Source: Gammaproteobacteria bacterium RIFCSPHIGHO2_12_FULL_63_22
GTDB taxonomy: Bacteria; Pseudomonadota; Gammaproteobacteria; Xanthomonadales; Xanthomonadaceae
Direction: 5' to 3'
Assembly (NCBI GenBank): GCA_001801685.1
Contig: MGYJ01000005.1
Coordinates: forward strand, 1-64,000
DNA length: 64,000 nucleotides
This document shows, one piece after another, positions 1-64,000 of this stretch. The notes beneath the pieces were generated by a model. It searched no databases. It worked only from the letters and a program-made list of their open reading frames with translations, and was not told where the DNA came from. Position numbers and translations under genes: made by a program. Numbering within the stretch: the stretch's first letter is position 1; each line of letters begins with the position of its first letter.

Positions 1-772
1 TCTCGATGTCCGGCATGATCACCAGGTGGTTGACGATCGGGTTCGGCGATTCGGCCGCGATGATGCCGGGCTCGGTCACGCCGATGTAGCGATTGTTGTT
101 GCGGCGCTGCTTGGCGTGGGCGATGGTCGCGCCCTTCATCGGACCCTTCATCGCGCCCGGGCCGCAGCCCGTGCAGATGTCCAGCCGGCGCAGGCCCAGT
201 TCGTAGCCCACCTTCTTGGTGTAGTCGTACTCGTCGCGGCCGATCGAGTGGCCGCCCCAACAGACCACCAGGTTCGGGTCCATGTGCGGGCGCAGGACGC
301 GAGCGTTGCGCAGGATCTCGAACACGGCGCCGGTGATGCCATCACTGGTGTCGAGGTCGAACTTGTCGCTGCCATAGATTTCCATCGCCACGTAGGCGAT
401 GTCGCGCACGACGGCGTACAGCAGTTCGGCGACGCCGCGGATGATCTCGCCATCCACGAACGCCAAGGCCGGCGCGCTGATCAATTCGATCTTGATGCCA
501 CGATCCTGCTGGTGCACCTGGATGTCGAAATCCGGATACCGCTGCTGGGCGGCACGCGGGTCGTCGGAGTCGCTGCCCGTGGTCAGCACAGCCAGCGCGC
601 AACGGCGCAACAGCTCGTGCAGGCCACCGCTGGAGGCATCGCGCAGGCGCGCGATCTCGGCGCGGGAAAGGATGTCCAAGCCGCCACGCGGGGAAATCCG
701 CGCATTCACGGTGGGAAGGGGTGCTATCGGCTGGGCGCCGTTCTCGTTTTCGTCTGCTTCGTTCATGGCCAT
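1..772 (-). CDS. ppnN: PpnN/YgdH-type nucleotide 5'-monophosphate nucleosidase, 5' part
   Basis: LOG-family nucleosidase that hydrolyses purine and pyrimidine 5'-monophosphates to free base and ribose 5-phosphate in the cytoplasm. The window holds the first 257 codons; the 3' end lies beyond base 1. Reading the minus strand from ATG 772 gives a PpnN-type N-terminal domain, then segments such as MEIYGSDKFDL and VCWGGHSIGRDEYDYTKK, then the start of the Rossmann LOG domain with CTGCGPGAMKGPMKGA. The family's PGG-GT-E active-site motif would lie outside the window. A second in-frame ATG lies two codons downstream (766). A GGAAGG lies about 14 bases before ATG 772. In E. coli the enzyme is gated by (p)ppGpp; that is family knowledge and not seen here. 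Confidence 0.88.
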   Translation of the reverse strand, partial: MAMNEADENENGAQPIAPLPTVNARISPRGGLDILSRAEIARLRDASSGGLHELLRRCALAVLTTGSDSDDPRAAQQRYPDFDIQVHQQDRGIKIELISAPALAFVDGEIIRGVAELLYAVVRDIAYVAMEIYGSDKFDLDTSDGITGAVFEILRNARVLRPHMDPNLVVCWGGHSIGRDEYDYTKKVGYELGLRRLDICTGCGPGAMKGPMKGATIAHAKQRRNNNRYIGVTEPGIIAAESPNPIVNHLVIMPDIE

Positions 773-790
773 ATCTTGCGTCTTGCCTTC

Positions 791-825
791 CAAAAAAGAA
801 AACGGCCGGTGTTTCCACCGGCCGT
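791..825 (-). terminator. Rho-independent terminator of the Oar-like receptor gene
   Basis: A perfect 10-bp stem (802-811 pairing with 816-825) with a 4-base loop. On the minus strand it is followed by a T-rich run (positions 801-792). It sits 24 bases past the stop codon of the receptor at 849, between it and ppnN, so ppnN probably has its own promoter. Confidence 0.85.
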
Positions 826-848
826 CGCCTGTTGCAATGTGGCCTGGA

Positions 849-3800
849 TCAGAACTCGTACTTGAACGTCGCCAGGACCGACCAGCGGGATACGCCGGTA
901 TTACCCTTGTCGTTGTTGTTCTCCTGGATCGCCGGCTGGTCGAACGCGCCGGTCCAGTTGTACACGTACTTGCCGATGTCGTCCGCGCCGCAGGGAGCGG
1001 TCGGGCTGGTGCCGGCGGCCTTGCAGATGCCGGACAGGGACGCGACGCGGGCCGTGGTGAAGAAGCCGTAGTCTTCGATCAGGCCCCAATCCTTGTTGAA
1101 CAGGTTGCCGATGTTATTGATGTCGAGCGAGATCGAGGACTTGTGGCCCTCGAAGAAGCCCGGCAGCTCCTGGCTGATGCGCACGTCGAAGTTGTGGGTG
1201 AAGCCCGCGCGCATGGAGTTGGCAGGCACCACGCGACCGGCGTAGCGCTTGATCTCCGGGTGCGTATCGAGCCAGGAGAAGAAGGAGGCTTCCATCGCCG
1301 CGCCGCCCGAGAACACCACGTCGTTCGGGCCGGCAGGCACGTAGAACAGGTCCACGAAGCTCGAGTTGCCGTCGCCGTTGGCGTCGTTGCGGAACACAAG
1401 GCTGTACGGACGGCCCGAGCGGCCTTCATAGAACAGGCCTACCTTGGTCTTGTAGTCACCGAAGAACGCGTGCTGCCAGTTCACCGTGCCGGTAAAGCGG
1501 TCGCGGATGGCGTAGCGCGAGTTGTAGGCCACTTCCTCGTTTGCGTCGAAGACGAGCTGGCCATTCCAGTTCGAGTTGTTGATCGAGCTGGTCAGGGGGC
1601 TGACCTCGGTGGCTTCCGTGTAGGTGTAGAAGGCGCTCCAGGACCAGTCGCCCTTCATCGGCCGGTCGAGGCCGAAGGTGATCTGCGTGCTGGCGCCCTT
1701 GTCGGTGTTGCGCACCAGCAGCGAGTCGCCCACGCCGACCGGACGGCGGAACTTGGTACCGGTGAAGGTCGCGATGCCGGTACCGGCGTTGGGGGCCGTG
1801 CCCGGGTTCCAGAACAGGTCGCGACCGTCCTGGCCGACCAACGTGACTCCGTCGCCGGCGGCGTTGTACAGGTCAAGGCGCTGCACGAAGATGCCCTTGT
1901 TGACCAGCGTGCGAACGGCCTCGGCCGAGAACACGATGCCGTCCCACGGCAGCTCGTGTTCGAACGCCAGGTTGGCCTTCCAAACTGACGGCAGCTCGAA
2001 GCCTTCCTCGATGAAGTCGACGTTCTGGCGGGCGCAGTTGTTCAGCGTCGGGGTCGGCGAGCACTGGGCCGGCGTCGGGGTGGCCGGGTAGTACGGCGGA
2101 TCCACGCTGTCGGTGAAGATCGGGCCCGGGTTCGACAGGTCATACTCGAGGTAGTTCAGGCCGGTGTTCTGGTAGGTGCCGGCGATCCACACGTTCGGCG
2201 CAGCACCCTGGAGCAAGCCGAGGCCGCCGCGCACCTGGGTCGGGCGCTCGCTGTCGAAGGTGTAGTTGAAGCCGAAGCGCGGCTGGAACAGCGCGGTGTC
2301 CGGCACCACGGTGTTGTCGTAGCCGTAGATGCCGCCGACGTAGGTGTTGCGCTTGGGCTGGTCGTCAAAGGACGGCTTGTCCCAACGCGCGCCGAGGGTG
2401 ACCGTGAGGTTGTCGGTAACGGTCCATGTGTCCTGCACAAACAGCGCCAGGTTCGACATCGAGTAGGCCGCCGGGACGTCTTCCTCGAGGTTGCCGCCCG
2501 GAACCGGCACGCGGACGATGTAGCGCGCTGGCGTGCCCGCCTGGAACGCGGCGAAGTTGGCGAACTCGTAATGTCCGTTGAGGTTGCGGCCGAAGAAATT
2601 GACGATGTCGTTGGTTTCGTAATCGAAGCCGAACTTGACCACGTGGTCGCCGACGTACCAGTTGGCGGCGCCGTAGAAGCTGTCCTGCTCGGTGTCGATC
2701 AGGTTGACGTGGCTGTTCTGCTCGGTGCCGATGAAGATCGAGTTGTTGCCGGTGTACCCGTTGATGCGGATCGACGGCAGGTCGGAGAACGTGGCGCGCT
2801 CCTGCGAGTAACCGCGGTTGGAGTACTTGAACTCGGTGGAGAAGTTCTGGCTCCAGTCGCTGAACAGCTGCACGACGGTCGAGTCATAGGTCTTGGGCAG
2901 CGCGTACCAGAAGCTGCTCAGGGAAATCGAGTTGTTGTCCAGCTCCGGGAAGCGAACCACGACCTGCTCGGTCTCGCTGTAACGCAGCGAGGCGCGGTGG
3001 TCGTCGTTGATGTTCCAGTCCAGCTTGATCGCCTTTTCCTCGATCTCGGTGTCGGCGCTGACGGGATCGAGCGTGCCGGCGTCGAAGCCCCAGACGGTCG
3101 CGGCGTTCTGCACGGCGGTCACGTCAGCCTGGCTGATGTTGCCGGTGCCGAGCGGCGTGTCGCCCAGGCCGACGCCCGGCGACGTGCGCACGTACTTCTC
3201 GTAGTTGGCGAAGAAGAACAGCTTGTCCTTGATCAGCGGGCCGCCGAAGGTGCCGCCGTAGGTGGTCTCGTCCTCGAAGCCGGTGAAGTTCACGCCGCGC
3301 AGTTCTTCGCGGACCCAGCTCTTGTCGCGGAAGGCGTAGTACAGGCTACCGTGGAACTCGTTGGTGCCCGACTTGGTGACCGCGTTGACGACCGCGCCGA
3401 CGCCGCCGGCGATGGTGACGTCATAGTCGGCCACGGCGATGTTGATCGCCTCGATGGCGTCCACCGAGACCGGCTGGCGCTCGGTCGGCAGGTTGTTGGA
3501 CTCCAGGCCGAAGGGGTCGCCGGCGCCCACACCGTCGATCTTGATGGAGTTGTAGCGCGAGTTCTGGCCACCGGCCGAGATCGCGCCGTCGGCCTTGCTC
3601 ACCTGCGTGATGCGCGGATCGAGGCGGATGTAGTCCTGGATGTTGCGGGTCGACGAGGGCAGGTTCTCGATGTCAGCGCGGCTGACGTTGGTCGTGGTAC
3701 CCATCGCGGTCGGGCTGAACACACCGGCGGTGCCGACGACCTGGACGGTATCCAGGGTGGTGGCCGCGGTGCCGAGGGTGGCGTCGACGTTGCCGGTCTC

Positions 3801-4112
3801 GGCCAGGGCCAGGTACACGCCGCTGCGCGTCTCGGTCTTGCCGTCCTTGGTGATCGTGATCGTGTAAGGGCCGCCGGTGCGCAGGCCGCGCGACAGGTAG
3901 CGGCCATCGGCGCCGGTGACCGCCTGGCTGGCGGTGCCCGACTCGCTATGGACGATGGTCACTTGCGCGCCGGCAACGGGCTGTCCCGAAGCATCGCTGA
4001 CGCGGCCGCCGACGGCGGACGAAGTGTTCTGCGCGAAGGCAGGAGCGGCGGCGAGCGCGATGGCCAGTCCGAGGGCCAACTTCGACAGCCGGACCTGATT
4101 GCGATTGATCAT
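849..4112 (-). CDS. Oar-like TonB-dependent outer-membrane receptor
   Basis: Predicted 1087-residue outer-membrane receptor. It has a signal peptide (about residues 1-27, cut after APAFA), then a carboxypeptidase-regulatory-like beta-sandwich (about 30-110, GGRVSDASGQPVAGAQV). A plug follows (about 120-240, with NLPSSTRNIQDYIRLDPR), and then a long beta-barrel ending in the aromatic signature VLATFKYEF. This domain order is typical of the Oar class, which is larger than classical siderophore receptors and abundant in Xanthomonadaceae; substrates are mostly unknown. I chose ATG 4112 because it opens directly onto the signal peptide. The frame stays open to 4247 but that stretch looks non-coding. 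The gene is monocistronic, with a 248-base leader/promoter region upstream and a strong terminator downstream. Confidence 0.9.
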   Translation of the reverse strand: MINRNQVRLSKLALGLAIALAAAPAFAQNTSSAVGGRVSDASGQPVAGAQVTIVHSESGTASQAVTGADGRYLSRGLRTGGPYTITITKDGKTETRSGVYLALAETGNVDATLGTAATTLDTVQVVGTAGVFSPTAMGTTTNVSRADIENLPSSTRNIQDYIRLDPRITQVSKADGAISAGGQNSRYNSIKIDGVGAGDPFGLESNNLPTERQPVSVDAIEAINIAVADYDVTIAGGVGAVVNAVTKSGTNEFHGSLYYAFRDKSWVREELRGVNFTGFEDETTYGGTFGGPLIKDKLFFFANYEKYVRTSPGVGLGDTPLGTGNISQADVTAVQNAATVWGFDAGTLDPVSADTEIEEKAIKLDWNINDDHRASLRYSETEQVVVRFPELDNNSISLSSFWYALPKTYDSTVVQLFSDWSQNFSTEFKYSNRGYSQERATFSDLPSIRINGYTGNNSIFIGTEQNSHVNLIDTEQDSFYGAANWYVGDHVVKFGFDYETNDIVNFFGRNLNGHYEFANFAAFQAGTPARYIVRVPVPGGNLEEDVPAAYSMSNLALFVQDTWTVTDNLTVTLGARWDKPSFDDQPKRNTYVGGIYGYDNTVVPDTALFQPRFGFNYTFDSERPTQVRGGLGLLQGAAPNVWIAGTYQNTGLNYLEYDLSNPGPIFTDSVDPPYYPATPTPAQCSPTPTLNNCARQNVDFIEEGFELPSVWKANLAFEHELPWDGIVFSAEAVRTLVNKGIFVQRLDLYNAAGDGVTLVGQDGRDLFWNPGTAPNAGTGIATFTGTKFRRPVGVGDSLLVRNTDKGASTQITFGLDRPMKGDWSWSAFYTYTEATEVSPLTSSINNSNWNGQLVFDANEEVAYNSRYAIRDRFTGTVNWQHAFFGDYKTKVGLFYEGRSGRPYSLVFRNDANGDGNSSFVDLFYVPAGPNDVVFSGGAAMEASFFSWLDTHPEIKRYAGRVVPANSMRAGFTHNFDVRISQELPGFFEGHKSSISLDINNIGNLFNKDWGLIEDYGFFTTARVASLSGICKAAGTSPTAPCGADDIGKYVYNWTGAFDQPAIQENNNDKGNTGVSRWSVLATFKYEF

Positions 4113-4360
4113 GGTGAGTACCCTGAGTAATGGAAAATTTGGTTTGTCGGCACGGTTGCCGACTCGTCTCTCGAGCGTCCTTGCGCGGCGTCCTTCCGCA
4201 GTTCGTCGCAATGCCATTCCAGGCACTTTTGGGAAGCCACAGCGCAATGCTCAGTCCCGTCCCCAGGTCACCCTGAGCAGTAACGGGACTTTAACACGGT
4301 AGCCGGGGTCCATGACAGTCAGGTGACCGTCACAAATTGGATTTTCCGTGGGCTTTTTTA

Positions 4361-4966
4361 TTAGCCGACGGAGGCTTGCGCGCGCAGGCTGGCGGCAATG
4401 CCATCCATCAGCATCTGGACCGAAATCGCGACCAGCAGCATGCCCATCAGGCGCTCCACCGCGACCAGGAAGGCCTGGCCCAGCACCTTGTAAAGGCGGG
4501 TGGCCGAGAACAGGATCACCGCCGTGGCCAGCCAGGCCAGGAACAAGGCCAGGCTCCAGTCGGCCATGCGGTCGGGCTCCTGGCTGCCAAGCAGCATTAC
4601 CGAGGCCATGCCCGAGGGGCCGGCGACCAGCGGGATCGCCAACGGCACGATGAAAGGTTCGCCGCCGGGGGTCTCCCCGAACATGCCTTCAGGGCTGGGG
4701 AAGATCATCTTCAGCCCGATCAGGAACAGCACTATGCCGCCGGCGATGGACACCGATTCCTGGCGCAGGTGCATCAGTTCGAGAACGTAGCTGCCGCCCC
4801 AAAGGAAGGCGAACAGCACGCCCAACGCGATCAGCATCTCGCGCAACAGCACGATGCGGCGGCGGGCCGGCGTCAGCGGCTTCAGGATGCTCAGGAAAAC
4901 CGGGATGTTGCCCAGTGGGTCCAGGATCAGGAACAGCAGCAGCGCGGTGGAGATGGTGCTGGTCAA
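4361..4966 (-). CDS. MarC family integral membrane protein
   Basis: 201-residue inner-membrane protein of the MarC/YhgN family (NAAT class) with about six hydrophobic helices. The N-terminal helix LLLFLILDPLGNIPVF carries the family's DP-GN-P motif, and a second half contains PLVAGPSGMASVMLL. The physiological substrate of MarC proteins is not settled; E. coli MarC is not itself a multidrug pump. The only start matching family length is TTG 4966, whose last two bases overlap the TGA of the upstream SDR gene (TTGA), so translation is probably coupled. Third gene of the grxD-SDR-MarC operon. Confidence 0.85.
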   Translation of the reverse strand: MTSTISTALLLFLILDPLGNIPVFLSILKPLTPARRRIVLLREMLIALGVLFAFLWGGSYVLELMHLRQESVSIAGGIVLFLIGLKMIFPSPEGMFGETPGGEPFIVPLAIPLVAGPSGMASVMLLGSQEPDRMADWSLALFLAWLATAVILFSATRLYKVLGQAFLVAVERLMGMLLVAISVQMLMDGIAASLRAQASVG

Positions 4967-5718
4967 GGGGCCAGGTCCAGGGTAACCACCTGCCCGCGGC
5001 TCTCTATGCCCTGGGCCGACAAAAGCCGGACACAGGCCCCTGCGTACTGGTCGGGCGACGGAACACGGGACGCGGCTTCTTCCACGTAGGCACGGCTGCG
5101 GATGGTGGTGCGCATCGGCCCCGGCTGCAGGGCGCTGACGCGGACCGTACTGCGGTCCGTCTCGTCGTGCAGCACACGCACCAGGCCCAACAGGCCGGCC
5201 TTGGCGACGCCATAGGTGCCCCAGTAGGCCCGGTTGACCCGGGACAGGTCGTCCACGACGAACACCACGGCGCTGTCGGCCGCCTTGCGCAGCAGCGGCA
5301 GGCAGGCCTGGGTAAGCAGCCAGGGCGCGGTCAGGTTGACATGCAAGTTGCGCACGAACTCCTCCGGCGGCGTGGCTTCCAGCGGCTTGAGGCCGGTGAA
5401 CTCGGCCGCGCAATGCAGGATGCCGTGCAGCCCGCCCAGCTCTGATTCAATTGTCGACGCGAGTTGCTCGTAGTCCGCCGGATCGGCGCCCGCCAGATCC
5501 AGTGGATACAGGGCCGGGGTCGGGCCCAACGCCTTCACGGCGTCGTAGGTGCGGCTGAGCTTGGGCACCTTGCGGCCCAGCAGGACCACCGTGGCTCCGG
5601 CTTGCGCGCAGGCCTTGGCCGCGGCCTCACCCAGGCCGCCATAGGCGCCCGTCACCAGGATGACGCGATCCGACAACGCCAGCGAGCCGGTCGCCAGCGG
5701 GGCAGACGGCGAACTCAT
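4963..5718 (-). CDS. SDR family oxidoreductase (YciK-like)
   Basis: 251-residue cytoplasmic short-chain dehydrogenase. The Rossmann glycine motif is TGAYGGLGEAAAKA (about residues 20-33), and the NNAG-equivalent stretch reads HCAAEF. The catalytic Tyr and Lys appear as YGVAKAG, and PGPMRTTI lies in the C-terminal part. Of known SDRs it most resembles the YciK group, whose physiological substrate is unknown. ATG 5718 overlaps the grxD stop as ATGA, and its own stop overlaps the MarC start, so the three genes form one translationally coupled unit. Confidence 0.85.
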   Translation of the reverse strand: MSSPSAPLATGSLALSDRVILVTGAYGGLGEAAAKACAQAGATVVLLGRKVPKLSRTYDAVKALGPTPALYPLDLAGADPADYEQLASTIESELGGLHGILHCAAEFTGLKPLEATPPEEFVRNLHVNLTAPWLLTQACLPLLRKAADSAVVFVVDDLSRVNRAYWGTYGVAKAGLLGLVRVLHDETDRSTVRVSALQPGPMRTTIRSRAYVEEAASRVPSPDQYAGACVRLLSAQGIESRGQVVTLDLAP

Positions 5719-6038
5719 GCGGCTTTCTGCGCCTCGGCCACCATGCGCGCCAGCTCGCCGCTTTCGAACAGTTCGACCGTGATGTCGCAGCCGCCGATGA
5801 ACTCGCCATTGATGAACAACTGCGGGAAGGTCGGCCAGTCGGAAAACCGCGGCAGGTCGGCGCGGATTTCCGGATCCTGCAGCACGTTGACGGAATGGAT
5901 CTGCGCGCCGGCCTGCTTCAGGACCTGGCTGGCCCGGCTGGAGAAACCACACATCGGGAACTGCGGCGTGCCCTTCATGAATAGCACCACCGGATGGCCT
6001 TCCACCTCGGTCCGGATGCGGTCGATCGTTGCACTCAT
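5715..6038 (-). CDS. grxD: Monothiol glutaredoxin Grx4/GrxD
   Basis: 107-residue monothiol glutaredoxin with the CGFS active site (KGTPQFPMCGFSSRA). The glutathione-binding segments WPTFPQLFINGEFIGG and GCDI are both present. Such proteins bind a glutathione-coordinated [2Fe-2S] cluster as homodimers or with BolA and deliver it to target proteins in the cytoplasm. ATG 6038 matches the family start (MSATIDRIR). It is the first gene of an operon with the SDR and MarC genes, and is divergent from sodB across a 110-base spacer, which places Fe-S trafficking beside superoxide defence. Confidence 0.94.
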   Translation of the reverse strand: MSATIDRIRTEVEGHPVVLFMKGTPQFPMCGFSSRASQVLKQAGAQIHSVNVLQDPEIRADLPRFSDWPTFPQLFINGEFIGGCDITVELFESGELARMVAEAQKAA

Positions 6039-6088
6039 CACTACTCTCCATTCACGCGCGGGAACGGATGCCCGGCGTAGCTTCAGGC

Positions 6089-6098
6089 TAGAATTATA
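6089..6098. promoter_or_regulatory. Divergent -10 region between grxD and sodB
   Basis: On the minus strand positions 6098-6093 read TATAAT, a perfect -10 box for grxD. On the plus strand 6089-6094 read TAGAAT, a plausible -10 for sodB. Neither has a good -35 at 16-18 bases. The two boxes overlap, so the promoters could interfere with each other. Confidence 0.45.
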
Positions 6099-6148
6099 AG
6101 GCTTAGGCCACGCAGGGCGCGTGGTCCCCATCACCGGAAGGAATCCCC

Positions 6149-6727
6149 ATGGCTGTCGAACTGCCCCCCCTGCCCTACGATCGCACCGCGCTGGCGCCGC
6201 ACATCTCCGCCGAAACGATCGATTTCCATTACGGCAAGCACCACCAGACCTATGTCACGAATTTGAACAACCTGATCAAGGGCACCGAGTTCGACGACCT
6301 CGACCTGGAAGCCATCGTGCGCAAGGCGCAGGGCGGCATGTTCAACAACGCCGCGCAGATCTGGAACCACACGTTCTACTGGAACTGCCTGAAGCCCGAG
6401 GGCGGCGGCGAACCCACCGGGAAGTTGGGCGACGCCATTGCCAAGACCTTCGGCAGCTTCGCGGCGTTCAAGGAAGAATTCACCAAGACCGCCATCGGCA
6501 CCTTCGGATCGGGCTGGGCTTGGCTGGTGCAGCGTCCCGACGGCAGCCTCGGCCTGGTCAGCACGCCCAACGCGGCCACGCCGCTCACTGGCAGCGACAA
6601 GCCACTGCTCACCTGCGATGTCTGGGAACACGCGTACTACATCGACTATCGCAACGCGCGGCCGAAGTACGTGGAAGCGTTCTGGAACCTGGTCAATTGG
6701 GATTACGCTGCTTCGCAGATGGCGTAA
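6149..6727 (+). CDS. sodB: Iron superoxide dismutase
   Basis: 192-residue cytoplasmic Fe-type superoxide dismutase that converts superoxide to hydrogen peroxide and oxygen. Metal ligands are visible: a His in [11 protein letters not shown], a His in NHTFYW, and Asp and His in the [11 protein letters not shown] signature. The length and the [13 protein letters not shown] segment are typical of the Fe rather than the Mn enzyme. The start follows an AAGGAA ribosome-binding site. Monocistronic, convergent with purK. Confidence 0.96.
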
Positions 6728-6743
6728 GCGCAGGGCCTTGACG

Positions 6744-6764
6744 GCCGGGCCTCCGTCGCCCGGC
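6744..6764. terminator. Hairpin between convergent sodB and purK
   Basis: A perfect 7-bp GC stem (6744-6750 with 6758-6764) and 7-base loop in the 38-base gap between two convergent genes. There is no T-run on either side, so it is at best a weak or factor-assisted terminator. Confidence 0.35.
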
Positions 6765-6765
6765 A

Positions 6766-7911
6766 TCAACCCTGCGAGAGTCGATCCAGCACCGGCTGCA
6801 CCTGGCCGGTGCGTTCCAATGCGTCGCCCACCCGCACCAATGCCTCGGCCAACTCGGCGCGTGTCCCGGCCCGCAAGGTCGCGTGGCCGACCTTGCGGCC
6901 CACGCGGGACGTCTTGCCGTAATCGTGCCAATGCCCGCAAGCCTCGGCCAGGATCGGTTCCGCCGATGGCAGGCGGCCGATCCAGTTGAGCATGCACGAC
7001 TCGCCGATGCTGCGCGTATTGCCCAAGGGCAAGCCCAGCACTGCGCGAAGATGATTCTCGAACTGCGATGTCTCGGCGCCCTCGATGGTCCAGTGGCCGG
7101 AGTTGTGCACCCGCGGCGCCATCTCGTTGGCCAGCAAGCGGCCTTCATGCACGAACAACTCCAGCGCGAACACGCCGACGTAGTCCAGTGCTTCGGCGAC
7201 GCGTCGCGCATTGGCGATCGCCGCCGCGGCCAATGCCTCATCCACCGTTGCGGGCGCGAGGCTGGCGGACAGCACGCCGCTTTCGTGCCAGTTTTCGGTG
7301 ATCGGCCAGGCGCGGAACTCGCCGTCCTTGCCGCGCACGGCCACCACCGACAACTCGCGCTGGAAAGGCACGAACGCTTCGAGGATGAGCCCGACCGAAC
7401 TTGCCTGCGATCCCAGCGATTCCCACGCCGCATCGATGTCAGCCTGCGACTTGATTCGGAACTGGCCCTTGCCGTCGTATCCCAGGCGTCGCGTCTTCAG
7501 GATGGCGGGCATGCCGATTTTTTCGATGGCGGCGAGCAGGCTGTCGCGGGAATCGATGTCGACGAAATCAGGCGTGCCGATCCCCAGTTCCCGGAACAGG
7601 GATTTTTCGGCGAGGCGATCCTGTGCAATCGCAAGCGCACGCGGACTGGGGAACACGGGAATGCGCTCGGCCAGCCACTGCGCCGATTCGGCCGGCACGT
7701 TTTCGAAATCGAAGGTCGCCACGTCAATGCGCGAGGCGAATTCGGCAAGCGCCGGCTGGTCGCGGTAGTCGGCTTGCAGGCTCGGCACGAATTGCGCAGC
7801 ACAGGCATCGGCCGTGCTGTCGAGCACCAGGAAGCGCAAGCCCAGTGGCGCGCCGGAAAGCGCGAGCATGCGGGCCAGTTGCCCGCCGCCAAGAATGCCT
7901 ACGGTGGTCAC
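6766..7911 (-). CDS. purK: N5-carboxyaminoimidazole ribonucleotide synthase PurK
   Basis: 381-residue ATP-grasp enzyme of de novo purine synthesis that converts AIR, bicarbonate and ATP to N5-CAIR, the substrate of PurE. The N-terminal Rossmann motif is [13 protein letters not shown]. The ATP-grasp core includes [13 protein letters not shown] and [14 protein letters not shown]. The start is GTG 7911, whose last two bases form part of the purE stop (GTGA overlap). This gives the conserved purE-purK order and coupled translation. Confidence 0.95.
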
Positions 7912-8411
7912 GCTGGCCGCGGGTCCAGCTGATCCAGCACGTCCTGGGTCTGCCGGGCGCGGAAGGCTTCCAGCGCATGGGCGACTTCGACATTCGTCAA
8001 TGCAAGGATGGCCGCCGCGAACAATCCGGCATTGGCCGCACCGGCAGCGCCAATGGCGAACGTTGCCACCGGAATACCTGCGGGCATTTGCGCGATGGAC
8101 AACAAGGAATCGAGTCCATTCAGCGCCTTGCTCTGCACCGGCACGCCAAGCACGGGCAGCCGTGTCTTTGCCGCCAGCATGCCGGGCAGGTGCGCCGCGC
8201 CGCCGGCACCGGCGATGATCACCCGGATGCCGCGCGTGGCCGCCGTCTCGGCGTATTGGAACAACAGGTCGGGGGTGCGGTGAGCCGACACCACCTGCAC
8301 GTCGCAACGGATGCCCATTTCTTCCAGGCGGGCGACCGCATGCTGCATGGTGTCCCAGTCGTTGCGGGACCCCATGACGACTCCGACGGTGGGCGCAGTG
8401 CTTGTGCTCAT
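7908..8411 (-). CDS. purE: N5-carboxyaminoimidazole ribonucleotide mutase PurE (class I)
   Basis: 167-residue cytoplasmic mutase that turns N5-CAIR into CAIR. The substrate-binding motif [12 protein letters not shown], the VSAHRTPD segment with the conserved His, and [11 protein letters not shown] are all present. ATG 8411 is chosen; ATG 8429 (six codons earlier) is possible, and neither has a clear Shine-Dalgarno. First gene of the purEK operon and divergent from the Trm112 gene. Confidence 0.95.
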
Positions 8412-8448
8412 GGCAGGTCCATGGTCCACCGAACGGGGCGAAGCGCGT

Positions 8449-8454
8449 ATTCTA
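8449..8454 (-). promoter_or_regulatory. Putative -10 box for purEK
   Basis: TAGAAT on the minus strand, 38 bases upstream of the purE start in the 74-base divergent spacer. No convincing -35 and no recognisable PurR operator were seen. Confidence 0.35.
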
Positions 8455-8485
8455 GACGCATCCCACGGCTGACTCTACGACCCCA

Positions 8486-8752
8486 ATGGACCGCAAGCTG
8501 CTCGACATCCTTTGCTGCCCCGTCACCAAGCAGCCATTGGCACTGCTGGACAAGGCCGAACTGGCCGCGTTGAACGAAGCGATCGCCGCCGGCGGCCTGC
8601 AGCGGGCCGATGGCAGCGCGCAATCGGAACCGGTCAGCGAAGGCCTGGTCACTCGCGACCACCAGACCCTTTACAGAATCGACGACGGCATACCGGTGCT
8701 GCTGGCGGACGAGGCCATCGCAACGGCCACGATCCCCGGCTTTCCACGCTGA
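8486..8752 (+). CDS. Trm112 family protein (YcaR-like)
   Basis: 88-residue cytoplasmic Trm112-like protein beginning with the family signature LLDILCCPVTKQPL and ending in a YRIDDGIPVLL segment. In eukaryotes and archaea Trm112 activates methyltransferases; in proteobacteria the role is unclear, and the gene often lies near kdsB/lpxK or nucleotide genes. Only the first Cys pair of the zinc ribbon (CCP) is evident. The stop is followed two bases later by the GTG start proposed for nadC, so the two are likely co-transcribed. Confidence 0.88.
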   Translation: MDRKLLDILCCPVTKQPLALLDKAELAALNEAIAAGGLQRADGSAQSEPVSEGLVTRDHQTLYRIDDGIPVLLADEAIATATIPGFPR

Positions 8753-8754
8753 TC

Positions 8755-9618
8755 GTGGCGGGCCCCCTGTCAGCGTCGCAAATGCAGCCCCTGCAGGCGC
8801 AGGTCGAGTCCGATGTCGATCGCGCACTGGCCGAGGACCTCGGCGATGGCGACGTCACTGCGTCGCTGCTGCCCGAAGTGGTCCAGCGCGGCTATGTCAT
8901 CGCCAAGGAATCGGCAGTCATCGCCGGCCGCCCCTGGTTCGACCTTTGCTTCAGCCGGCTGGACCCGGCGTGGCGCGTGCAATGGGCCGCCGCAGAGGGC
9001 GAGCGCGTCCACGCCCAGACGGTCGTCTGCCGTTTCGAGGGCAACTCCCGTGGGCTGGTCAGCGCCGAGCGTTGCGCCCTGAATTTCCTGCAGACGCTTT
9101 CCGCCACCGCGACGCGCACCGCTGAATTCGTCGCCGCAGTCGCCGGCACCGGCGCGCGAATCCTCGACACGCGCAAGACCCTGCCTGGCCTTCGCGCGGC
9201 GCAAAAATACGCCGTGCGCATCGGCGGTGGCAACAACCATCGCCTCGGCCTGTACGACGCGGTGATGCTGAAGGAAAACCATATCCTTGCCGCCGGCTCG
9301 CTCGCCGCCGCAGCGGCGATGGCCCGCGACAAGCACCCGCAGTTGCCGTTGATCATCGAAGTGGAATCGCTCGATGAATTGCGCCAGGCGCTCGGCACCG
9401 ATTGCACGCGAATACTCATTGATGATTTCTCGCTCGCGGACATGCGCGAAGCGGTGCGCATCGCTGCGGGAAAAGTCCCGCTGGAAGTGTCAGGCGGCGT
9501 GGACCTGCAACGAGTACGCGAGATCGCCCTGACCGGCGTGGATTGCATCTCGGTCGGCGCGCTTACCAAGCATGTTCACGCCGTCGATTTCTCGATGCGG
9601 CTGGGCGACCACGCCTGA
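8755..9618 (+). CDS. nadC: Nicotinate-nucleotide pyrophosphorylase (carboxylating)
   Basis: 287-residue quinolinate phosphoribosyltransferase that makes nicotinate mononucleotide from quinolinate and PRPP in NAD synthesis. Recognisable segments are LAEDLGDGDVTASLL, SAERCALNFLQTLS, ILDTRKTLPGLR, NNHRLGLYDAVMLKENH and the C-terminal EVSGGVDLQRV / ISVGALTKHV. The start could be GTG 8755 (used here) or ATG 8782; neither has a strong ribosome-binding site. Co-directional with the Trm112 gene, and it ends two bases from the converging FHA gene. Confidence 0.94.
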   Translation: MAGPLSASQMQPLQAQVESDVDRALAEDLGDGDVTASLLPEVVQRGYVIAKESAVIAGRPWFDLCFSRLDPAWRVQWAAAEGERVHAQTVVCRFEGNSRGLVSAERCALNFLQTLSATATRTAEFVAAVAGTGARILDTRKTLPGLRAAQKYAVRIGGGNNHRLGLYDAVMLKENHILAAGSLAAAAAMARDKHPQLPLIIEVESLDELRQALGTDCTRILIDDFSLADMREAVRIAAGKVPLEVSGGVDLQRVREIALTGVDCISVGALTKHVHAVDFSMRLGDHA

Positions 9619-9620
9619 GG

Positions 9621-10403
9621 CTAGCGCCTCAACACCAGCAGTATGATCACCGAAAGCGCGGACAGGGTCAGCAGGGCCAGCGCCCATATCTGCAACTTCT
9701 GCCCGAGCGTCAGGCCGGCCACCTTCGCAGGCGCTGAGGGCGCGGCGGCAGGCATTTCCATGCCCGGCGACACCAGCATGAAACGCACGGCATCGAGCCG
9801 AAGTTCATCACCCGGCTTGAGGAATCCCTGGCTGACACGCTTGTTGTTGATATAGGTGCCGTTGGCCGAATCGAGGTCTTCGACCGACAGGCCCTCCTGC
9901 GTCGGCTTGACCAACGCGTGCCGCCGCGACATTTCGTCGGCGGGCACGGAAATATCGCACTCGGCGGCGCGGCCGATGACCACCGGGCCGGTGATCGGGA
10001 ATACCTTGCCGAAGACCGCACCGGAAACGCCACGCAACAGGAACTTGGGCAGCGCCAGCCGGACGCGCGTGGCGTTGTCGTTGTTTTCGTCGGGATCGGC
10101 GGCGGAAAGCGCGCGCGCCTCCTCCACCACCACGTACCGGGCCGTCACTGGACCGATCGACAGCAGGTCGCCCGAGCGCAGGCCCATGATGTCGGTGACC
10201 GGCTTGCCATTCACCGCCACGGGCCCCGCCCCGGCGGGCACCTGGAGGTTGGCGCCGCTGCTGGTCAGGTGGATCACGCAGTGCACTGGCAGTATCCCTT
10301 CCAGGCGAAGCACGGCAGCGCTCTGCGCATCCGAACCGATGCGATTCACGCCCGGGTTCAGCAGCACCTGACCATGCTCGCCATTGGGAAACACCAGTTT
10401 CAT
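9621..10403 (-). CDS. Tandem FHA-domain, C-terminally anchored membrane protein
   Basis: 260 residues. The first forkhead-associated fold is about residues 5-95. The second, better one is about 125-205 and carries the phosphothreonine-binding motifs VVIGRAAECDI, SRRHALV and DSANGTYINNKRV. An Ala/Pro linker and a single C-terminal helix (LQIWALALLTLSALSVIILLV) would anchor it with the FHA domains in the cytoplasm. FHA domains bind phosphothreonine peptides; the partner is unknown, and no Ser/Thr kinase or type VI secretion gene is nearby. The start has a GGGAGGG ribosome-binding site. Confidence 0.85.
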   Translation of the reverse strand: MKLVFPNGEHGQVLLNPGVNRIGSDAQSAAVLRLEGILPVHCVIHLTSSGANLQVPAGAGPVAVNGKPVTDIMGLRSGDLLSIGPVTARYVVVEEARALSAADPDENNDNATRVRLALPKFLLRGVSGAVFGKVFPITGPVVIGRAAECDISVPADEMSRRHALVKPTQEGLSVEDLDSANGTYINNKRVSQGFLKPGDELRLDAVRFMLVSPGMEMPAAAPSAPAKVAGLTLGQKLQIWALALLTLSALSVIILLVLRR

Positions 10404-10531
10404 CTTTCGCCCTCCCGCGAAATTGCCGGACCGCCGTGGCGGATGGCAAGGGCTATCTTAACGGCCCGACGGACGAAAATCCGCGCGGCTGCCGACTTGA
10501 GCCAGCCTCGATGCAGCCCCACACTAGAAGG

Positions 10532-10855
10532 ATGAGTATTTCCCTGTTCGTCCTCCTTGCCTTGGCAGCTGCCATCGCGTTCTGGTTTTCGGGACGTGCC
10601 GCGGCCGAAAATGCCGCCGTGCATGGCCGTCGCGCTTGCAAGCATGCAGGCGTGCAATGGCTCGACCAGAGTGTCCACCAGGTTCGCGTGAGGCTGGGCC
10701 GCGATGCGCAGGGCCGGGTCCGCTGGCAGCGCCAGTACCGGTTTGAATATTCCGATGGCGGAGAGGACCGGCACGCCGGCCTCATCACCATGCTGGGCAG
10801 CGAGCTCGAAAGCCTGGTCGGCCCGATGCCACGCACCGTCGAGACGATCAACTGA
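10532..10855 (+). CDS. DUF3301 membrane-anchored protein
   Basis: 107 residues: an N-terminal transmembrane helix (SLFVLLALAAAIAFWF) followed by a small soluble domain. The domain has the DUF3301 pattern: RRACKHAGVQWLDQSVHQVR, then RVRWQRQYRFEYSDGGEDR, then a short C-terminal strand. Function unknown for the whole family. The ATG is chosen from the hydrophobic start; an AGAAGG sits immediately upstream but very close, and ATG 10511 is an alternative. Lies between the divergent FHA gene and convergent sspB. Confidence 0.8.
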   Translation: MSISLFVLLALAAAIAFWFSGRAAAENAAVHGRRACKHAGVQWLDQSVHQVRVRLGRDAQGRVRWQRQYRFEYSDGGEDRHAGLITMLGSELESLVGPMPRTVETIN

Positions 10856-10878
10856 AACCCGGCTCGCTGAAGCCAGGC

Positions 10879-11295
10879 TCACTTGACCACGCGCAGGTGG
10901 CCGCCCCGCTTCGGGCCGTCGTCTGGCGGCTCGGGGCTTGAATCGGGTTCATCGGCAGGCAGGGTCCCGCCGTCTTCGGGCAACATCATTCCCTGCCCCG
11001 TCTCCTGCGCGTAGATCGCGAGGATCGCGGACATGGGCACCACCACCGATTGGCTGACGCCGCCGAAGCGCGCCTTGAAGCGCACGTCGCGATTGCCCAG
11101 GTCCAGGTTGGCGACGGCGCGCGCGGCAATGTTGAGCACGACGCGACCTTCCTTCACCGTGGATGCCGGCACCTGTACGCCTTCGCGCGTGGCGTCGACC
11201 AGCAGGTGCGGGGTCATGGAGTTGTCGCCGATCCACTGGTACAGCGCCCGCAGCAGGTACGGGCGATTGGATGTCATCGGTGTTGCGTCACTCAC
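10879..11295 (-). CDS. sspB: ClpXP protease specificity-enhancing factor SspB
   Basis: 138-residue adaptor that delivers ssrA-tagged proteins to ClpXP. The folded domain (about residues 1-105, SNRPYLLRALYQWI, HLLVDATREGVQVP, RFGGVSQSVVVP) is followed by an acidic, Pro-rich linker. A basic ClpX-binding tail ends in GGHLRVVK, matching the family's C-terminal XB motif. ATG 11295 overlaps the sspA stop (ATGA). Confidence 0.95.
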   Translation of the reverse strand: MSDATPMTSNRPYLLRALYQWIGDNSMTPHLLVDATREGVQVPASTVKEGRVVLNIAARAVANLDLGNRDVRFKARFGGVSQSVVVPMSAILAIYAQETGQGMMLPEDGGTLPADEPDSSPEPPDDGPKRGGHLRVVK

Positions 11296-11927
11296 GCAGG
11301 CAACTCGCGAAGCAGTTTTTCTTCCGGCGTCAGGCTGCGCAGGAAGCCGGGGTTCCGGAAAATTCGCAGGCCATAGTCTTCAATCACCTTCGCCTCCTTG
11401 GGCAACACGATGCCCAGCGTCGGCAGGCGGAACACGATCGGCGCGACTGCACAGTCCGCCAGGCTCATCTCGGAATTCAGGAAGAAGCGCGCGGCCTTGA
11501 ATACCGGCAGCGAACCGATCAGCAATTCCTGCAGCCGCTTCCGGCCGGCCTCGGCCGCGGCGCGACTGCCGGACTGGATGGCCTGCACTTGCGGCACCCA
11601 CTCCCGTTCGACGGTCAGCATCGCCAGGCGCAAGCGTGCGCGAGAGAGCGGATCAACAGGCATCAATGGCGGATGTGGATAGCGCTCGTCCAGGTATTCA
11701 CTCACCACCGATGCCGCGTAAAGCACGAGGTCGCGATCGACCAGCGTCGGCACCGAATGATAGGGATTGAGGTCGAGCAGGTCTTCGGGCGGATTGGCCG
11801 TGTCAACGGGGACCAATTCGTAACTCACGCCCTTCGCTGCCAACACCAGGCGCACCCGGTGGCAGACGACACAATCAGGCGAGGAGAACAGCGTCAATGC
11901 GTTGCGGATACGCGGACTAGCGGCCAT
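11292..11927 (-). CDS. sspA: Stringent starvation protein A (GST fold)
   Basis: 211-residue glutathione-S-transferase-fold protein. The thioredoxin-like N-terminal half has TLFSSPDCVVCHRVRL and NPYHSVPTLVDRDLVLY; the helical C-terminal half follows. SspA binds RNA polymerase in E. coli and acts in stationary phase and acid tolerance, without GST activity. ATG 11927 is preferred over GTG 11936 because GAGGTG lies at good distance from it. Follows petABC on the same strand, the common proteobacterial order, and overlaps sspB by four bases. Confidence 0.93.
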   Translation of the reverse strand: MAASPRIRNALTLFSSPDCVVCHRVRLVLAAKGVSYELVPVDTANPPEDLLDLNPYHSVPTLVDRDLVLYAASVVSEYLDERYPHPPLMPVDPLSRARLRLAMLTVEREWVPQVQAIQSGSRAAAEAGRKRLQELLIGSLPVFKAARFFLNSEMSLADCAVAPIVFRLPTLGIVLPKEAKVIEDYGLRIFRNPGFLRSLTPEEKLLRELPA

Positions 11928-11982
11928 CAAGGGCACCTCGAGGGGACACCGCGGCCCCCTGCCGTGGATTGTCCAAGCCCTA

Positions 11983-12032
11983 CCCTGCCGAAACGGCAGG
12001 GATTCCGCAAGGCCTCCGGCGCGTGCGCCGGA
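11983..12032 (-). terminator. Tandem hairpins between petC and sspA
   Basis: Two perfect 8-bp stems lie back to back. 12015-12022 pairs with 12025-12032 (2-base loop), and 11983-11990 pairs with 11994-12001 (3-base loop). They start 10 bases past the petC stop. Neither has a T-tract, so they may attenuate read-through or protect the pet mRNA 3' end rather than terminate fully. Confidence 0.4.
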
Positions 12033-12041
12033 AAGCGTGAC

Positions 12042-12842
12042 TCAGTGCACGTCGCGCCAGTACTCAACTTTCAGCAAGTAGGCCAAGAACGTAAGGAAGG
12101 CCAGGAACAGGACGACCCACACGCCCATCGACTCGCGCTTCACGGCGGAAGGCTCGCCAACATACGCAAGGAAAGTACTCAGGTCGCGGGCGACGCGATC
12201 GTACTGCTCCGCGTCCATGCTGCCCTTCTGCGCATCGGGAATGACGAAGCCCTTGATGCACTGGCCGCCGACTTCACCCGCATGGCAGGCCTCTTCCTCG
12301 CCATTCGCGCCCTTGCGCTTCGGCTCGAGCACCGGGTGCTGCATGCCCTGCATTTCCCAGAGCACGTGCGGCATCGATGCGCCCGGGAACACGGTGTTGT
12401 TCCAGCCCATCGGACGCGACTCGTCCACGTAGAAGGACTTCAGGTAGTTGTAGATCCAGTCGGCACCCTCGGCCTTGGTGCGCGCAACCACGCTCAGGTC
12501 CGGCGGAGCCTTGCCCAGCCAGGCGGTCGCGTTGGCCGCGTCCATGCCCGTGTCGATGGTTTCGCCAATCTTGGCGTCGGTGAAGATCAGGTTCTGCTCG
12601 ACCTGTTCCTTGGTCAGGCCCAGGTCCTCGCCCATGCGCGAGTAGCGCTGGTAGCTCAGCGAATGGCAGCTCGAGCAGTAGTTCATGTACAGGCTGGCGC
12701 CGCGTTGCAGCGCTGCCTTGTCGGTCAGGTCGATCTGCGCCGATTCCATGGCGCCGCCTTCGGACGACGCCAGGGAAATCCCCGGCAGCAGGAGCAGCGC
12801 CAGCGCGAGGGATTTCATGAGGTGGGAACGAAGCTTAGTCAT
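12042..12842 (-). CDS. petC: Ubiquinol-cytochrome c reductase, cytochrome c1
   Basis: 266-residue heme c subunit of the bc1 complex. A signal peptide (to about residue 25) is followed by the heme-binding CSSCH (C56, C59, H60). PGASMPHVLWEM contains a candidate axial Met. A C-terminal anchor helix (VWVVLFLAFLTFLAYLL) ends in EYWRDVH. The periplasmic domain carries an extra Cys pair nine residues apart (ACHAGEVGGQC), possibly a disulfide. The start overlaps petB by 8 bases. Confidence 0.95.
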   Translation of the reverse strand: MTKLRSHLMKSLALALLLLPGISLASSEGGAMESAQIDLTDKAALQRGASLYMNYCSSCHSLSYQRYSRMGEDLGLTKEQVEQNLIFTDAKIGETIDTGMDAANATAWLGKAPPDLSVVARTKAEGADWIYNYLKSFYVDESRPMGWNNTVFPGASMPHVLWEMQGMQHPVLEPKRKGANGEEEACHAGEVGGQCIKGFVIPDAQKGSMDAEQYDRVARDLSTFLAYVGEPSAVKRESMGVWVVLFLAFLTFLAYLLKVEYWRDVH

Positions 12843-14079
12843 GCATGGTCACTCGCTCAGGCACCGGCTTGAACGTGCCGAGGCGCGTCCAGATCGGCAT
12901 GGTGATGAAGAAAGCGAAGTAGAAGAAGGTCAGGCCGCGAGCAACCCAGGTCTGCGTCGTGCTGCCGGCCTGCATGCCCAGCCAGCCGAGCACCACGAAG
13001 GCGATGACGAACAGCGCAACCATCACCTTGGAGATCATGCTGCGGTAGCGGATGGACTTGACCGGACTGCGATCGAGCCAGGGCAGCAGGAACAGGATCA
13101 TCACCGCGCCGCCCATCGTCATCACGCCGAACAGCTTGTCCGGAACCGCGCGGAGCATCGCGTAGTACGGCGTGAAGTACCAGACCGGCTTGATGTGCAG
13201 CGGCGTGACCATCGGGTTGGCCTGCACGAAGTTGTCGTGTTCCAGGAACAATCCGCCGAAGGTCGGCACGAAGAACAGGATGAACGCAGCGATGGTCAGG
13301 AAGAAACCGGCGCCGAACAAATCCTTCACCGTGTAGTACGGGTGGAAGGGGATGCCGTCCTTCGGAATCTTGGTAGCCGGGTCCTTGAGCTTCTTGATGT
13401 CCACGCCGTCGGGGTTGTTGGAACCGACTTCGTGCAGTGCGCCCAGGTGCAGCACGACCAGCAGCAGGATCACCAGCGGCAGCGCGATCACGTGCAGCGC
13501 GAAGAAGCGGTTCAGCGTCGCGTCGGACACCAGGTAGTCGCCGCGGATCCATTCGGTGAGCTCGGTGCCCACGAATGGAATGGCGCCGAACAGGTTGATG
13601 ATCACCTGCGCACCCCAGTAGCTCATCTGGCCCCACGGCAGCACGTAGCCCATGAAGGCCTCGGCCATCAGGGTCAGGAAGATCAGCATGCCGAGGATCC
13701 AGACCAGTTCGCGCGGCTTCTGGTGCGATCCGTAGATCAGTGCACGGAACATGTGCAGGTAGATCACCACGAAGAACAGCGATGCGCCGGTCGAGTGCAT
13801 GTAGCGGATCAGCCAGCCGCCGGACACGTCACGCATGATGTATTCGACCGAGGCGAAGGCCTCCAGCGCGCTCGGCTTGTAGTGCATCGTCAGGAAGATG
13901 CCGGTGACGATCTGGTTGACCAGCACCAGCATCGACAATGCGCCGAAGTAGTACCAGAGGTTGAAATTCTTCGGTGCGTAGTACTCGGACATGTGCTTGC
14001 GGTAAACCGGCATAAGGCCGGGCGCGCGCTCATTGATCCAGGCCATGCCGCCGTTGACGGCGCGTTCGATGAGGTTCAT
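12835..14079 (-). CDS. petB: Ubiquinol-cytochrome c reductase, cytochrome b
   Basis: 414-residue core of the bc1 complex with eight expected helices. The heme-ligand His residues are in MHYKPSALEAF / RYMHSTGASLFF and RFFALHVIALPLV / VVLHLGALHE. The quinol-oxidation loop (LPWGQMSYWGAQV) is intact, but the C-terminal-half loop carries no classic PEWY at the expected place: HIKPVWYFTPYYAML reads PVWY. Its ATG shares a base with the petA stop (TGATG). Confidence 0.95.
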   Translation of the reverse strand: MNLIERAVNGGMAWINERAPGLMPVYRKHMSEYYAPKNFNLWYYFGALSMLVLVNQIVTGIFLTMHYKPSALEAFASVEYIMRDVSGGWLIRYMHSTGASLFFVVIYLHMFRALIYGSHQKPRELVWILGMLIFLTLMAEAFMGYVLPWGQMSYWGAQVIINLFGAIPFVGTELTEWIRGDYLVSDATLNRFFALHVIALPLVILLLVVLHLGALHEVGSNNPDGVDIKKLKDPATKIPKDGIPFHPYYTVKDLFGAGFFLTIAAFILFFVPTFGGLFLEHDNFVQANPMVTPLHIKPVWYFTPYYAMLRAVPDKLFGVMTMGGAVMILFLLPWLDRSPVKSIRYRSMISKVMVALFVIAFVVLGWLGMQAGSTTQTWVARGLTFFYFAFFITMPIWTRLGTFKPVPERVTMHD

Positions 14080-14684
14080 CAGGCGGCTCCCTTCGGCGCA
14101 ACGCCAATGACCAGGTGGGTGTCGTTGACGAAGTGGTACGGCGGCACTTCAAGGTTGGATGGCGCCGGTACGCCCTGGTACACGCGGCCAGCCAGGTCGA
14201 AGCGCGACTGGTGGCACGGGCAATAGAAACCACCTTGCCATTTCGAGTCGAAGGGCTGCGGCAACATTTCCGGAACGTAGCCAGGTACACAACCCAGATG
14301 CGTGCAGATGCCGACGATGACGGCGATGTCGGGCTTGATCGCGCGCGCTTCGTTCTTGGCGAAGGCCGGGGTCTGGTCGGGGTTGTCCGACTTCGGGTCG
14401 CGCAGGTTGCCGTCCAGTGTGGCGAGCGCCTTCAGTTGTTCCGGCGTGCGCTTGAAGATCCAGACGGGCTTGCCGCGCCACTGCACGATCATGCGCATGC
14501 CCGGCTCGTTTTCGAGCTTGGCGATATCCACATCCACCGGGGCGCCGGCGACTTCCGCGCGGGCACTGGGCTTCCAGGACGTGATGAAGGGAACTGCCGC
14601 GAATCCGACGCCAACCGCGCCGACGACGGCCGTGGTGGCCGTCAGGAAGCGGCGGCGGCCCGAGTGAACTTCATCGTTAGCCAT
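14079..14684 (-). CDS. petA: Ubiquinol-cytochrome c reductase, Rieske Fe-S subunit
   Basis: 201-residue Rieske protein. The twin-arginine-type N-terminus (GRRRFLTATTAVVG) doubles as membrane anchor. The [2Fe-2S] site has both boxes, CTHLGC and CPCHQSRFD, and the PxxL-like C-terminal region APSNLEVPPYHF follows. First gene of petABC; an SD-like GGAGAG precedes ATG 14684. It takes electrons from ubiquinol at the Qo site and passes them to cytochrome c1 in the periplasm. Confidence 0.95.
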   Translation of the reverse strand: MANDEVHSGRRRFLTATTAVVGAVGVGFAAVPFITSWKPSARAEVAGAPVDVDIAKLENEPGMRMIVQWRGKPVWIFKRTPEQLKALATLDGNLRDPKSDNPDQTPAFAKNEARAIKPDIAVIVGICTHLGCVPGYVPEMLPQPFDSKWQGGFYCPCHQSRFDLAGRVYQGVPAPSNLEVPPYHFVNDTHLVIGVAPKGAA

Positions 14685-14751
14685 CCGGCTCTCCGAGACT
14701 TGCTGTGTTGATTAGGGCTGGAGGACGACCCCGTCCGTCCAAAGACCGCCA

Positions 14752-14781
14752 ATTGTAGCGGATGGGCTTGGTCTCGAACAA
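14752..14781 (-). promoter_or_regulatory. Predicted promoter of petABC
   Basis: On the minus strand TTGTTC (14781-14776), an 18-base spacer, then TACAAT (14757-14752). The -10 lies 67 bases before the petA start. The -35 is weak. Confidence 0.4.
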
Positions 14782-14841
14782 CGGCGCAGGTGCGTTTGCC
14801 GGCAATCGGCCCGGGGCGTCGGCCCGAAGGACAGCCTCGGA

Positions 14842-15756
14842 TCAGTTATTGGCCAGGGCGCTGCGGTAGCGATCGGCGAGCTGGCCCACGCGCTGCACAT
14901 AGCGCTGGGTTTCCGAATACGGGGGCACGCCGCCGTTGCGGTCGACCGCGCCCTCGCCGGCGTTGTACGCCGCGGCGACCAGGGTCAGGTTGGAGCTGTA
15001 GCGCTTCATCAGCCAGGCCAGGTATTTAACGCCGCCGCTGATGTTCTGTGCTGGATCGAACGGATCCGACACGCCAAAACGCGAGGCCGTGGCCGGAATC
15101 AATTGCATCAGGCCCTGGGCGCCGGCATGTGAAATGGCGTTCGGCCGGTACGCGGATTCGGCATGGATGATGGCCCGGACGATGTATTCGTCCACGCCGA
15201 ACCGGCTTGCCGCGTCACGAATCTCGCTGCTGTAGGCCGAGGTGTTTAGCCGGACCGAGCCAAAGTTCACGTTGGCCATCAGGCCGCAGGCGTAGCAGGT
15301 TTCCACATAGCTGAAGAGCAACTTGGACTGTGCCGCGCCGCGCGGGCGCACATTCGTATAGTGGGTGACGCCGTCGCGCTCGAAGCGATAGACCGCGCCG
15401 CGAAGGACCCGGGTTCCCCCGCCCGCCTTCGGCGCCTTGGCAGGCGCGGCCGCATCCGAAGTACTGAACACCACTTGCTTGGTGGCGCCGGCAGAAGCGG
15501 CTGTCGTGGACGCGCCGGTATCGACGGCAGGTGTCGCGACCGGTACGGGTTTGGCCGGCGGGGCCTTGCTGGCCGACGACCTGGAAACGCGGCCGGCGCC
15601 AGCGCCGGTGGACATGGCCTTGCACACCGCATTGCTGACGCGCTTGCTGCTGTAGTTGGGGATTCCGTCAGCACCCACGCAGCGATAAAGCGTACCCGCC
15701 GCCGCGGGTGCGGCGAACATCAGTCCCGTCAGCATCAGTACAGCTAGCTTCCCCAT
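14842..15756 (-). CDS. Secreted lytic transglycosylase (DUF4124 + SLT)
   Basis: 304-residue periplasmic peptidoglycan-cleaving enzyme. A signal peptide (about 1-20) leads into a DUF4124-like segment ([17 protein letters not shown]). A low-complexity Ala/Pro linker follows, then a C-terminal SLT goslin-type domain (about 185-300). The catalytic Glu sits in [27 protein letters not shown] and [12 protein letters not shown] are the other family blocks. It would cut the MurNAc-GlcNAc bond, forming 1,6-anhydro ends. A second [16 protein letters not shown] block in the linker resembles a second DUF4124. Divergent from miaB. Confidence 0.9.
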
Positions 15757-15834
15757 GGCCGGAGTCTCCCCCCTTCCTTCATAAATTCCAAGTACTTAGG
15801 TCACGAAATTGTGGCCCCGGCCGGGCCCGGACCC

Positions 15835-15840
15835 TACAAT
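15835..15840 (+). promoter_or_regulatory. Putative -10 box for miaB
   Basis: TACAAT 30 bases before the miaB ATG. The nearest TTG-type -35 (TTGTGG) is 20 bases upstream, longer than optimal. Confidence 0.35.
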
Positions 15841-15869
15841 GGCGACTTATCCCGACCGGAATAAGCGCC

Positions 15870-17279
15870 ATGACCGGGAAACCCGTCGTTTCCAACCCGC
15901 CCGAGGCGGGGACCGCAACCGTTGCCCGCGCAACGGCCGGCAAGCTGTATATCAAGACCCAGGGTTGCCAGATGAACGTGTACGACTCGGCCCGCATGGC
16001 CGACGTGCTGGCGGCCGAGCACGGCCTGGAACTGACCCAGGACGAGACCGAAGCCGACGTCATCCTGATCAACACCTGTTCGATCCGCGAGAAGGCCCAG
16101 GAAAAAGTCTTCTCGCAACTGGGCCGCTGGAAGTCGCTGAAGGCCGGCCGCGAGTCGGTGATCATCGGCGTCGGCGGCTGCGTCGCCTCGCAGGAAGGCG
16201 AGTCGCTGTTGAAGCGCGCCCCCTACGTGGACCTGGTGTTCGGCCCGCAGACCCTGCATCGCCTGCCCGACATGATCGAGGCACGGCGCAGTTCCGGAAA
16301 GGCGCAGGTGGACGTGAGTTTCCCGGAGATCGAAAAGTTCGATCGCCTGCCGGAACCGCGCGCGGAAGGACCAACCGCCTTCGTGTCGATCATGGAAGGC
16401 TGTTCGAAGTATTGCTCGTTCTGCGTGGTGCCCTATACGCGTGGCGAGGAAGTGTCGCGACCGTTTGACGACGTGCTTGTAGAGGTTGCGCAACTGGCGG
16501 CGCAGGGCGTGCGCGAAGTGAACCTGCTGGGCCAGAACGTCAACGCCTATCGTGGCGCGATGTTCGAGTCGGACGAATTCGCCGACCTCGCCCTGCTGAT
16601 CCGCGCCATCGCGCGCATCCAGGGCATCGGCCGCATCCGCTACACCACCTCGCACCCGCTGGAATTCAGCGACTCGCTGATCGAGGCGCATCGCGACGTG
16701 CCGGAATTGGCCAGCTACCTGCACCTGCCCGTGCAGTCGGGCTCCGATCGCATCCTGCAGGCCATGAAGCGCAACCACACCGCGATCGAGTACAAGGCCA
16801 AGCTGCGCCGCTTGCGCGAGGCCAAACCCGGCATCTGCATCAGTTCCGATTTCATCGTCGGCTTCCCGGGCGAAACCGACCAGGACTTCGAGGCAACGAT
16901 GAAGCTCATCGCCGACGTCGGCTTCGACCAGAGTTTTTCCTTCATCTACTCGCGCCGCCCAGGCACGCCTGCCGCCAGCCTGCCCGACGACACGACGGAC
17001 ACAACGAAGTCGGAGCGACTCAAGCGCTTGCAGGCGGTGCTGAACCAGAATGCGCGCGACATCGCGCAGGCCATGGTTGGCACCGTGCAACGCGTGCTGG
17101 TGGAGAAGACCAGCACGCGCGATCCAGGCGAATTCACCGGCCGCACGGAAAACATGCGCTACGTCAATTTTGCCGGCCATCCGCGGATGATCGGACAATT
17201 CGTGGACGTGCTGATTACCGAGGTGATGGCCAACTCGCTGCGCGGACGCGTGCAGGTTGCCGACGAAGTCGCGGCTTGA
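15870..17279 (+). CDS. miaB: tRNA-2-methylthio-N6-isopentenyladenosine synthase MiaB
   Basis: 469-residue radical-SAM methylthiotransferase that modifies A37 of tRNAs reading UNN codons. The N-terminal UPF0004 domain holds three Fe-S cysteines ([24 protein letters not shown]). The radical-SAM CxxxCxxC is CSKYCSFC, and a C-terminal TRAM domain ends near RVQVADE. The frame is open upstream, but ATG 15870 gives the family N-terminus. Head of the miaB-phoH-ybeY-corC cluster; as a two-cluster enzyme it is a client of the Suf system encoded at 45-50 kb. Confidence 0.96.
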
Positions 17280-17309
17280 ATCCAGCGCAATGATGAGCAT
17301 GCCGACTCG

Positions 17310-18299
17310 ATGAGCACGCCGACGATCCATCGCGACTTCACCCTGCAACCCGACGATGCGGAACGCCTGGCCAACCTGGCCGGGCCGTTCGACGAACACC
17401 TGCGGCAGATCGAGTCGCGCCTGGGCGTGGAAATCGCCAACCGCGCCAATGTATTCCGCGTCACCGGCGCGGACGAAGCGGCGCGTTCCACCGAAAGCCT
17501 ATTGCGCAGCTTGTACGAAGACGCCGGCTCCGAACCGCTCGACCCGCAGAAGATCCACTTGCGCATGAACGCCGCCAACGTGGCGCGCCTGCGCGACGCG
17601 AAGCGCGACGACTACGAGCCCCAGGAAATCAGCATCAAGGTCAAGCGCGGCTACGTGAAGGGCCGCGGCGACAATCAGGTGAAGTACCTGCACGCCATCG
17701 CCACGCACGACATCAACTTCGGCATCGGCCCCGCCGGCACGGGCAAGACCTTCCTGGCGGTCGCCAGCGCGGTCGAGGCCTTGAACGAATCGCGCGTGCA
17801 GCGCCTGCTGCTGGTGCGGCCCGCGGTGGAGGCTGGCGAAAAACTCGGCTTCCTGCCGGGCGATCTGTCGCAAAAGGTCGATCCCTACCTGCGCCCGCTC
17901 TACGACGCCCTGTTCGAAATGCTCGGCGTCGAGAAAGTGGCCAAGCTGATCGAACGCCAGGTCATCGAGATCGCCCCGTTGGCCTATATGCGCGGCCGCA
18001 CGCTGAACGATGCCTACGTCATCCTGGACGAGGCGCAGAACACCACCATCGAGCAGATGAAAATGTTCCTGACCCGCATCGGTTATGGCTCGACCGCCGT
18101 CATCACCGGCGACCTGTCCCAGGTGGACCTGCCCAAGCACCAGAAGTCGGGCCTGAACGATGCCCTGGATGTCTTGCGTGGGGTGGCCGGCATCAGCTTC
18201 ACCTTCTTCACCGCCCGGGACGTGGTCCGCCACCCGCTGGTGGCCCGGATCGTCGAGGCCTACGACGCACGCGATGGTCGCCTGGACCACGAAAGCTGA
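17310..18299 (+). CDS. ybeZ: PhoH family protein (YbeZ)
   Basis: 329-residue PhoH-like P-loop NTPase. Walker A is GPAGTGKT, Walker B is VILDEAQN, and [11 protein letters not shown] follows. An N-terminal KH-like region lies at about 10-75. YbeZ works with YbeY in rRNA/ribosome quality control in E. coli. It starts 30 bases after miaB and ends 14 bases before ybeY. Confidence 0.94.
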
Positions 18300-18313
18300 C
18301 GTAGAATCGACCC

Positions 18314-18796
18314 ATGACCCGTGGCCCGATCCAGTTGGACGTGAGCGTCAGTTACGGATTGCCGCGCACCGGCATTCCCTCCGCCAGCAGCTTCAAGCGC
18401 TGGGCGGCGGCGGCCTGCGAGGGCCGCATCATGAAGGCCGACCTGGCCATCCGCGTGGTGGACAGCAAGGAAGGCCTGTCCCTCAACCGCCACTATCGCG
18501 GCAAGGACAAGCCGACCAACGTGCTCAGCTTCCCCGCCGAACTGCCTGAAGGCGTGGACATGCCCATGCCCCTGCTGGGCGACCTGGTCATCTGTGCACC
18601 GGTAGTCGAACGCGAAGCACAGGAACAAGGCAAGCCACTGAACGCCCACTACGCGCACCTGACCGTGCACGGCGTGCTGCACTTGCTGGGGCTCGACCAC
18701 GAGGATGTGCGCGAGGCCGAGGCGATGGAACTGCTCGAGCGCGAGATCCTGGCCGGACTGGGCTACGAGGACCCGTACGGCGACGAAGACGAATAG
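18314..18796 (+). CDS. ybeY: Endoribonuclease YbeY
   Basis: 160-residue metal-dependent single-strand endoribonuclease for 16S rRNA 3'-end maturation and ribosome quality control. The zinc motif H-G-x-L-H-L-x-G-x-D-H is complete ([11 protein letters not shown]), and KPTNVLSFP is the other family hallmark. Lies 14 bases after ybeZ in the conserved order. Confidence 0.96.
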
Positions 18797-18878
18797 TTGC
18801 TGCAGACCCCGCTCCAGCCCCCTCGCCACAACCTGATAAACTGAAATCCCGCCGGACTCCGGCGTCGCAAGCCAGCTC

Positions 18879-19727
18879 ATGTCCGAAGAACCAGACAGTC
18901 ACCCGCCGGAACGCCGCTCATGGCTCGAACGCCTGAGCCTGGCGTTTTCCGGCGAACCGCAAACGCGTGAGGACCTCATCGAGATCCTGCGCGACGCCCA
19001 GGACAACGGACTGATCGGTGGCGACACGTTGAAGATGCTCGAAGGCGCCCTGGCGGTGTCCGAGCTGCAAGTCGGCGACATCATGCTGCCGCGATCGCAA
19101 ATGGTTTCCCTCCCCGCCGACGCTGAATTCATGGACCTGATGAAGCTGGTCGTGGAATCGGGCCACTCGCGCTTCCCGGTGCACGGCGACGACAAGGACG
19201 ACATCCTCGGCATCCTGCTCGCGAAAGACCTCTTGCGCGGCATCGTCGCCGATGGCGGTCCCGGCCAGGTGCGCGAATTGTTGCGCCCCGCCGTGCTGAT
19301 CCCCGAATCCAAGCGCCTGAACGTCTTGCTGAAGGAATTCCGCCTGTCGCGCAACCACATGGCCATCGTGGTGGATGAACATGGCGGCGTTGCCGGCCTG
19401 GTCACCATCGAGGACGTGCTGGAACAGATCGTCGGCCAGATCGACGATGAACACGACGAAGCCGAAGAAAGCACGCTGATCTCCGCCCAACCCGACGGCC
19501 AGTTCGCCGTGGATGCGTTGACGCCGATCAGCGACTTCAATGAACAATTCGGCGCCGACTTCCCCGATGACGAATACGACACCGTCGGCGGCCTTGTCAC
19601 CTCGGCCATCGGCCACCTGCCCGAGGCCGGTGAGGAACTCGCCCTCGGACGCTTCCACTTCCGCGTCGGTCGCGCCGACCGGCGCCGGGTGCAGAGCTTC
19701 GTGGTCAGCGTCAATGCCGCCGAATAG
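18879..19727 (+). CDS. corC: HlyC/CorC family protein (YbeX), CBS pair
   Basis: 282-residue cytoplasmic protein with a short N-terminal region, two CBS domains (about 65-190; DIMLPRSQMVSL, VEDEHGG-like VVDEHGGVAGLVTIED) and a C-terminal CorC/HlyC transporter-associated domain (about 205-280). In E. coli YbeX/CorC has been linked to Mg/Co efflux through CorA and more recently to ribosome metabolism. The 3' end overlaps the next gene by 14 bases. Confidence 0.93.
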   Translation: MSEEPDSHPPERRSWLERLSLAFSGEPQTREDLIEILRDAQDNGLIGGDTLKMLEGALAVSELQVGDIMLPRSQMVSLPADAEFMDLMKLVVESGHSRFPVHGDDKDDILGILLAKDLLRGIVADGGPGQVRELLRPAVLIPESKRLNVLLKEFRLSRNHMAIVVDEHGGVAGLVTIEDVLEQIVGQIDDEHDEAEESTLISAQPDGQFAVDALTPISDFNEQFGADFPDDEYDTVGGLVTSAIGHLPEAGEELALGRFHFRVGRADRRRVQSFVVSVNAAE

Positions 19728-20979
19728 GCGATCCGGCTCAAGCTGGCTTCAGGTCCTGTCGCTGCTGCTGGCCCTCGCTTGGGCCGGCATCGCCGCGGCC
19801 GCTCCCGCGCAGGTGCCCGCGGGTCCCACTGATGCCGCCACTGCGGCTGCCGCCGCCACCGTCGGCAGCACGCCCTTCGGCGTCGATCCGCCGCGCATCG
19901 GCGTGGTCACGATGGAACCGGGCAATGAATTCTGGGAACGCTTCGGGCACGACGCGATCGTGGTGGAGGACGGCGACGCCGTCTCCTACAACTTCGGCTT
20001 CTTCGACATGTCCGAGCCGGGCTTCGTGCGCAACTTCATCCGCGGCCACATGCGCTATTACCTGGTCGCATTGCCGCTGGCCCGGGACCTCGCAAGCTAT
20101 CGGGAGGAAGGCCGCGGCGTCACCGTGCAATGGCTGGACCTCGATCCGTCCCAGGCACGCGAACTCGCGCAGGCGCTGGCGTTCAACGCCCGTCCCGAAA
20201 ACGCCCGCTATCGCTACGACTATTACGCCGACAACTGCTCCACCCGCGTGCGCGATGCGCTCGACCGCGCCTTGGGTGGCGAAATCCGCAATCAGCTGAC
20301 CGGCCGCTCGCAAGGCAACACCTATCGCAGCGAATCGGTGCGCCTGGCCTGGCCTGCGAAATGGATGGCGTTCGGATTCCACCTGGGCATGTCCGGCTAC
20401 GGCGACCGACCGCTGTCGCGCTGGGAAGAAGCCTTCATCCCGATGCGTTTGCGCGATTCATTGCGCGAAGTCCGTCGCAGCGACGGACGGCCGCTGGTGT
20501 CGTCGGAACAAGTCCTGTTGCCGCACAAGCTGAAGCTGCCTCCTGACGAGATGCCTCGCTGGAAGACGATCGCGCTGTTCGCCGGCCTGGCTGCCGCCTT
20601 GGCGACTGCCTGGCTTGGCCGGCGCCGGCCGCGACTGGTTGCCGCGTTGGCCATGCCGTATTGGCTGGTCAGCGGCGTCGCCGGCGCAGTGATGTTGTAC
20701 CTGTGGGCCGCCACCGCGCATGTCGCGGGCCATGGCAACGAAAACATCCTCGTGCTCAGCCCGCTGTGCCTGTTGCTGCTGGCCGGTGCTTGGCAGGTCG
20801 TGCGCGGACGCGCGGCGCCGCGCTGGTTCCGGATCCTGCTGTGGGTGGTCGCGGCCAGTGCAGCCATTGCCGGCTTCCTGAAGTTCCTGCCCTTCCGGCC
20901 GCAGGAAAACGTCGAGTGGGTGCTGTTGTTCCTGCCGATGCACCTGGCTCTGGCGCGGACATTCGACCCCAAGCGCTGA
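19714..20979 (+). CDS. DUF4105 / Lnb-type membrane protein, candidate lipoprotein N-acyltransferase
   Basis: 421 residues. A signal/anchor helix (about 12-32) precedes a periplasmic DUF4105 domain (the domain called Lnb N-terminal). Its two conserved blocks are GNEFWERFGHDAIVVED, with the invariant His, and RYDYYADNCSTRVRD, with the invariant Cys. The C-terminal half has about five hydrophobic helices, with GHGNENILVLSPLCL between the second and third, as in the Lnb transmembrane domain. Lnb of Bacteroides N-acylates lipoproteins; DUF4105 proteins elsewhere are uncharacterised. The gene overlaps corC and occupies the place of lnt in the usual miaB-ybeZ-ybeY-ybeX-lnt cluster. The domain call is firm; the acyltransferase role is inference from domain and position. 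Confidence 0.75.
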   Translation: MPPNRRSGSSWLQVLSLLLALAWAGIAAAAPAQVPAGPTDAATAAAAATVGSTPFGVDPPRIGVVTMEPGNEFWERFGHDAIVVEDGDAVSYNFGFFDMSEPGFVRNFIRGHMRYYLVALPLARDLASYREEGRGVTVQWLDLDPSQARELAQALAFNARPENARYRYDYYADNCSTRVRDALDRALGGEIRNQLTGRSQGNTYRSESVRLAWPAKWMAFGFHLGMSGYGDRPLSRWEEAFIPMRLRDSLREVRRSDGRPLVSSEQVLLPHKLKLPPDEMPRWKTIALFAGLAAALATAWLGRRRPRLVAALAMPYWLVSGVAGAVMLYLWAATAHVAGHGNENILVLSPLCLLLLAGAWQVVRGRAAPRWFRILLWVVAASAAIAGFLKFLPFRPQENVEWVLLFLPMHLALARTFDPKR

Positions 20980-20986
20980 ATCACGG

Positions 20987-22021
20987 ATGATGCGCGGCAT
21001 GGATAGCCCAGCCAGCACGACACCCGATCCAGACGAAATGCCCAGCTCGATGGTCCGCAACCTGGCGTCCTATTCCGTGGACGGAACCAGGCTGGCGGAC
21101 ATCTCGCTGGAAGAGATCAGCGATGCGCTGGCATCGAAGGAAACCGGCTTCGTCTGGGTCGGCCTGTACCGGCCCGACGAACCCCTGCTGCTGAAGATGC
21201 AGGAAGAATTCGGCCTGCATCCGCTGGCGGTGGAAGATGCGCTGAAGGCGCACCAGCGCCCGAAGGTCGAACTCTACGGCGACTCGCTGTTCCTGGTGCT
21301 GCAGACCGCGCAGGTGGTGAAGGGGCACATCGAATTCGGCGAGACGCATGTCTTCATCGGCCCGCGCTACCTGCTGACCGTTCGCCACGGCGCGTCATTG
21401 CCCTTCACCCCTGCACGCGAACGCTGCGAGCGCAACACCACGCTGATGCAACTCGGGCCGAGCTACGGACTGTATGCGGTGCTCGACGCGGTGGTGGACA
21501 ACTACTTCCCGATCGTCGAGGAGTTCAAGGACGAATTGAACGAGCTCGAGAAGGACATCTTCGCCGAGGACTATCGCCGCGAGACCATCCATCGCCTGTA
21601 CGAACTCAAGCGCGACCTTACCCAGATGCGGCTTGCCGTGTCGCCCATGCTGGACATGCTCAACCAGCTGGTGCAGTTGTATCCAACACTGATCCGGGAC
21701 GAAGTTCGCGTGTACCTGCGCGACGTGCACGACCATGTGGTGCGCGTGAACGAGGCCACCGACACCATGCGTGAGATGCTGACGGCAGCGATGTCGGTCA
21801 ACGTGTCACTGGTGACCGTGGCCCAGGGCGAAATCGTCAAGCGGCTGGCCGGCTGGGCGGCATTGCTCGCCGCGCCGACTTTGCTCACCAGTTGGTACGG
21901 CATGAACTTCGAACACATGCCCGAGCTTGGCGGCCGTTACAGCTATTGGGTCGTGATCGCCATGACCTTGGCGATCTGCCTCGGCCTTTACCGCTTGTTG
22001 CGCAAGGCTCGCTGGCTCTAG
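20987..22021 (+). CDS. corA: CorA family magnesium/cobalt transporter
   Basis: 344-residue inner-membrane Mg2+ channel. A large N-terminal cytoplasmic domain with long helices precedes two C-terminal helices. The selectivity motif YGMNF (about 304-308) lies in the loop between them, and a basic C-terminal tail reads RLLRKARWL. Three in-frame ATGs (20987, 20990, 20999) are possible starts. It begins 7 bases after the Lnb-like gene and is probably in the same operon as corC, its proposed partner. Confidence 0.94.
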   Translation: MMRGMDSPASTTPDPDEMPSSMVRNLASYSVDGTRLADISLEEISDALASKETGFVWVGLYRPDEPLLLKMQEEFGLHPLAVEDALKAHQRPKVELYGDSLFLVLQTAQVVKGHIEFGETHVFIGPRYLLTVRHGASLPFTPARERCERNTTLMQLGPSYGLYAVLDAVVDNYFPIVEEFKDELNELEKDIFAEDYRRETIHRLYELKRDLTQMRLAVSPMLDMLNQLVQLYPTLIRDEVRVYLRDVHDHVVRVNEATDTMREMLTAAMSVNVSLVTVAQGEIVKRLAGWAALLAAPTLLTSWYGMNFEHMPELGGRYSYWVVIAMTLAICLGLYRLLRKARWL

Positions 22022-22701
22022 CGGGTGATGCCGTGCTTTCCGGCGTAGGCGAACAATTCGAGGCGACTTGATACCTCGAGCTTCTCGTAGATCGATGCGA
22101 TGTGGTTGCGCAGCGTGTGTTCGCTGATATGCAAGCGCTCGGCGATGACCTTGCTTCCGGCCGCCGCATCACCGCCAATCTCGGCCACGATCTGTCTTTC
22201 ACGAGGAGTCAGGCTGGCGATCTTTCGCTGCTCGGGGTTCTGCGCTTCGGCCGCCTTGTTGCGCGACAGCTCGAGGAAGATGCGACCGGTGGCGGAACGG
22301 TCCAGCCAGATCTCGCCTTCGTACACCTTCTGGATCGCCTTCAGGATGGTTTCGGCCGACTCGCCTTTTTCCACCACGCCCATGGCGCCCGCCAGCACGG
22401 CCGCGTCGTGCACTGAAGAGTCGCGCGATCCGGTCAGTACCAGCACCTTGGCCTGCGACTTGGCGATCAGGTTGGGAATGGCATTGATGCCGCTCTCGCC
22501 ACCCAGGTCGATGTCGAGCAACACGATGTCGGGCTTGGCTTCGTCCAGCAGGCGCATCGCCTCGGCCGACGTGGTCGCCTTGCCGATCACGACCATGCGC
22601 GGGGATTCGCCCTCGATCAGCTTCTCCAGGCCCCACAGCACGCTGCGATGGTCATCGACGAGAAGGATCTTGATCTGGTTTTCGACAGCGGGGCTGGGCA
22701 T
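22018..22701 (-). CDS. NarL/FixJ-type response regulator
   Basis: 227 residues. The receiver domain (about 9-125) has acidic pair D16/D17, phospho-acceptor D63 (VLLDIDLGG), and Thr and Lys in VLTGSRD and VEKGES. The LuxR-type helix-turn-helix is at about 165-225 (LTPRERQIVAEI, ISEHTLRNHIASIYEKL). ATG 22701 was chosen over an upstream start at 22770, which would run into the kinase gene. It lies 16 bases after the histidine kinase stop, so the two form a pair. The stop codon shares the palindrome CTAG with the stop of corA. Confidence 0.92.
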   Translation of the reverse strand: MPSPAVENQIKILLVDDHRSVLWGLEKLIEGESPRMVVIGKATTSAEAMRLLDEAKPDIVLLDIDLGGESGINAIPNLIAKSQAKVLVLTGSRDSSVHDAAVLAGAMGVVEKGESAETILKAIQKVYEGEIWLDRSATGRIFLELSRNKAAEAQNPEQRKIASLTPRERQIVAEIGGDAAAGSKVIAERLHISEHTLRNHIASIYEKLEVSSRLELFAYAGKHGITR

Positions 22702-22717
22702 AGGCGGTTGGTACCAC

Positions 22718-24418
22718 TCAAAGCGGGATGGCAATACGTACCATGGTATACCCCAACGGGTCGCGCTCAACCACGCATGACCCGCCCAGTGACCGGGTCC
22801 GGGCCGCGATGGACCGGGGGGTGAAGCCCGGTTCCTCGTCCGGCGGGCCGTCGGGGCTCTCGTTGGCGATTTCCAGCATCAGCCGGTTGCCCTCGCTGCG
22901 CATGCCCACGTAAGCCTGTTTTGCCTTGCTGTGGCGCAGGATATTGCTCAGTCCCTCGGAAACGATCTGCAGGGCCGCGCCGGCCACCTGCGAGCTGACG
23001 GTCAGGTCGGTATCGCATCGGACATCCACCTCGATGCCGTAGAAGCGATGGTAGTGGCTGGCCTGGTCGCGCACCGCCAGCACCAGCGAATCCCCGGCCA
23101 GGCTGGTGTCTTCCTGCAGCGTCGTCATGTAGCGGCGCAGGTCGCGGATGGTGTTTTCGGTCATGCCCAGCAGCTCGCCCAGCCTGGGGGAAAGCGGATT
23201 GTCTGGCCCGGCTTCGCGCGCGACGGCGTCCAGGCCCAGCTTCAGGCCGATGTAGGGCTGGATGGTGGTGTCGTGGATGTCGAGCGAAATCCGGTAGCGT
23301 TCGTGCTCGGCCGCGCGCGACACCAGCTCATCCATCAGCTGCATGCCCTCCACCACGTTCGAGATGGTGGTCATCAGCTGGCCGAAGAAATCGACGTCCA
23401 CCTGCTCGAACGAGCGCCGGCCCGCGGTCATGTACACGCGTCCCTCGGTGCCGTCGCGCTGCGAATAGGGCACGGTCATGAAGCTGGTCGTGTCGAGAAG
23501 GTTGGCCAGGACCTGGCACTGTTCGGCCATTGCGCTGTCCCGCGACAACAAGCCCGAGCCCGAAAACCAGCGGCGCCATGCCGGCATCTTCTCGTCGTAG
23601 CGCGCCGCGAACGTCTGCGGGAAACTGAGCAGGATGGCTGCAGTTTCCTGGGTGATCGCGCTCGGCAACATCGCCTGGCCACGCTTGCGCCCGGACGTGT
23701 GGTAGGTGAGGTAGATCGGTGGCGAAGTCGGCCGCTTCAGTACCAGCACGCAGGCGCCGGCGGAAAAAAACTCCAGCGCGCGCTCCAGGTTGGTGCCGAC
23801 CGCGTGGTCGTGGCCGAAGCGCGGATTCCACTGGTTGTTGATTTCCTGCAGCAGTCGCAATCGTTGGCGATGGGTCACTTCATTCCCGCCCCAGTAGGCA
23901 ATCATGTAACCCAGGGTCAGCAGGTAGAAGGGCCGCACCACCATGCGGTCCAGGTCGAACGCCAGCCCGTCCTGCGGGAAGGCAAGCACCGCGATGCCGA
24001 ACAACACCACGGAGGCGAAGGTGACGCGCAGCCCTTCGGCGAACCCGCGCGAAAACGATGCCACCAGGATGGCGAACAGGAACACGAAGAAGAACACGCT
24101 GCCGGTGCCGTGGGTCAGCGCCGCCAGGAAGGCCGAGAAGACAACGTCCACCCAGTGTTCGTGGCGCGGGGGCAGCGACAGCGAACGGCGGTTGGCCCGG
24201 AACACCAGCGCCCCGCTCCAGACGAAGTAGGCAATGACCGAACCATAGGTCAGGCTGACCAGGCGGCCGGGCTCGCTCGGGTCGATGGCGATGATCAGCA
24301 GCGCCGACAGCGCCAGGATGCAGCGCATCACGCCGATCATGCGGGAGTCGACCGAACCGATCGGGAAGGACGGGTCCGTGGTGCCGAGGGACAGCGCGTG
24401 CTTGTCGTGTGGCGTCAT
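22718..24418 (-). CDS. Membrane sensor histidine kinase, HisKA_3 type
   Basis: 566 residues. About six hydrophobic helices fill residues 28-190 (ILALSALLIIAI, VFFFVFLFAILVASF, FYLLTLGYMIAYW). A cytoplasmic GAF-like region (about 205-355) is followed by a HisKA_3 dimerisation domain with phospho-acceptor His in ISLDIHDTTIQP. The C-terminal ATPase domain has an N-box (SEGLSNILRHS) and a short GFTPRSIAARTRSLGG G-box region. The stimulus is unknown; no periplasmic loop is large enough to suggest a soluble ligand. It would phosphorylate D63 of the regulator encoded just downstream. Confidence 0.9.
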   Translation of the reverse strand: MTPHDKHALSLGTTDPSFPIGSVDSRMIGVMRCILALSALLIIAIDPSEPGRLVSLTYGSVIAYFVWSGALVFRANRRSLSLPPRHEHWVDVVFSAFLAALTHGTGSVFFFVFLFAILVASFSRGFAEGLRVTFASVVLFGIAVLAFPQDGLAFDLDRMVVRPFYLLTLGYMIAYWGGNEVTHRQRLRLLQEINNQWNPRFGHDHAVGTNLERALEFFSAGACVLVLKRPTSPPIYLTYHTSGRKRGQAMLPSAITQETAAILLSFPQTFAARYDEKMPAWRRWFSGSGLLSRDSAMAEQCQVLANLLDTTSFMTVPYSQRDGTEGRVYMTAGRRSFEQVDVDFFGQLMTTISNVVEGMQLMDELVSRAAEHERYRISLDIHDTTIQPYIGLKLGLDAVAREAGPDNPLSPRLGELLGMTENTIRDLRRYMTTLQEDTSLAGDSLVLAVRDQASHYHRFYGIEVDVRCDTDLTVSSQVAGAALQIVSEGLSNILRHSKAKQAYVGMRSEGNRLMLEIANESPDGPPDEEPGFTPRSIAARTRSLGGSCVVERDPLGYTMVRIAIPL

Positions 24419-24599
24419 TGAAACCGGGGCACCGAGGATCGGATGGGCCGAAGTCTAACCCAGGCCCGGCTGGTAGAAGTGCACTAGCGCCTCCGGGCCG
24501 GCCTCGGACGGTACTACTAGAAGAAAGGTATTTTCCGCTCATGGGCTGGGCCGGGTCTGGGGGTAGATTCAGCCCCACGTAACCTGCCGGCACGCCGTC

Positions 24600-24947
24600 A
24601 TGCCCCAGACCCATCGATCCGAAGAGCGCGTGAGCATGAGGGTGCCGGTGACCCTGCCGGGCGGCCTGACGGGCATGACCCGCGACATCAGCGCCTCTGG
24701 CATCTATTTCGAGACCGACAACGAGCCCGTGGGCGACTCCCCGCTGGCGTTTTCGGTGGAATTCAAGAATGAGGTCGGGGTCGGCATGACCCTGCGCTGC
24801 CGCGGCCAGGTGCTTCGCGTCGAGCACCAGGGCAGCCGCGTCGGCGTCGCCGCGCGCATCCTGGAATCGAAGCTCGAGCCCGGACGCGCCAAGACACAGG
24901 AAATGAAAAAGCTGGTAATCAGCGACGGCTTCGCTGACAGCTTCTAG
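24600..24947 (+). CDS. PilZ domain protein
   Basis: 115-residue single-domain PilZ protein. Both c-di-GMP contact motifs are intact: R-x-x-x-R (RSEER) near residue 6 and D-x-S-x-x-G (DISASG) near residue 31. It is therefore expected to bind c-di-GMP, unlike the degenerate type IV pilus PilZ. Divergent from the histidine kinase across 181 bases in which no further gene is visible; ends before a strong terminator, so it is monocistronic. Confidence 0.88.
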   Translation: MPQTHRSEERVSMRVPVTLPGGLTGMTRDISASGIYFETDNEPVGDSPLAFSVEFKNEVGVGMTLRCRGQVLRVEHQGSRVGVAARILESKLEPGRAKTQEMKKLVISDGFADSF

Positions 24948-25024
24948 TACCGGGGAGGGAGGCGCCAAGCGGGTTCCAACAGACGCTGGGGAGCGTCGGA
25001 ACCGGCGAAGCCGCCCATAACGGC

Positions 25025-25060
25025 AAAGGCCCGGAGTTGAAGCTCCGGGCCTTTCTTTTT
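25025..25060 (+). terminator. Rho-independent terminator after the PilZ gene
   Basis: A perfect 12-bp stem (25025-25036 with 25043-25054) with a 6-base loop, followed by CTTTTT (25055-25060). The strongest terminator in the window. Confidence 0.92.
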
Positions 25061-25134
25061 GGGCCCGATGCCTTGAACGACCGCCTCCGGCTTGCATCGC
25101 TATACTCGAATTCAAATCGGCGGAAGGAAATCCC

Positions 25135-26913
25135 GTGAATCACACCGTTCCCGCAAACTTTGCCCACGGCGATTTCCTCGGACATCCGAAAGGCGTCTAC
25201 ATCTGCTTCTTCACCGAAATGTGGGAGCGGTTTTCCTTCTACGGAATGAAGACCCTGTTGTTGTTGTATCTCACCAAGTACCACTTGTTCGGCGACACCG
25301 GCGGACTCAACCTGCTCGGCGCCTACGGCGGCCTGGTGTACTGCCTGCCCGTGGTGGGCGGCCTGCTCGCCGATCGCTACCTGGGCACGCGCAAGGCGGT
25401 GATATTCGGCGGCGTGCTGCTGTGCCTGGGCCACTTCGGCATGGCCTATGAAGGCACCGCGGCGCAACGAGTCGGCGACGTCGTGGTTCGCGACGACGTG
25501 GCCCTGTCGGTTTTCTATTCGTCCCTGGCGCTGATCATCATGGGCGTCGGCTTCCTGAAGCCCAACATCTCGGTCATCGTCGGCAAGCTCTACCCCGAGG
25601 GCGATCCGCGCCGCGATTCCGGCTTTTCGCTCTTCTACGCAGGCATCAACCTCGGTGCGCTGTTCGCCTCGCTGGTCTGCGGCGTGCTGGGCGAAGTCTA
25701 TGGCTGGAAATACGGCTTCGGCGCGGCAGGCCTGGGCATGCTGGCCGGACTGGGCATGTTCCTCTGGGGCCAGAAATTCCTGGATGGCCACGCCGAACCT
25801 CCCGAGCCCGCGCTGCTGCGCGAACGCGTCTTCGGCATCGATCGGGAAATCGTCATCTACCTCGGCGCCCTGCTCGGCCTCGCGCCCATCGCCGGCCTGA
25901 TGTGGGCCACCGGCAACAATGCCTTCAGCCTCGACATCGGCTTCGACCTCACGCTCGCGCAGATGTTGATGCTGCTGGTGCTGGGCATCGTGATGGTGTG
26001 GTTCGTGGTCTTCCTGGTGCGCAGCTGCAACCGCGTCGAGCGCCAGCAGATGATCACGTTGATGGTGCTCATCCTGATGGCGCTGGTGTTCTTCACGCTG
26101 TACGAGCAGTCCTATGGGTCGTGGGTGGTGTTCACCGACCGCATGCTGACCAAGGACTTCTTCCCCTCGCTGATCGTCGAGGGCGGCTTGCCGCTTTGGT
26201 ATTTCGTGGTGCCCGTGCTGTTGATGCCGGTGGCCTTCATCGTGGCGAATGCCTTGCAGGTGCGGCGCCCGGGATCGCGACTGCCGATGCTGGTGTTCGT
26301 ATCGAGTGCAGTCGTCGCATTGGCGATGGTCCTGGGCATGGCGGTATTGCAGCGGCAGACAGGTGGATCGCTCACCTTCCTCGGCGCGCTGTTCATCCTG
26401 CTGCTGGCGCCACTGTTTGGCGGGCTGTGGGGATGGCTCGAGCCCTTGGGATTGAACCCGGGAAAACCCCTGAAGAGCTCCATCGGCCTGCTGTTCGGCG
26501 CACTGGCCTTCGTTCCACTGGCCATCGCCGCGCAACAAAGTGGCGCCAGCGGCACCTTGTCCAGTGTGTGGTGGCTCGTGCTCGCCTACCTGGTCATCGA
26601 GATCGGCGAGATGTGCCTGTCGCCGGTCGGTCTGTCAGCGGTGACCCAACTGTCGGTAAATCGCGTCGTCAGCCTGATGATGGGCACCTGGTTCCTGGCC
26701 ACGGCGTTTTCGGAAATGCTGGCGGCGAAACTCGGCACCCTGGCGTCGATCGAGGATGCCGGCGAACTGGCGCAGCACTCCGCGGGCTGGATAGATGCAG
26801 CCGCGAAGTACGAAGGCCTATTCTGGACCCTGACCTGGGCCGGACTGGGCTGCGCGCTGGTCGCGCTGCTGGCGGTGCCACTGCTCAATCGCGGCATGCA
26901 CGGCGTCAAGTAA
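25135..26913 (+). CDS. POT/PTR family proton-dependent oligopeptide transporter
   Basis: 592-residue inner-membrane transporter with about 14 helices. The POT proton-coupling motif ExxERF is present as EMWERFSFYGMK near residue 29. The second PTR signature appears as FSLFYAGINLGALFASL. It imports di- and tripeptides driven by protons. The start is GTG 25135 behind a strong GGAAGGAAA. Length exceeds E. coli DtpA (500 residues), as is common for xanthomonad peptide transporters with an extra helix pair. Monocistronic, convergent with rfbD. Confidence 0.92.
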   Translation: MNHTVPANFAHGDFLGHPKGVYICFFTEMWERFSFYGMKTLLLLYLTKYHLFGDTGGLNLLGAYGGLVYCLPVVGGLLADRYLGTRKAVIFGGVLLCLGHFGMAYEGTAAQRVGDVVVRDDVALSVFYSSLALIIMGVGFLKPNISVIVGKLYPEGDPRRDSGFSLFYAGINLGALFASLVCGVLGEVYGWKYGFGAAGLGMLAGLGMFLWGQKFLDGHAEPPEPALLRERVFGIDREIVIYLGALLGLAPIAGLMWATGNNAFSLDIGFDLTLAQMLMLLVLGIVMVWFVVFLVRSCNRVERQQMITLMVLILMALVFFTLYEQSYGSWVVFTDRMLTKDFFPSLIVEGGLPLWYFVVPVLLMPVAFIVANALQVRRPGSRLPMLVFVSSAVVALAMVLGMAVLQRQTGGSLTFLGALFILLLAPLFGGLWGWLEPLGLNPGKPLKSSIGLLFGALAFVPLAIAAQQSGASGTLSSVWWLVLAYLVIEIGEMCLSPVGLSAVTQLSVNRVVSLMMGTWFLATAFSEMLAAKLGTLASIEDAGELAQHSAGWIDAAAKYEGLFWTLTWAGLGCALVALLAVPLLNRGMHGVK

Positions 26914-26921
26914 AGGCCAGC

Positions 26922-27830
26922 CTAGCCGGCTTGCGACTCCGCGATTTCGCCAACCACTTCGCGCAGGCCCACGCGCCAATCGGGAAGGCGCAGTCCGAAA
27001 TCGCGCGCGAAGGCCGAGGCATCGAGCCGCGAATACGCGGGGCGCTTGGCCTTGGTCGGAAATTCCTGGCTGGCAATGCCGATCAGCTTCGGCGCCTTGG
27101 CCAACACACCCGCGACCAGGGCATCGCCATAGATGGCCATCGCGAAATCGTGCCAGGTGCATTCGCCGTCCGCGACCACGTGCCAGGTTCCGTTCGCCTC
27201 GGGGTTGCGGGCCAGCGCGAGTGCCGTTGCAGCGGCAAGCCAGCGCGCCGGTGTCGGCGAGCCGACCTGATCGTTGACGATGCGGATTTCATCGCGCTCG
27301 CGCGCCAGTTTCAGGGCCGTGCGCAGGAAATTCTGTCCGCGCGCGGCATACACCCACGCCGTGCGCAGGATCACGTGTCGGCAGTCGCTGGCGCGAATGG
27401 CCTGTTCGCCCGCAAGCTTGGTCTTGCCGTAGACGCTGACCGGACCGGTGGCATCGTCTTCGCGGATCGGCCGGCGAAGGCGGCCGTCGAAAACGTAGTC
27501 GGTCGAATAATGCACCAGCATCGCATCTTCACGCTTGCACGCTTGCGCGAGTTCGCCCACCGCGTCGGCATTCACGCGTTGCGCGATGGCAGGCTCATCC
27601 TCGGCGCGATCCACTGCCGTATGCGCGACCGCATTCAACACCATGCCGGGCTTGTACTCGCGGACCAGCGCGTCGAGCACGCCCGGCTTCTCGAAATCAA
27701 CCTGGCCGCAAGCCTGCCGGCCGGCGAGCTTGCCGGAATAAGTGAACGGATGGATCTCGCCAAGCGGGGCGCAGGCGCGATGCAATTCGTAACCCAACTG
27801 GCCGTCGGCGCCAAGCAGCAGGATTTTCAT
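26922..27830 (-). CDS. rfbD: dTDP-4-dehydrorhamnose reductase
   Basis: 302-residue SDR that makes dTDP-L-rhamnose from dTDP-4-keto-L-rhamnose with NAD(P)H. The N-terminal cofactor motif is LLGADGQLGYEL; STDYVFDG and YGKTKLAGE carry the catalytic Ser/Thr and Tyr-Lys. Last gene of the rfbBACD operon; ATG 27830 overlaps the rfbC stop as ATGA. Confidence 0.95.
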   Translation of the reverse strand: MKILLLGADGQLGYELHRACAPLGEIHPFTYSGKLAGRQACGQVDFEKPGVLDALVREYKPGMVLNAVAHTAVDRAEDEPAIAQRVNADAVGELAQACKREDAMLVHYSTDYVFDGRLRRPIREDDATGPVSVYGKTKLAGEQAIRASDCRHVILRTAWVYAARGQNFLRTALKLARERDEIRIVNDQVGSPTPARWLAAATALALARNPEANGTWHVVADGECTWHDFAMAIYGDALVAGVLAKAPKLIGIASQEFPTKAKRPAYSRLDASAFARDFGLRLPDWRVGLREVVGEIAESQAG

Positions 27831-28384
27831 GGTTGGTACTCCGGCAGTCTTTCTTCAGCGATATCGTCCAGGTACGGAAGCCGCGCGTCCTTGTCGGACA
27901 GCAGGGGTTCGCTGACCGGCCAGTCGATGGCAAGCCGCGCATCGTCCCATCGGATGCCCGCATCGGCCTCGCGCAGGTAGGGCGCCGTGCAAAGATAATG
28001 GAATACCGCGCGCTCCGAAATCACCACGAAGCCATGCGCGAATCCTTCCGGAATCCAGAACAACCGGCGATTGTCCGCGCTCAGCAACACCGACGTGGCC
28101 TGGCCGAAATTCGGCGAGCCGCGGCGGATGTCCACGGCCACGTCGTAAACCTCGCCTTCCATCACGCTGATCAGTTTTCCCTGCGGCTGCGGCCACTGGT
28201 AGTGCAGCCCGCGCAATACGCCGCGCGACGAACTCGACACATTGCTCTGGACGAAATCCAGGTCCAGGCCGTGCCCGGCCCAGCGCGACTTGTTCCAGGA
28301 CTCGAAGAAACTTCCGCGGCTGTCACCAAAGACCTGCGGCTCGATCACCACGCAGCCTGGCAAGGAAGTCTCGATCAATTTCAT
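27827..28384 (-). CDS. rfbC: dTDP-4-dehydrorhamnose 3,5-epimerase
   Basis: 185-residue cupin-fold epimerase for the third step of dTDP-L-rhamnose synthesis. [12 protein letters not shown] and the catalytic-His block [10 protein letters not shown] are present, with [13 protein letters not shown] at the core of the barrel. ATG 28384 overlaps the rfbA stop (ATGA). Confidence 0.95.
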
Positions 28385-29271
28385 TCGATCGGCCCGTGCT
28401 CGAGCAGGCTCAGCAGGTATTGCCCGTAACCGTTCTTCGCCAGTGGCGCGGCCAGCGCACGCATCTGGTTGGCGTCGATCCAGCCCTTGAAGAAGGCGAC
28501 CTCCTCGGGACAACAGACCCGCAGGCCTTGCCGCGCTTCAATCGTCTCGATGAAATTGGAGGCCTGGTTCAACGTCTCGTGGGTGCCCGTGTCCAGCCAG
28601 GCATAACCTCGGCCCAGCTTTTCCAGTTGCAGGGACCCGTCTTCCAGGTAACAACGATTGAGATCGGTGATTTCCAGCTCGCCGCGTGGCGAAGGCTTAA
28701 GTGCGGCAGCGAAGTCGCTGGCGCGGCCGTCGTAGAAGTACAGGCCGGTGACGGCGTAGTTCGATCGTGGATCGGTCGGCTTTTCTTCAAGCCCCACCAC
28801 GCGCCCGTCGGCGTCGAATTCGGCAACGCCGTAACGTTCTGGATCGCGCACGTAGTAACCGAACACGGTGGCGCCATGTTCGCGGGCATTGGCACGACGC
28901 AACAAGTCGCTCAGGCCCTGCCCGTGGAAGATATTGTCGCCCAGCACCAGGCAGCTCGGTGCGCCGTCAAGGAATTCCCTGCCGATCAGGTAGGCCTGCG
29001 CGAGTCCGTCCGGGGACGGCTGCACGGCGTACTCGATGTGCATGCCCCACTGCGAGCCGTCGCCCAGCAGGCGCTTGAACAGCTCCTGCTCATGCGGCGT
29101 GTTGATGATCAGCACTTCGCGGATACCGGCCAGCATCAGCACGCTGAGCGGGTAGTAGATCATCGGTTTGTCATACACCGGCAGCAACTGCTTGCTGATG
29201 CATTGCGTGATCGGGTAAAGCCGCGTGCCGGAGCCTCCGGCCAGGATGATTCCCTTGCGTTGGCGGCTCAT
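28381..29271 (-). CDS. rfbA: Glucose-1-phosphate thymidylyltransferase
   Basis: 296-residue nucleotidyltransferase that makes dTDP-glucose from dTTP and glucose 1-phosphate, the entry step of dTDP-rhamnose synthesis. The nucleotide-binding motif is [32 protein letters not shown] and [11 protein letters not shown] follow. Overlaps rfbB and rfbC by four bases on each side. Confidence 0.96.
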
Positions 29272-30326
29272 GCGCCCTGCCCCATGCGTTCCATGCGATA
29301 GCTTCCGTCCAGCACGCGCCCCACCCATGCCTCGTTGTCGAGGTACCAGTTGACGGTGCGTGACATGCCATCCTCGAAACCGACCTTCGGCGCCCAGTCG
29401 AGCTCGCGCTTCAACTTCGATGCATCGATCGCGTAGCGGCGGTCGTGGCCGGGACGGTCGGCGACATAGGTGATCTGGCTTGCGCGCGGCTGGCCGTCGG
29501 CGCGCGGGCGGCGAACATCCAGCAGGGCGCAGATGGCGTTGACCACGTCGATGTTCTTGCGCTCGGCATCGCCGCCAACGTTGTAGGTTTCGCCGATGCG
29601 TCCCGATTCCAGCACACGCCGGATGGCGGCGCAGTGGTCGGATACGAACAACCAGTCGCGCACGTTCAGGCCATCGCCGTAAATGGGCAGCGGCGCGCCG
29701 GAGGTCGCCTTCTGGATGATCAGTGGAATGAGTTTTTCCGGGAACTGGTAGGGACCGTAGTTGTTGGAACAATTCGTGGTCAGCACCGGCAAGCCGAAGG
29801 TGTGGTGGAAAGCACGCACCAGGTGGTCGGAGGCGGCCTTGCTTGCCGAATACGGCGAGTTCGGCGCGTAAGGAGTTTCCTCGGTGAACGCCCCCGAATC
29901 GCCCAGCGAGCCATATACCTCGTCGGTCGAGACGTGCAGGAAGCGGAAGCGGTCGCGCGCCTCGGGGGCGGAATCTCGCCAGTAGTCGCGCACCGCTTCG
30001 AGCAGCGAAAGCGTACCGACGACGTTGGTCTGCACGAAGGCGGCCGGACCGTCGATGGAACGGTCCACATGGCTTTCGGCCGCGAAGTTGACCACTGCCT
30101 CGGGCTGGTACTGGGCCAGCAGCTTCGAGACCAGCGCGCGGTCGCCGATGTCGCCGTGCACGAATACGTGGCGGGGGTCGGCGTCGATGGACGCCAGGGT
30201 GTCCCGGTTTCCCGCATACGTCAGCAGGTCGAGGTTGATGACCCGGATGTCCCCGGCCTCCATCGCCTCCAGCACGAAATTGCCGCCGATGAAGCCTGCA
30301 CCGCCCGTGACCAGCCAAGTTTTCAT
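29268..30326 (-). CDS. rfbB: dTDP-glucose 4,6-dehydratase
   Basis: 352-residue extended SDR that dehydrates dTDP-glucose to dTDP-4-keto-6-deoxyglucose. [13 protein letters not shown] binds NAD; STDEVYG holds the DE pair and [12 protein letters not shown] the Tyr-Lys. ATG 30326 is preferred over the TTG one codon upstream because GGAAG sits seven bases before it. First gene of rfbBACD, whose product rhamnose is used in O-antigen or exopolysaccharide. Confidence 0.96.
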
Positions 30327-30352
30327 CAATTGCTTCCCGGGGCCGCGCGGAC

Positions 30353-30366
30353 GGCGGCCTACCGCC
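30353..30366 (-). promoter_or_regulatory. ops-like hairpin in the rfb leader
   Basis: On the minus strand GGCGGTAG (30366-30359) matches the first eight bases of the ops element through which RfaH is recruited to polysaccharide operons. It forms a 5-bp hairpin with CCGCC (30357-30353). It lies about 30-40 bases before the rfbB start. The rest of the ops consensus is not matched, so this may be chance. Confidence 0.25.
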
Positions 30367-30556
30367 TATTTTGGCAGGTTGGGTCTAACTTAGTCGAACC
30401 GGACCGCACAGCTTGGCGGGACCGGCCGGGAAATGGCCGGGCCGATGGCCGCTATCGCAAATTTTTCTCGTTCCGACCAATGCAGGATTCATGAATGCGA
30501 GCGAGGCCTGGTTCACCAATCCTGTTCAGCGCCGGAAACGGCCAGGAGGCGGAACC

Positions 30557-31603
30557 ATGGACAAGATCGAAGGTTGGGACCACGAGGTCCTCGTCCAGGA
30601 CGTGACCCTCAAGTTCCTGGGCATCAGCCCGCGGATCGAGGCCCTGCGCGGAGCCATCGCCAAGGTCGCGCAGGCCCTGGCACCCGTACTGGTCACGGGG
30701 GAAATCGGCACCGGCAAGGAATTGGTCGCCCGGCTCATCCACGAGCGATCCAGTCGTGCGGCCGGGCCGTTCGTCGCCATCAGCGGCGCGGCGGTGGCAC
30801 CCGCCTTCTTCCAGCCTGCCTCGAATCCGGCAGACCCTGGCAGCCAGGCGACCCCTGCGCTTGACATCAGCGCGGCAAGCGGCGGCACCTTGTTCATCCA
30901 CGAAGTGGGCGACCTGTCCCCGGATGCGCAGACTGCGCTGCTGCTGTACCTGCAGCGCGGGGACGGCAACGAACGGGAGCCCCCGGTTCGACTGCTGTCC
31001 TCGACCCACGCCGACCTGGAGCGCCGCAGCCACGCCGGCGAATTTCGCGAGGATCTGTTCTACCGGATCGCCAGCCTGCGCCTGGACGTGCCCCCGCTGC
31101 GCGAGCGCGGCCCGGACATCGGCCTGTTGGCCCGGCATTTCCTGGACAACTTCTCCGGCGCGCGCGCGCTGCAGTTCGACGACCATGCCCAGCGGCAGCT
31201 CACCACGCATGCCTGGCCCGGAAACGTCAGGGAGCTCCGGAATCGCGTCCTGCAGGCCTCGGTGATGTGCGACGGAACGCACCTGACGGCCGAGCTGCTG
31301 GGCCTGGCCGAGTCAACCCGACTGCATCGCGAACCAGCCGGCAGCAGCGTGTCCCTGCGCGAAACCCGGCACATGGCGGAGCGCGAGGCAATTACCCAGG
31401 CGCTACGCGAAAGCCACGGGCAGGTCCCGGCAGCAGCGGCCGCCCTGGGAATCTCGCGCGCACAACTCTATCGGTTGATAGGTCGACTGCACGTCGACCA
31501 TCACCTGGCCTACGACCCCGATCAGAACGGGATGTCGTCGTCCGGGAAGGACTCGTCAACACGGGCCGCGGGTGCCGGCGAGCCGGATCCGCTGCGCTCG
31601 TAA
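30557..31603 (+). CDS. Degenerate enhancer-binding-protein-like AAA+ regulator with Fis domain
   Basis: 348 residues. No receiver or GAF domain; a short N-terminus leads into a sigma-54-interaction AAA+ domain (about 20-245). Walker A is GEIGTGK (48-54), [12 protein letters not shown] carries the arginine finger, and [11 protein letters not shown] follows. A Fis-type helix-turn-helix is at about 285-310. Two key elements are missing. There is no GAFTGA loop (that region reads [14 protein letters not shown]), and the Walker B Asp is His (TLFIHEV, H115). It may bind DNA without activating sigma-54. ATG 30557 has an AGGAGG at ideal distance, so the longer frame from 30413 is not used. Residues after about 320 are encoded antisense to the ssb 3' end. 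Confidence 0.82.
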
Positions 31604-32001
31604 CCGCCGGTCGCACGCTGCGGACGCTCACCGCCGCCGCTGCGCTCGCCACGTTCCGCGCCGCCCGGCATGCCGCCAAGCATCTGCATTTCGTTGGCGA
31701 TGATGTCGGTGCTGTACTTTTCGACGCCTTGTTTGTCGGTGTACTTCTCGGTGCGCAGCGAGCCTTCGATATAGACCATGCCGCCCTTCTTCAGGTATTC
31801 GCCGGCGATCTCGGCCAGGCGGCCGAAGAACTTCACGCGATGCCACTCGGTGCGTTCCTGCTTTTCGCCGTTCTTGTCCTTCCAGCTTTCGTTGGTGGCG
31901 ATCGACACCGATGCAAGCGCAGCGCCCGCCTGCGAATAACGGACCTCAGGGTCCTTTCCGAGCGTCCCGACCAGAATTACCTTGTTGACGCCGCGTGCCA
32001 T
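31522..32001 (-). CDS. ssb: Single-stranded DNA-binding protein
   Basis: 159-residue SSB. The OB fold (about 1-110) begins [19 protein letters not shown] and includes [21 protein letters not shown] Gly/Arg/Ser-rich linker ends in the acidic tip DDDIPF that recruits partner proteins. The last 82 bases overlap the 3' end of the AAA+ gene on the other strand. Confidence 0.97.
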
Positions 32002-32040
32002 GGTCGTGCTTCCTTATCTGGGGTTGTTGCCAATAGCCTG

Positions 32041-32046
32041 ATTATA
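32041..32046 (-). promoter_or_regulatory. Putative -10 box for ssb
   Basis: Perfect TATAAT on the minus strand, 39 bases before the ssb start. No LexA box and no clear -35 were seen. Confidence 0.4.
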
Positions 32047-32118
32047 GCCAGCCCGGGCCGCAACCCGCTGTTTCCCCCTTCGTCCGTAGGAAAACGGCTG
32101 CACCGAGCGCCGCCCGCT

Positions 32119-32124
32119 TATAAT
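32119..32124 (+). promoter_or_regulatory. Putative -10 box for ispB, leaderless arrangement
   Basis: Perfect TATAAT ending 7 bases before the ispB ATG, which would put transcription start at or next to the start codon. No recognisable -35. Confidence 0.4.
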
Positions 32125-32131
32125 TGCCGCC

Positions 32132-33130
32132 ATGCCCGCCCTCGATGCCGCCACCGGCCAAACCGGAATCTCCGAAGTCCAGGCCCTGGCCGCCGCGGAG
32201 ATGAGCCAGGTAAACGCCGTGATCCGCCGCCGCCTGGGCTCGGATGTCGCCCTCATCAACCAGATTTCCGAGCACATCGTCGCTGCCGGCGGCAAGCGCC
32301 TGCGGCCCATGCTGACCGTCATCGCCGCCCGCGCGCTCGGCTACGCCGGCGACAGCCATTTCCAACTGGCGGCGATCATCGAATTCATCCACACCTCAAC
32401 CCTGCTGCACGATGACGTGGTGGACGAGTCCGACCTGCGTCGCGGGCGCAAGACCGCCAACGCCTTGTGGGGCAATGCGCCCAGCGTGCTGGTCGGAGAC
32501 TTCCTGTACTCGCGCAGCTTCCAGTTGATGGTCGAGCTCGACTCCATGCCGGTGATGCACGTGCTGGCCGACGCCACCAACCGGATCGCCGAAGGTGAAG
32601 TGCTGCAGTTGCTGCACGTCGGCAACCCCAACACCACCGAAGCCGACTACCTGCGGGTAATCAGCCGCAAGACTGCCGTCCTGTTCGCCGCAGCCACCCG
32701 CCTCAGCGCCATGCTGGCCGGCGCATCGCCCAAGCTGCAACAGGACCTGGCCGATTTCGGCATGAACCTCGGCATGGCCTTCCAAATTGCCGACGACGTG
32801 CTCGACTACACCGCGGATGCGGCGGCGCTGGGAAAGAACCTGGGCGACGACCTGGCCGAAGGCAAAGCGACCTTGCCGGTCATCCATGCCTTGTCGCAAG
32901 CCAACCCGGAGGTCCGGGAAAAGCTCGCCCGCATCATCGCCGACTGCGATGTCGACGCCTTGGGGCAGGTACTCGACGCCATCCACCAGCACGGCAGCCT
33001 GGCATACAGCCGGCAGATGGCCGAGCACTACGCGCGCGCGGCGGAAGCGAACCTCGCCGCACTGCCCGACAACCGCTGGACGCGCGCCCTGCACGCCCTC
33101 GCCCTCTATTCGATCGACCGCCAGAGCTGA
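32132..33130 (+). CDS. ispB: All-trans polyprenyl (octaprenyl) diphosphate synthase
   Basis: 332-residue long-chain prenyltransferase that makes the ubiquinone side chain from FPP and IPP. The first Asp-rich motif is LLHDDVVDESDLRRG and the second is QIADDVLDYTAD; GGKRLRPML binds IPP. The residues before the first motif (STLLHDD) are small, consistent with a long-chain product. No good Shine-Dalgarno precedes the ATG. Confidence 0.93.
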   Translation: MPALDAATGQTGISEVQALAAAEMSQVNAVIRRRLGSDVALINQISEHIVAAGGKRLRPMLTVIAARALGYAGDSHFQLAAIIEFIHTSTLLHDDVVDESDLRRGRKTANALWGNAPSVLVGDFLYSRSFQLMVELDSMPVMHVLADATNRIAEGEVLQLLHVGNPNTTEADYLRVISRKTAVLFAAATRLSAMLAGASPKLQQDLADFGMNLGMAFQIADDVLDYTADAAALGKNLGDDLAEGKATLPVIHALSQANPEVREKLARIIADCDVDALGQVLDAIHQHGSLAYSRQMAEHYARAAEANLAALPDNRWTRALHALALYSIDRQS

Positions 33131-33148
33131 AGCGACGCGGCAGGCCGA

Positions 33149-33934
33149 TCAGCGCCGCGCAAAAACTTCGCCGAAGAATGACTTCATCAAGGCGACGCTG
33201 CGGCGGTAGCTCGGCGCGTGGTATTCGCAACCCGGCACCGTGCCGTGTTCATCGGGCTCGGCGAAACAATGCACCGCGCCTCCGAAATTCACGAACTGCC
33301 AGTCCGCCTTTGCGTCCCGCATCTCCTTCTCGAAGCCGCTGATCGAAGCCGCCGATACGAAACTGTCGTTGGCGCCGTTCATCGACAACACCGGCGACTT
33401 CAATACGCCCGCCTTCGCGGGCATCGAAGTACTGAGATTGGCATGGAAGGTGGCGACGCCTGCAAGGTCGGCGCCACTGCGGGCGAGCTCCAGCGCGACC
33501 ATGCCGCCGAAGCAGAATCCGATCGCACCGATGCGCCCTGCGTCCACCGGCGCCTTGCCCGTGGATTTGCGCAAAGCGGCGAGCGCAGCCTGCACGTGCG
33601 AACGGAGCGCGGCGGGATCGGAGGCGGCAGCGCCGGACGCCTTGCCCGCCTCGTCGGCGTTGGCCGGACGCAGGCCGCGGCCATAGACATCGGCCAACAG
33701 GATCACGTAGTCCTTGCCGGCGAGGGTCTTGGCTTTGGCCAGGTTGCTGTCGTTGACGCCATACCAGTTGGGAACCATCACCAGGCCCGGCCGCAGCGCC
33801 TTGCTCGAATCATCCCAGACCAGGTAACCGTCGAAGGTCTTGCCGCCGTCGGTCCAGCTGATCTTGTCGGCGCGCGGCGCGGCGGCTGCGTTGAACGAAG
33901 CGGCGAACAACAGCAATACAATCAGGGCGCGCAT
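33149..33934 (-). CDS. Exported dienelactone hydrolase family protein
   Basis: 261 residues. A signal peptide (MRALIVLLLFAASFNAAAA) is followed by an alpha/beta hydrolase of the dienelactone hydrolase type. The nucleophile is Cys in GFCFGG, the Asp is in NGANDSF and the His in GAVHCF. The substrate is unknown; periplasmic members are rarely characterised. ATG 33934 follows AGGAAGGAG; the frame extends to 33985 but without a signal peptide at its start. Convergent with ispB. Confidence 0.86.
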   Translation of the reverse strand: MRALIVLLLFAASFNAAAAPRADKISWTDGGKTFDGYLVWDDSSKALRPGLVMVPNWYGVNDSNLAKAKTLAGKDYVILLADVYGRGLRPANADEAGKASGAAASDPAALRSHVQAALAALRKSTGKAPVDAGRIGAIGFCFGGMVALELARSGADLAGVATFHANLSTSMPAKAGVLKSPVLSMNGANDSFVSAASISGFEKEMRDAKADWQFVNFGGAVHCFAEPDEHGTVPGCEYHAPSYRRSVALMKSFFGEVFARR

Positions 33935-33995
33935 GGCACATCTCCTTCCTGGAACCGGAGGGGGATTATCGCCAACCGGCGTCAAGGCCGTGTTA

Positions 33996-35375
33996 TCAGG
34001 ACACGCCCAGGCCGGGAATCGAACTGATCTGCTTCGGGTCGAAGCCGGCCAGCTTGGCGAAATGCCGGCCGCGTTCGACGTAATCGGCGTAGCGTGGGAA
34101 GCTGGGTGCCCCGGGAGACAGCAGGATCACACCCTCGCTCTCCAGGATTTCGCGACCCAGGCGCAGCGCATCTTCCATCTCGGTGGCTTCGGCCAGCGCA
34201 AAATGCTTGTTCACCGCGATCTGCTTCAGGCGCTCGTGGATGCGCGGGCCGTTCTGGCCCATCGTGATGACCGCCCGTGGCGGGTCCAGCACCATGCGTT
34301 CGGCGAACACACCCCAGTCCACGCCCCGGTCGTAACCACCTACCAGGATCGCGATGCGCCTGCCCTTGTGGCAATCCAGCGCAGCCAGGCTTGCATGCGG
34401 CGTGGTGCTGATGGAATCGTTGACGTATTCGATGCCGTCGCGCGCACCGAGCAACTGCAGGCGATGCGGCAGGGGCTTGAAAGTGTGTGCATGCACGGCC
34501 AATGACTCGGCGTCCAGGCCCAGTGCCTCGATCGCGGCCAGCGCGGCGCAAAGATTCAGCCGGTTGTGCCGGCCAGGCAGCGGCAGCCCCCGCGTATCCA
34601 TCACCCGCTGGCGGCCATGGAAGAGTTCCGAATCGCGCAGGTGCCAGCCATCTTCGTCGTTGAACCAGATCACGCGCAAGGACGGCGGCAACTCGGCTTC
34701 GGCCAACTTCGGGTCGCCGGCATTCAGGACCGCGACGCGTGGCGACGACTTGGTCAGCAGCGCCATCTTGTCGTCGAAATAACGCTGCTCGGTGCCGTGC
34801 CAGTCCAGGTGTTCGGGGTAGAAATTCAGCACCACGGCAACTTCCGGATTGACCGCCTCGCTGGCCTGGTAACTGGACAGTTCAATGGCCCAGTACTGCG
34901 GGGCGGGCTCCACATCCAGCAACTCGAGCAGGGGCAGGCCGATGTTGCCGGCCAGTGCGGTGCGGCGGCCGGCCGACCGAAGCAGGTGCGCGATCAGCGC
35001 GGTGACGGTGCTCTTGCCCTTGGTGCCGGTGACGCAAACGGTGCGCTCGAAGGGATTTTCCGCAAACCACAATGCGGTGCCGCCGATGAACTGCGTACCA
35101 TGCAACGCGGCGTCCACGGCCGGCGAGGTATAGGGGCTGATGCCCGGCGACTTGATCACGACCTCGAAGGCGGAAAGCTTTTCGCCATCCACCTCGGTTT
35201 CGATGACCAGGTTCGGATCCTCCATCGCCTGCAGGGTTTCAGCCTCGGCTTCCGAACAGAACACCGTGATGCTTTGCCGCGGCAGGCGCCACCGCAATGC
35301 CGCCAAGGCGGCGCGGCCTTCACGGCCGTAACCCCAGATCGCTACTGCCTTGCCTTCAAGCTCTGAAATTTTCAA
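33996..35375 (-). CDS. murD2: UDP-N-acetylmuramoyl-L-alanine--L-glutamate ligase MurD2
   Basis: 459-residue Mur ligase. Pieces seen are the N-terminal UDP-binding motif ([13 protein letters not shown]), P-loop VTGTKGKST, Mur central-domain blocks ([36 protein letters not shown]) and a C-terminal [14 protein letters not shown]. In xanthomonads MurD2 adds L-Glu, not D-Glu, to UDP-MurNAc-L-Ala, and MurL then epimerises the residue. The adjacent murL supports MurD2 over canonical MurD. The start is taken as TTG 35375, giving [12 protein letters not shown] 35414 is also in frame and would add 13 residues. Overlaps the murL 3' end. Confidence 0.86.
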
Positions 35376-36717
35376 GCAGGGGAATCCAGAGCGGGGTTGG
35401 AATACCGTGATCATCCGACGGTTCGAGCAGCGGTTCCAGCATCAAGTCCACAGTTTCGAGTTGCGGCCGGATCTCGCGGACGAATCTCGCGACCAGGGCA
35501 TCCTCGCGCCAGGACGGATTGGCCGCCAGCGCTGCCATGGCCGCGCGCGACTCCCGGCCCTCGCCCACGCACTCGAAGGGCTTGTGGTCCTGGAACTCAA
35601 GCAGGGCATCGAAACCCGGGGCCTGGTCGGGCTCGTCGAGCAGGTTGCGGCCGAAAATCCCCATCAGCCGAGGCTTGGGCATGAAGGGCGCGAGCGCCAG
35701 GAACACGAAATGGCATTTCGGGCAGGCACCACACCAGCGCTGCGCGGGCCGTTCGCCGAGCAGGTGGAAGTTGCGATTGCAGCTCGAGAAATGGGCATCG
35801 TAGTGGTCTATACGAGCAAACTGGCGGGCGACGGCCAACTCTGAAAACGGGCGGATAAGTGAGAAATAGTTCACATCGCTTGCCACGTGCGAACGCAGGT
35901 GCGCGGCAAAGTCGCGCTCGAACGCCCAGCCCTTCGACCACTGGTGGTTCACTTCGCCGGTGCCCGGGATCAGGCTGCCATAGCTGGCCGATCTCTCGTT
36001 GGAAAACACGACCTGGTCGGCATCGTGCAGCAACGCAGCCAGCACCAGGATCGCCGAATTGATGGCGGTCACCGGGATGTGTCCGTTGAGCGCGCCAAGC
36101 TTGTTCATTTCAAACAGCTCGGGCGCCAGGCTGCGGCCGATGTTCAACATCGGCAGGCCGGTGCGCTCGGCGCAGGCCTTGATCAGCGGCGACGAGCCGA
36201 CCCACACGACCGTCTGCGCCACGCCCGCCTTGCGCAGCGCTTCGATGGATACCAGCGAATCCTTGCCGCCGCCAATCGCCACCAGCGCATGCTTGCGCAA
36301 GCCGATGGCAGGCGCGGGTGCAGGCCTGTCGGCAGCGACGGGAAAACGGATCTTGCCGCGCAGGACCATGCCGTTGCGGTAGGCAAATTCGCCCAGCCCG
36401 TTCTCGTAGAGTTCGGTCATCAGCGCCGCGGTGTCGGCATCGATCGAATAACCATCGATCTCGATGCGCGACGGCGCAGCCGCCTTGAAATAGCTGACGC
36501 CGGCGATCAGGTGCAGCAAGCGAAGCGCCTGCTCGACTGCGTCGCGTCGCGCCACATCGAGTTGGTAGGGCGCAGCCGGGAAACGGATGGTTTCGGTGAG
36601 CTCGGGACCCTGGTCGAAGGCATAGACCAGGCTTGCCACGCCGCTGGCCTCGTCGAAGTGGCAGCGGAGGAAGCGAAAGGCCTGGATGGCCTGGCGGTCG
36701 AACTGGAAATCAGCCAT
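35356..36717 (-). CDS. murL: UDP-MurNAc-L-Ala-L-Glu epimerase MurL
   Basis: 453 residues. A PP-loop-like motif [13 protein letters not shown] near residue 148 suggests ATP use. A C-terminal Cys cluster ([13 protein letters not shown]) follows, with [17 protein letters not shown] between them. This matches MurL, described in Xanthomonas oryzae, which inverts the terminal L-Glu of UDP-MurNAc-L-Ala-L-Glu to D-Glu, so that no glutamate racemase is needed. Overlaps lysAC by 8 bases upstream and murD2 downstream, so all three are probably one operon. Confidence 0.86.
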
Positions 36718-39313
36718 CGATAATGTCCTCCTGCGGCAACTCGCGCAGGTTGTAGCGGTTGGCCATCACGAAACCGTAAGCGCCGGTATTGGCGACCAGC
36801 AGCACGTCGTCGGCGGTCGTGGCCTCGGGCAAGTGTCGGCGCCGGCCAAGCACGTCGCCTGTTTCACAGATGGGGCCGACGACTTCCGCCGGCAAGCCCG
36901 CTGCATCGTCCAGCCGGGAAAGATTCACGATCTCGTGCCACGCGTTGTACAGCGCCGGCCGCAACAAGGCATTCATGCCTGCATCCGCGCCAATTCGGCG
37001 CACGCCCAGCTTCGACGACACCTGCGTCACTCGGGCGAGCAGCACGCCCGCCTCCGCCACCAGGTAGCGGCCGGGTTCGATCCACAGCGCGTATTGCGGC
37101 CACATTGATTTGATCTCTGCCATCGCCAGGGCAAATGCCGGCACGTCGAAGGCCTCGCCTTCCGGCTCGTAAGGCACGCCGATACCGCCGCCGACATCGA
37201 TGGCCGACACCGTGCCGATGGTCTCGGCCAGGTTGACCAATTGCGCATAGACCTGCGGCCAATGCTTCACGTCCACGATGCCGCTGCCGACATGGGCATG
37301 CAGCACGGTGATGCCCGCCTGTACCTCGCGGGCAACCGCCATGAATTCCGGCAGGCCCTCGGCAGGCAAGCCAAACTTTGCCTGGCGACCGCCAGTTCGC
37401 ACTTTTTCGTGGTGGCCGAGGCCGTAGCCGGGATCGATGCGCAGCACGATCTGCCGACCGCGGAAAAGTTCGGGCCAGGCGCGCAAGGGGAAGACACTGT
37501 CCACCGTTACCCAGGTGTCGCGCGCCAACGCCGCCTCGTATTCCGCACGCGGCGCGAAACTGGGCGTGAACAATACTCGGGTCGGATCGAGGCCTGGCAG
37601 CAAACCAAACAGGTGGTCGAGTTCCGCCTTGGACACGCACTCGAATCCAAAGCCTTCGGCATCCAGCGCGCGCAGCACCGCGGGATTGGAATTCGCCTTC
37701 AGCGCGTAGAAGCGTCGGTCCACGGCACCGACATCGGCCAACGCACGTGCGCGAGCGCGAACCGTTGGCAGGTGATAGACGTAACGCGGCGTGCCACGGG
37801 CCGCGATTTCAAGCAATTGCCCGCGCGCCTCCTGCCACCAGTGCCGTGGCGCAATGGCCGCCTTGTCCACACCCAGCTTGCGCCAGCTCGGGCCGAATAC
37901 TTCCGCCTCGTCCACCGGCATTGCGCCGGAATGGATCAGCAGTTCGTGCAGGCGCGGCATCAGGTCGTCGGCCAGCGCCTCGTCCAGCACGAAGGTGAGG
38001 TTGAGGTCGTTGGAACTCTGCGAGATCAGGTGCACGCGTTCGCGGCCGAACTCGCTCCAGACGTCGGTCAGCTTGTGCAACAGCGAACGCATGCCGCGAC
38101 CGACCAGTGTTACGGCGCTGCAGGGCGTGATCACCTTGACCCGGCACACTTCGGCCAGGTCCGCGCACAGCGCGTCCAGCACGTTGGAATTGACCAGGTT
38201 GTCGGAGGGGTCCAGCGACACCGTGACGTTGGCTTCCGACGAGCCGATCAGGTCGATGGACAGGCCTCGTCGCTTGAAGCGTTCGAACACGTCCGCCAGG
38301 AAGCCAACCTGTTGCCACATGCCGATGGTTTCCATGGACACCAGCACGATGCCGCGGCGCGAACTGATTGCCTTCACGCCGGCCAGGGTGGCGGCGCGGT
38401 GGTCGATGACGGTGCCGGCCATGTGCGGGCGTTCGGTGTCGCGGATCCAGATCGGGACGCGCGCCTCGCGACAGGGATGGATGCAGCGCGGATGCAGCAC
38501 CTTGGCGCCGGTGCTGGCGATTTCCTGCGCCTCCTCATAGTCCAGGCGCGTCAGCAATCGCGCGTCAGGCACCTGGCGCGGATTGGCGCTGAACATGCCG
38601 GGCACGTCGGTCCAGATTTCAACGCGGCGCGCCTGCAGCAGCGCACCGAAATAGGCCGCCGACGTGTCCGAGCCGCCGCGGCCGAGGATGGCGGTGCCGC
38701 CGTCTTCACTGCGGGCGATGAAACCCTGGGTGATCAGCAGCCGGGCATTCTTCGCGAAGCGAGCGCGCAGCGTCGGGTCACCCTGGTATCGGCACGACAC
38801 CGACAGGCGTTGCGACCATTCGTTCTGGTTGGGCAGCGATTGCGCCTGCAGCCAGTCACGGGCGTCGAGCCATTCCACCGGCAGGCCCTGCGAGGCCAGA
38901 TAGGCGACGCCCAGGGTGGAAGACAACAACTCGCCTTGCGCCAGCACCTCCGCCGCCCAGGCAAGGTCGTCACTGTCGCGACGCAGATCCTGCGTCAGGG
39001 CGGCGAGCTGCTGAAGGCGGCTGTCGAGCACGGCGGCATCGAGGCCGAGCTCCACGCAGAAGTCGAGGTGGCGCTGCACGATGGCGTCGATTCGCTGCTG
39101 CACGCTGGCCAGCGCGCCGCGATGGTCGATGATCGCCTGCAATTCGTTGGTGATGCCCGACAAGGCCGACACCACTACCAGCACGCGGCATTGTTCGTCG
39201 CGCACGCGCTCGCGCATCAGCATGCCGATGATGTCCCAGCGATGGCGACGGGAAACACTGGTACCGCCGAACTTCAGGACGATCCAGTCATCCGCGCTAG
39301 CGATGGCAGTCAT
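36710..39313 (-). CDS. lysAC: Bifunctional aspartate kinase / diaminopimelate decarboxylase
   Basis: 867-residue fusion. The N-terminal aspartokinase (about 1-460) has VLKFGGTSVS, LGRGGSDTSAAY and two ACT-like regulatory segments. The C-terminal LysA (about 490-867) is a PLP barrel with the Schiff-base Lys in FYALKANSNP, plus HVGSGIVD, DVGGGIGVPY and PICETGDVL. It joins the first and last enzymes of the DAP-lysine route and is characteristic of Xanthomonadaceae. ATG 39313 was chosen; the open frame to 39673 is antisense to the PhzF gene. Overlaps murL by 8 bases, linking DAP/lysine and D-Glu supply to peptidoglycan. Confidence 0.93.
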   Translation of the reverse strand: MTAIASADDWIVLKFGGTSVSRRHRWDIIGMLMRERVRDEQCRVLVVVSALSGITNELQAIIDHRGALASVQQRIDAIVQRHLDFCVELGLDAAVLDSRLQQLAALTQDLRRDSDDLAWAAEVLAQGELLSSTLGVAYLASQGLPVEWLDARDWLQAQSLPNQNEWSQRLSVSCRYQGDPTLRARFAKNARLLITQGFIARSEDGGTAILGRGGSDTSAAYFGALLQARRVEIWTDVPGMFSANPRQVPDARLLTRLDYEEAQEIASTGAKVLHPRCIHPCREARVPIWIRDTERPHMAGTVIDHRAATLAGVKAISSRRGIVLVSMETIGMWQQVGFLADVFERFKRRGLSIDLIGSSEANVTVSLDPSDNLVNSNVLDALCADLAEVCRVKVITPCSAVTLVGRGMRSLLHKLTDVWSEFGRERVHLISQSSNDLNLTFVLDEALADDLMPRLHELLIHSGAMPVDEAEVFGPSWRKLGVDKAAIAPRHWWQEARGQLLEIAARGTPRYVYHLPTVRARARALADVGAVDRRFYALKANSNPAVLRALDAEGFGFECVSKAELDHLFGLLPGLDPTRVLFTPSFAPRAEYEAALARDTWVTVDSVFPLRAWPELFRGRQIVLRIDPGYGLGHHEKVRTGGRQAKFGLPAEGLPEFMAVAREVQAGITVLHAHVGSGIVDVKHWPQVYAQLVNLAETIGTVSAIDVGGGIGVPYEPEGEAFDVPAFALAMAEIKSMWPQYALWIEPGRYLVAEAGVLLARVTQVSSKLGVRRIGADAGMNALLRPALYNAWHEIVNLSRLDDAAGLPAEVVGPICETGDVLGRRRHLPEATTADDVLLVANTGAYGFVMANRYNLRELPQEDIIDG

Positions 39314-39388
39314 GGCAGGAAGGGGACCCACGGCAAAGGTATGATTCGGGAGCGGTCCGGCGTTCAAGCGACGGCGCACATCCAAGGA

Positions 39389-40300
39389 ATGATAAACGAT
39401 GGGCCTGCACTGGTGAGCGCGACCAAGCCGCGCGGATTTTCCCAGGTCGATGTGTTCTCCCCGCGTCCCGGGCAAGGCAATCCCCTGGCGGTAGTGCATG
39501 TTTCGGACGGCCTGGACACGGCGTCCATGCAGGCGATCGCCAACTGGACGAACCTGGCCGAGACCACCTTCCTCATGCCAGCGACGCTGGCCGAGGCCGA
39601 CTACCGGGTTCGAATCTTCACCACGCGCCAGGAGATCGCGTTCGCCGGCCATCCCAGCATCGGCAGTGCGCATGCCGCGTTGGCGACGGGCCTGGCGACG
39701 ATTGGCGAAGGATCCATCCTGAAACAGGAATGCCTTGCCGGCGTGCTGCCGATCCGGGTCACCGGCGATCCGGACGCGCGCACCCTGTCGGTCCGCGTGC
39801 CACGTTCACGCATCGTGCGTTACGCCGCCGACGGCGATGCCGCCCTGTGGCATGCATTGCGCGACTGTCGCCTAGGGCGCCTGCCACCTGCACTGGTGGA
39901 AGGTGGACGTCGCTGGTGGCTTGCGGAAATGGCCGGCGAAGCCGACGTCCGCACCATGCAGCCGGATTCCTACGCCATCGCCGCGCTGGCGAAGGCCACC
40001 GGCAGCCTGGGCCTTTGTGTCTTTGCACGTTGCACGGGCCAGGCCCACGGTCTGGTGGTGCGCGCCTACCCGCTGGGCGTCGGGCTCAACGAGGACCCCG
40101 CGTCCGGCGCAGCCAATGCCGCCATCGCCGCCTTCCTCGATGAAGCAGGCGCGCTCGACGGGCTTGGCCGCGCCTATCGGGTCAGCCAGGGCCGGGAAAT
40201 GTCGCGCGATGCGCAGCTGCAGCTGGAAATCGACCCGGAAGGCCAGGTCTGGGTAGGCGGCCAATGCCACACCGTCGTTGAAGGCAGCCTGCACTGGTAG
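39389..40300 (+). CDS. PhzF family isomerase/epimerase-like protein
   Basis: 303-residue PhzF-fold protein of two mirrored halves. The N-terminal block is VDVFSPRPGQGNPLAVV. The catalytic Glu sits in NLAETTFLM, TRQEIAFAGHP is the family His-Pro block, and EDPASGAANAAIAAFL lies in the second half. Most PhzF proteins outside phenazine clusters have no assigned substrate. ATG 39389 and GTG 39413 are both possible starts, and AAGGA is too close to the ATG. Divergent from lysAC across 75 bases. Confidence 0.88.
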   Translation: MINDGPALVSATKPRGFSQVDVFSPRPGQGNPLAVVHVSDGLDTASMQAIANWTNLAETTFLMPATLAEADYRVRIFTTRQEIAFAGHPSIGSAHAALATGLATIGEGSILKQECLAGVLPIRVTGDPDARTLSVRVPRSRIVRYAADGDAALWHALRDCRLGRLPPALVEGGRRWWLAEMAGEADVRTMQPDSYAIAALAKATGSLGLCVFARCTGQAHGLVVRAYPLGVGLNEDPASGAANAAIAAFLDEAGALDGLGRAYRVSQGREMSRDAQLQLEIDPEGQVWVGGQCHTVVEGSLHW

Positions 40301-40302
40301 GC

Positions 40303-40331
40303 AAAAAAGAAGGGGCCCTTTCGGGCCCCTT
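40303..40331 (-). terminator. Rho-independent terminator after the glycine-zipper gene
   Basis: A perfect 9-bp stem (40310-40318 with 40323-40331) and 4-base loop. On the minus strand it is followed by a T-rich run (40309-40303). It lies 28 bases past the stop at 40359. The hairpin may also block read-through from the convergent PhzF gene, but there is no T-run on the plus side. Confidence 0.85.
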
Positions 40332-40358
40332 CCGGTTCAACGTTTACTTGCAGCAAAC

Positions 40359-41012
40359 TCAACGGCGATAGTTCGAACCGTCATCCACCGGACGCACGTC
40401 AACCACGACGCGCATGGTGCGGCCCGGACGACGCGACGAGTACGACGTGTAGGTCTGGCCGGCGTAACGATAGGTCACCGTGTAGCCTTCGACCTGACGG
40501 CTGTTGTTGTCATAGTCGGTAACGGTACGGCAACGACGGACGGTGCCCGAGTTGTCGCGATACTGGTCGTAGTTGCCCGACGCATCGTTGTTGCGGTCGA
40601 TCTGGTTGCCGATCACGCCGCCGATCACCGCGCCGCCAATGGTGGCAGCCTTGCGGCCGTCGCCTTTGCCAGCCTGGTTACCCAGCGCGCCACCGATCAA
40701 TGCGCCGATCAGCGTGCCGTTGGCGTTGCTGTCCGTGCCATTGCGATAGAGGCGGCCGTTGCTGTCGCGGTAGTAACCGTCGTCATAGGCATTGCTGCGC
40801 TCATCCCAGCATTCCTGGCGCTGGTAACCCTGCGCGGCATAGCGGTCGTAGATCGGCACAGCGCTGATCACCGTCGCAACGTCAGTGCGCTGGGTGCGGC
40901 TGTTATTGTCGTAGCGGGAGTCGTAACCCCGGCCGTAGTCCTGGGCACCCGCGGCGCCAACAGCGACTGCAGAAATGGCCAAGGCGAGAGCACTTACAGC
41001 GATACGTTTCAT
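40359..41012 (-). CDS. Glycine-zipper 2TM domain envelope protein
   Basis: 217 residues with a cleavable signal peptide (about 1-23, ending AVGAAGAQ). A Tyr/Asn/Arg-rich segment precedes a glycine-zipper hairpin (GTLIGALIGGALGNQAG and AATIGGAVIGGVIGNQ) typical of SlyB/RcsF-neighbourhood outer-membrane proteins. A Tyr-rich C-terminal domain with two Cys (one at QECWDE, one at RRCRTV) follows. Role unknown, probably envelope integrity. Monocistronic with its own terminator. ATG 41012 is chosen to open on the signal peptide. Confidence 0.85.
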   Translation of the reverse strand: MKRIAVSALALAISAVAVGAAGAQDYGRGYDSRYDNNSRTQRTDVATVISAVPIYDRYAAQGYQRQECWDERSNAYDDGYYRDSNGRLYRNGTDSNANGTLIGALIGGALGNQAGKGDGRKAATIGGAVIGGVIGNQIDRNNDASGNYDQYRDNSGTVRRCRTVTDYDNNSRQVEGYTVTYRYAGQTYTSYSSRRPGRTMRVVVDVRPVDDGSNYRR

Positions 41013-41126
41013 TGAGAAGACTCCAGTCGCCGGAATTGGCGCAGGCAAACCTTACGAAAGTCCGGCTAACCGCAGCCTTAACTGAATCGGCTTCCTGAAC
41101 CTCGTTCAGTTTCACGCCAATCCTGT

Positions 41127-41561
41127 TCAGCCAAGCAGGGTTGCCTCCAGGCTCACCGGAATCGCCAGGGTCCTGGAAATCACGCAATTCTTCTTGGCGT
41201 TGTCGGCAATGGCCGCGAATCCGGCGGCATCCAGGCCCGGGACGGTCGCCGAGACGATCAGGTTCACGCCGACGGCACTCGGACCTGCTTCCCCGGTCTC
41301 CATCAGCACTTCCGCGCGCGTATCGATGCGGGTCGCGACGTGGCCGGCGTTGCCCAGGATGAAGCCCAGGGCCATGCTGAAGCAGCCCGCATGCGCGGCG
41401 GCCAGCAATTCTTCCGGATTGGTGCCCTTCTCTTCGCCGAAGCGGGTGTTGAAGGAGTAGTTCTGCTCGGCGAACAATCCGCTTTGCGGGGTGCTCATCG
41501 CGCCCTTGCCGGACTTGAGGTCGCCCTGCCAGTGTGCAGTCGCATAACGCTTGAAGCCCAT
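41127..41561 (-). CDS. osmC: OsmC family peroxiredoxin
   Basis: 144-residue OsmC/Ohr-fold thiol peroxidase. The two redox Cys are in AAHAGCFSMAL and KKNCVISRTL, and the N-terminal FNTRFGEEKGTNPEELL block with its Arg and Glu matches OsmC more than Ohr. It reduces organic hydroperoxides in the cytoplasm. A GAGGAG ribosome-binding site precedes ATG 41561. Confidence 0.93.
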   Translation of the reverse strand: MGFKRYATAHWQGDLKSGKGAMSTPQSGLFAEQNYSFNTRFGEEKGTNPEELLAAAHAGCFSMALGFILGNAGHVATRIDTRAEVLMETGEAGPSAVGVNLIVSATVPGLDAAGFAAIADNAKKNCVISRTLAIPVSLEATLLG

Positions 41562-41594
41562 GGGATTCTCCTCGACGGTTTGATGCGGGGCACC

Positions 41595-41600
41595 ATTATG
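41595..41600 (-). promoter_or_regulatory. Putative -10 box for osmC
   Basis: CATAAT on the minus strand, 33 bases upstream of the osmC start. The remaining 226-base spacer to the EF-G-like gene holds a 7-bp GC hairpin (41666-41672 with 41676-41682) and no further gene that I can support. Confidence 0.35.
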
Positions 41601-41787
41601 CCGCGCCTCGCAAGGGCTGCACTTGACGGCTTGACCCCGGCCTCCGCCGGTGGAAGTCTAGGGCTGCCCGGCCCTGCCGGGCCGTCCGCCATGACCGACG
41701 CGCGGTTGCACAATGATGCGACCGAAGGCCGCGCTTCCGCGCCGCCGACCATGACGCCCTCAGCGCCTTGAGCAAGGAGAGGTCGTT

Positions 41788-43836
41788 ATGTCGTACAGCA
41801 CAGCCCAAATCCGCAATGTGGCCCTGGCAGGCCACTCAGGCGCCGGCAAAACAACGCTTTTCGAAGCCCTGCTGCATGCCGGCGGCGCAATACAGACGGC
41901 AGGCAGCGTCGAACGGGGCACCACCGTGTCCGACTTCGACCCGATGGAAAAGTCCCGGCAGCACTCGCTCAACACCGCCATCGCTTCCACCGACCATGGC
42001 GGCATCCACGTCAACCTCATCGATACCCCAGGATTCCCCGATTTTCGCGGCCCCACCCTGTCGGCGTTTTCGGCGGTTGAAACTGTCTGCGTGGTGGTCA
42101 ACGCCAGCCAAGGTGTCGAATACGGAACTCGCCGCATGATGGACACCGCGAAATCGCGGAACCTGTGCCGGGTACTGGTAGTGAATCGAATCGATGCCGA
42201 ACCCGGCAAGCTTGCCGCGCTGATCGGCCAGCTGCGCGATGCGTTCGGCCCTGAATGCCTGCCAATCAACCTGCCCGCCAACAACGGCGCGTCCGTGGTC
42301 GATTGCTTCTTCAACCCCACCGGCAGCAGCGATGTGGAGGATGTCGCCACCGCGCACCAGCGCATCATCGACCAGGTGGTGGAGATCAACGAGACGGTCA
42401 TGGGCCGTTATCTGGAAGAAGGCGAAGAAGGCCTGTCCGGACAGGAACTGCACGACGCCTTCGAACAATGCCTGCGCGAAGGCCATCTCGTGCCAATCTG
42501 TTTTGTTTCCGCGCGCACCGGCGCGGGCGTAAAGGAACTGCTGGACCTGGCGGAAAGATTGTTTCCCAGTCCGCTCGAAGGCAATCCACCGATGTTCCGC
42601 AAGGGCGCCGGCAGCGAGGTGCAGGACATCGTGCTGCAGGCCGATCCGAAAGCGCACGTCATCGCCGACGTTTTCAAGATCGTCAACGATCCCTTCGTCG
42701 GCAAGCTCAGCGTCTTCCGCGTCTTCCAGGGCACCCTGAAGCGCGATACCCAGTTATACATCGACGATGGCCGCAAGCCCTTCAAGGTCGGCCACCTGTT
42801 CAAGCTGCGCGGCAAGGACCATGTCGAGATCGACCAGGCCATTCCCGGCGACATCGCCGCCGTGGCCAAGGTCGAGGAAATCCATTTCGATGCCGTACTG
42901 CATGACTCGCACGAAGACGACCACATCCACCTGGCGCCGATCGAGTTTCCCAAGCCGATGTTCGGCCTGGCCATCGAGGCGGCAACGCGCGGACAAGAAC
43001 AAAAGCTCGCCGTGGCGCTGCAGAAACTTGCCGAGGAGGACCCGGGTTTCAGTGTCGAGCACAATCCTGAATTGAATGAGACCGTGGTGCGCGGCCTCGG
43101 CGAATTGCACTTGCGGGTGATGATCGAGCGCATGAAGGAACGCTATGGCGTGGACGTGCACGCGCGACCGCCGCGCATCGCCTATCGTGAAACCATCGGC
43201 GCCCATGCCGAGGGCCACCACCGGCACAAGAAGCAGACCGGCGGCGCGGGACAATTCGGCGAAGTCTTCCTGCGCGTGGAACCGCTCGATCGCGGCACCG
43301 GTTTTGAATTCGTCGATGCGGTGAAAGGCGGCACCATCCCCGGGCAGTTCATCCCGGCGGTGGAAAAAGGCGTGCGCCAGGTGCTGCACGGCGGCGCGGT
43401 CGCGGGCTATCCGCTGCAGGACGTTCGAGTAACGGTTTACGACGGCAAGTACCATCCGGTCGATTCGAAAGAAGTAGCCTTCGTCGCGGCCGGCAAGAAA
43501 GCCTTCCTGGACGCCATCACCCGGGCGCGACCGCAAGTACTCGAGCCCATCGTGGACCTGGCAGTGACGGCCCCGGAAAACCACATGGGCGACATCACCG
43601 GCGGCCTGGCCTCCAAGCGGGCGCGAATCAACGGCACGGACTCCACGCGGGACGGCGAGGTGTTGATCAAGGCGCAGGTGCCCTTGTCGGAGCTGCGCGA
43701 CTATGCCGCCGAGCTGAAAGGCTCGACCGGGGGTCGCGGTCGCTACGACCTGGAGTTCAGCCATTACGAGCCGGTGCCGCCGCCCGTGCAGAAACAGTTG
43801 ATCGAAGCCTACAAGCCACGGCACGATGAGGACTAG
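41788..43836 (+). CDS. Elongation factor G-like translational GTPase
   Basis: 682-residue paralogue of EF-G with the full five-domain layout. The G domain has G1 GHSGAGKTT and G3 DTPGFPDF; domain II starts near DVFKIVNDPFVGKLS; domain IV contains HKKQTGGAGQFGEVFLRVE; domain V ends with GRGRYDLEFSHYEPVP. The G4 motif is NRID instead of NKxD. EF-G-like proteins of this type are often non-essential, with unclear roles in recycling or stress. AAGGAGAGG gives a strong start. The next gene follows after 17 bases. Confidence 0.9.
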   Translation: MSYSTAQIRNVALAGHSGAGKTTLFEALLHAGGAIQTAGSVERGTTVSDFDPMEKSRQHSLNTAIASTDHGGIHVNLIDTPGFPDFRGPTLSAFSAVETVCVVVNASQGVEYGTRRMMDTAKSRNLCRVLVVNRIDAEPGKLAALIGQLRDAFGPECLPINLPANNGASVVDCFFNPTGSSDVEDVATAHQRIIDQVVEINETVMGRYLEEGEEGLSGQELHDAFEQCLREGHLVPICFVSARTGAGVKELLDLAERLFPSPLEGNPPMFRKGAGSEVQDIVLQADPKAHVIADVFKIVNDPFVGKLSVFRVFQGTLKRDTQLYIDDGRKPFKVGHLFKLRGKDHVEIDQAIPGDIAAVAKVEEIHFDAVLHDSHEDDHIHLAPIEFPKPMFGLAIEAATRGQEQKLAVALQKLAEEDPGFSVEHNPELNETVVRGLGELHLRVMIERMKERYGVDVHARPPRIAYRETIGAHAEGHHRHKKQTGGAGQFGEVFLRVEPLDRGTGFEFVDAVKGGTIPGQFIPAVEKGVRQVLHGGAVAGYPLQDVRVTVYDGKYHPVDSKEVAFVAAGKKAFLDAITRARPQVLEPIVDLAVTAPENHMGDITGGLASKRARINGTDSTRDGEVLIKAQVPLSELRDYAAELKGSTGGRGRYDLEFSHYEPVPPPVQKQLIEAYKPRHDED

Positions 43837-43853
43837 CCGAACGGATCGATCAG

Positions 43854-44144
43854 ATGGCAAAGGCAAGAAACGCGCAGGCCGCCATGCGCCTTGAAGACAT
43901 TCCCAATATCGGTCCGTCCATCGCCGACGACCTGCGCGCGCTCGACATCTACGAGCCCGCGCAGCTGGTCGGCCAGGATCCGTATCAGCTGTACCGGCGA
44001 ATGGGCGAGATTACCGGGGTCGCCCACGACCCCTGCCTGTGCGACACCTTCATTGCCGCCGTTCGCTTCATGGAAGGCGGCCCTTCGCGGCCCTGGTGGT
44101 ACTTCACGCCTGAGCGAAAGGCGCGGCTGGCAAGGCAGCGTTAG
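43854..44144 (+). CDS. Cdd1 / helix-hairpin-helix domain protein
   Basis: 96-residue protein of the Cdd1 (pathogenicity locus) family. A helix-hairpin-helix lies near the N-terminus (LEDIPNIGPSIADDLRAL), followed by a conserved block with DPYQLYRRM, DPCLCDTFIAAVRFM and PWWYFTPERK. The HhH suggests DNA or protein binding; no function has been established for the family. Only 17 bases after the EF-G-like gene, so probably co-transcribed. The stop overlaps the convergent SET gene by four bases. Confidence 0.82.
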   Translation: MAKARNAQAAMRLEDIPNIGPSIADDLRALDIYEPAQLVGQDPYQLYRRMGEITGVAHDPCLCDTFIAAVRFMEGGPSRPWWYFTPERKARLARQR

Positions 44145-44650
44145 CTGCTTTTCTTCGTGGCGGACTTGTTGCCGGGCTTGTTGCCCGGCTTGGGCTGCAG
44201 CATCGTGCCCGTGCATTTCGACGAGCCGCAGCGGCAGGCCCACAACTTCTTCAATCGTTCGGTATGCGCTTCGGCGAGCACGATGCCGTAGTTGTAGGTG
44301 AGTTCCTCGCCCGGCTTGATGGCGCGCATCGCCTCGATGAAGACAGCGTCCTTGGCGGGATCCTCGTCCTCGTCCTCCACAAGCACGGCTTCGCAGTTCG
44401 GATCGCAGCTGTGGTTGATCCAGCGCGCGGCATTGCCGCCGACGTTGGCATCAATCACATAGACATGATTGAGGGTGAACAGGAAGGTGTGGCCGGTGTC
44501 CACGTCGTCGGAATAGACGCGGTCCACTTCCTTGTGGGTGCGGTGGCGGCCCTTGTATTCGATCAGGCGTTCGCCCTTGCGGATGGGGGCGATGGCGAAC
44601 ACGCCGTTGCCATGGATTGCGGAGCGGCGGGTGGCTATCTTGGCGGGCAT
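44141..44650 (-). CDS. SET domain protein-lysine N-methyltransferase
   Basis: 169 residues and nearly all SET domain. The N-terminal SET-N block is SAIHGNGVFAIAPIRKGE. WINHSCDPNCEAV forms the AdoMet pseudoknot with GEELTYNYG, and a post-SET Cys motif CRCGSSKC completes the zinc site. A Lys/Gly/Pro-rich tail (PGNKPGNKSATKK) resembles a nucleic-acid-binding tail. Bacterial SET proteins resemble eukaryotic histone methyltransferases; known targets include host histones and bacterial proteins. No signal peptide or secretion signal is visible, so a bacterial target is as likely. Divergent from the suf operon. Confidence 0.86.
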   Translation of the reverse strand: MPAKIATRRSAIHGNGVFAIAPIRKGERLIEYKGRHRTHKEVDRVYSDDVDTGHTFLFTLNHVYVIDANVGGNAARWINHSCDPNCEAVLVEDEDEDPAKDAVFIEAMRAIKPGEELTYNYGIVLAEAHTERLKKLWACRCGSSKCTGTMLQPKPGNKPGNKSATKKSS

Positions 44651-44699
44651 CGGAGGGAAGCGGTGATGAACAGCGCACATTGTCGCGCACTTCGCGTGA

Positions 44700-44737
44700 T
44701 TGAGCGTGCCCGATTGATATAGTACAATTTCGGTACT
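44700..44737 (+). promoter_or_regulatory. suf operon promoter with candidate Rrf2-type operator
   Basis: TTGAGC (44700-44705), a 17-base spacer, then TACAAT (44723-44728) make a good sigma-70 promoter. An inverted repeat AGTAC-N7-GTACT (44721-44737) overlaps the -10 box. Because the first gene encodes an Rrf2-type Fe-S regulator, autorepression at this site is the natural reading; binding is inferred. Confidence 0.55.
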
Positions 44738-44773
44738 GATTGACTTCCCGCTTTGAATCCTCTGGGCAAGCCC

Positions 44774-45202
44774 ATGCTTCGGGTCACCAAACTTACTGAC
44801 TACGCCACCGTCGTGCTGGCCGCCCTGGCCGTTGCGCCAAACCGCGTGCACAGCGCCGCCGAGCTGGCCGAACGCTCGCACCTGGAGTTGCCCACGGTCA
44901 GCAAGGTCCTCAAGCCGCTGGCCCACGCCGGCCTGGTGACGGGTTTCCGCGGCGCAAGCGGCGGCTATCGCCTGGCCCGCGCACCCGGCCAGATCAGCCT
45001 GATCGAGATCGTCGAAGCCATCGAAGGCCCGCTGGGCATGACCGAGTGCTCCGGCGAACACAGCAGCTGCGAGCACGAGCCGCATTGCGGCGTGCAAGGC
45101 CACTGGCGACAGATCAACGACGTCATCGCCGATACGCTGCGCGGCATGACCCTGGCCCAGATGCTGCCCAAGGCCATCCCCATCAAACTTGCGAGCGCCT
45201 GA
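44774..45202 (+). CDS. SUF system Fe-S cluster assembly regulator (Rrf2 family)
   Basis: 142-residue IscR-like winged-helix repressor. [19 protein letters not shown] is the N-terminal helix. The recognition region includes [17 protein letters not shown] and [11 protein letters not shown]. Three cluster-binding Cys lie spaced by five residues ([16 protein letters not shown]). It would sense [2Fe-2S] status and control sufBCDS. ATG 44774 is used; the frame opens at TTG 44753. Ends 4 bases before sufB. Confidence 0.93.
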
Positions 45203-45206
45203 CGCC

Positions 45207-46646
<1,440 letters not shown>

Positions 46647-46684
46647 GCCGAGTCACAAAACGAAACGAATCGAACGGAATCAAC

Positions 46685-47437
46685 ATGCTGACTATCCAAG
46701 ACCTCCACGCCACCGTCGGCGGCAAGGAAATCCTCCGCGGCCTGACGCTGTCCGTAAAGCCGGGCGAAGTTCACGCCATCATGGGGCCGAACGGCGCCGG
46801 CAAGTCCACCCTGGGCAATGTGCTGGCCGGCCGCGAAGGCTATGAGGTCACCGGTGGCTCGGTGCAGTTCGAAGGCAAGGACCTGCTGGCCCTTGAGCCG
46901 GAAGATCGCGCGGCGGAAGGCGTCTTCCTGGCCTTCCAGTATCCGGTCGAGATCCCGGGCGTCAACAACACCTACTTCCTGCGCGCCGCACTGAATGCGC
47001 AGCGTCGCTATCGCGGCGAATCCGAGCTCGATTCGATGCAGTTCCTGAAGCGCGTGCGCGAGAAGATGTCGGTCTTGCACATGCGCGACGACCTGTTGCA
47101 TCGCGCCGTGAATGAAGGCTTTTCCGGCGGCGAGAAAAAGCGCAACGAAATCTTCCAGATGGCCGTGCTCGAACCCAAGCTGGCGATCCTGGATGAAACC
47201 GATTCGGGCCTGGATATCGATGCGCTCAAGCTGGTGGCCGAAGGCGTCAACCTGATGCGATCGCCGACGCGCGCCTTGCTGGTAATTACCCACTACCAGC
47301 GCCTGCTCGACTACATCAAGCCTGATTTCGTGCATGTGCTGGCCGAGGGCCGCATCGTCGAGAGCGGCGGCCCTGAACTGGCGCTGGAACTCGAACAGCA
47401 CGGCTACGCCTGGGTAAAGGACCGCATCGCCCCATGA
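46685..47437 (+). CDS. sufC: Fe-S cluster assembly ATPase SufC
   Basis: 250-residue ABC-type ATPase. Walker A is MGPNGAGKST, the signature is FSGGEKKRNEI, and Walker B is LAILDETDSGLDIDAL. It binds SufB and SufD and drives cluster assembly. Its stop overlaps the sufD start as ATGA. Confidence 0.97.
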   Translation: MLTIQDLHATVGGKEILRGLTLSVKPGEVHAIMGPNGAGKSTLGNVLAGREGYEVTGGSVQFEGKDLLALEPEDRAAEGVFLAFQYPVEIPGVNNTYFLRAALNAQRRYRGESELDSMQFLKRVREKMSVLHMRDDLLHRAVNEGFSGGEKKRNEIFQMAVLEPKLAILDETDSGLDIDALKLVAEGVNLMRSPTRALLVITHYQRLLDYIKPDFVHVLAEGRIVESGGPELALELEQHGYAWVKDRIAP

Positions 47438-48735
47438 GTGCCCTGCTCGACTCCCTGCAGGCCAGTTTCGATGCGATGCCCGACAGCGCCGTGAACGCGC
47501 TGGGCCTGGGCAACCTGCGTCGCGCGGCGATGCGACAGGCGATTCGCGATGGCCTGCCCACGCAGCGCAACGAGCGCTGGAAGTACACCGGCCTGCGCGC
47601 CTTGTCTGCACGTCGCTTCGTGGCGGCGGCCGCGGCGCCCTTGCTACATCCGGCCGCGCTGGACGACATACCCTCGCCTCGCCTCGTCTTCGTCAATGGG
47701 ATTTTTGACGCGGCCCTGTCGAAGCTGCAGGAATTGCCCGAGGGTGTCACGCTTGGCGCGCTTTCAGCGGCCAAGGCACTGCCCACGCAAGACTTGCAGG
47801 CCCTGTTTTCCCGGACCTTCGAAGCAACCGACGAGGCATTCGCCAGGGTCAACGCCGCCCTCGCATCCGATGGCGCGGTGTTGATGATTGCCGCCAATAG
47901 CCAGGTCGAAGCACCGCTTCACCTGGTGTTCGTCGGCACGCCAGCAAGCGACGACATCGCGTCGCACCTGCGCCACGCGATCGTGCTGGACGATGGGTCG
48001 AGGCTGACACTGGTCGAACACCATGTTTGCGTGGGCAACCATCGCCATCTCGCCAGCCATCTGGTCGATGTCCGGTTGGGCAAAGGCTCGTCCCTCGTGC
48101 ATGCCCGCATCCAGGATGAAGATGCCGGGGCGACGCTGATCAGCCGCACCGACGCGCAGGTCGGCGCCGACGCAAGCTACCAGCGCCTGGACCTCGACAT
48201 GGGCGGCGCCCTGTCTCGCCTGGAGTTGAACATCCTGCTGGCCGGTGACCGTGCGCGACTGATATCCGGTGGAGCACTCCTTGCCGGTGGTCGCAGGCAT
48301 TCCGATACGCGGCTCGCTGTCACCCACGCCGCTCGCGATACACAGTGCAACCTGTTGTGGCGCGGACTGGCTGCAGACCGCGCGCGTGTCGCCTTCTTCG
48401 GCGGCATTACCATCCAGGTCGGCGCCGACGGCAGTGATGCCCGCCTGTCGAACAAGAACCTGTTGCTGTCGGAGGGTGCTGAAATCGACACCCAGCCCGT
48501 GCTGCAGATCCATGCGGATGAAGTAAAGGCGGCACATGGCGCGACCGTCGGCCGCCTCGATGCGACGTCGCTGTTCTATCTTCGCAGCCGCGGCATTCCT
48601 GCTGCCGAGGCACGCGCGTTGCTGACCCAGGCATTTTGTCGCGAAGCACTTGCATCCATCGGCGACCTGTCGTTGGTGGAGATGCTTTCGCCGCGACTCG
48701 AAGCCCGGCTGGCCACGCTGGAGGCCACGTCATGA
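47434..48735 (+). CDS. sufD: Fe-S cluster assembly protein SufD
   Basis: 433-residue SufD paralogue of SufB. An N-terminal helical region (LPTQRNERWKYTGLRAL) is followed by a long right-handed beta-helix. C-terminal blocks include VKAAHGATVGRLDATSLFYL and RSRGIPAAEARALL. It completes the SufBC2D complex. Overlaps sufC and sufS by four bases each. Confidence 0.96.
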   Translation: MSALLDSLQASFDAMPDSAVNALGLGNLRRAAMRQAIRDGLPTQRNERWKYTGLRALSARRFVAAAAAPLLHPAALDDIPSPRLVFVNGIFDAALSKLQELPEGVTLGALSAAKALPTQDLQALFSRTFEATDEAFARVNAALASDGAVLMIAANSQVEAPLHLVFVGTPASDDIASHLRHAIVLDDGSRLTLVEHHVCVGNHRHLASHLVDVRLGKGSSLVHARIQDEDAGATLISRTDAQVGADASYQRLDLDMGGALSRLELNILLAGDRARLISGGALLAGGRRHSDTRLAVTHAARDTQCNLLWRGLAADRARVAFFGGITIQVGADGSDARLSNKNLLLSEGAEIDTQPVLQIHADEVKAAHGATVGRLDATSLFYLRSRGIPAAEARALLTQAFCREALASIGDLSLVEMLSPRLEARLATLEATS

Positions 48736-49988
48736 GCGACGCCGTCAACCCTGAAGCGACACCCGCCTCGGCAACCATTGATTGGGCCGCGAAACGTGCC
48801 GACTTCCCGGTGCTGGCGCGCACGGTCCACGGAAAGCCGCTGGTGTACTTCGATTCCGCCAACACCTCCCAGAAACCGCGCCAGGTGATCGAGACCACCG
48901 ACGCCTTCTATCGCGAGCACAACGCCAACGTCTCGCGCGCCGTCCATACGCTGGGCATGGAAGCGACCGACGCCTATGAAGGCGCGCGCACGCGACTCGC
49001 AGCCTTCGTCAATGTGCGCGCCGACGAACTGGTGCTGACCTCAGGCACGACCCAGGCGATCAACCTGGTCGCCTACAGCCACGCCTTGCCGACGCTGGGC
49101 AAGGGCGATGTCATCCTGCTGACGCGGATGGAACACCACGCCAACATCGTTCCGTGGCAATTGATCGCCGAACGCTGCGGCGCCGTCATTCGCGTGGCGG
49201 ACATCACGCCCGAGGGTGAACTCGATCTCGACGCGCTGTATCGCCAGATGACGGCTGACGTTCGACTCCTGGCCTTCACGCATGTGTCCAACGTGCTGGG
49301 CACCGTCAACCCGGTGGCTGAAATCTGCCGCGAGGCACGACGTCGTGGCATCGTCACCCTGGTGGATGGTTCGCAAGCCATTCCGCACCGGCCCGTGGAC
49401 ATCACGGCGCTCGGCTGCGACTTCTATGCGTTTACCGGGCACAAGATGCTCGGACCCACGGGCACCGGCGCATTGTGGGCCCGTCGCGAACACCTGCAGT
49501 CAATGCCACCCTTCCTTGGCGGCGGCGAAATGATTCGCGAAGTCCGGTTCGAGAAAACGACGTTCAACGACCCGCCGCATAAATTCGAGGCCGGTACGCC
49601 CAACATCGCCGGCATCGTCGGCCTGGGCGCCGCTGTCGATTACCTGTCGGCCACCGGCATGGCGGCCATCGAACAACGCGAAAAGCAACTGCTGCAATAC
49701 GCCACCGAGTCGCTGGACCGGATCGACGGCGTCAGGATCTTTGGCCGCGCGCGCGAGAAAGCCGCCGTGATCAGCTTCCTGGTCGAAGGCGCCCACGCCC
49801 ACGACCTGGCCACCTTGCTGGACCTGGAAGGCTATGCCGTGCGGTCGGGACACCACTGCGCACATCCGCTCATGGCCTACATCGGCGTGCCGGCGACCTG
49901 CCGGGCGTCGCTGGCTTTTTACAATACGGTTGAAGAAATTGACGGGTTCGTAAAAGCGTTGGGCAAGGTTCGGAAGCTGCTTGGCTGA
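48732..49988 (+). CDS. sufS: Cysteine desulfurase SufS
   Basis: 418-residue PLP enzyme that supplies persulfide sulfur to Suf. The PLP Lys is in FYAFTGHKMLGPTG and the persulfide Cys in RSGHHCAHPL, with the class II short active-site loop. About 20 extra N-terminal residues precede the usual start. SufS normally needs SufE or SufU for activation, and neither is encoded in this window. Confidence 0.96.
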   Translation: MSDAVNPEATPASATIDWAAKRADFPVLARTVHGKPLVYFDSANTSQKPRQVIETTDAFYREHNANVSRAVHTLGMEATDAYEGARTRLAAFVNVRADELVLTSGTTQAINLVAYSHALPTLGKGDVILLTRMEHHANIVPWQLIAERCGAVIRVADITPEGELDLDALYRQMTADVRLLAFTHVSNVLGTVNPVAEICREARRRGIVTLVDGSQAIPHRPVDITALGCDFYAFTGHKMLGPTGTGALWARREHLQSMPPFLGGGEMIREVRFEKTTFNDPPHKFEAGTPNIAGIVGLGAAVDYLSATGMAAIEQREKQLLQYATESLDRIDGVRIFGRAREKAAVISFLVEGAHAHDLATLLDLEGYAVRSGHHCAHPLMAYIGVPATCRASLAFYNTVEEIDGFVKALGKVRKLLG

Positions 49989-50015
49989 TGTTGATATCGG
50001 TGTCAGGGGGTTGGG

Positions 50016-50588
50016 ATGGGTGCGAGTGGAGAAGCTGGGTTGAGTGGATCGGAAGCAGATAGCGGCCCGTTGCTCTTTCGGCCGGCTTTGGCCAGGGATG
50101 TGGCGCGCGTTGTTGAGTTGGTCGAATCCGCCTACCGCGGCGAAGTGAGCCGCGCAGGCTGGACGACGGAAGCCGATTTTCTGGAAGGCCGCCGCACCGG
50201 CGCTGACGACATCGAGTCGATCCTCGCCAATCCACACGCCCGCATCCTTCTGGCCGAGCGCAATGGCGAGTTGCTGGCCTGCGCGAACGTCGCCATCGAG
50301 GATGGTGAAGGTTACTTCGGCATGTTTTCCGTCAAGCCCGGCTGCCAGGGCGGCGGCATTGGCAAGCTCGTCCTCGCCGAGGCAGAGCGTATCGTCGCCC
50401 ACGAATGGCGATGCCGGAAGATGCGCATGACCGTCATCGATATCCGGGACGAGCTCATTTCGTTCTACGAACGCCGCGGCTACCACCGCACCGGCATCAC
50501 GAAACCCTTTCCCTACGGTGACGAACGCTTCGGCATCCCGCTGCGCGACGACCTGAGATTCGAAGTCCTGGAAAAGACACTGACATGA
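50016..50588 (+). CDS. GNAT family N-acetyltransferase
   Basis: 190 residues; GNAT fold with the acetyl-CoA-binding signature CQGGGIGKLVLAEAE and C-terminal ISFYERRGYHRTG. The substrate is not predictable. It starts 28 bases after sufS and overlaps the Rieske gene (ATGA), so it is very likely the sixth gene of the suf operon. Confidence 0.87.
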   Translation: MGASGEAGLSGSEADSGPLLFRPALARDVARVVELVESAYRGEVSRAGWTTEADFLEGRRTGADDIESILANPHARILLAERNGELLACANVAIEDGEGYFGMFSVKPGCQGGGIGKLVLAEAERIVAHEWRCRKMRMTVIDIRDELISFYERRGYHRTGITKPFPYGDERFGIPLRDDLRFEVLEKTLT

Positions 50589-50914
50589 GCGATTCGATGA
50601 TGGGCTGGATCCGCGTCTGCGCCCGGGCCGACTTGCTGCCCGGCGAGTTCCAGCTCGCCTACGACGGCGATACGGCGATAGCGGTGTTCAACATCGATGG
50701 CGAGTTGTTCGCGATCGAGGATGTTTGCACGCATGACGGCGGGGAGCTCGCCGGCGGTCCCGTCGAAGGCTACCTCGTGGAATGCCTTCGCCATGGCGCG
50801 AAGTTCGACCTGCGCACGGGTGAAGCCGTCTGTCCGCCCGCCTACACGCCCACGGTCTGCTTCCCGGTCCGGATCGAGGATGACGCGGTCTGGACCCGGG
50901 ACGACCGCGACTGA
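50585..50914 (+). CDS. Rieske-type [2Fe-2S] ferredoxin
   Basis: 109-residue soluble Rieske protein of the bacterial non-heme-oxygenase ferredoxin type. The cluster ligands are C-x-H in DVCTHDGGEL and C-x-x-H in VECLRHGAKFDL. Last gene of the suf operon by overlap. In xanthomonads such a ferredoxin commonly trails suf; it may deliver electrons for cluster assembly, but that role is inference. Confidence 0.9.
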   Translation: MSDSMMGWIRVCARADLLPGEFQLAYDGDTAIAVFNIDGELFAIEDVCTHDGGELAGGPVEGYLVECLRHGAKFDLRTGEAVCPPAYTPTVCFPVRIEDDAVWTRDDRD

Positions 50915-50945
50915 TCGACCCAACTTTGCCCAAGGGGCTTGTTGT

Positions 50946-50964
50946 TGGGAATGATTCTCATTAT
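50946..50964 (+). promoter_or_regulatory. Fur box upstream of the siderophore receptor
   Basis: A 19-base site centred on 50955 with the palindrome AATGA-TTC-TCATT (50949-50961), close to the Fur consensus. It lies 42 bases before the receptor ATG and 32 bases past the Rieske stop. It predicts Fe2+-Fur repression of the receptor and the PepSY gene, independent of suf. Confidence 0.72.
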
Positions 50965-51005
50965 GATTCCAGTACGGGGATGGCCCGGACCTGGAAGAAC
51001 TGAAA

Positions 51006-53168
51006 ATGCGACAGCGGCACGAGCGTCACCTGCTTTCCCCGGCTATCGGCCTGGCCCTGGCCTGCCTGATCCCCTCCACGGTGAACGCCGCTGACCTCGA
51101 TGCAGGCGACCTGCGCAACCGCAAGAACTCCGAACTCGAGACGGTCACTGTCACGGGCGAGCGCGAAACGGGTTACGAAGCATCCCGCAGCCAGTCGGCC
51201 ACCAAGACCGACACCCCGCTGATCGACACGCCGCAGGCGATCACCGTCATCACCCAGGAACTCATCCAGGACCAAGCCATGCAGGGCATGGCCGATGTCG
51301 TGCGTTACGTGCCGGGCGTGGGCATGGCCCAGGGTGAAGGCAACCGCGACACGCCGATTTTCCGTGGCAGCAGCTCCACGGCCGACCTCTTCATCGACGG
51401 CATGCGCGATGACGTTCAGTACTTCCGCGACCTCTACAACATCGAGCGCGTCGAAGCCCTGAAGGGTTCGAACGCGATGATCTTCGGCCGCGGCGGTTCG
51501 GGCGGCGTGCTCAATCGCGTCACCAAGCAGGCCGATGGCGAAACACGGCGCGACCTGAACTTGCAGGTAGGCTCATGGGGCCGGCTGCGCGCAAGCGCCG
51601 ACGTCAGCGATGCGATCAACGACGATGCCGCATTCCGGATCAATGCGCTGGTTGAAGAAACCGACAGCTTCCGCGACGACGTTTCCGCCAGCCGCCGCGG
51701 CATCAACCCTACGCTGTCCTTCCTGTTTGGCGACAGCACCGACCTGGTCCTGGGCGTCGAGCATTTCGAGGACGAACGAACGGCTGACCGCGGCATAAGC
51801 TCAATGCTGGGCAAACCAGTGGACGTCGATCCATCCACTTTTTTCGGCGATCCGGACCGCAGCCAGTCCAAGGTCGAAGCAAACACTTTCAGCGCGCTGT
51901 GGGAGCACGGTTTCGCGAACGGCGCGAACCTGCGCAACCGGACCCTGGTCGGTCGCTACGACAAGTTCTACCAGAATGTCTTTCCGGGCGCGGCACGTGC
52001 CTCCGATGACACTGTCACGCTTTCGGCATACAGGAATGACACGCGGCGCGACAACCTGCTCAATCAGACCGACCTCGTGTTCGTTGCGAACACGGGTTCG
52101 ATCGAACACAAGCTGCTGGTGGGCGCCGAATTGGGTCGCCAGGAAACCGACAATTTCCGCGAGACCGGCTACTTCTCCGACACCTGCGCAACTGCCGAGA
52201 CGTCCGTGCGTGTTTCGCTGGATAATCCGCGCTACACCGGCCCGCTGTGCTTCAAGCAGAGTACGTCCGACGCCGACAACCATGGCGTAGCCCGCACGAC
52301 GGCGCTGTACGTGCAGGACCAGATCGAATTCTCGCCCAATTGGCTCGCCGTCATCGGCCTGCGTTACGACCACTTCGAACTGGACCTGCACAACAACCGC
52401 ACTGGCGATGACCTGTCATCGAGCGATTCGCTGGTCTCGCCACGCGTCGGCCTGATCTACAAGCCACAGGCCAACATCTCCATCTACGCGAACATGGGCA
52501 AGGCTTTCCTGCCGCGTTCCGGCGAACAACTGGCTTCGCTTTCGGCAACCAACCAGTCACTGGAGCCGGAAGAATTCAACAACCTCGAGTTGGGCGCGAA
52601 GTGGGACATCAGCCCAACGCTGGCGGCAACGGCAGCCGTGTATCGCCTGACCCGCAGCAATGTTGCCGTGGTTGACCCGCTGGATTCCAGGAAGTTGGTA
52701 TTGCTCACTGGAGACAGCCAGCGCGTCGAGGGCATCGAGCTTGGCTTGAGCGGGAAGATCAGCGAGAAGTGGAGCGTGATGGGCGGCTTCGCCTATCAGG
52801 AAGCGCAAACCACGCAGGACGTCGAAACTTCTCCGGGCACTGTGCTGCCCGCAGGCAGGATCTTGCCCCAGGTTCCGCGCCGCACGTTCTCGCTGTGGAA
52901 CCGTTACGACTTCAATCCACGCTGGGGCGCGGCACTGGGCCTGATTGCGCGTGACAAGATGTTCACCTCCACCAGCAATGCCGTCACCTTGCCCGGTTAT
53001 GCACGCGTGGATGGCGCCGTGTTCTTCGCCGTGAGTGAAAACATCCAGATGCAGCTCAATGTCGAGAACCTGCTCGACAGGGAATACTTCGTCTCGGCGC
53101 ATAGCGACACCAACATCAGCCCCGGATCGCCGCGTGCGGTCAACCTCGGCCTGCACCTGAGCTTCTGA
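51006..53168 (+). CDS. TonB-dependent siderophore receptor (Fiu-like)
   Basis: 720 residues. A signal peptide (to about residue 28, ending STVNAA) is followed by a TonB box (ETVTVTGE) and a plug domain (TPQAITVITQELIQDQ, SNAMIFGRGGSGGVLNRVT). The 22-strand barrel ends LGLHLSF. The closest recognisable type is the catecholate receptor Fiu group; the actual siderophore cannot be told. Followed after 5 bases by a PepSY protein, and preceded by a Fur box. Confidence 0.93.
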   Translation: MRQRHERHLLSPAIGLALACLIPSTVNAADLDAGDLRNRKNSELETVTVTGERETGYEASRSQSATKTDTPLIDTPQAITVITQELIQDQAMQGMADVVRYVPGVGMAQGEGNRDTPIFRGSSSTADLFIDGMRDDVQYFRDLYNIERVEALKGSNAMIFGRGGSGGVLNRVTKQADGETRRDLNLQVGSWGRLRASADVSDAINDDAAFRINALVEETDSFRDDVSASRRGINPTLSFLFGDSTDLVLGVEHFEDERTADRGISSMLGKPVDVDPSTFFGDPDRSQSKVEANTFSALWEHGFANGANLRNRTLVGRYDKFYQNVFPGAARASDDTVTLSAYRNDTRRDNLLNQTDLVFVANTGSIEHKLLVGAELGRQETDNFRETGYFSDTCATAETSVRVSLDNPRYTGPLCFKQSTSDADNHGVARTTALYVQDQIEFSPNWLAVIGLRYDHFELDLHNNRTGDDLSSSDSLVSPRVGLIYKPQANISIYANMGKAFLPRSGEQLASLSATNQSLEPEEFNNLELGAKWDISPTLAATAAVYRLTRSNVAVVDPLDSRKLVLLTGDSQRVEGIELGLSGKISEKWSVMGGFAYQEAQTTQDVETSPGTVLPAGRILPQVPRRTFSLWNRYDFNPRWGAALGLIARDKMFTSTSNAVTLPGYARVDGAVFFAVSENIQMQLNVENLLDREYFVSAHSDTNISPGSPRAVNLGLHLSF

Positions 53169-53173
53169 ACACG

Positions 53174-53821
53174 ATGACTTCCCCAACACCTTCGCGGCTG
53201 GCCCGCCGCAGCCGCTTCCACCCGATCATCCGCCAGGTACATCTGTGGATTGGCGCCTGGGGCGCGATCGCCGCCATTGTTTTCGGACTCTCCGGCCTGG
53301 TGCTGAACCACCGCTTTGCACTCGAGTTGCCGCAGGGCGAGCGCGAAACCAGCGAACCGGTCCGGATCACCGTGCCCGAGCCTGCGCGCAAGGACATGGA
53401 TGCGATGGCTGCCTGGCTGGCGCAGGAACATGGCATGAAGCCGCTGATGAAACGCGTGCGCCCGGCGCCCGGCCCCACCCAGGTGGGATCGTCCAGCGCG
53501 GATCAACCCGAACAGTGGACCCTGTCGGGTGGCAATGCCACGGCCGGCTGGTCGGTCGAATACGCCAGCGGCGATGCCAGCCTCAAGCTCGAGCGCACCG
53601 GGTTCTCCTTCATGGCCGCACTGAGCCGACTTCACAAGAGCGCTGGCGGTGGCATCGGCTGGATCCTGCTGGGTGACAGCTTTGCGATCGCCATGGTGTT
53701 GCTCGGCATCACCGGCATCATCATGTGGGCACGCGGCCGTTCGGTTCCGCAGATGGCTTTCAGCGTACTCGGGTTTTCCAGTCTGGTGACTGCGCTGGTG
53801 CTGGGACTGGCCTACTTCTGA
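53174..53821 (+). CDS. PepSY-associated transmembrane protein
   Basis: 215 residues with an N-terminal helix (WIGAWGAIAAIVFGLSGLVLN), a periplasmic region and two C-terminal helices (DSFAIAMVLLGITGIIMW, LVTALVLGLAYF). This is the short form of the PepSY-TM family that accompanies TonB receptors and probably helps iron release or reduction at the inner membrane. Co-transcribed with the receptor. Confidence 0.86.
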   Translation: MTSPTPSRLARRSRFHPIIRQVHLWIGAWGAIAAIVFGLSGLVLNHRFALELPQGERETSEPVRITVPEPARKDMDAMAAWLAQEHGMKPLMKRVRPAPGPTQVGSSSADQPEQWTLSGGNATAGWSVEYASGDASLKLERTGFSFMAALSRLHKSAGGGIGWILLGDSFAIAMVLLGITGIIMWARGRSVPQMAFSVLGFSSLVTALVLGLAYF

Positions 53822-53824
53822 CGA

Positions 53825-54412
53825 TCAGGCCTTCGACTGGATTCGAACCAGCAAGACTTCGCCGCCCCCTTCAAGGATCACGCGTCGGCCGCCATCGGCT
53901 GCCGCGCTGATCAACGCCGTGTCGCCCTGCTCCAGCACCTTGGGCAGCAGCTGGTCCTTGAACACGGCGCGCCCGCTCATCACGTGCACGACCCAGGTAA
54001 CGCCGGGCTCGGCAAAAAACAGCATCGGCCCGACCAAGGGACGATGCAGCAAGCTGGCGTCCACGCGGTCGCGACGCCACATCAAGTTGAAGTCCTGGGT
54101 GGGCCCTGAAATCAGTTCGGCGCGAAGGCCCCGTTCGCCGGCGAAACGGACGCGGTCATGCGGCGGCGACAGTTCGATGATCTCGTTCTCATCGAAGACC
54201 AGGCGCATGCCTTCGCCGACCAGCAACACCAACTCGCGATCGACGCCCGGGAAAGTCGAGAACGGCCCGTCCTTCTCCACTTCCGCAATGGAAAGACGCC
54301 AGTCCCACGCCTCCGCCTCCGGCGGCGAGCGGAATATCTCGCGCGTCCATCCCAGGCCGTTCTTCCAGCGTTCCCGCCGATATTCATTCGCGGGGATGAG
54401 GGTGATTTCCAT
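53825..54412 (-). CDS. HutD/Ves family cupin protein
   Basis: 195 residues, double-stranded beta-helix of the HutD/Ves family (RRERWKNGLGWTREIF, GPFSTFPGVDRELVLL, NLMWRRD). HutD is linked to histidine degradation regulation and Ves to cold-related phenotypes, but the biochemical role is unknown. No hut gene is in the window, so Ves-like is the safer description. Convergent with the PepSY gene, leaving only 3 bases. Confidence 0.88.
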   Translation of the reverse strand: MEITLIPANEYRRERWKNGLGWTREIFRSPPEAEAWDWRLSIAEVEKDGPFSTFPGVDRELVLLVGEGMRLVFDENEIIELSPPHDRVRFAGERGLRAELISGPTQDFNLMWRRDRVDASLLHRPLVGPMLFFAEPGVTWVVHVMSGRAVFKDQLLPKVLEQGDTALISAAADGGRRVILEGGGEVLLVRIQSKA

Positions 54413-54433
54413 CCGCGCATTGTGTTGGCCGCA

Positions 54434-54964
54434 TCAGGCGTCGGCAAGCTGTGATTGGTGTGGCAGCGCATCCCGCTGGCTATCGAGCCAGACGGAGTCC
54501 CAGTACGGGTACGCGCCCACCGACTTGACCAGGCCCGCACGTACCGGATTGGCGATGAGGTGGCGCGCGACGGCGAGCAGGCCCTGCTGGCTGTCGAGCT
54601 TGCGTTCGTTGTAACCCTTGGCCCACAACCAGCCGTTGATCCGGAAGCGGGATTCCACGCCGCGGGCACTGATGGCCTTGAAGCGCCGCACCAACGGATC
54701 GAGCGAGTCGCCTTCGTCCATCACCACCAGCCCCTGCCAGCGGTCAGGCATCAGCACCCAGGCCAGGCAGCGCGAGCGACCCCAGATGCCCGGATCCGCC
54801 TGTGTCCGCGCCACGGCCCGCGCCGCGTCCGGATCGAGGAACAAGGGTCGGCGGAACAGGCTGCTGATCGTGACGAAGTAGGCTTGCTCGGAAGCCGCCG
54901 TAAACGAGGGAGCTGCGTCGATGGCAAGGGACGCTTCGGGTTCGGATTGCAGTTGCGCGTGCAT
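54434..54964 (-). CDS. REP-associated tyrosine transposase (RAYT), HUH motif lost
   Basis: 176-residue Y1-type RAYT of the TnpA_REP group. Family segments seen are YFVTISSLFRRPLF, LAWVLMPDRWQGLVV, WLWAKGYNERKL and IANPVRAGLVKSVGAYPYW. The catalytic Tyr (Y118) is present. The metal-binding HUH motif, normally PDHxH, reads P-D-R75-W-Q77, so both His are replaced. The frame is otherwise complete, suggesting a domesticated or inactive protein. No REP array was recognised around it, only one nearby palindrome at 55004-55041. Confidence 0.85.
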   Translation of the reverse strand: MHAQLQSEPEASLAIDAAPSFTAASEQAYFVTISSLFRRPLFLDPDAARAVARTQADPGIWGRSRCLAWVLMPDRWQGLVVMDEGDSLDPLVRRFKAISARGVESRFRINGWLWAKGYNERKLDSQQGLLAVARHLIANPVRAGLVKSVGAYPYWDSVWLDSQRDALPHQSQLADA

Positions 54965-55003
54965 GGGATTCTCCAGGCGTTGCGAACACGACGAGGGTGC
55001 GAG

Positions 55004-55041
55004 GCGGCGACTGCGCTCGACGAGGTGCGCGCAGTCGCCGC
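55004..55041. repeat. Perfect 13-bp palindrome between RAYT and comEA
   Basis: Arms at 55004-55016 and 55029-55041 are perfect inverted copies, separated by 12 bases. It lies 7 bases past the comEA stop and 40 bases before the RAYT start. There is no T-run and no typical GTAG/GGAG REP tetranucleotide, so it may be a comEA 3' hairpin, a REP-like unit or a regulator site. Confidence 0.6.
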
Positions 55042-55048
55042 GGTGAAA

Positions 55049-55426
55049 TCAGCGACTGCTGCCGGCCTTCGGTTTTACGGGCGCGGGACGCACGGCGGCA
55101 GCTGCCGGCTTGCCCGTGCCCGCGCGCGTGGCACCCGACGCCGGTGCGGCACCGCCGGCAATGACGATCCGGTCACGGTTCTTTTCGATCGTGGACAGGC
55201 CGATGCCCTTCACCGAGGCCAGTTGGTCGATGCTGCGAAACGGTCCGTTGGCTTTGCGATAGACCACGATCGCTTCGGCCTTGGAGGGCCCGATGCCATC
55301 CAGCACGCGATCGAGCGTGGCGGCATCGGCGGTGTTGATGTTCACCCTCTCCACCCCGGCCAGGGCGGCGGTCGCGAACAGGGCGGACAGGACGAGGGTC
55401 TTGATCAGCAGGGTGAACTTTTTCAT
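55049..55426 (-). CDS. comEA: ComEA-like helix-hairpin-helix DNA-binding protein
   Basis: 125 residues. A signal peptide (MKKFTLLIKTLVLSALFATAALA) is followed by a ComEA HhH domain (VNINTADAATLDRVLDGIG, AIVVYRKANGPFRSIDQL, VKGIGLSTI). The Ala/Pro/Lys tail is low-complexity. Periplasmic ComEA pulls transforming DNA through the outer membrane. GGAG precedes ATG 55426; the longer frame from 55522 is unlikely. Confidence 0.9.
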   Translation of the reverse strand: MKKFTLLIKTLVLSALFATAALAGVERVNINTADAATLDRVLDGIGPSKAEAIVVYRKANGPFRSIDQLASVKGIGLSTIEKNRDRIVIAGGAAPASGATRAGTGKPAAAAVRPAPVKPKAGSSR

Positions 55427-55576
55427 GGCAGCTCCGGGTTTGGGTTCCGCCACGGCAGGCGCCGGGTCGGTAGCTGCAGTGTCGACACCGTCACGTTCGC
55501 GGCCTATCGCCATTTCCTTCACATTCCCCTACGAAGCTGGCTCATGCCCGGGTCAGCCTTTTCCCAAGGGGTCGGC

Positions 55577-55582
55577 TAGAAT
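55577..55582 (+). promoter_or_regulatory. Putative -10 box for the M20 peptidase
   Basis: TAGAAT 30 bases before the peptidase ATG in the 186-base spacer shared with divergent comEA. No clear -35. Confidence 0.35.
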
Positions 55583-55612
55583 TGGCCATTGCCCCGGGAG
55601 TCACCGCACCGA

Positions 55613-57091
55613 ATGGATACTGCAAAAACCGATCGCCTGGTCGCCGATGCCTGGGACGGCGACATCGTTCCGCAGCTGGTCGAATACATCCGAATTCCAA
55701 ACAAGTCGCCGATGTTCGATGCCGACTGGCAGGCCAACGGCTACATGGATGCCGCCACCGACTTGTTGGCCGACTGGGCGCGCAAGCAGGACATCAAGGG
55801 CATGCAGGTCGAGGTCGTGCGCCTGCCCGGCCGCACCCCGCTGATCTTCATCGAGATCGCCGGACACAACGATGATTGCGTCCTGCTCTATGGGCATCTC
55901 GACAAGCAACCTGAGATGACCGGCTGGGCCGACGACCTCGGCCCTTGGCTGCCGGTGCTGAAGGGCGACCGCCTGTATGGTCGCGGCGGTGCCGACGATG
56001 GCTACGCGATCTTCGGCTCGCTTACCTCCATCCGCGCGCTTCAGGCACAAGGTTTGCCGCATGCGCGTTGCGTGGTGCTGATCGAAGCCTGCGAGGAATC
56101 GGGCAGCTACGATCTTCCGTTCTATGTCGACCATCTCGCCGAACGCATCGGCAAGCCGTCGCTGGTGGTCTGCCTGGACTCCGGCTGCGCCAACTACGAC
56201 CAGTTGTGGTGCACGACATCGCTGCGCGGCCTGGCCGGCGGCAACCTGCGCGTGCAGGTGCTGACCGAAGGCGTGCACTCCGGTGATGCGTCCGGCATCG
56301 TGCCATCGAGCTTCCGCCTTCTGCGCCAGTTGCTGTCGCGTCTCGAAGACGAAGCCACCGGAAAGATCCTGGTGGAAGAACTGTCCGTCGAGATCCCCGA
56401 ACAACGCCGCCTGCAGGCCGTGCGCGCCGCCGAAGTGCTTGGCGATGACGTGTTCGACAAGTTCCCGTTCCTGCCCGGCATGACGCCGATGGACAGCGAC
56501 CTCACGCAGATGATCCTCAACCGTACGTGGCGGCCGATGTTGTCCGTGACCGGCGCCGATGGCTTGCCGCCGCTGTCCAATGCCGGCAACGTGCTTCGCC
56601 CGACGACGGCGGTAAAGCTGAGCCTGCGCTTGCCGCCGACCTTGAACCCGAGGGTCGCGACCGAAATCCTGAAGAAGGTGCTTACCAGCAATCCGCCCAA
56701 TGGCGCGGTCGTCGAGTTCGAGGTCGAGAAGGCCTCCACCGGCTGGAATTCGCCGGCGCTCGCGCCCTGGCTGGAACACGCCATCGACCACGCCAGCCAG
56801 GAATTCTTCGGCGCACCCGCGATGTACATGGGTGAAGGCGGCACGATTCCCTTCATGGGCATGCTCGGCGAAAAATTCCCGGGCGCGCAGTTCATGATCA
56901 CCGGCGTACTCGGCCCGCACTCGAATGCGCACGGCCCGAACGAATTCCTGCACATACCGACCGGCAAGCGCGTCACGTCGGTCGTCGCGCGCGTCATTGC
57001 CGATCACTACCAGGCCAGCGAGAAAGGCCTGACCCGTGGCGTCGGCGCTGTCGCGGGCGAGTCCAACTTCGGCGACCACGGCTGCTGCTAA
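55613..57091 (+). CDS. M20 family metallopeptidase
   Basis: 492-residue zinc dipeptidase of the M20 family. Metal-ligand blocks are LLYGHLDKQPEM, YGRGGADDGYA, EACEESGSYD (catalytic Glu) and LDSGCANY. A dimerisation insert follows, and the last His is in GPNEFLHIPTGK. The absence of a signal peptide places it in the cytoplasm, where it likely cleaves dipeptides or N-acyl amino acids. ATG 55613 is preferred over TTG 55589. Confidence 0.9.
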   Translation: MDTAKTDRLVADAWDGDIVPQLVEYIRIPNKSPMFDADWQANGYMDAATDLLADWARKQDIKGMQVEVVRLPGRTPLIFIEIAGHNDDCVLLYGHLDKQPEMTGWADDLGPWLPVLKGDRLYGRGGADDGYAIFGSLTSIRALQAQGLPHARCVVLIEACEESGSYDLPFYVDHLAERIGKPSLVVCLDSGCANYDQLWCTTSLRGLAGGNLRVQVLTEGVHSGDASGIVPSSFRLLRQLLSRLEDEATGKILVEELSVEIPEQRRLQAVRAAEVLGDDVFDKFPFLPGMTPMDSDLTQMILNRTWRPMLSVTGADGLPPLSNAGNVLRPTTAVKLSLRLPPTLNPRVATEILKKVLTSNPPNGAVVEFEVEKASTGWNSPALAPWLEHAIDHASQEFFGAPAMYMGEGGTIPFMGMLGEKFPGAQFMITGVLGPHSNAHGPNEFLHIPTGKRVTSVVARVIADHYQASEKGLTRGVGAVAGESNFGDHGCC

Positions 57092-57152
57092 GCGGCGGCT
57101 ACTGCCAGGCGGGGGCCAATCGACTGCCGCCGGCCGACCGCGACTGACTGGA

Positions 57153-59030
57153 TCAGCGCAGCGCGGCCTCGACGACTTGTTCGGCAAGGCGCTCTGCCGA
57201 CACATGGGTCGTGTCGAGCACCAGTTCGGCCGCCTCGGGAGCCTCATAGGGTGACGTGATGCCGGTGAAGTTCGGGATCTCGCCGGCGCGCGCCTTGGCA
57301 TAGAGTCCCTTCACGTCACGCCGCTCGGCTTCGGCCAGAGGCGTGTCCACGAATACTTCGATGAACTCGCCCGGCGCGAACATCGATCGCGCCATGCGCC
57401 GCTCGCTGCGGAACGGCGAGATGAAGGACACCAGCACGATCAACCCGGCATCGACCATCAGCCTGGCGACTTCGGCGACACGCCGGATATTTTCGACACG
57501 ATCCTCGTCGCTGAAACCCAGGTCGCGGCTCAGGCCGTGGCGAATGTTGTCGCCGTCCAGCAGGTAGGTGTGGTGTCCACTCGCGAGCAGGCGCTTCTCG
57601 GCCAGGTTGGCGATGGTGGACTTGCCCGAACCCGACAGGCCGGTGAACCACAGGCATCTTGGCGACTGCCCCTTGATGGCGGCGCGCGCGCGCTGGTCCA
57701 CGTCCAGCGCCTGCCAGTGCACGTTGGCGGCGCGACGCAATGCGAAATCCAGCGTGCCACAGGCGACCGTCGCCAGCGTCTGCCGGTCGATCAGGATGAA
57801 GCTACCCAGGCTGGCATTGTCGGCGTGCGATTCGAACGCGACGGGCCGGTCCAGGCTGATGTTGCAGGCAGCCACTTCGTTCAGCGCAAGCCGCTTGGCG
57901 GCGATGTGTTCCTGCGTGTTGACGTCGGCCTTGTATTTGATTTCGGTGACCTGCGCGGTAACCGTGCGCGCGCCGGCCTTCATCCAGTAACTGCGACCAG
58001 GCAGCATCGGCTCGTCGCCCATCCACAAAAGGTGCGCGCCGAACTGGTCTGACACCGGCGGGGGTGACGCAGCGGCGGCCAGGATGTCGCCGCGACTGAC
58101 GTCGATCTCGTCGGCCAGCGTCAGCAGGATCGACTGACCTTCGCTCGCGACCGACAACGGTTCGCTGCCCAGCATCAGGGACGTTACGCGCGAGCGTCGG
58201 CCCGAACTGGTACTCACCAGTTCATCGCCTATCCTGACCTCGCCTGCGGCCACCTGGCCGGTGAAACCACGGAAGTCCTGCGACGGCCGGCAAACCCACT
58301 GCACCGGCATGCGGAACGACAATTCGGGGCGGCCTGCACCCGCATCCAGGTCAACGGTTTCCAGATGTTCGAGCAGCGCCGGGCCGGTGAACCACGGCAT
58401 CGCCGTCGAGCGCGACATCACGTTGTCGCCGACCAGGCCCGACAAGGGAATCGCCGTCACACTCGCGATGCCGAGCGAGCTTGCCAGTCCCTGGTAGTCC
58501 GCGACGATCTGGTCGAACACTACTTGCGAATAATCCACCAGGTCCATCTTGTTCACGGCCAGCACGACCTGCCGGATGCCGAACAACGCGGCGATGTAAC
58601 TGTGCCTGCGGGTCTGCGTCAGCAAGCCCTTGCGCGCGTCCACCAGCACCACGGCGAGGTCGGCGGTGGATGCGCCGGTCGCCATGTTGCGCGTGTACTG
58701 CTCGTGCCCCGGGCAATCGGCAACGATGAAACTGCGCCGGTCGGTACTGAAATACCGGTAGGCGACATCAATGGTGATGCCTTGCTCGCGTTCGGCATCC
58801 AGGCCGTCCAGCAACAAGGCGTAGTCAATTTCCTCGCCCTGCGTGCCGTGGCGTCGGCTGTCGCGCTCCAGCGCCGACAACTGGTCGTCGAACAGGTTGC
58901 GACTCTCGTACAAGAGCCGGCCGATCAGCGTGCTCTTGCCATCATCCACGCTGCCGCAGGTGATGAATCGCAGGCGCGGCTTGGCTTCGTGGCGCTTGAG
59001 GTAGGCGGCGATGTCTGCGCTGTCGGCCAT
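57153..59030 (-). CDS. cysNC: Bifunctional sulfate adenylyltransferase subunit 1 / APS kinase
   Basis: 625-residue fusion. The CysN GTPase (about 1-430) has G1 [10 protein letters not shown]3 DCPGHEQYT and G4 NKMDL. The C-terminal CysC kinase (about 445-625) has Walker [10 protein letters not shown] and [15 protein letters not shown]. Together with CysD it makes APS and then PAPS from sulfate. Its ATG shares one base with the cysD stop (TGATG). A longer open frame to 59438 is antisense-like and not used. Confidence 0.96.
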
Positions 59031-59938
59031 CAGAAATAGCCCTCCTGCTTCTTCTTTTCCATCGATGCCGACGGATCGGCATCGATCAGGCGGCCCTGGC
59101 GTTCCGAGGTGCGCGCCACCAGCATCTCGCCGATGATCTTCTCCAGCGTATCGGCTTCTGATTCGAAGCCACCGGTCAGCGGATAGCAGCCCAGCGTGCG
59201 GAAGCGCACCTTGCGCAACATCGGCGTTTCGCCCGGTGCCAGCGGATAGCGATCGTCGTCCACCAGGATCAATCCGCCGTCGCGCGAGACGACCGGGCGT
59301 TCCTTGGCGAAATACAGCGGCACCACGTTGATCTTCTCGCGATAGATGTACAACCAGATGTCGAGTTCGGTCCAGTTGGACAAGGGAAAGACGCGAACGC
59401 TTTCGCCGTTGTGGATGCGCGTGTTGTAGAGGTTCCACAATTCCGGGCGCTGGGTTTTCGGATCCCAGCGATGCTGCGCGTTGCGAAACGAGAACACGCG
59501 CTCCTTGGCCCGCGATTTTTCCTCGTCGCGGCGCGCGCCGCCGATGGCCGCGTCATAGCCGCCGGCATCCAGCGCCTGCTTCAGCGCCTGTGTCTTCATG
59601 ATATCGGTATGAACGGTCGCGCCGTGGCTGATTGGGCCGATGCCGTCGCGCAGCCCGTCGGGATTGATGTGCACACGCAAGTCGAGGCCTTCGCCGGCGA
59701 CCTGGTCGCGGAAGGCGATCATCTCGCGGAATTTCCAGGTCGTGTCCACATGCAGCAGCGGAATTGGCGGCCGGGCGGGATGGAAAGCCTTCTTCAACAG
59801 GTGCAGCAGGACCGTGCTGTCCTTGCCGATCGAATACAGCATGACCGGGTTGCGGAACTCGGCCGCCACCTCGCGCAGGATATGCAGGCTTTCCGCTTCA
59901 AGGCGGTCGAGGTGCGACAGGGGTGGGGCGACGCGCAT
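59030..59938 (-). CDS. cysD: Sulfate adenylyltransferase subunit 2
   Basis: 302-residue PP-loop ATP sulfurylase catalytic subunit, the same length as E. coli CysD. The PP-loop is [28 protein letters not shown] and the C-terminal [10 protein letters not shown] are hallmarks. ATG 59938 is preferred over TTG 59950. The 161-base spacer upstream to the epimerase gene holds no further gene that I can support. Confidence 0.96.
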
Positions 59939-60099
59939 GGAATCAGGCAAACCTGCAGATGTACCGGAACCTGCATTCTAGCCGACACCCGGGCCTGGGC
60001 CAGCGGATCGGGGCCACGAACACGCGTGGCGCAGCCTTCAAGTCGTCATTTGCTTATGCGCGGCAGGCATTTGCCACGGCCAGCGTGGCCAGGCCTGAG

Positions 60100-61104
60100 C
60101 TATCGGTAGTAACCGCGATACCACTCGACGAAGTTGCGCACGCCCTCTTCCACCGACACCTTGGGCCGGTAGTCCACGGCCCGGATCAGCCCGGACACGT
60201 CGGCCTCGGTATCGGGCACGTCGCCGGCCTGCAGCGGCAGCATTTCCATATTGGCCTTGCTGCCCAGGCAATCCTCGAGCACTTCGATATAGCGCAACAA
60301 TTCGACCGGTTGTTCGTTGCCGATGTTGTAGATGCGGTAAGGCACGTTGCTGCTGGCCGGGTCCGGCGCGTCGCCCTGCCAGTCGGGATTGGCGGCGGGA
60401 ATGACGTCCAGCGTGCGGATCACGCCTTCCACGATATCGTCGATATAGGTGAAGCTGCGCTTGTGCCGGCCGTGGTTGAAGACCTTGATCGGTTCGCCGG
60501 CCAGGATCGCCTTGGTGAACAGGAACAAGGCCATGTCAGGCCGGCCCCAGGGGCCGTAGACCGTGAAGAAGCGCAGGCCGGAACTCGGGATGCCATAGAG
60601 GTGCGCGTAACTGTGCGCCATCATCTCGTTGGCTTTCTTGGTCGCCGCATACAGCGTCAGAGGATGTTCGGTGGACTGGTGCTCGGAAAACGGCATGCGC
60701 GTATTCGCGCCATAGACCGAACTGGTGGATGCGAACACCAGGTGCTCCACGGCGTGATGGCGGCAGCCTTCCAGGACATGCAGGAAGCCGGTGACATTGC
60801 TGCTGACATACACATGCGGGTTTTGCGCGGCATAGCGCACGCCCGCCTGTGCGGCGAGGTGGACCACGCGTTGCGGCTGGTGCGTGGCGAAGGCGGCTTC
60901 CACCGACGCACGGTCGGCCAGGTCGGCCTGGATATGCGTGTAGTTGGGATGGTCGGCAAATCGCGCCAGGCGCGCCTTCTTGATGCCGACGTCGTAGTAG
61001 TCGCTGAGGTTGTCGAAGCCGATCACTTCGTCGCCGCGTTCCAGCAGCCGGATGGCGACATGCGAGCCGATGAATCCGGCGGTGCCCGTGACAAGGACGC
61101 GCAT
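60100..61104 (-). CDS. Nucleotide-sugar 4-epimerase (UDP-glucuronate epimerase type)
   Basis: 334-residue extended SDR. NAD binding is [13 protein letters not shown]; the catalytic Tyr-Lys is in [27 protein letters not shown] and [14 protein letters not shown] are typical of the UDP-glucuronate 4-epimerase (CapI/LspL) group. Given the TviB-type dehydrogenase 4 bases upstream, the substrate could instead be UDP-GlcNAcA (a TviC role). It begins right after that gene. Confidence 0.87.
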
Positions 61105-61108
61105 CGGT

Positions 61109-62395
61109 CTAAAGCCTCCCGTCCACGTCCGCCAGCGGCAGCACGTATTTCACGTCGTACAACACGGCATCGGGCTTGCCCAGCAGGCGCAGCCCGGCAC
61201 TGCCGAGCTCCGCGAACTGGCGGTGGCCCACCGCGATGATGATGGCATCGTAAGTGCCCGGCTGCGGCTGTGCGATCGGCACGATGTCGTATTCCGCGCG
61301 CGCCTCTTCCACATCCACCCATGGGTCGAACACGTCCACCTGCGCGTGGTATTCACGCAACTCGCGCACGATGTCCACGACCCGGGTATTGCGCAGGTCC
61401 GGGCAGTTCTCCTTGAAGGCAAGGCCCAACACCAGTACCCGGGCGCCGACGATATTGATGCGCCGCTGCGCCATCAGGCGCAACACCTGGCCGGCGACGA
61501 AGCTGCCCATGCCGTCGTTGATGCGACGGCCGGCCAGGATCACTTCCGGGTGGTAGCCAAGCTCCTGCGCCTTGTGCGTGAGGTAATAGGGGTCCACGCC
61601 GATGCAATGGCCGCCGACCAGCCCGGGCCGGAACGGCAGGAAATTCCACTTCGTGCCCGCGGCCTGCAGCACTTCCAGCGTGTCGATGTCCATCTTGTTG
61701 AAGATCAGCGCGAGTTCATTCACCAATGCAATATTCACGTCGCGCTGCGTGTTCTCGATCACCTTGGCCGCCTCGGCGACCTTGATGGAACTGGCCTTGT
61801 GCGTGCCGGCGGTGATGATGGAGGCATACAGCGCATCCACGAACGAGGCGATCTCGGGCGTCGAACCGGAGGTGACCTTGAGGATGGTAGTGAGCCGGTG
61901 TTCCTTGTCGCCGGGATTGATGCGTTCCGGGCTGTAGCCCGCGAAAAAATCCTCGTTGAAGCGCAAGCCGGAAATCCGCTCCAGGATCGGCACGCAGACT
62001 TCCTCGGTGCAGCCGGGATAGACGGTGGATTCATAGACCACCGTATCTCCGGGCTTGAGCACGCGCGCAATGGTTTCGCTCGCCATCACCAACGGACGCA
62101 AGTCGGGGCGCTTGGCTGCATCGATGGGCGTGGGCACGGTGACGATGAAGACATTGCAACTGCGCAGGCTTTCCGGATCGGTGCCCAGGACCAGTCGCTT
62201 GCTGTCGGCGAGTTCGGCGGAAGAAACCTCGCAAGTGCTGTCCACGCCACCGCGCAGGGCCGCGACCCGTGCCTCGTGCACGTCGAAGCCCAGGGTGTCG
62301 AACTTCCGGCCGAATTCCACGGCCAGCGGCAACCCGACATAGCCCAGCCCGATGATGCCGATCTTCGCCTCTGCCAGTGTGGGCGTCGCTGCCAT
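61109..62395 (-). CDS. tviB: UDP-sugar 6-dehydrogenase, TviB/WbpO type
   Basis: 428-residue two-domain dehydrogenase that oxidises C6 of a UDP-N-acetylhexosamine to the uronate with two NAD+. The N-terminal motif is [18 protein letters not shown]; the catalytic Cys is in [25 protein letters not shown] is another family block. ATG 62395 is used. It precedes the epimerase and follows manC in one operon for surface polysaccharide precursors. The GlcNAc versus Gal/Glc preference is inferred from the TviB-like motifs only. Confidence 0.88.
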
Positions 62396-62429
62396 GCGTC
62401 CTGGATTCCCTGTTATTTGTCTTCGCCGA

Positions 62430-63845
62430 TCAGCCGGCGTTGCGCCCGTACACGTCCTCGAAGCGAACGATGTCGTCCTCGCCGAGGTAACCACCGGATT
62501 GCACTTCAATCAGTTCCAGCGCCTGCTTGCCCGGGTTTTCCAGGCGATGCTTGCTGCCCAGCGGGATGTAGGTGCTTTCGTTTTCACCCAGCAGGAATAC
62601 TTTTTCGCCGCAGGTGACCCGCGCCGTGCCCTTCACCACGATCCAGTGTTCGGCGCGATGGTGGTGCATCTGCAGGCTGAGTGCAGCGCCTGGTTTGACA
62701 ATGATCCGCTTGACCTGGAAGCGGTCGCCGCTGTCGATGCCGTCGTAGCTGCCCCAGGGGCGATAGACCTTGCGGTGCCAGGTGGCCTGCGGGCGCTTGT
62801 CGCGCTTGAGCGCGGCCACGATTTCCTTGACGTCCTGCACCCGGTCCTTGTGCGCGATCAGCAGCGCATCGTCGGTGTCCACGGCGACGATGTCGGTCAG
62901 GCCGATCAGTGCCACCAGGCGCTTGTCGCTGATGGCCAGGGTATTGCGGCAATCACGCGCGATCACGTCGCCACGGTGGGCGTTGCCGTTGCCATCCTGT
63001 TCGACCACCGACCACAAGGCCGACCACGATCCCACGTCATTCCAACCCACGTCGATCGGGATGACCTGGGCGCGGTCGGTCTTTTCCATCACGGCGTAGT
63101 CGATGGAGTCGGCGGGGCAAGCCGAAAAACTGGTCTTGTCCAGGCGCAGGAAATCGGCATCCACGGTCGCCTTGTCCAGGGATTCCCGGGCCAGTTCGAC
63201 CATGCGCGGCTGGTTCTTTTCCAGTTCCTCGAGATAGCGCGAGGCAAGGAAGGCGAACATGCCGCTGTTCCAGAAGTATTCGCCACTGGCGACATAGGTT
63301 TCAGCGGTTGCCTGGTCGGGTTTCTCGACGAAGCGCAAGACATCGCGCACGCCCTCGCCAGGCGCGGCGTTGATGTAGCCGTAGCCAGTTTCCGCTGCCG
63401 TGGGCACGATGCCGAAGGTGACCAGGTAACCGGCCCTGGCCGATTCCATCGCAACCAGTACCGCAGCGCGAAATGCATTCTCGTCGGCGATCACATGGTC
63501 GGACGGCAGCACCAGCAAGACCGGGTCGTCGCCACCCTTCATGGCGCGCAGGGCAGCCACGGCGATGGCAGGCGCCGTATTGCGGCCGACCGGCTCCAGG
63601 ATCAGCGCAGACGGCGTGGCGCCGACCTGGCGCAGTTGCTCGGCAACCATGAATCGGTGTTCTTCATTGGCAACCACCAGCGGCGCGTCGGCGCCAGGCA
63701 GGCCGCGCAAGCGCAGCCAGGTGGATTGCAGCAGGGATTTCTCGCCCAGCAGCGGCAGGAACTGCTTGGGATGCGACTCGCGGGACAAGGGCCAAAGGCG
63801 CGTGCCGGAGCCGCCGGAAAGGATGACGGGAATCAGCGGGGACAT
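62430..63845 (-). CDS. manC: Mannose-1-phosphate guanylyltransferase / mannose-6-phosphate isomerase
   Basis: 471-residue type II PMI-GMP fusion (XanB/AlgA class). The guanylyltransferase motif is [15 protein letters not shown], with FVEKP the sugar-phosphate site. A C-terminal cupin isomerase starts at [10 protein letters not shown] and contains [10 protein letters not shown]. It makes GDP-mannose, needed for xanthan-type EPS and LPS. ATG 63845 is used; the open frame to 63872 is not needed. Confidence 0.94.
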
Positions 63846-63952
63846 GGAATACCGAGGCAAAAGTGGACACACATCTTGCCATGGACCCGGCGGCTTGGCG
63901 CGCGCGGCCGGGCTTCGGTCATACTTCGCCCGTCCCCCGAACGACTGAACCC

Positions 63953-64000
63953 ATGCCCCTGCCTTCGCGAGAACTGGCCCGCCTGAACTGGCTGAGAGCC
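63953..64000 (+). CDS. Start of an unidentified gene (partial)
   Basis: An ATG opens a frame without stops to the window end, 16 codons, starting MPLPSRELARLNWLR. Divergent from manC across 107 bases, as expected for a gene start, but there is no clear Shine-Dalgarno and too little sequence to identify a family. Confidence 0.3.
   Translation, partial: MPLPSRELARLNWLRA

Follow-up and report, generated by a model that had tools for sequence, protein, structure and literature searches.

In Proteobacteria, triacylation of lipoproteins is usually equated with the lipoprotein N-acyltransferase Lnt, which is essential in E. coli. Lnb, reportedly described by Armbruster et al. in PNAS in 2024, is said to be the lipoprotein N-acyltransferase of Bacteroides. 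The permuted NlpC/P60 proteins, such as YiiX of E. coli, TseH and LRAT/H-REV107, act on substrates other than that of Lnb.

A general exchange between Lnt and DUF4105 proteins is already known. According to the available text of a 2026 study (PMC12994826), displacement of DUF4105 proteins by Lnt has happened repeatedly and is seen in three genomic contexts. The study refers to the work on Lnb of Bacteroides, describes the DUF4105 clade as mainly from Bacteroides, and counts effectors, hydrolases and also acyltransferases among the relatives of the fold. As far as that text goes, its main part contains no mention of Xanthomonas, Xylella, Lysobacter, Gammaproteobacteria, corC or YbeY, and Stenotrophomonas occurs only in the title of a reference; one of the three contexts may be the slot after corC. 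The accessible part of a 2023 study (PMC10368991) states that no Lnt was found in X. campestris B100, where diacyl anchors were modelled, and speaks of Lnt only. Table 1 of a further paper (PMC7828034), in the portion available, lists the universal gene lnt as absent from Xylella fastidiosa, X. vasicola and X. albilineans. Our literature search returned, among the matches listed, no paper linking the Xanthomonadales to an Lnb-type gene. We take two points to be new: that in these Gammaproteobacteria the lnt slot shows a one-for-one replacement throughout an order, and that their lipoproteins are predicted to be triacylated.

The gene described here lies in a 64,000-nucleotide stretch of DNA (the window). 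It shares with lnt its genomic slot after corC and its predicted reaction, and it differs in fold, with no match to LNT_N, CN_hydrolase or the NCBIfam lnt model TIGR00546 at E 0.001 in Pfam and NCBIfam scans. It resembles the displacement described in PMC12994826, as far as that source is available, in that Lnt and a DUF4105 protein exchange places.

The gene downstream of corC

The window carries, all on the plus strand, miaB (15708..17279, start codon uncertain, 652.6 bits to E. coli miaB), the PhoH-like gene ybeZ (17310..18299, named for its similarity to YbeZ, 407.6 bits to E. coli ybeZ), ybeY (18314..18796, Pfam YbeY), corC (18879..19727, with CBS and CorC_HlyC domains), the gene of interest and corA (20987..22021, Pfam CorA). 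In E. coli K-12 the same order reads miaB-ybeZ-ybeY-ybeX(corC)-lnt, so the window gene occupies the lnt slot. A first-pass annotation of interval 18879-20979, which spans corC and the gene of interest, had stated that this cluster normally continues with lnt and that the gene found here overlaps corC by 14 bases; both statements agree with our results. The open reading frame begins with an ATG at 19714, ends with the stop codon at 20977-20979 (19714..20979, plus strand) and encodes 421 amino acids. The gene is intact and conserved, which rules out a remnant or a misread reading frame. The top-scoring record for the protein was from Arenimonas oryziterrae (64% over residues 14-421), and further Arenimonas proteins were among the first matches; judged by sequence, the window genome is an Arenimonas-like member of the Xanthomonadales.

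The same annotation had recognised a DUF4105 domain with the motifs RFGHDA and DNCSTR, followed by a five-helix C-terminus in the manner of Bacteroides Lnb, and the domain searches bear this out. PF13387 (Lnb_N, formerly DUF4105) matched with 71 bits against a cut-off of 22.2, and PF25221 (5TMH_Lnb) matched the C-terminus with 39.3 bits against a cut-off of 25.2, so that the Lnb transmembrane part, which had been singled out for checking, is present at the domain level. The sole NCBIfam match was to the Lnb equivalog model NF051878 (156.3 bits, E 1e-45), over model positions 27-368 of 394; in the set of 30 aligned proteins, which contains the window's, every member matched this NCBIfam model and no other. 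Because 156.3 bits is below the equivalog cut-off of 550 bits, we file the protein as an Lnb-type relative and not as an Lnb equivalog. Compared through the Pfam and NCBIfam models, it shares with Bacteroides Lnb both domains, the conserved His and Cys and most of the model length, and differs in its score, its occurrence in Gammaproteobacteria and its slot after corC. On these profiles it is a divergent relative of Bacteroides Lnb, Lnb-type along its length. A scan of viral_contigs gave no more distant Lnb relatives, and a sequence search of the PDB gave one chance match only (E 0.84).

RFGHDA corresponds to residues 76-81 and DNCSTR to residues 173-178. His79 (codon 19948..19950, plus strand), the predicted catalytic base, and Cys175 (codon 20236..20238, plus strand), the predicted acyl-thioester nucleophile, were invariant in three alignments: 30 proteins including the window's, 81 proteins (the window's and those of 80 named loci) and 40 proteins from more distant families, the first two sets overlapping in part. 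In the 30-protein alignment both residues were kept in proteins down to 25% identity. Asn342 and Pro350 of the C-terminal domain were likewise invariant in all three sets (30/30, 81/81 and 40/40), and His336 was invariant in the first two but present in 38/40 of the distant-family proteins.

The structure model (pLDDT 90.5) contains an N-terminal hydrophobic helix at residues 8-28 (19735..19797, hydropathy peak 2.03), which may be a signal peptide or an anchor, an Lnb_N domain, predicted to be periplasmic, at residues 62-192 (19897..20289) and a predicted five-helix membrane domain at residues 284-416 (20563..20961), all encoded on the plus strand. The C-terminal helices span residues 284-304, 306-333, 344-363 (broken), 370-390 and 401-416, and PF25221 covers residues 292-388; a plain hydropathy scan recovered the N-terminal helix and only three of the five C-terminal segments. 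Foldseek alone gave no significant PDB match to the model (best E 0.076). A second look with VIA-align, on which the likeness rests, placed the permuted NlpC/P60 proteins YiiX and TseH nearest to the catalytic domain, and the matched chains covered residues 56-273 only, with the five-helix domain lying outside. In the predicted fold, then, the catalytic domain belongs to the permuted NlpC/P60 superfamily.

In seven of the 61 relatives examined first (G009, G027, G029, G032, G036, G038 and G049) there are additional DUF4105 (Lnb_N) proteins, one or two per genome, with scores of up to 174 bits. At loci L003-L009, L066, L067, L069, L071 and L075, which hold these proteins, phmmer matched neither the window protein nor corC. 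Lnb_N alone is ruled out as a marker for Lnb by these proteins, and because they exist we based the identification on slot, five-helix part and full-length profile together.

Slot conservation and distribution of the two genes

In 30/30 genomes the next gene after corC, on the same strand, is the Lnb-type gene; this count was made on 32 rows, of which two repeat a genome already counted, and draws on the 56 genomes with a PF13387 match. A recount of open frames flagged L010, L068 and L072 solely through frames running upstream into corC; the match positions themselves are adjacent. The arrangement was the same in all 80 named loci, the best 80 of 563, which include Xanthomonas, Stenotrophomonas, Lysobacter, Luteimonas, Pseudoxanthomonas and Arenimonas, and corA came next in 77 of these 80. 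In 40 genomes from distant families, hand-picked from the 147 genomes described below, the gene adjoined corC in 33 by script and in 34 by eye, since at L177 a weak second CorC match had misled the script. At L187-L189, 0.9-1.3 kb lie between the two genes, and the fetched stretches of L190, L202 and L208 contained no corC, L202 beginning at a contig end. The conservation of the slot excludes chance as the source of the observation.

We then compared the occurrence of the two genes in 150 genomes of the order, each at least 90% complete, using a profile (A1) of these Lnb-type proteins. A1 matched at E 0.001 or better in 147 genomes, and canonical lnt, at 298-305 bits, was found in exactly the three others (G041, G051 and G053). 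If the genes were unrelated and the genomes independent, this coincidence would have a chance of about 1 in 550,000, a figure that kinship makes much less extreme. A weaker lnt-family protein over the cut-off (147-209 bits) was present in 16 other genomes and an lnt match under it (82-106 bits) in 10, and 121/150 genomes gave no lnt match at E 1e-20. PF25221, which is independent of A1, matched in 132/150 genomes, in 117 of them over its cut-off. Of the 61 relatives examined first, 56 had a PF13387 match; the five negatives were the same three genomes together with G007 and G015, two incomplete assemblies (85% and 74%) in which neither PF13387 nor lnt exceeded its cut-off.

We made the same comparison in a phylum sample of 249 genomes. 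Strong A1 matches occurred in eight, all within the Xanthomonadales, and weak partial matches (24-28 bits) in two more, although A1 was built from this order and is tuned to it, so that more distant Lnb-type proteins elsewhere in the phylum could be missed. An lnt over the cut-off was found in 243/249 genomes, by count all 241 without a strong A1 match plus the window genome (G000) and G047. For both samples the paired searches were taken to cover the same genomes; the listed handles agree, although for the lnt search of the order and both searches of the phylum the listings give only part of the genomes and matches. Canonical lnt and the Lnb-type gene never occurred together in either sample. 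The lnt search was also run on 14 of the genomes from which the 80 named loci come. Eleven of these 14, including X. hortorum, X. arboricola, X. albilineans, S. maltophilia SJTL3 and Arenimonas oryziterrae, had no lnt match at E 1e-10, and the only lnt form in A. metalli, A. caeni and L. tabacisoli scored 191-200 bits. The genes for Lgt and LspA were each over the cut-off in 20/21 genomes, the window genome included in both cases.

In all three genomes with canonical lnt, the gene adjoins a corC. In the f6 pair (G041 and G051) this corC is of the order's own kind, scoring 322-327 bits compared with 251 for E. coli corC. Their placement inside the order in the corC tree had support of only 81/82, and gain and loss may have run either way. 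The miaB, ybeZ, ybeY and corC of G053 (L034/L064) resemble the window's genes less than the E. coli genes do, and in the tree its corC, with 45% of columns filled, stands apart from the others. By scores and tree the cluster is foreign, which points to transfer of the cluster or to misplacement of the genome. We therefore dropped G053 as a clean example of lnt within the order; the f6 pair is the better one.

With the Lnb-type gene in 147/150 genomes and the other three being exactly those with canonical lnt beside corC, replacement of Lnt is strongly supported. The first-pass annotation had raised this for the window genome as replacement or backup; replacement is supported at the level of the order, while a role as sole enzyme in this genome is less certain, as described below.

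A long Lnt-like protein away from corC

Absence of lnt from the genome had been named beforehand as a result that would support replacement, and this expectation failed. A genome without any Lnt-like protein is excluded by an lnt-family match at C6:28252-29472, which scored 178-181 bits against the TIGR00546 cut-off of 132.9. The protein has 810 amino acids, with LNT_N and CN_hydrolase over their Pfam cut-offs and a C-terminus of about 330 residues without a Pfam match. Aligned to E. coli Lnt, it keeps E267, K335, C387, E343 and N314, but W237, Y388 and E389, which we take to be essential in the E. coli enzyme, are replaced by R, L and D. A second candidate on C88 (20.2 bits) was rejected, as it lies in a 349-residue open reading frame that by eye encodes an ordinary nitrilase-type protein.

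The score of 181 bits, the two domains and the five retained residues favour an explanation in which the long protein is the working Lnt of this genome and the Lnb-type gene a backup, or a gene with some other role. We consider this very improbable on three grounds. All 18 long forms covered by the residue check, from which L053 was left out, have L and D at positions 388 and 389, and none has W at 237, the last being a weak mark because one of the three canonical lnt sequences, that of G053, also lacks W in that alignment. All 16 genomes of the order sample (16/150) with a non-canonical lnt over the cut-off also have the Lnb-type gene, so that this form replaces the Lnb-type gene nowhere in the sample. 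Finally, the long Lnt-like genes lie away from corC and beside the same two genes in 18/18 loci, as would parts of a dedicated cassette. From its sequence and surroundings, the C6 protein looks like an extra enzyme with a cassette of its own. It could be a second N-acyltransferase in this one genome, and its presence leaves the Lnb-type gene unproven as the sole enzyme here.

The cassette (L062:8185-12655, about 27.2-31.7 kb on C6) comprises the 810-residue Lnt-like protein, a 236-residue protein that matches nothing in Pfam, and a hydrolase whose GDSL score of 23.0 falls just under the Pfam cut-off of 23.6. Another Lnt-like type, the third, of about 500 residues and 165-180 bits, was seen at L053 (G005) and L081 (G018:C35:13388-14569). 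It is distinct from the long form and scores well under canonical lnt, and the G018 copy is a second copy.

Predicted role in lipoprotein maturation

In our preferred reading, to which we assign a probability of about 85%, an Lnb-type N-acyltransferase, its activity being predicted, replaced Lnt at the same position of the operon in nearly all Xanthomonadales. The computed basis for this comprises the gene, its domains, the conserved His and Cys, the predicted fold, the slot and the complementary distribution; from these we infer thioester chemistry, a phospholipid donor and a lipoprotein acceptor. Lgt would add the diacylglyceryl group to the lipoprotein and LspA would then cut off the signal peptide. 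The Lnb-type enzyme, with Cys175 as the putative acyl-thioester nucleophile, His79 as the putative catalytic base and a phospholipid as the probable donor, would pass an acyl chain to the free amine of the diacylglyceryl-cysteine, yielding a triacyl lipoprotein.

A different explanation holds that lipoproteins of the order are diacylated only, and that the slot gene encodes a papain-like lipid hydrolase or an acyltransferase with another substrate. The diacyl anchors modelled for X. campestris B100 without Lnt fit this, in the part of PMC10368991 available, but that text considers Lnt only. The mixture of effectors, hydrolases and acyltransferases among the fold relatives, seen in our fold search and in the accessible text of PMC12994826, also leaves room for such a role, as does a score below the NCBIfam Lnb cut-off. 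A one-for-one exchange with lnt in a single slot, combined with a match to the Lnb model in 30/30 proteins, is hard to square with an unrelated substrate, and we regard this explanation as very unlikely. We give hardly any credence to the idea that the shared slot is a relic of operon history without functional meaning and that Lnt was lost for other reasons: the Lnb-type gene does sit in a cluster that is conserved anyway, but canonical lnt never co-occurs with it in either sample, and its predicted active-site residues are invariant down to 25% identity.

If replacement by the Lnb-type enzyme is correct, a whole order that includes major crop and hospital bacteria uses an enzyme unrelated to Lnt. 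This would account for the absence of lnt recorded for Xylella fastidiosa, X. vasicola and X. albilineans (Table 1 of PMC7828034, in its available portion) and for the diacyl anchors assumed in X. campestris (PMC10368991, likewise), where the gene predicts triacyl forms. It would also caution against reading a missing lnt as a sign of diacylated lipoproteins. The question of lipoprotein maturation in these bacteria becomes directly testable, and close genomes are available with either gene in the same slot.

A broader scenario, which we put forward tentatively and would not expect to hold in every part, joins these observations. An ancestor of nearly all Xanthomonadales may have swapped Lnt for a papain-like Lnb that occupies the slot Lnt had in the operon. 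The lipoproteins of Xanthomonas, Stenotrophomonas and Lysobacter would then be triacylated by a non-Lnt enzyme, contrary to the diacyl anchors proposed in print. Relieved of its housekeeping duty, the long Lnt-like protein might have been co-opted in its three-gene cassette, with the GDSL-like hydrolase and the 236-residue protein, to acylate a dedicated substrate.

The assembly of the window genome (G000; C61 and C78 named) measures 4.26 Mb, while none of 26 genomes from its genus exceeds 3.3 Mb, and it contains two lspA matches; some of its contigs may therefore be foreign. The slot gene of the window looks native from its best matches.
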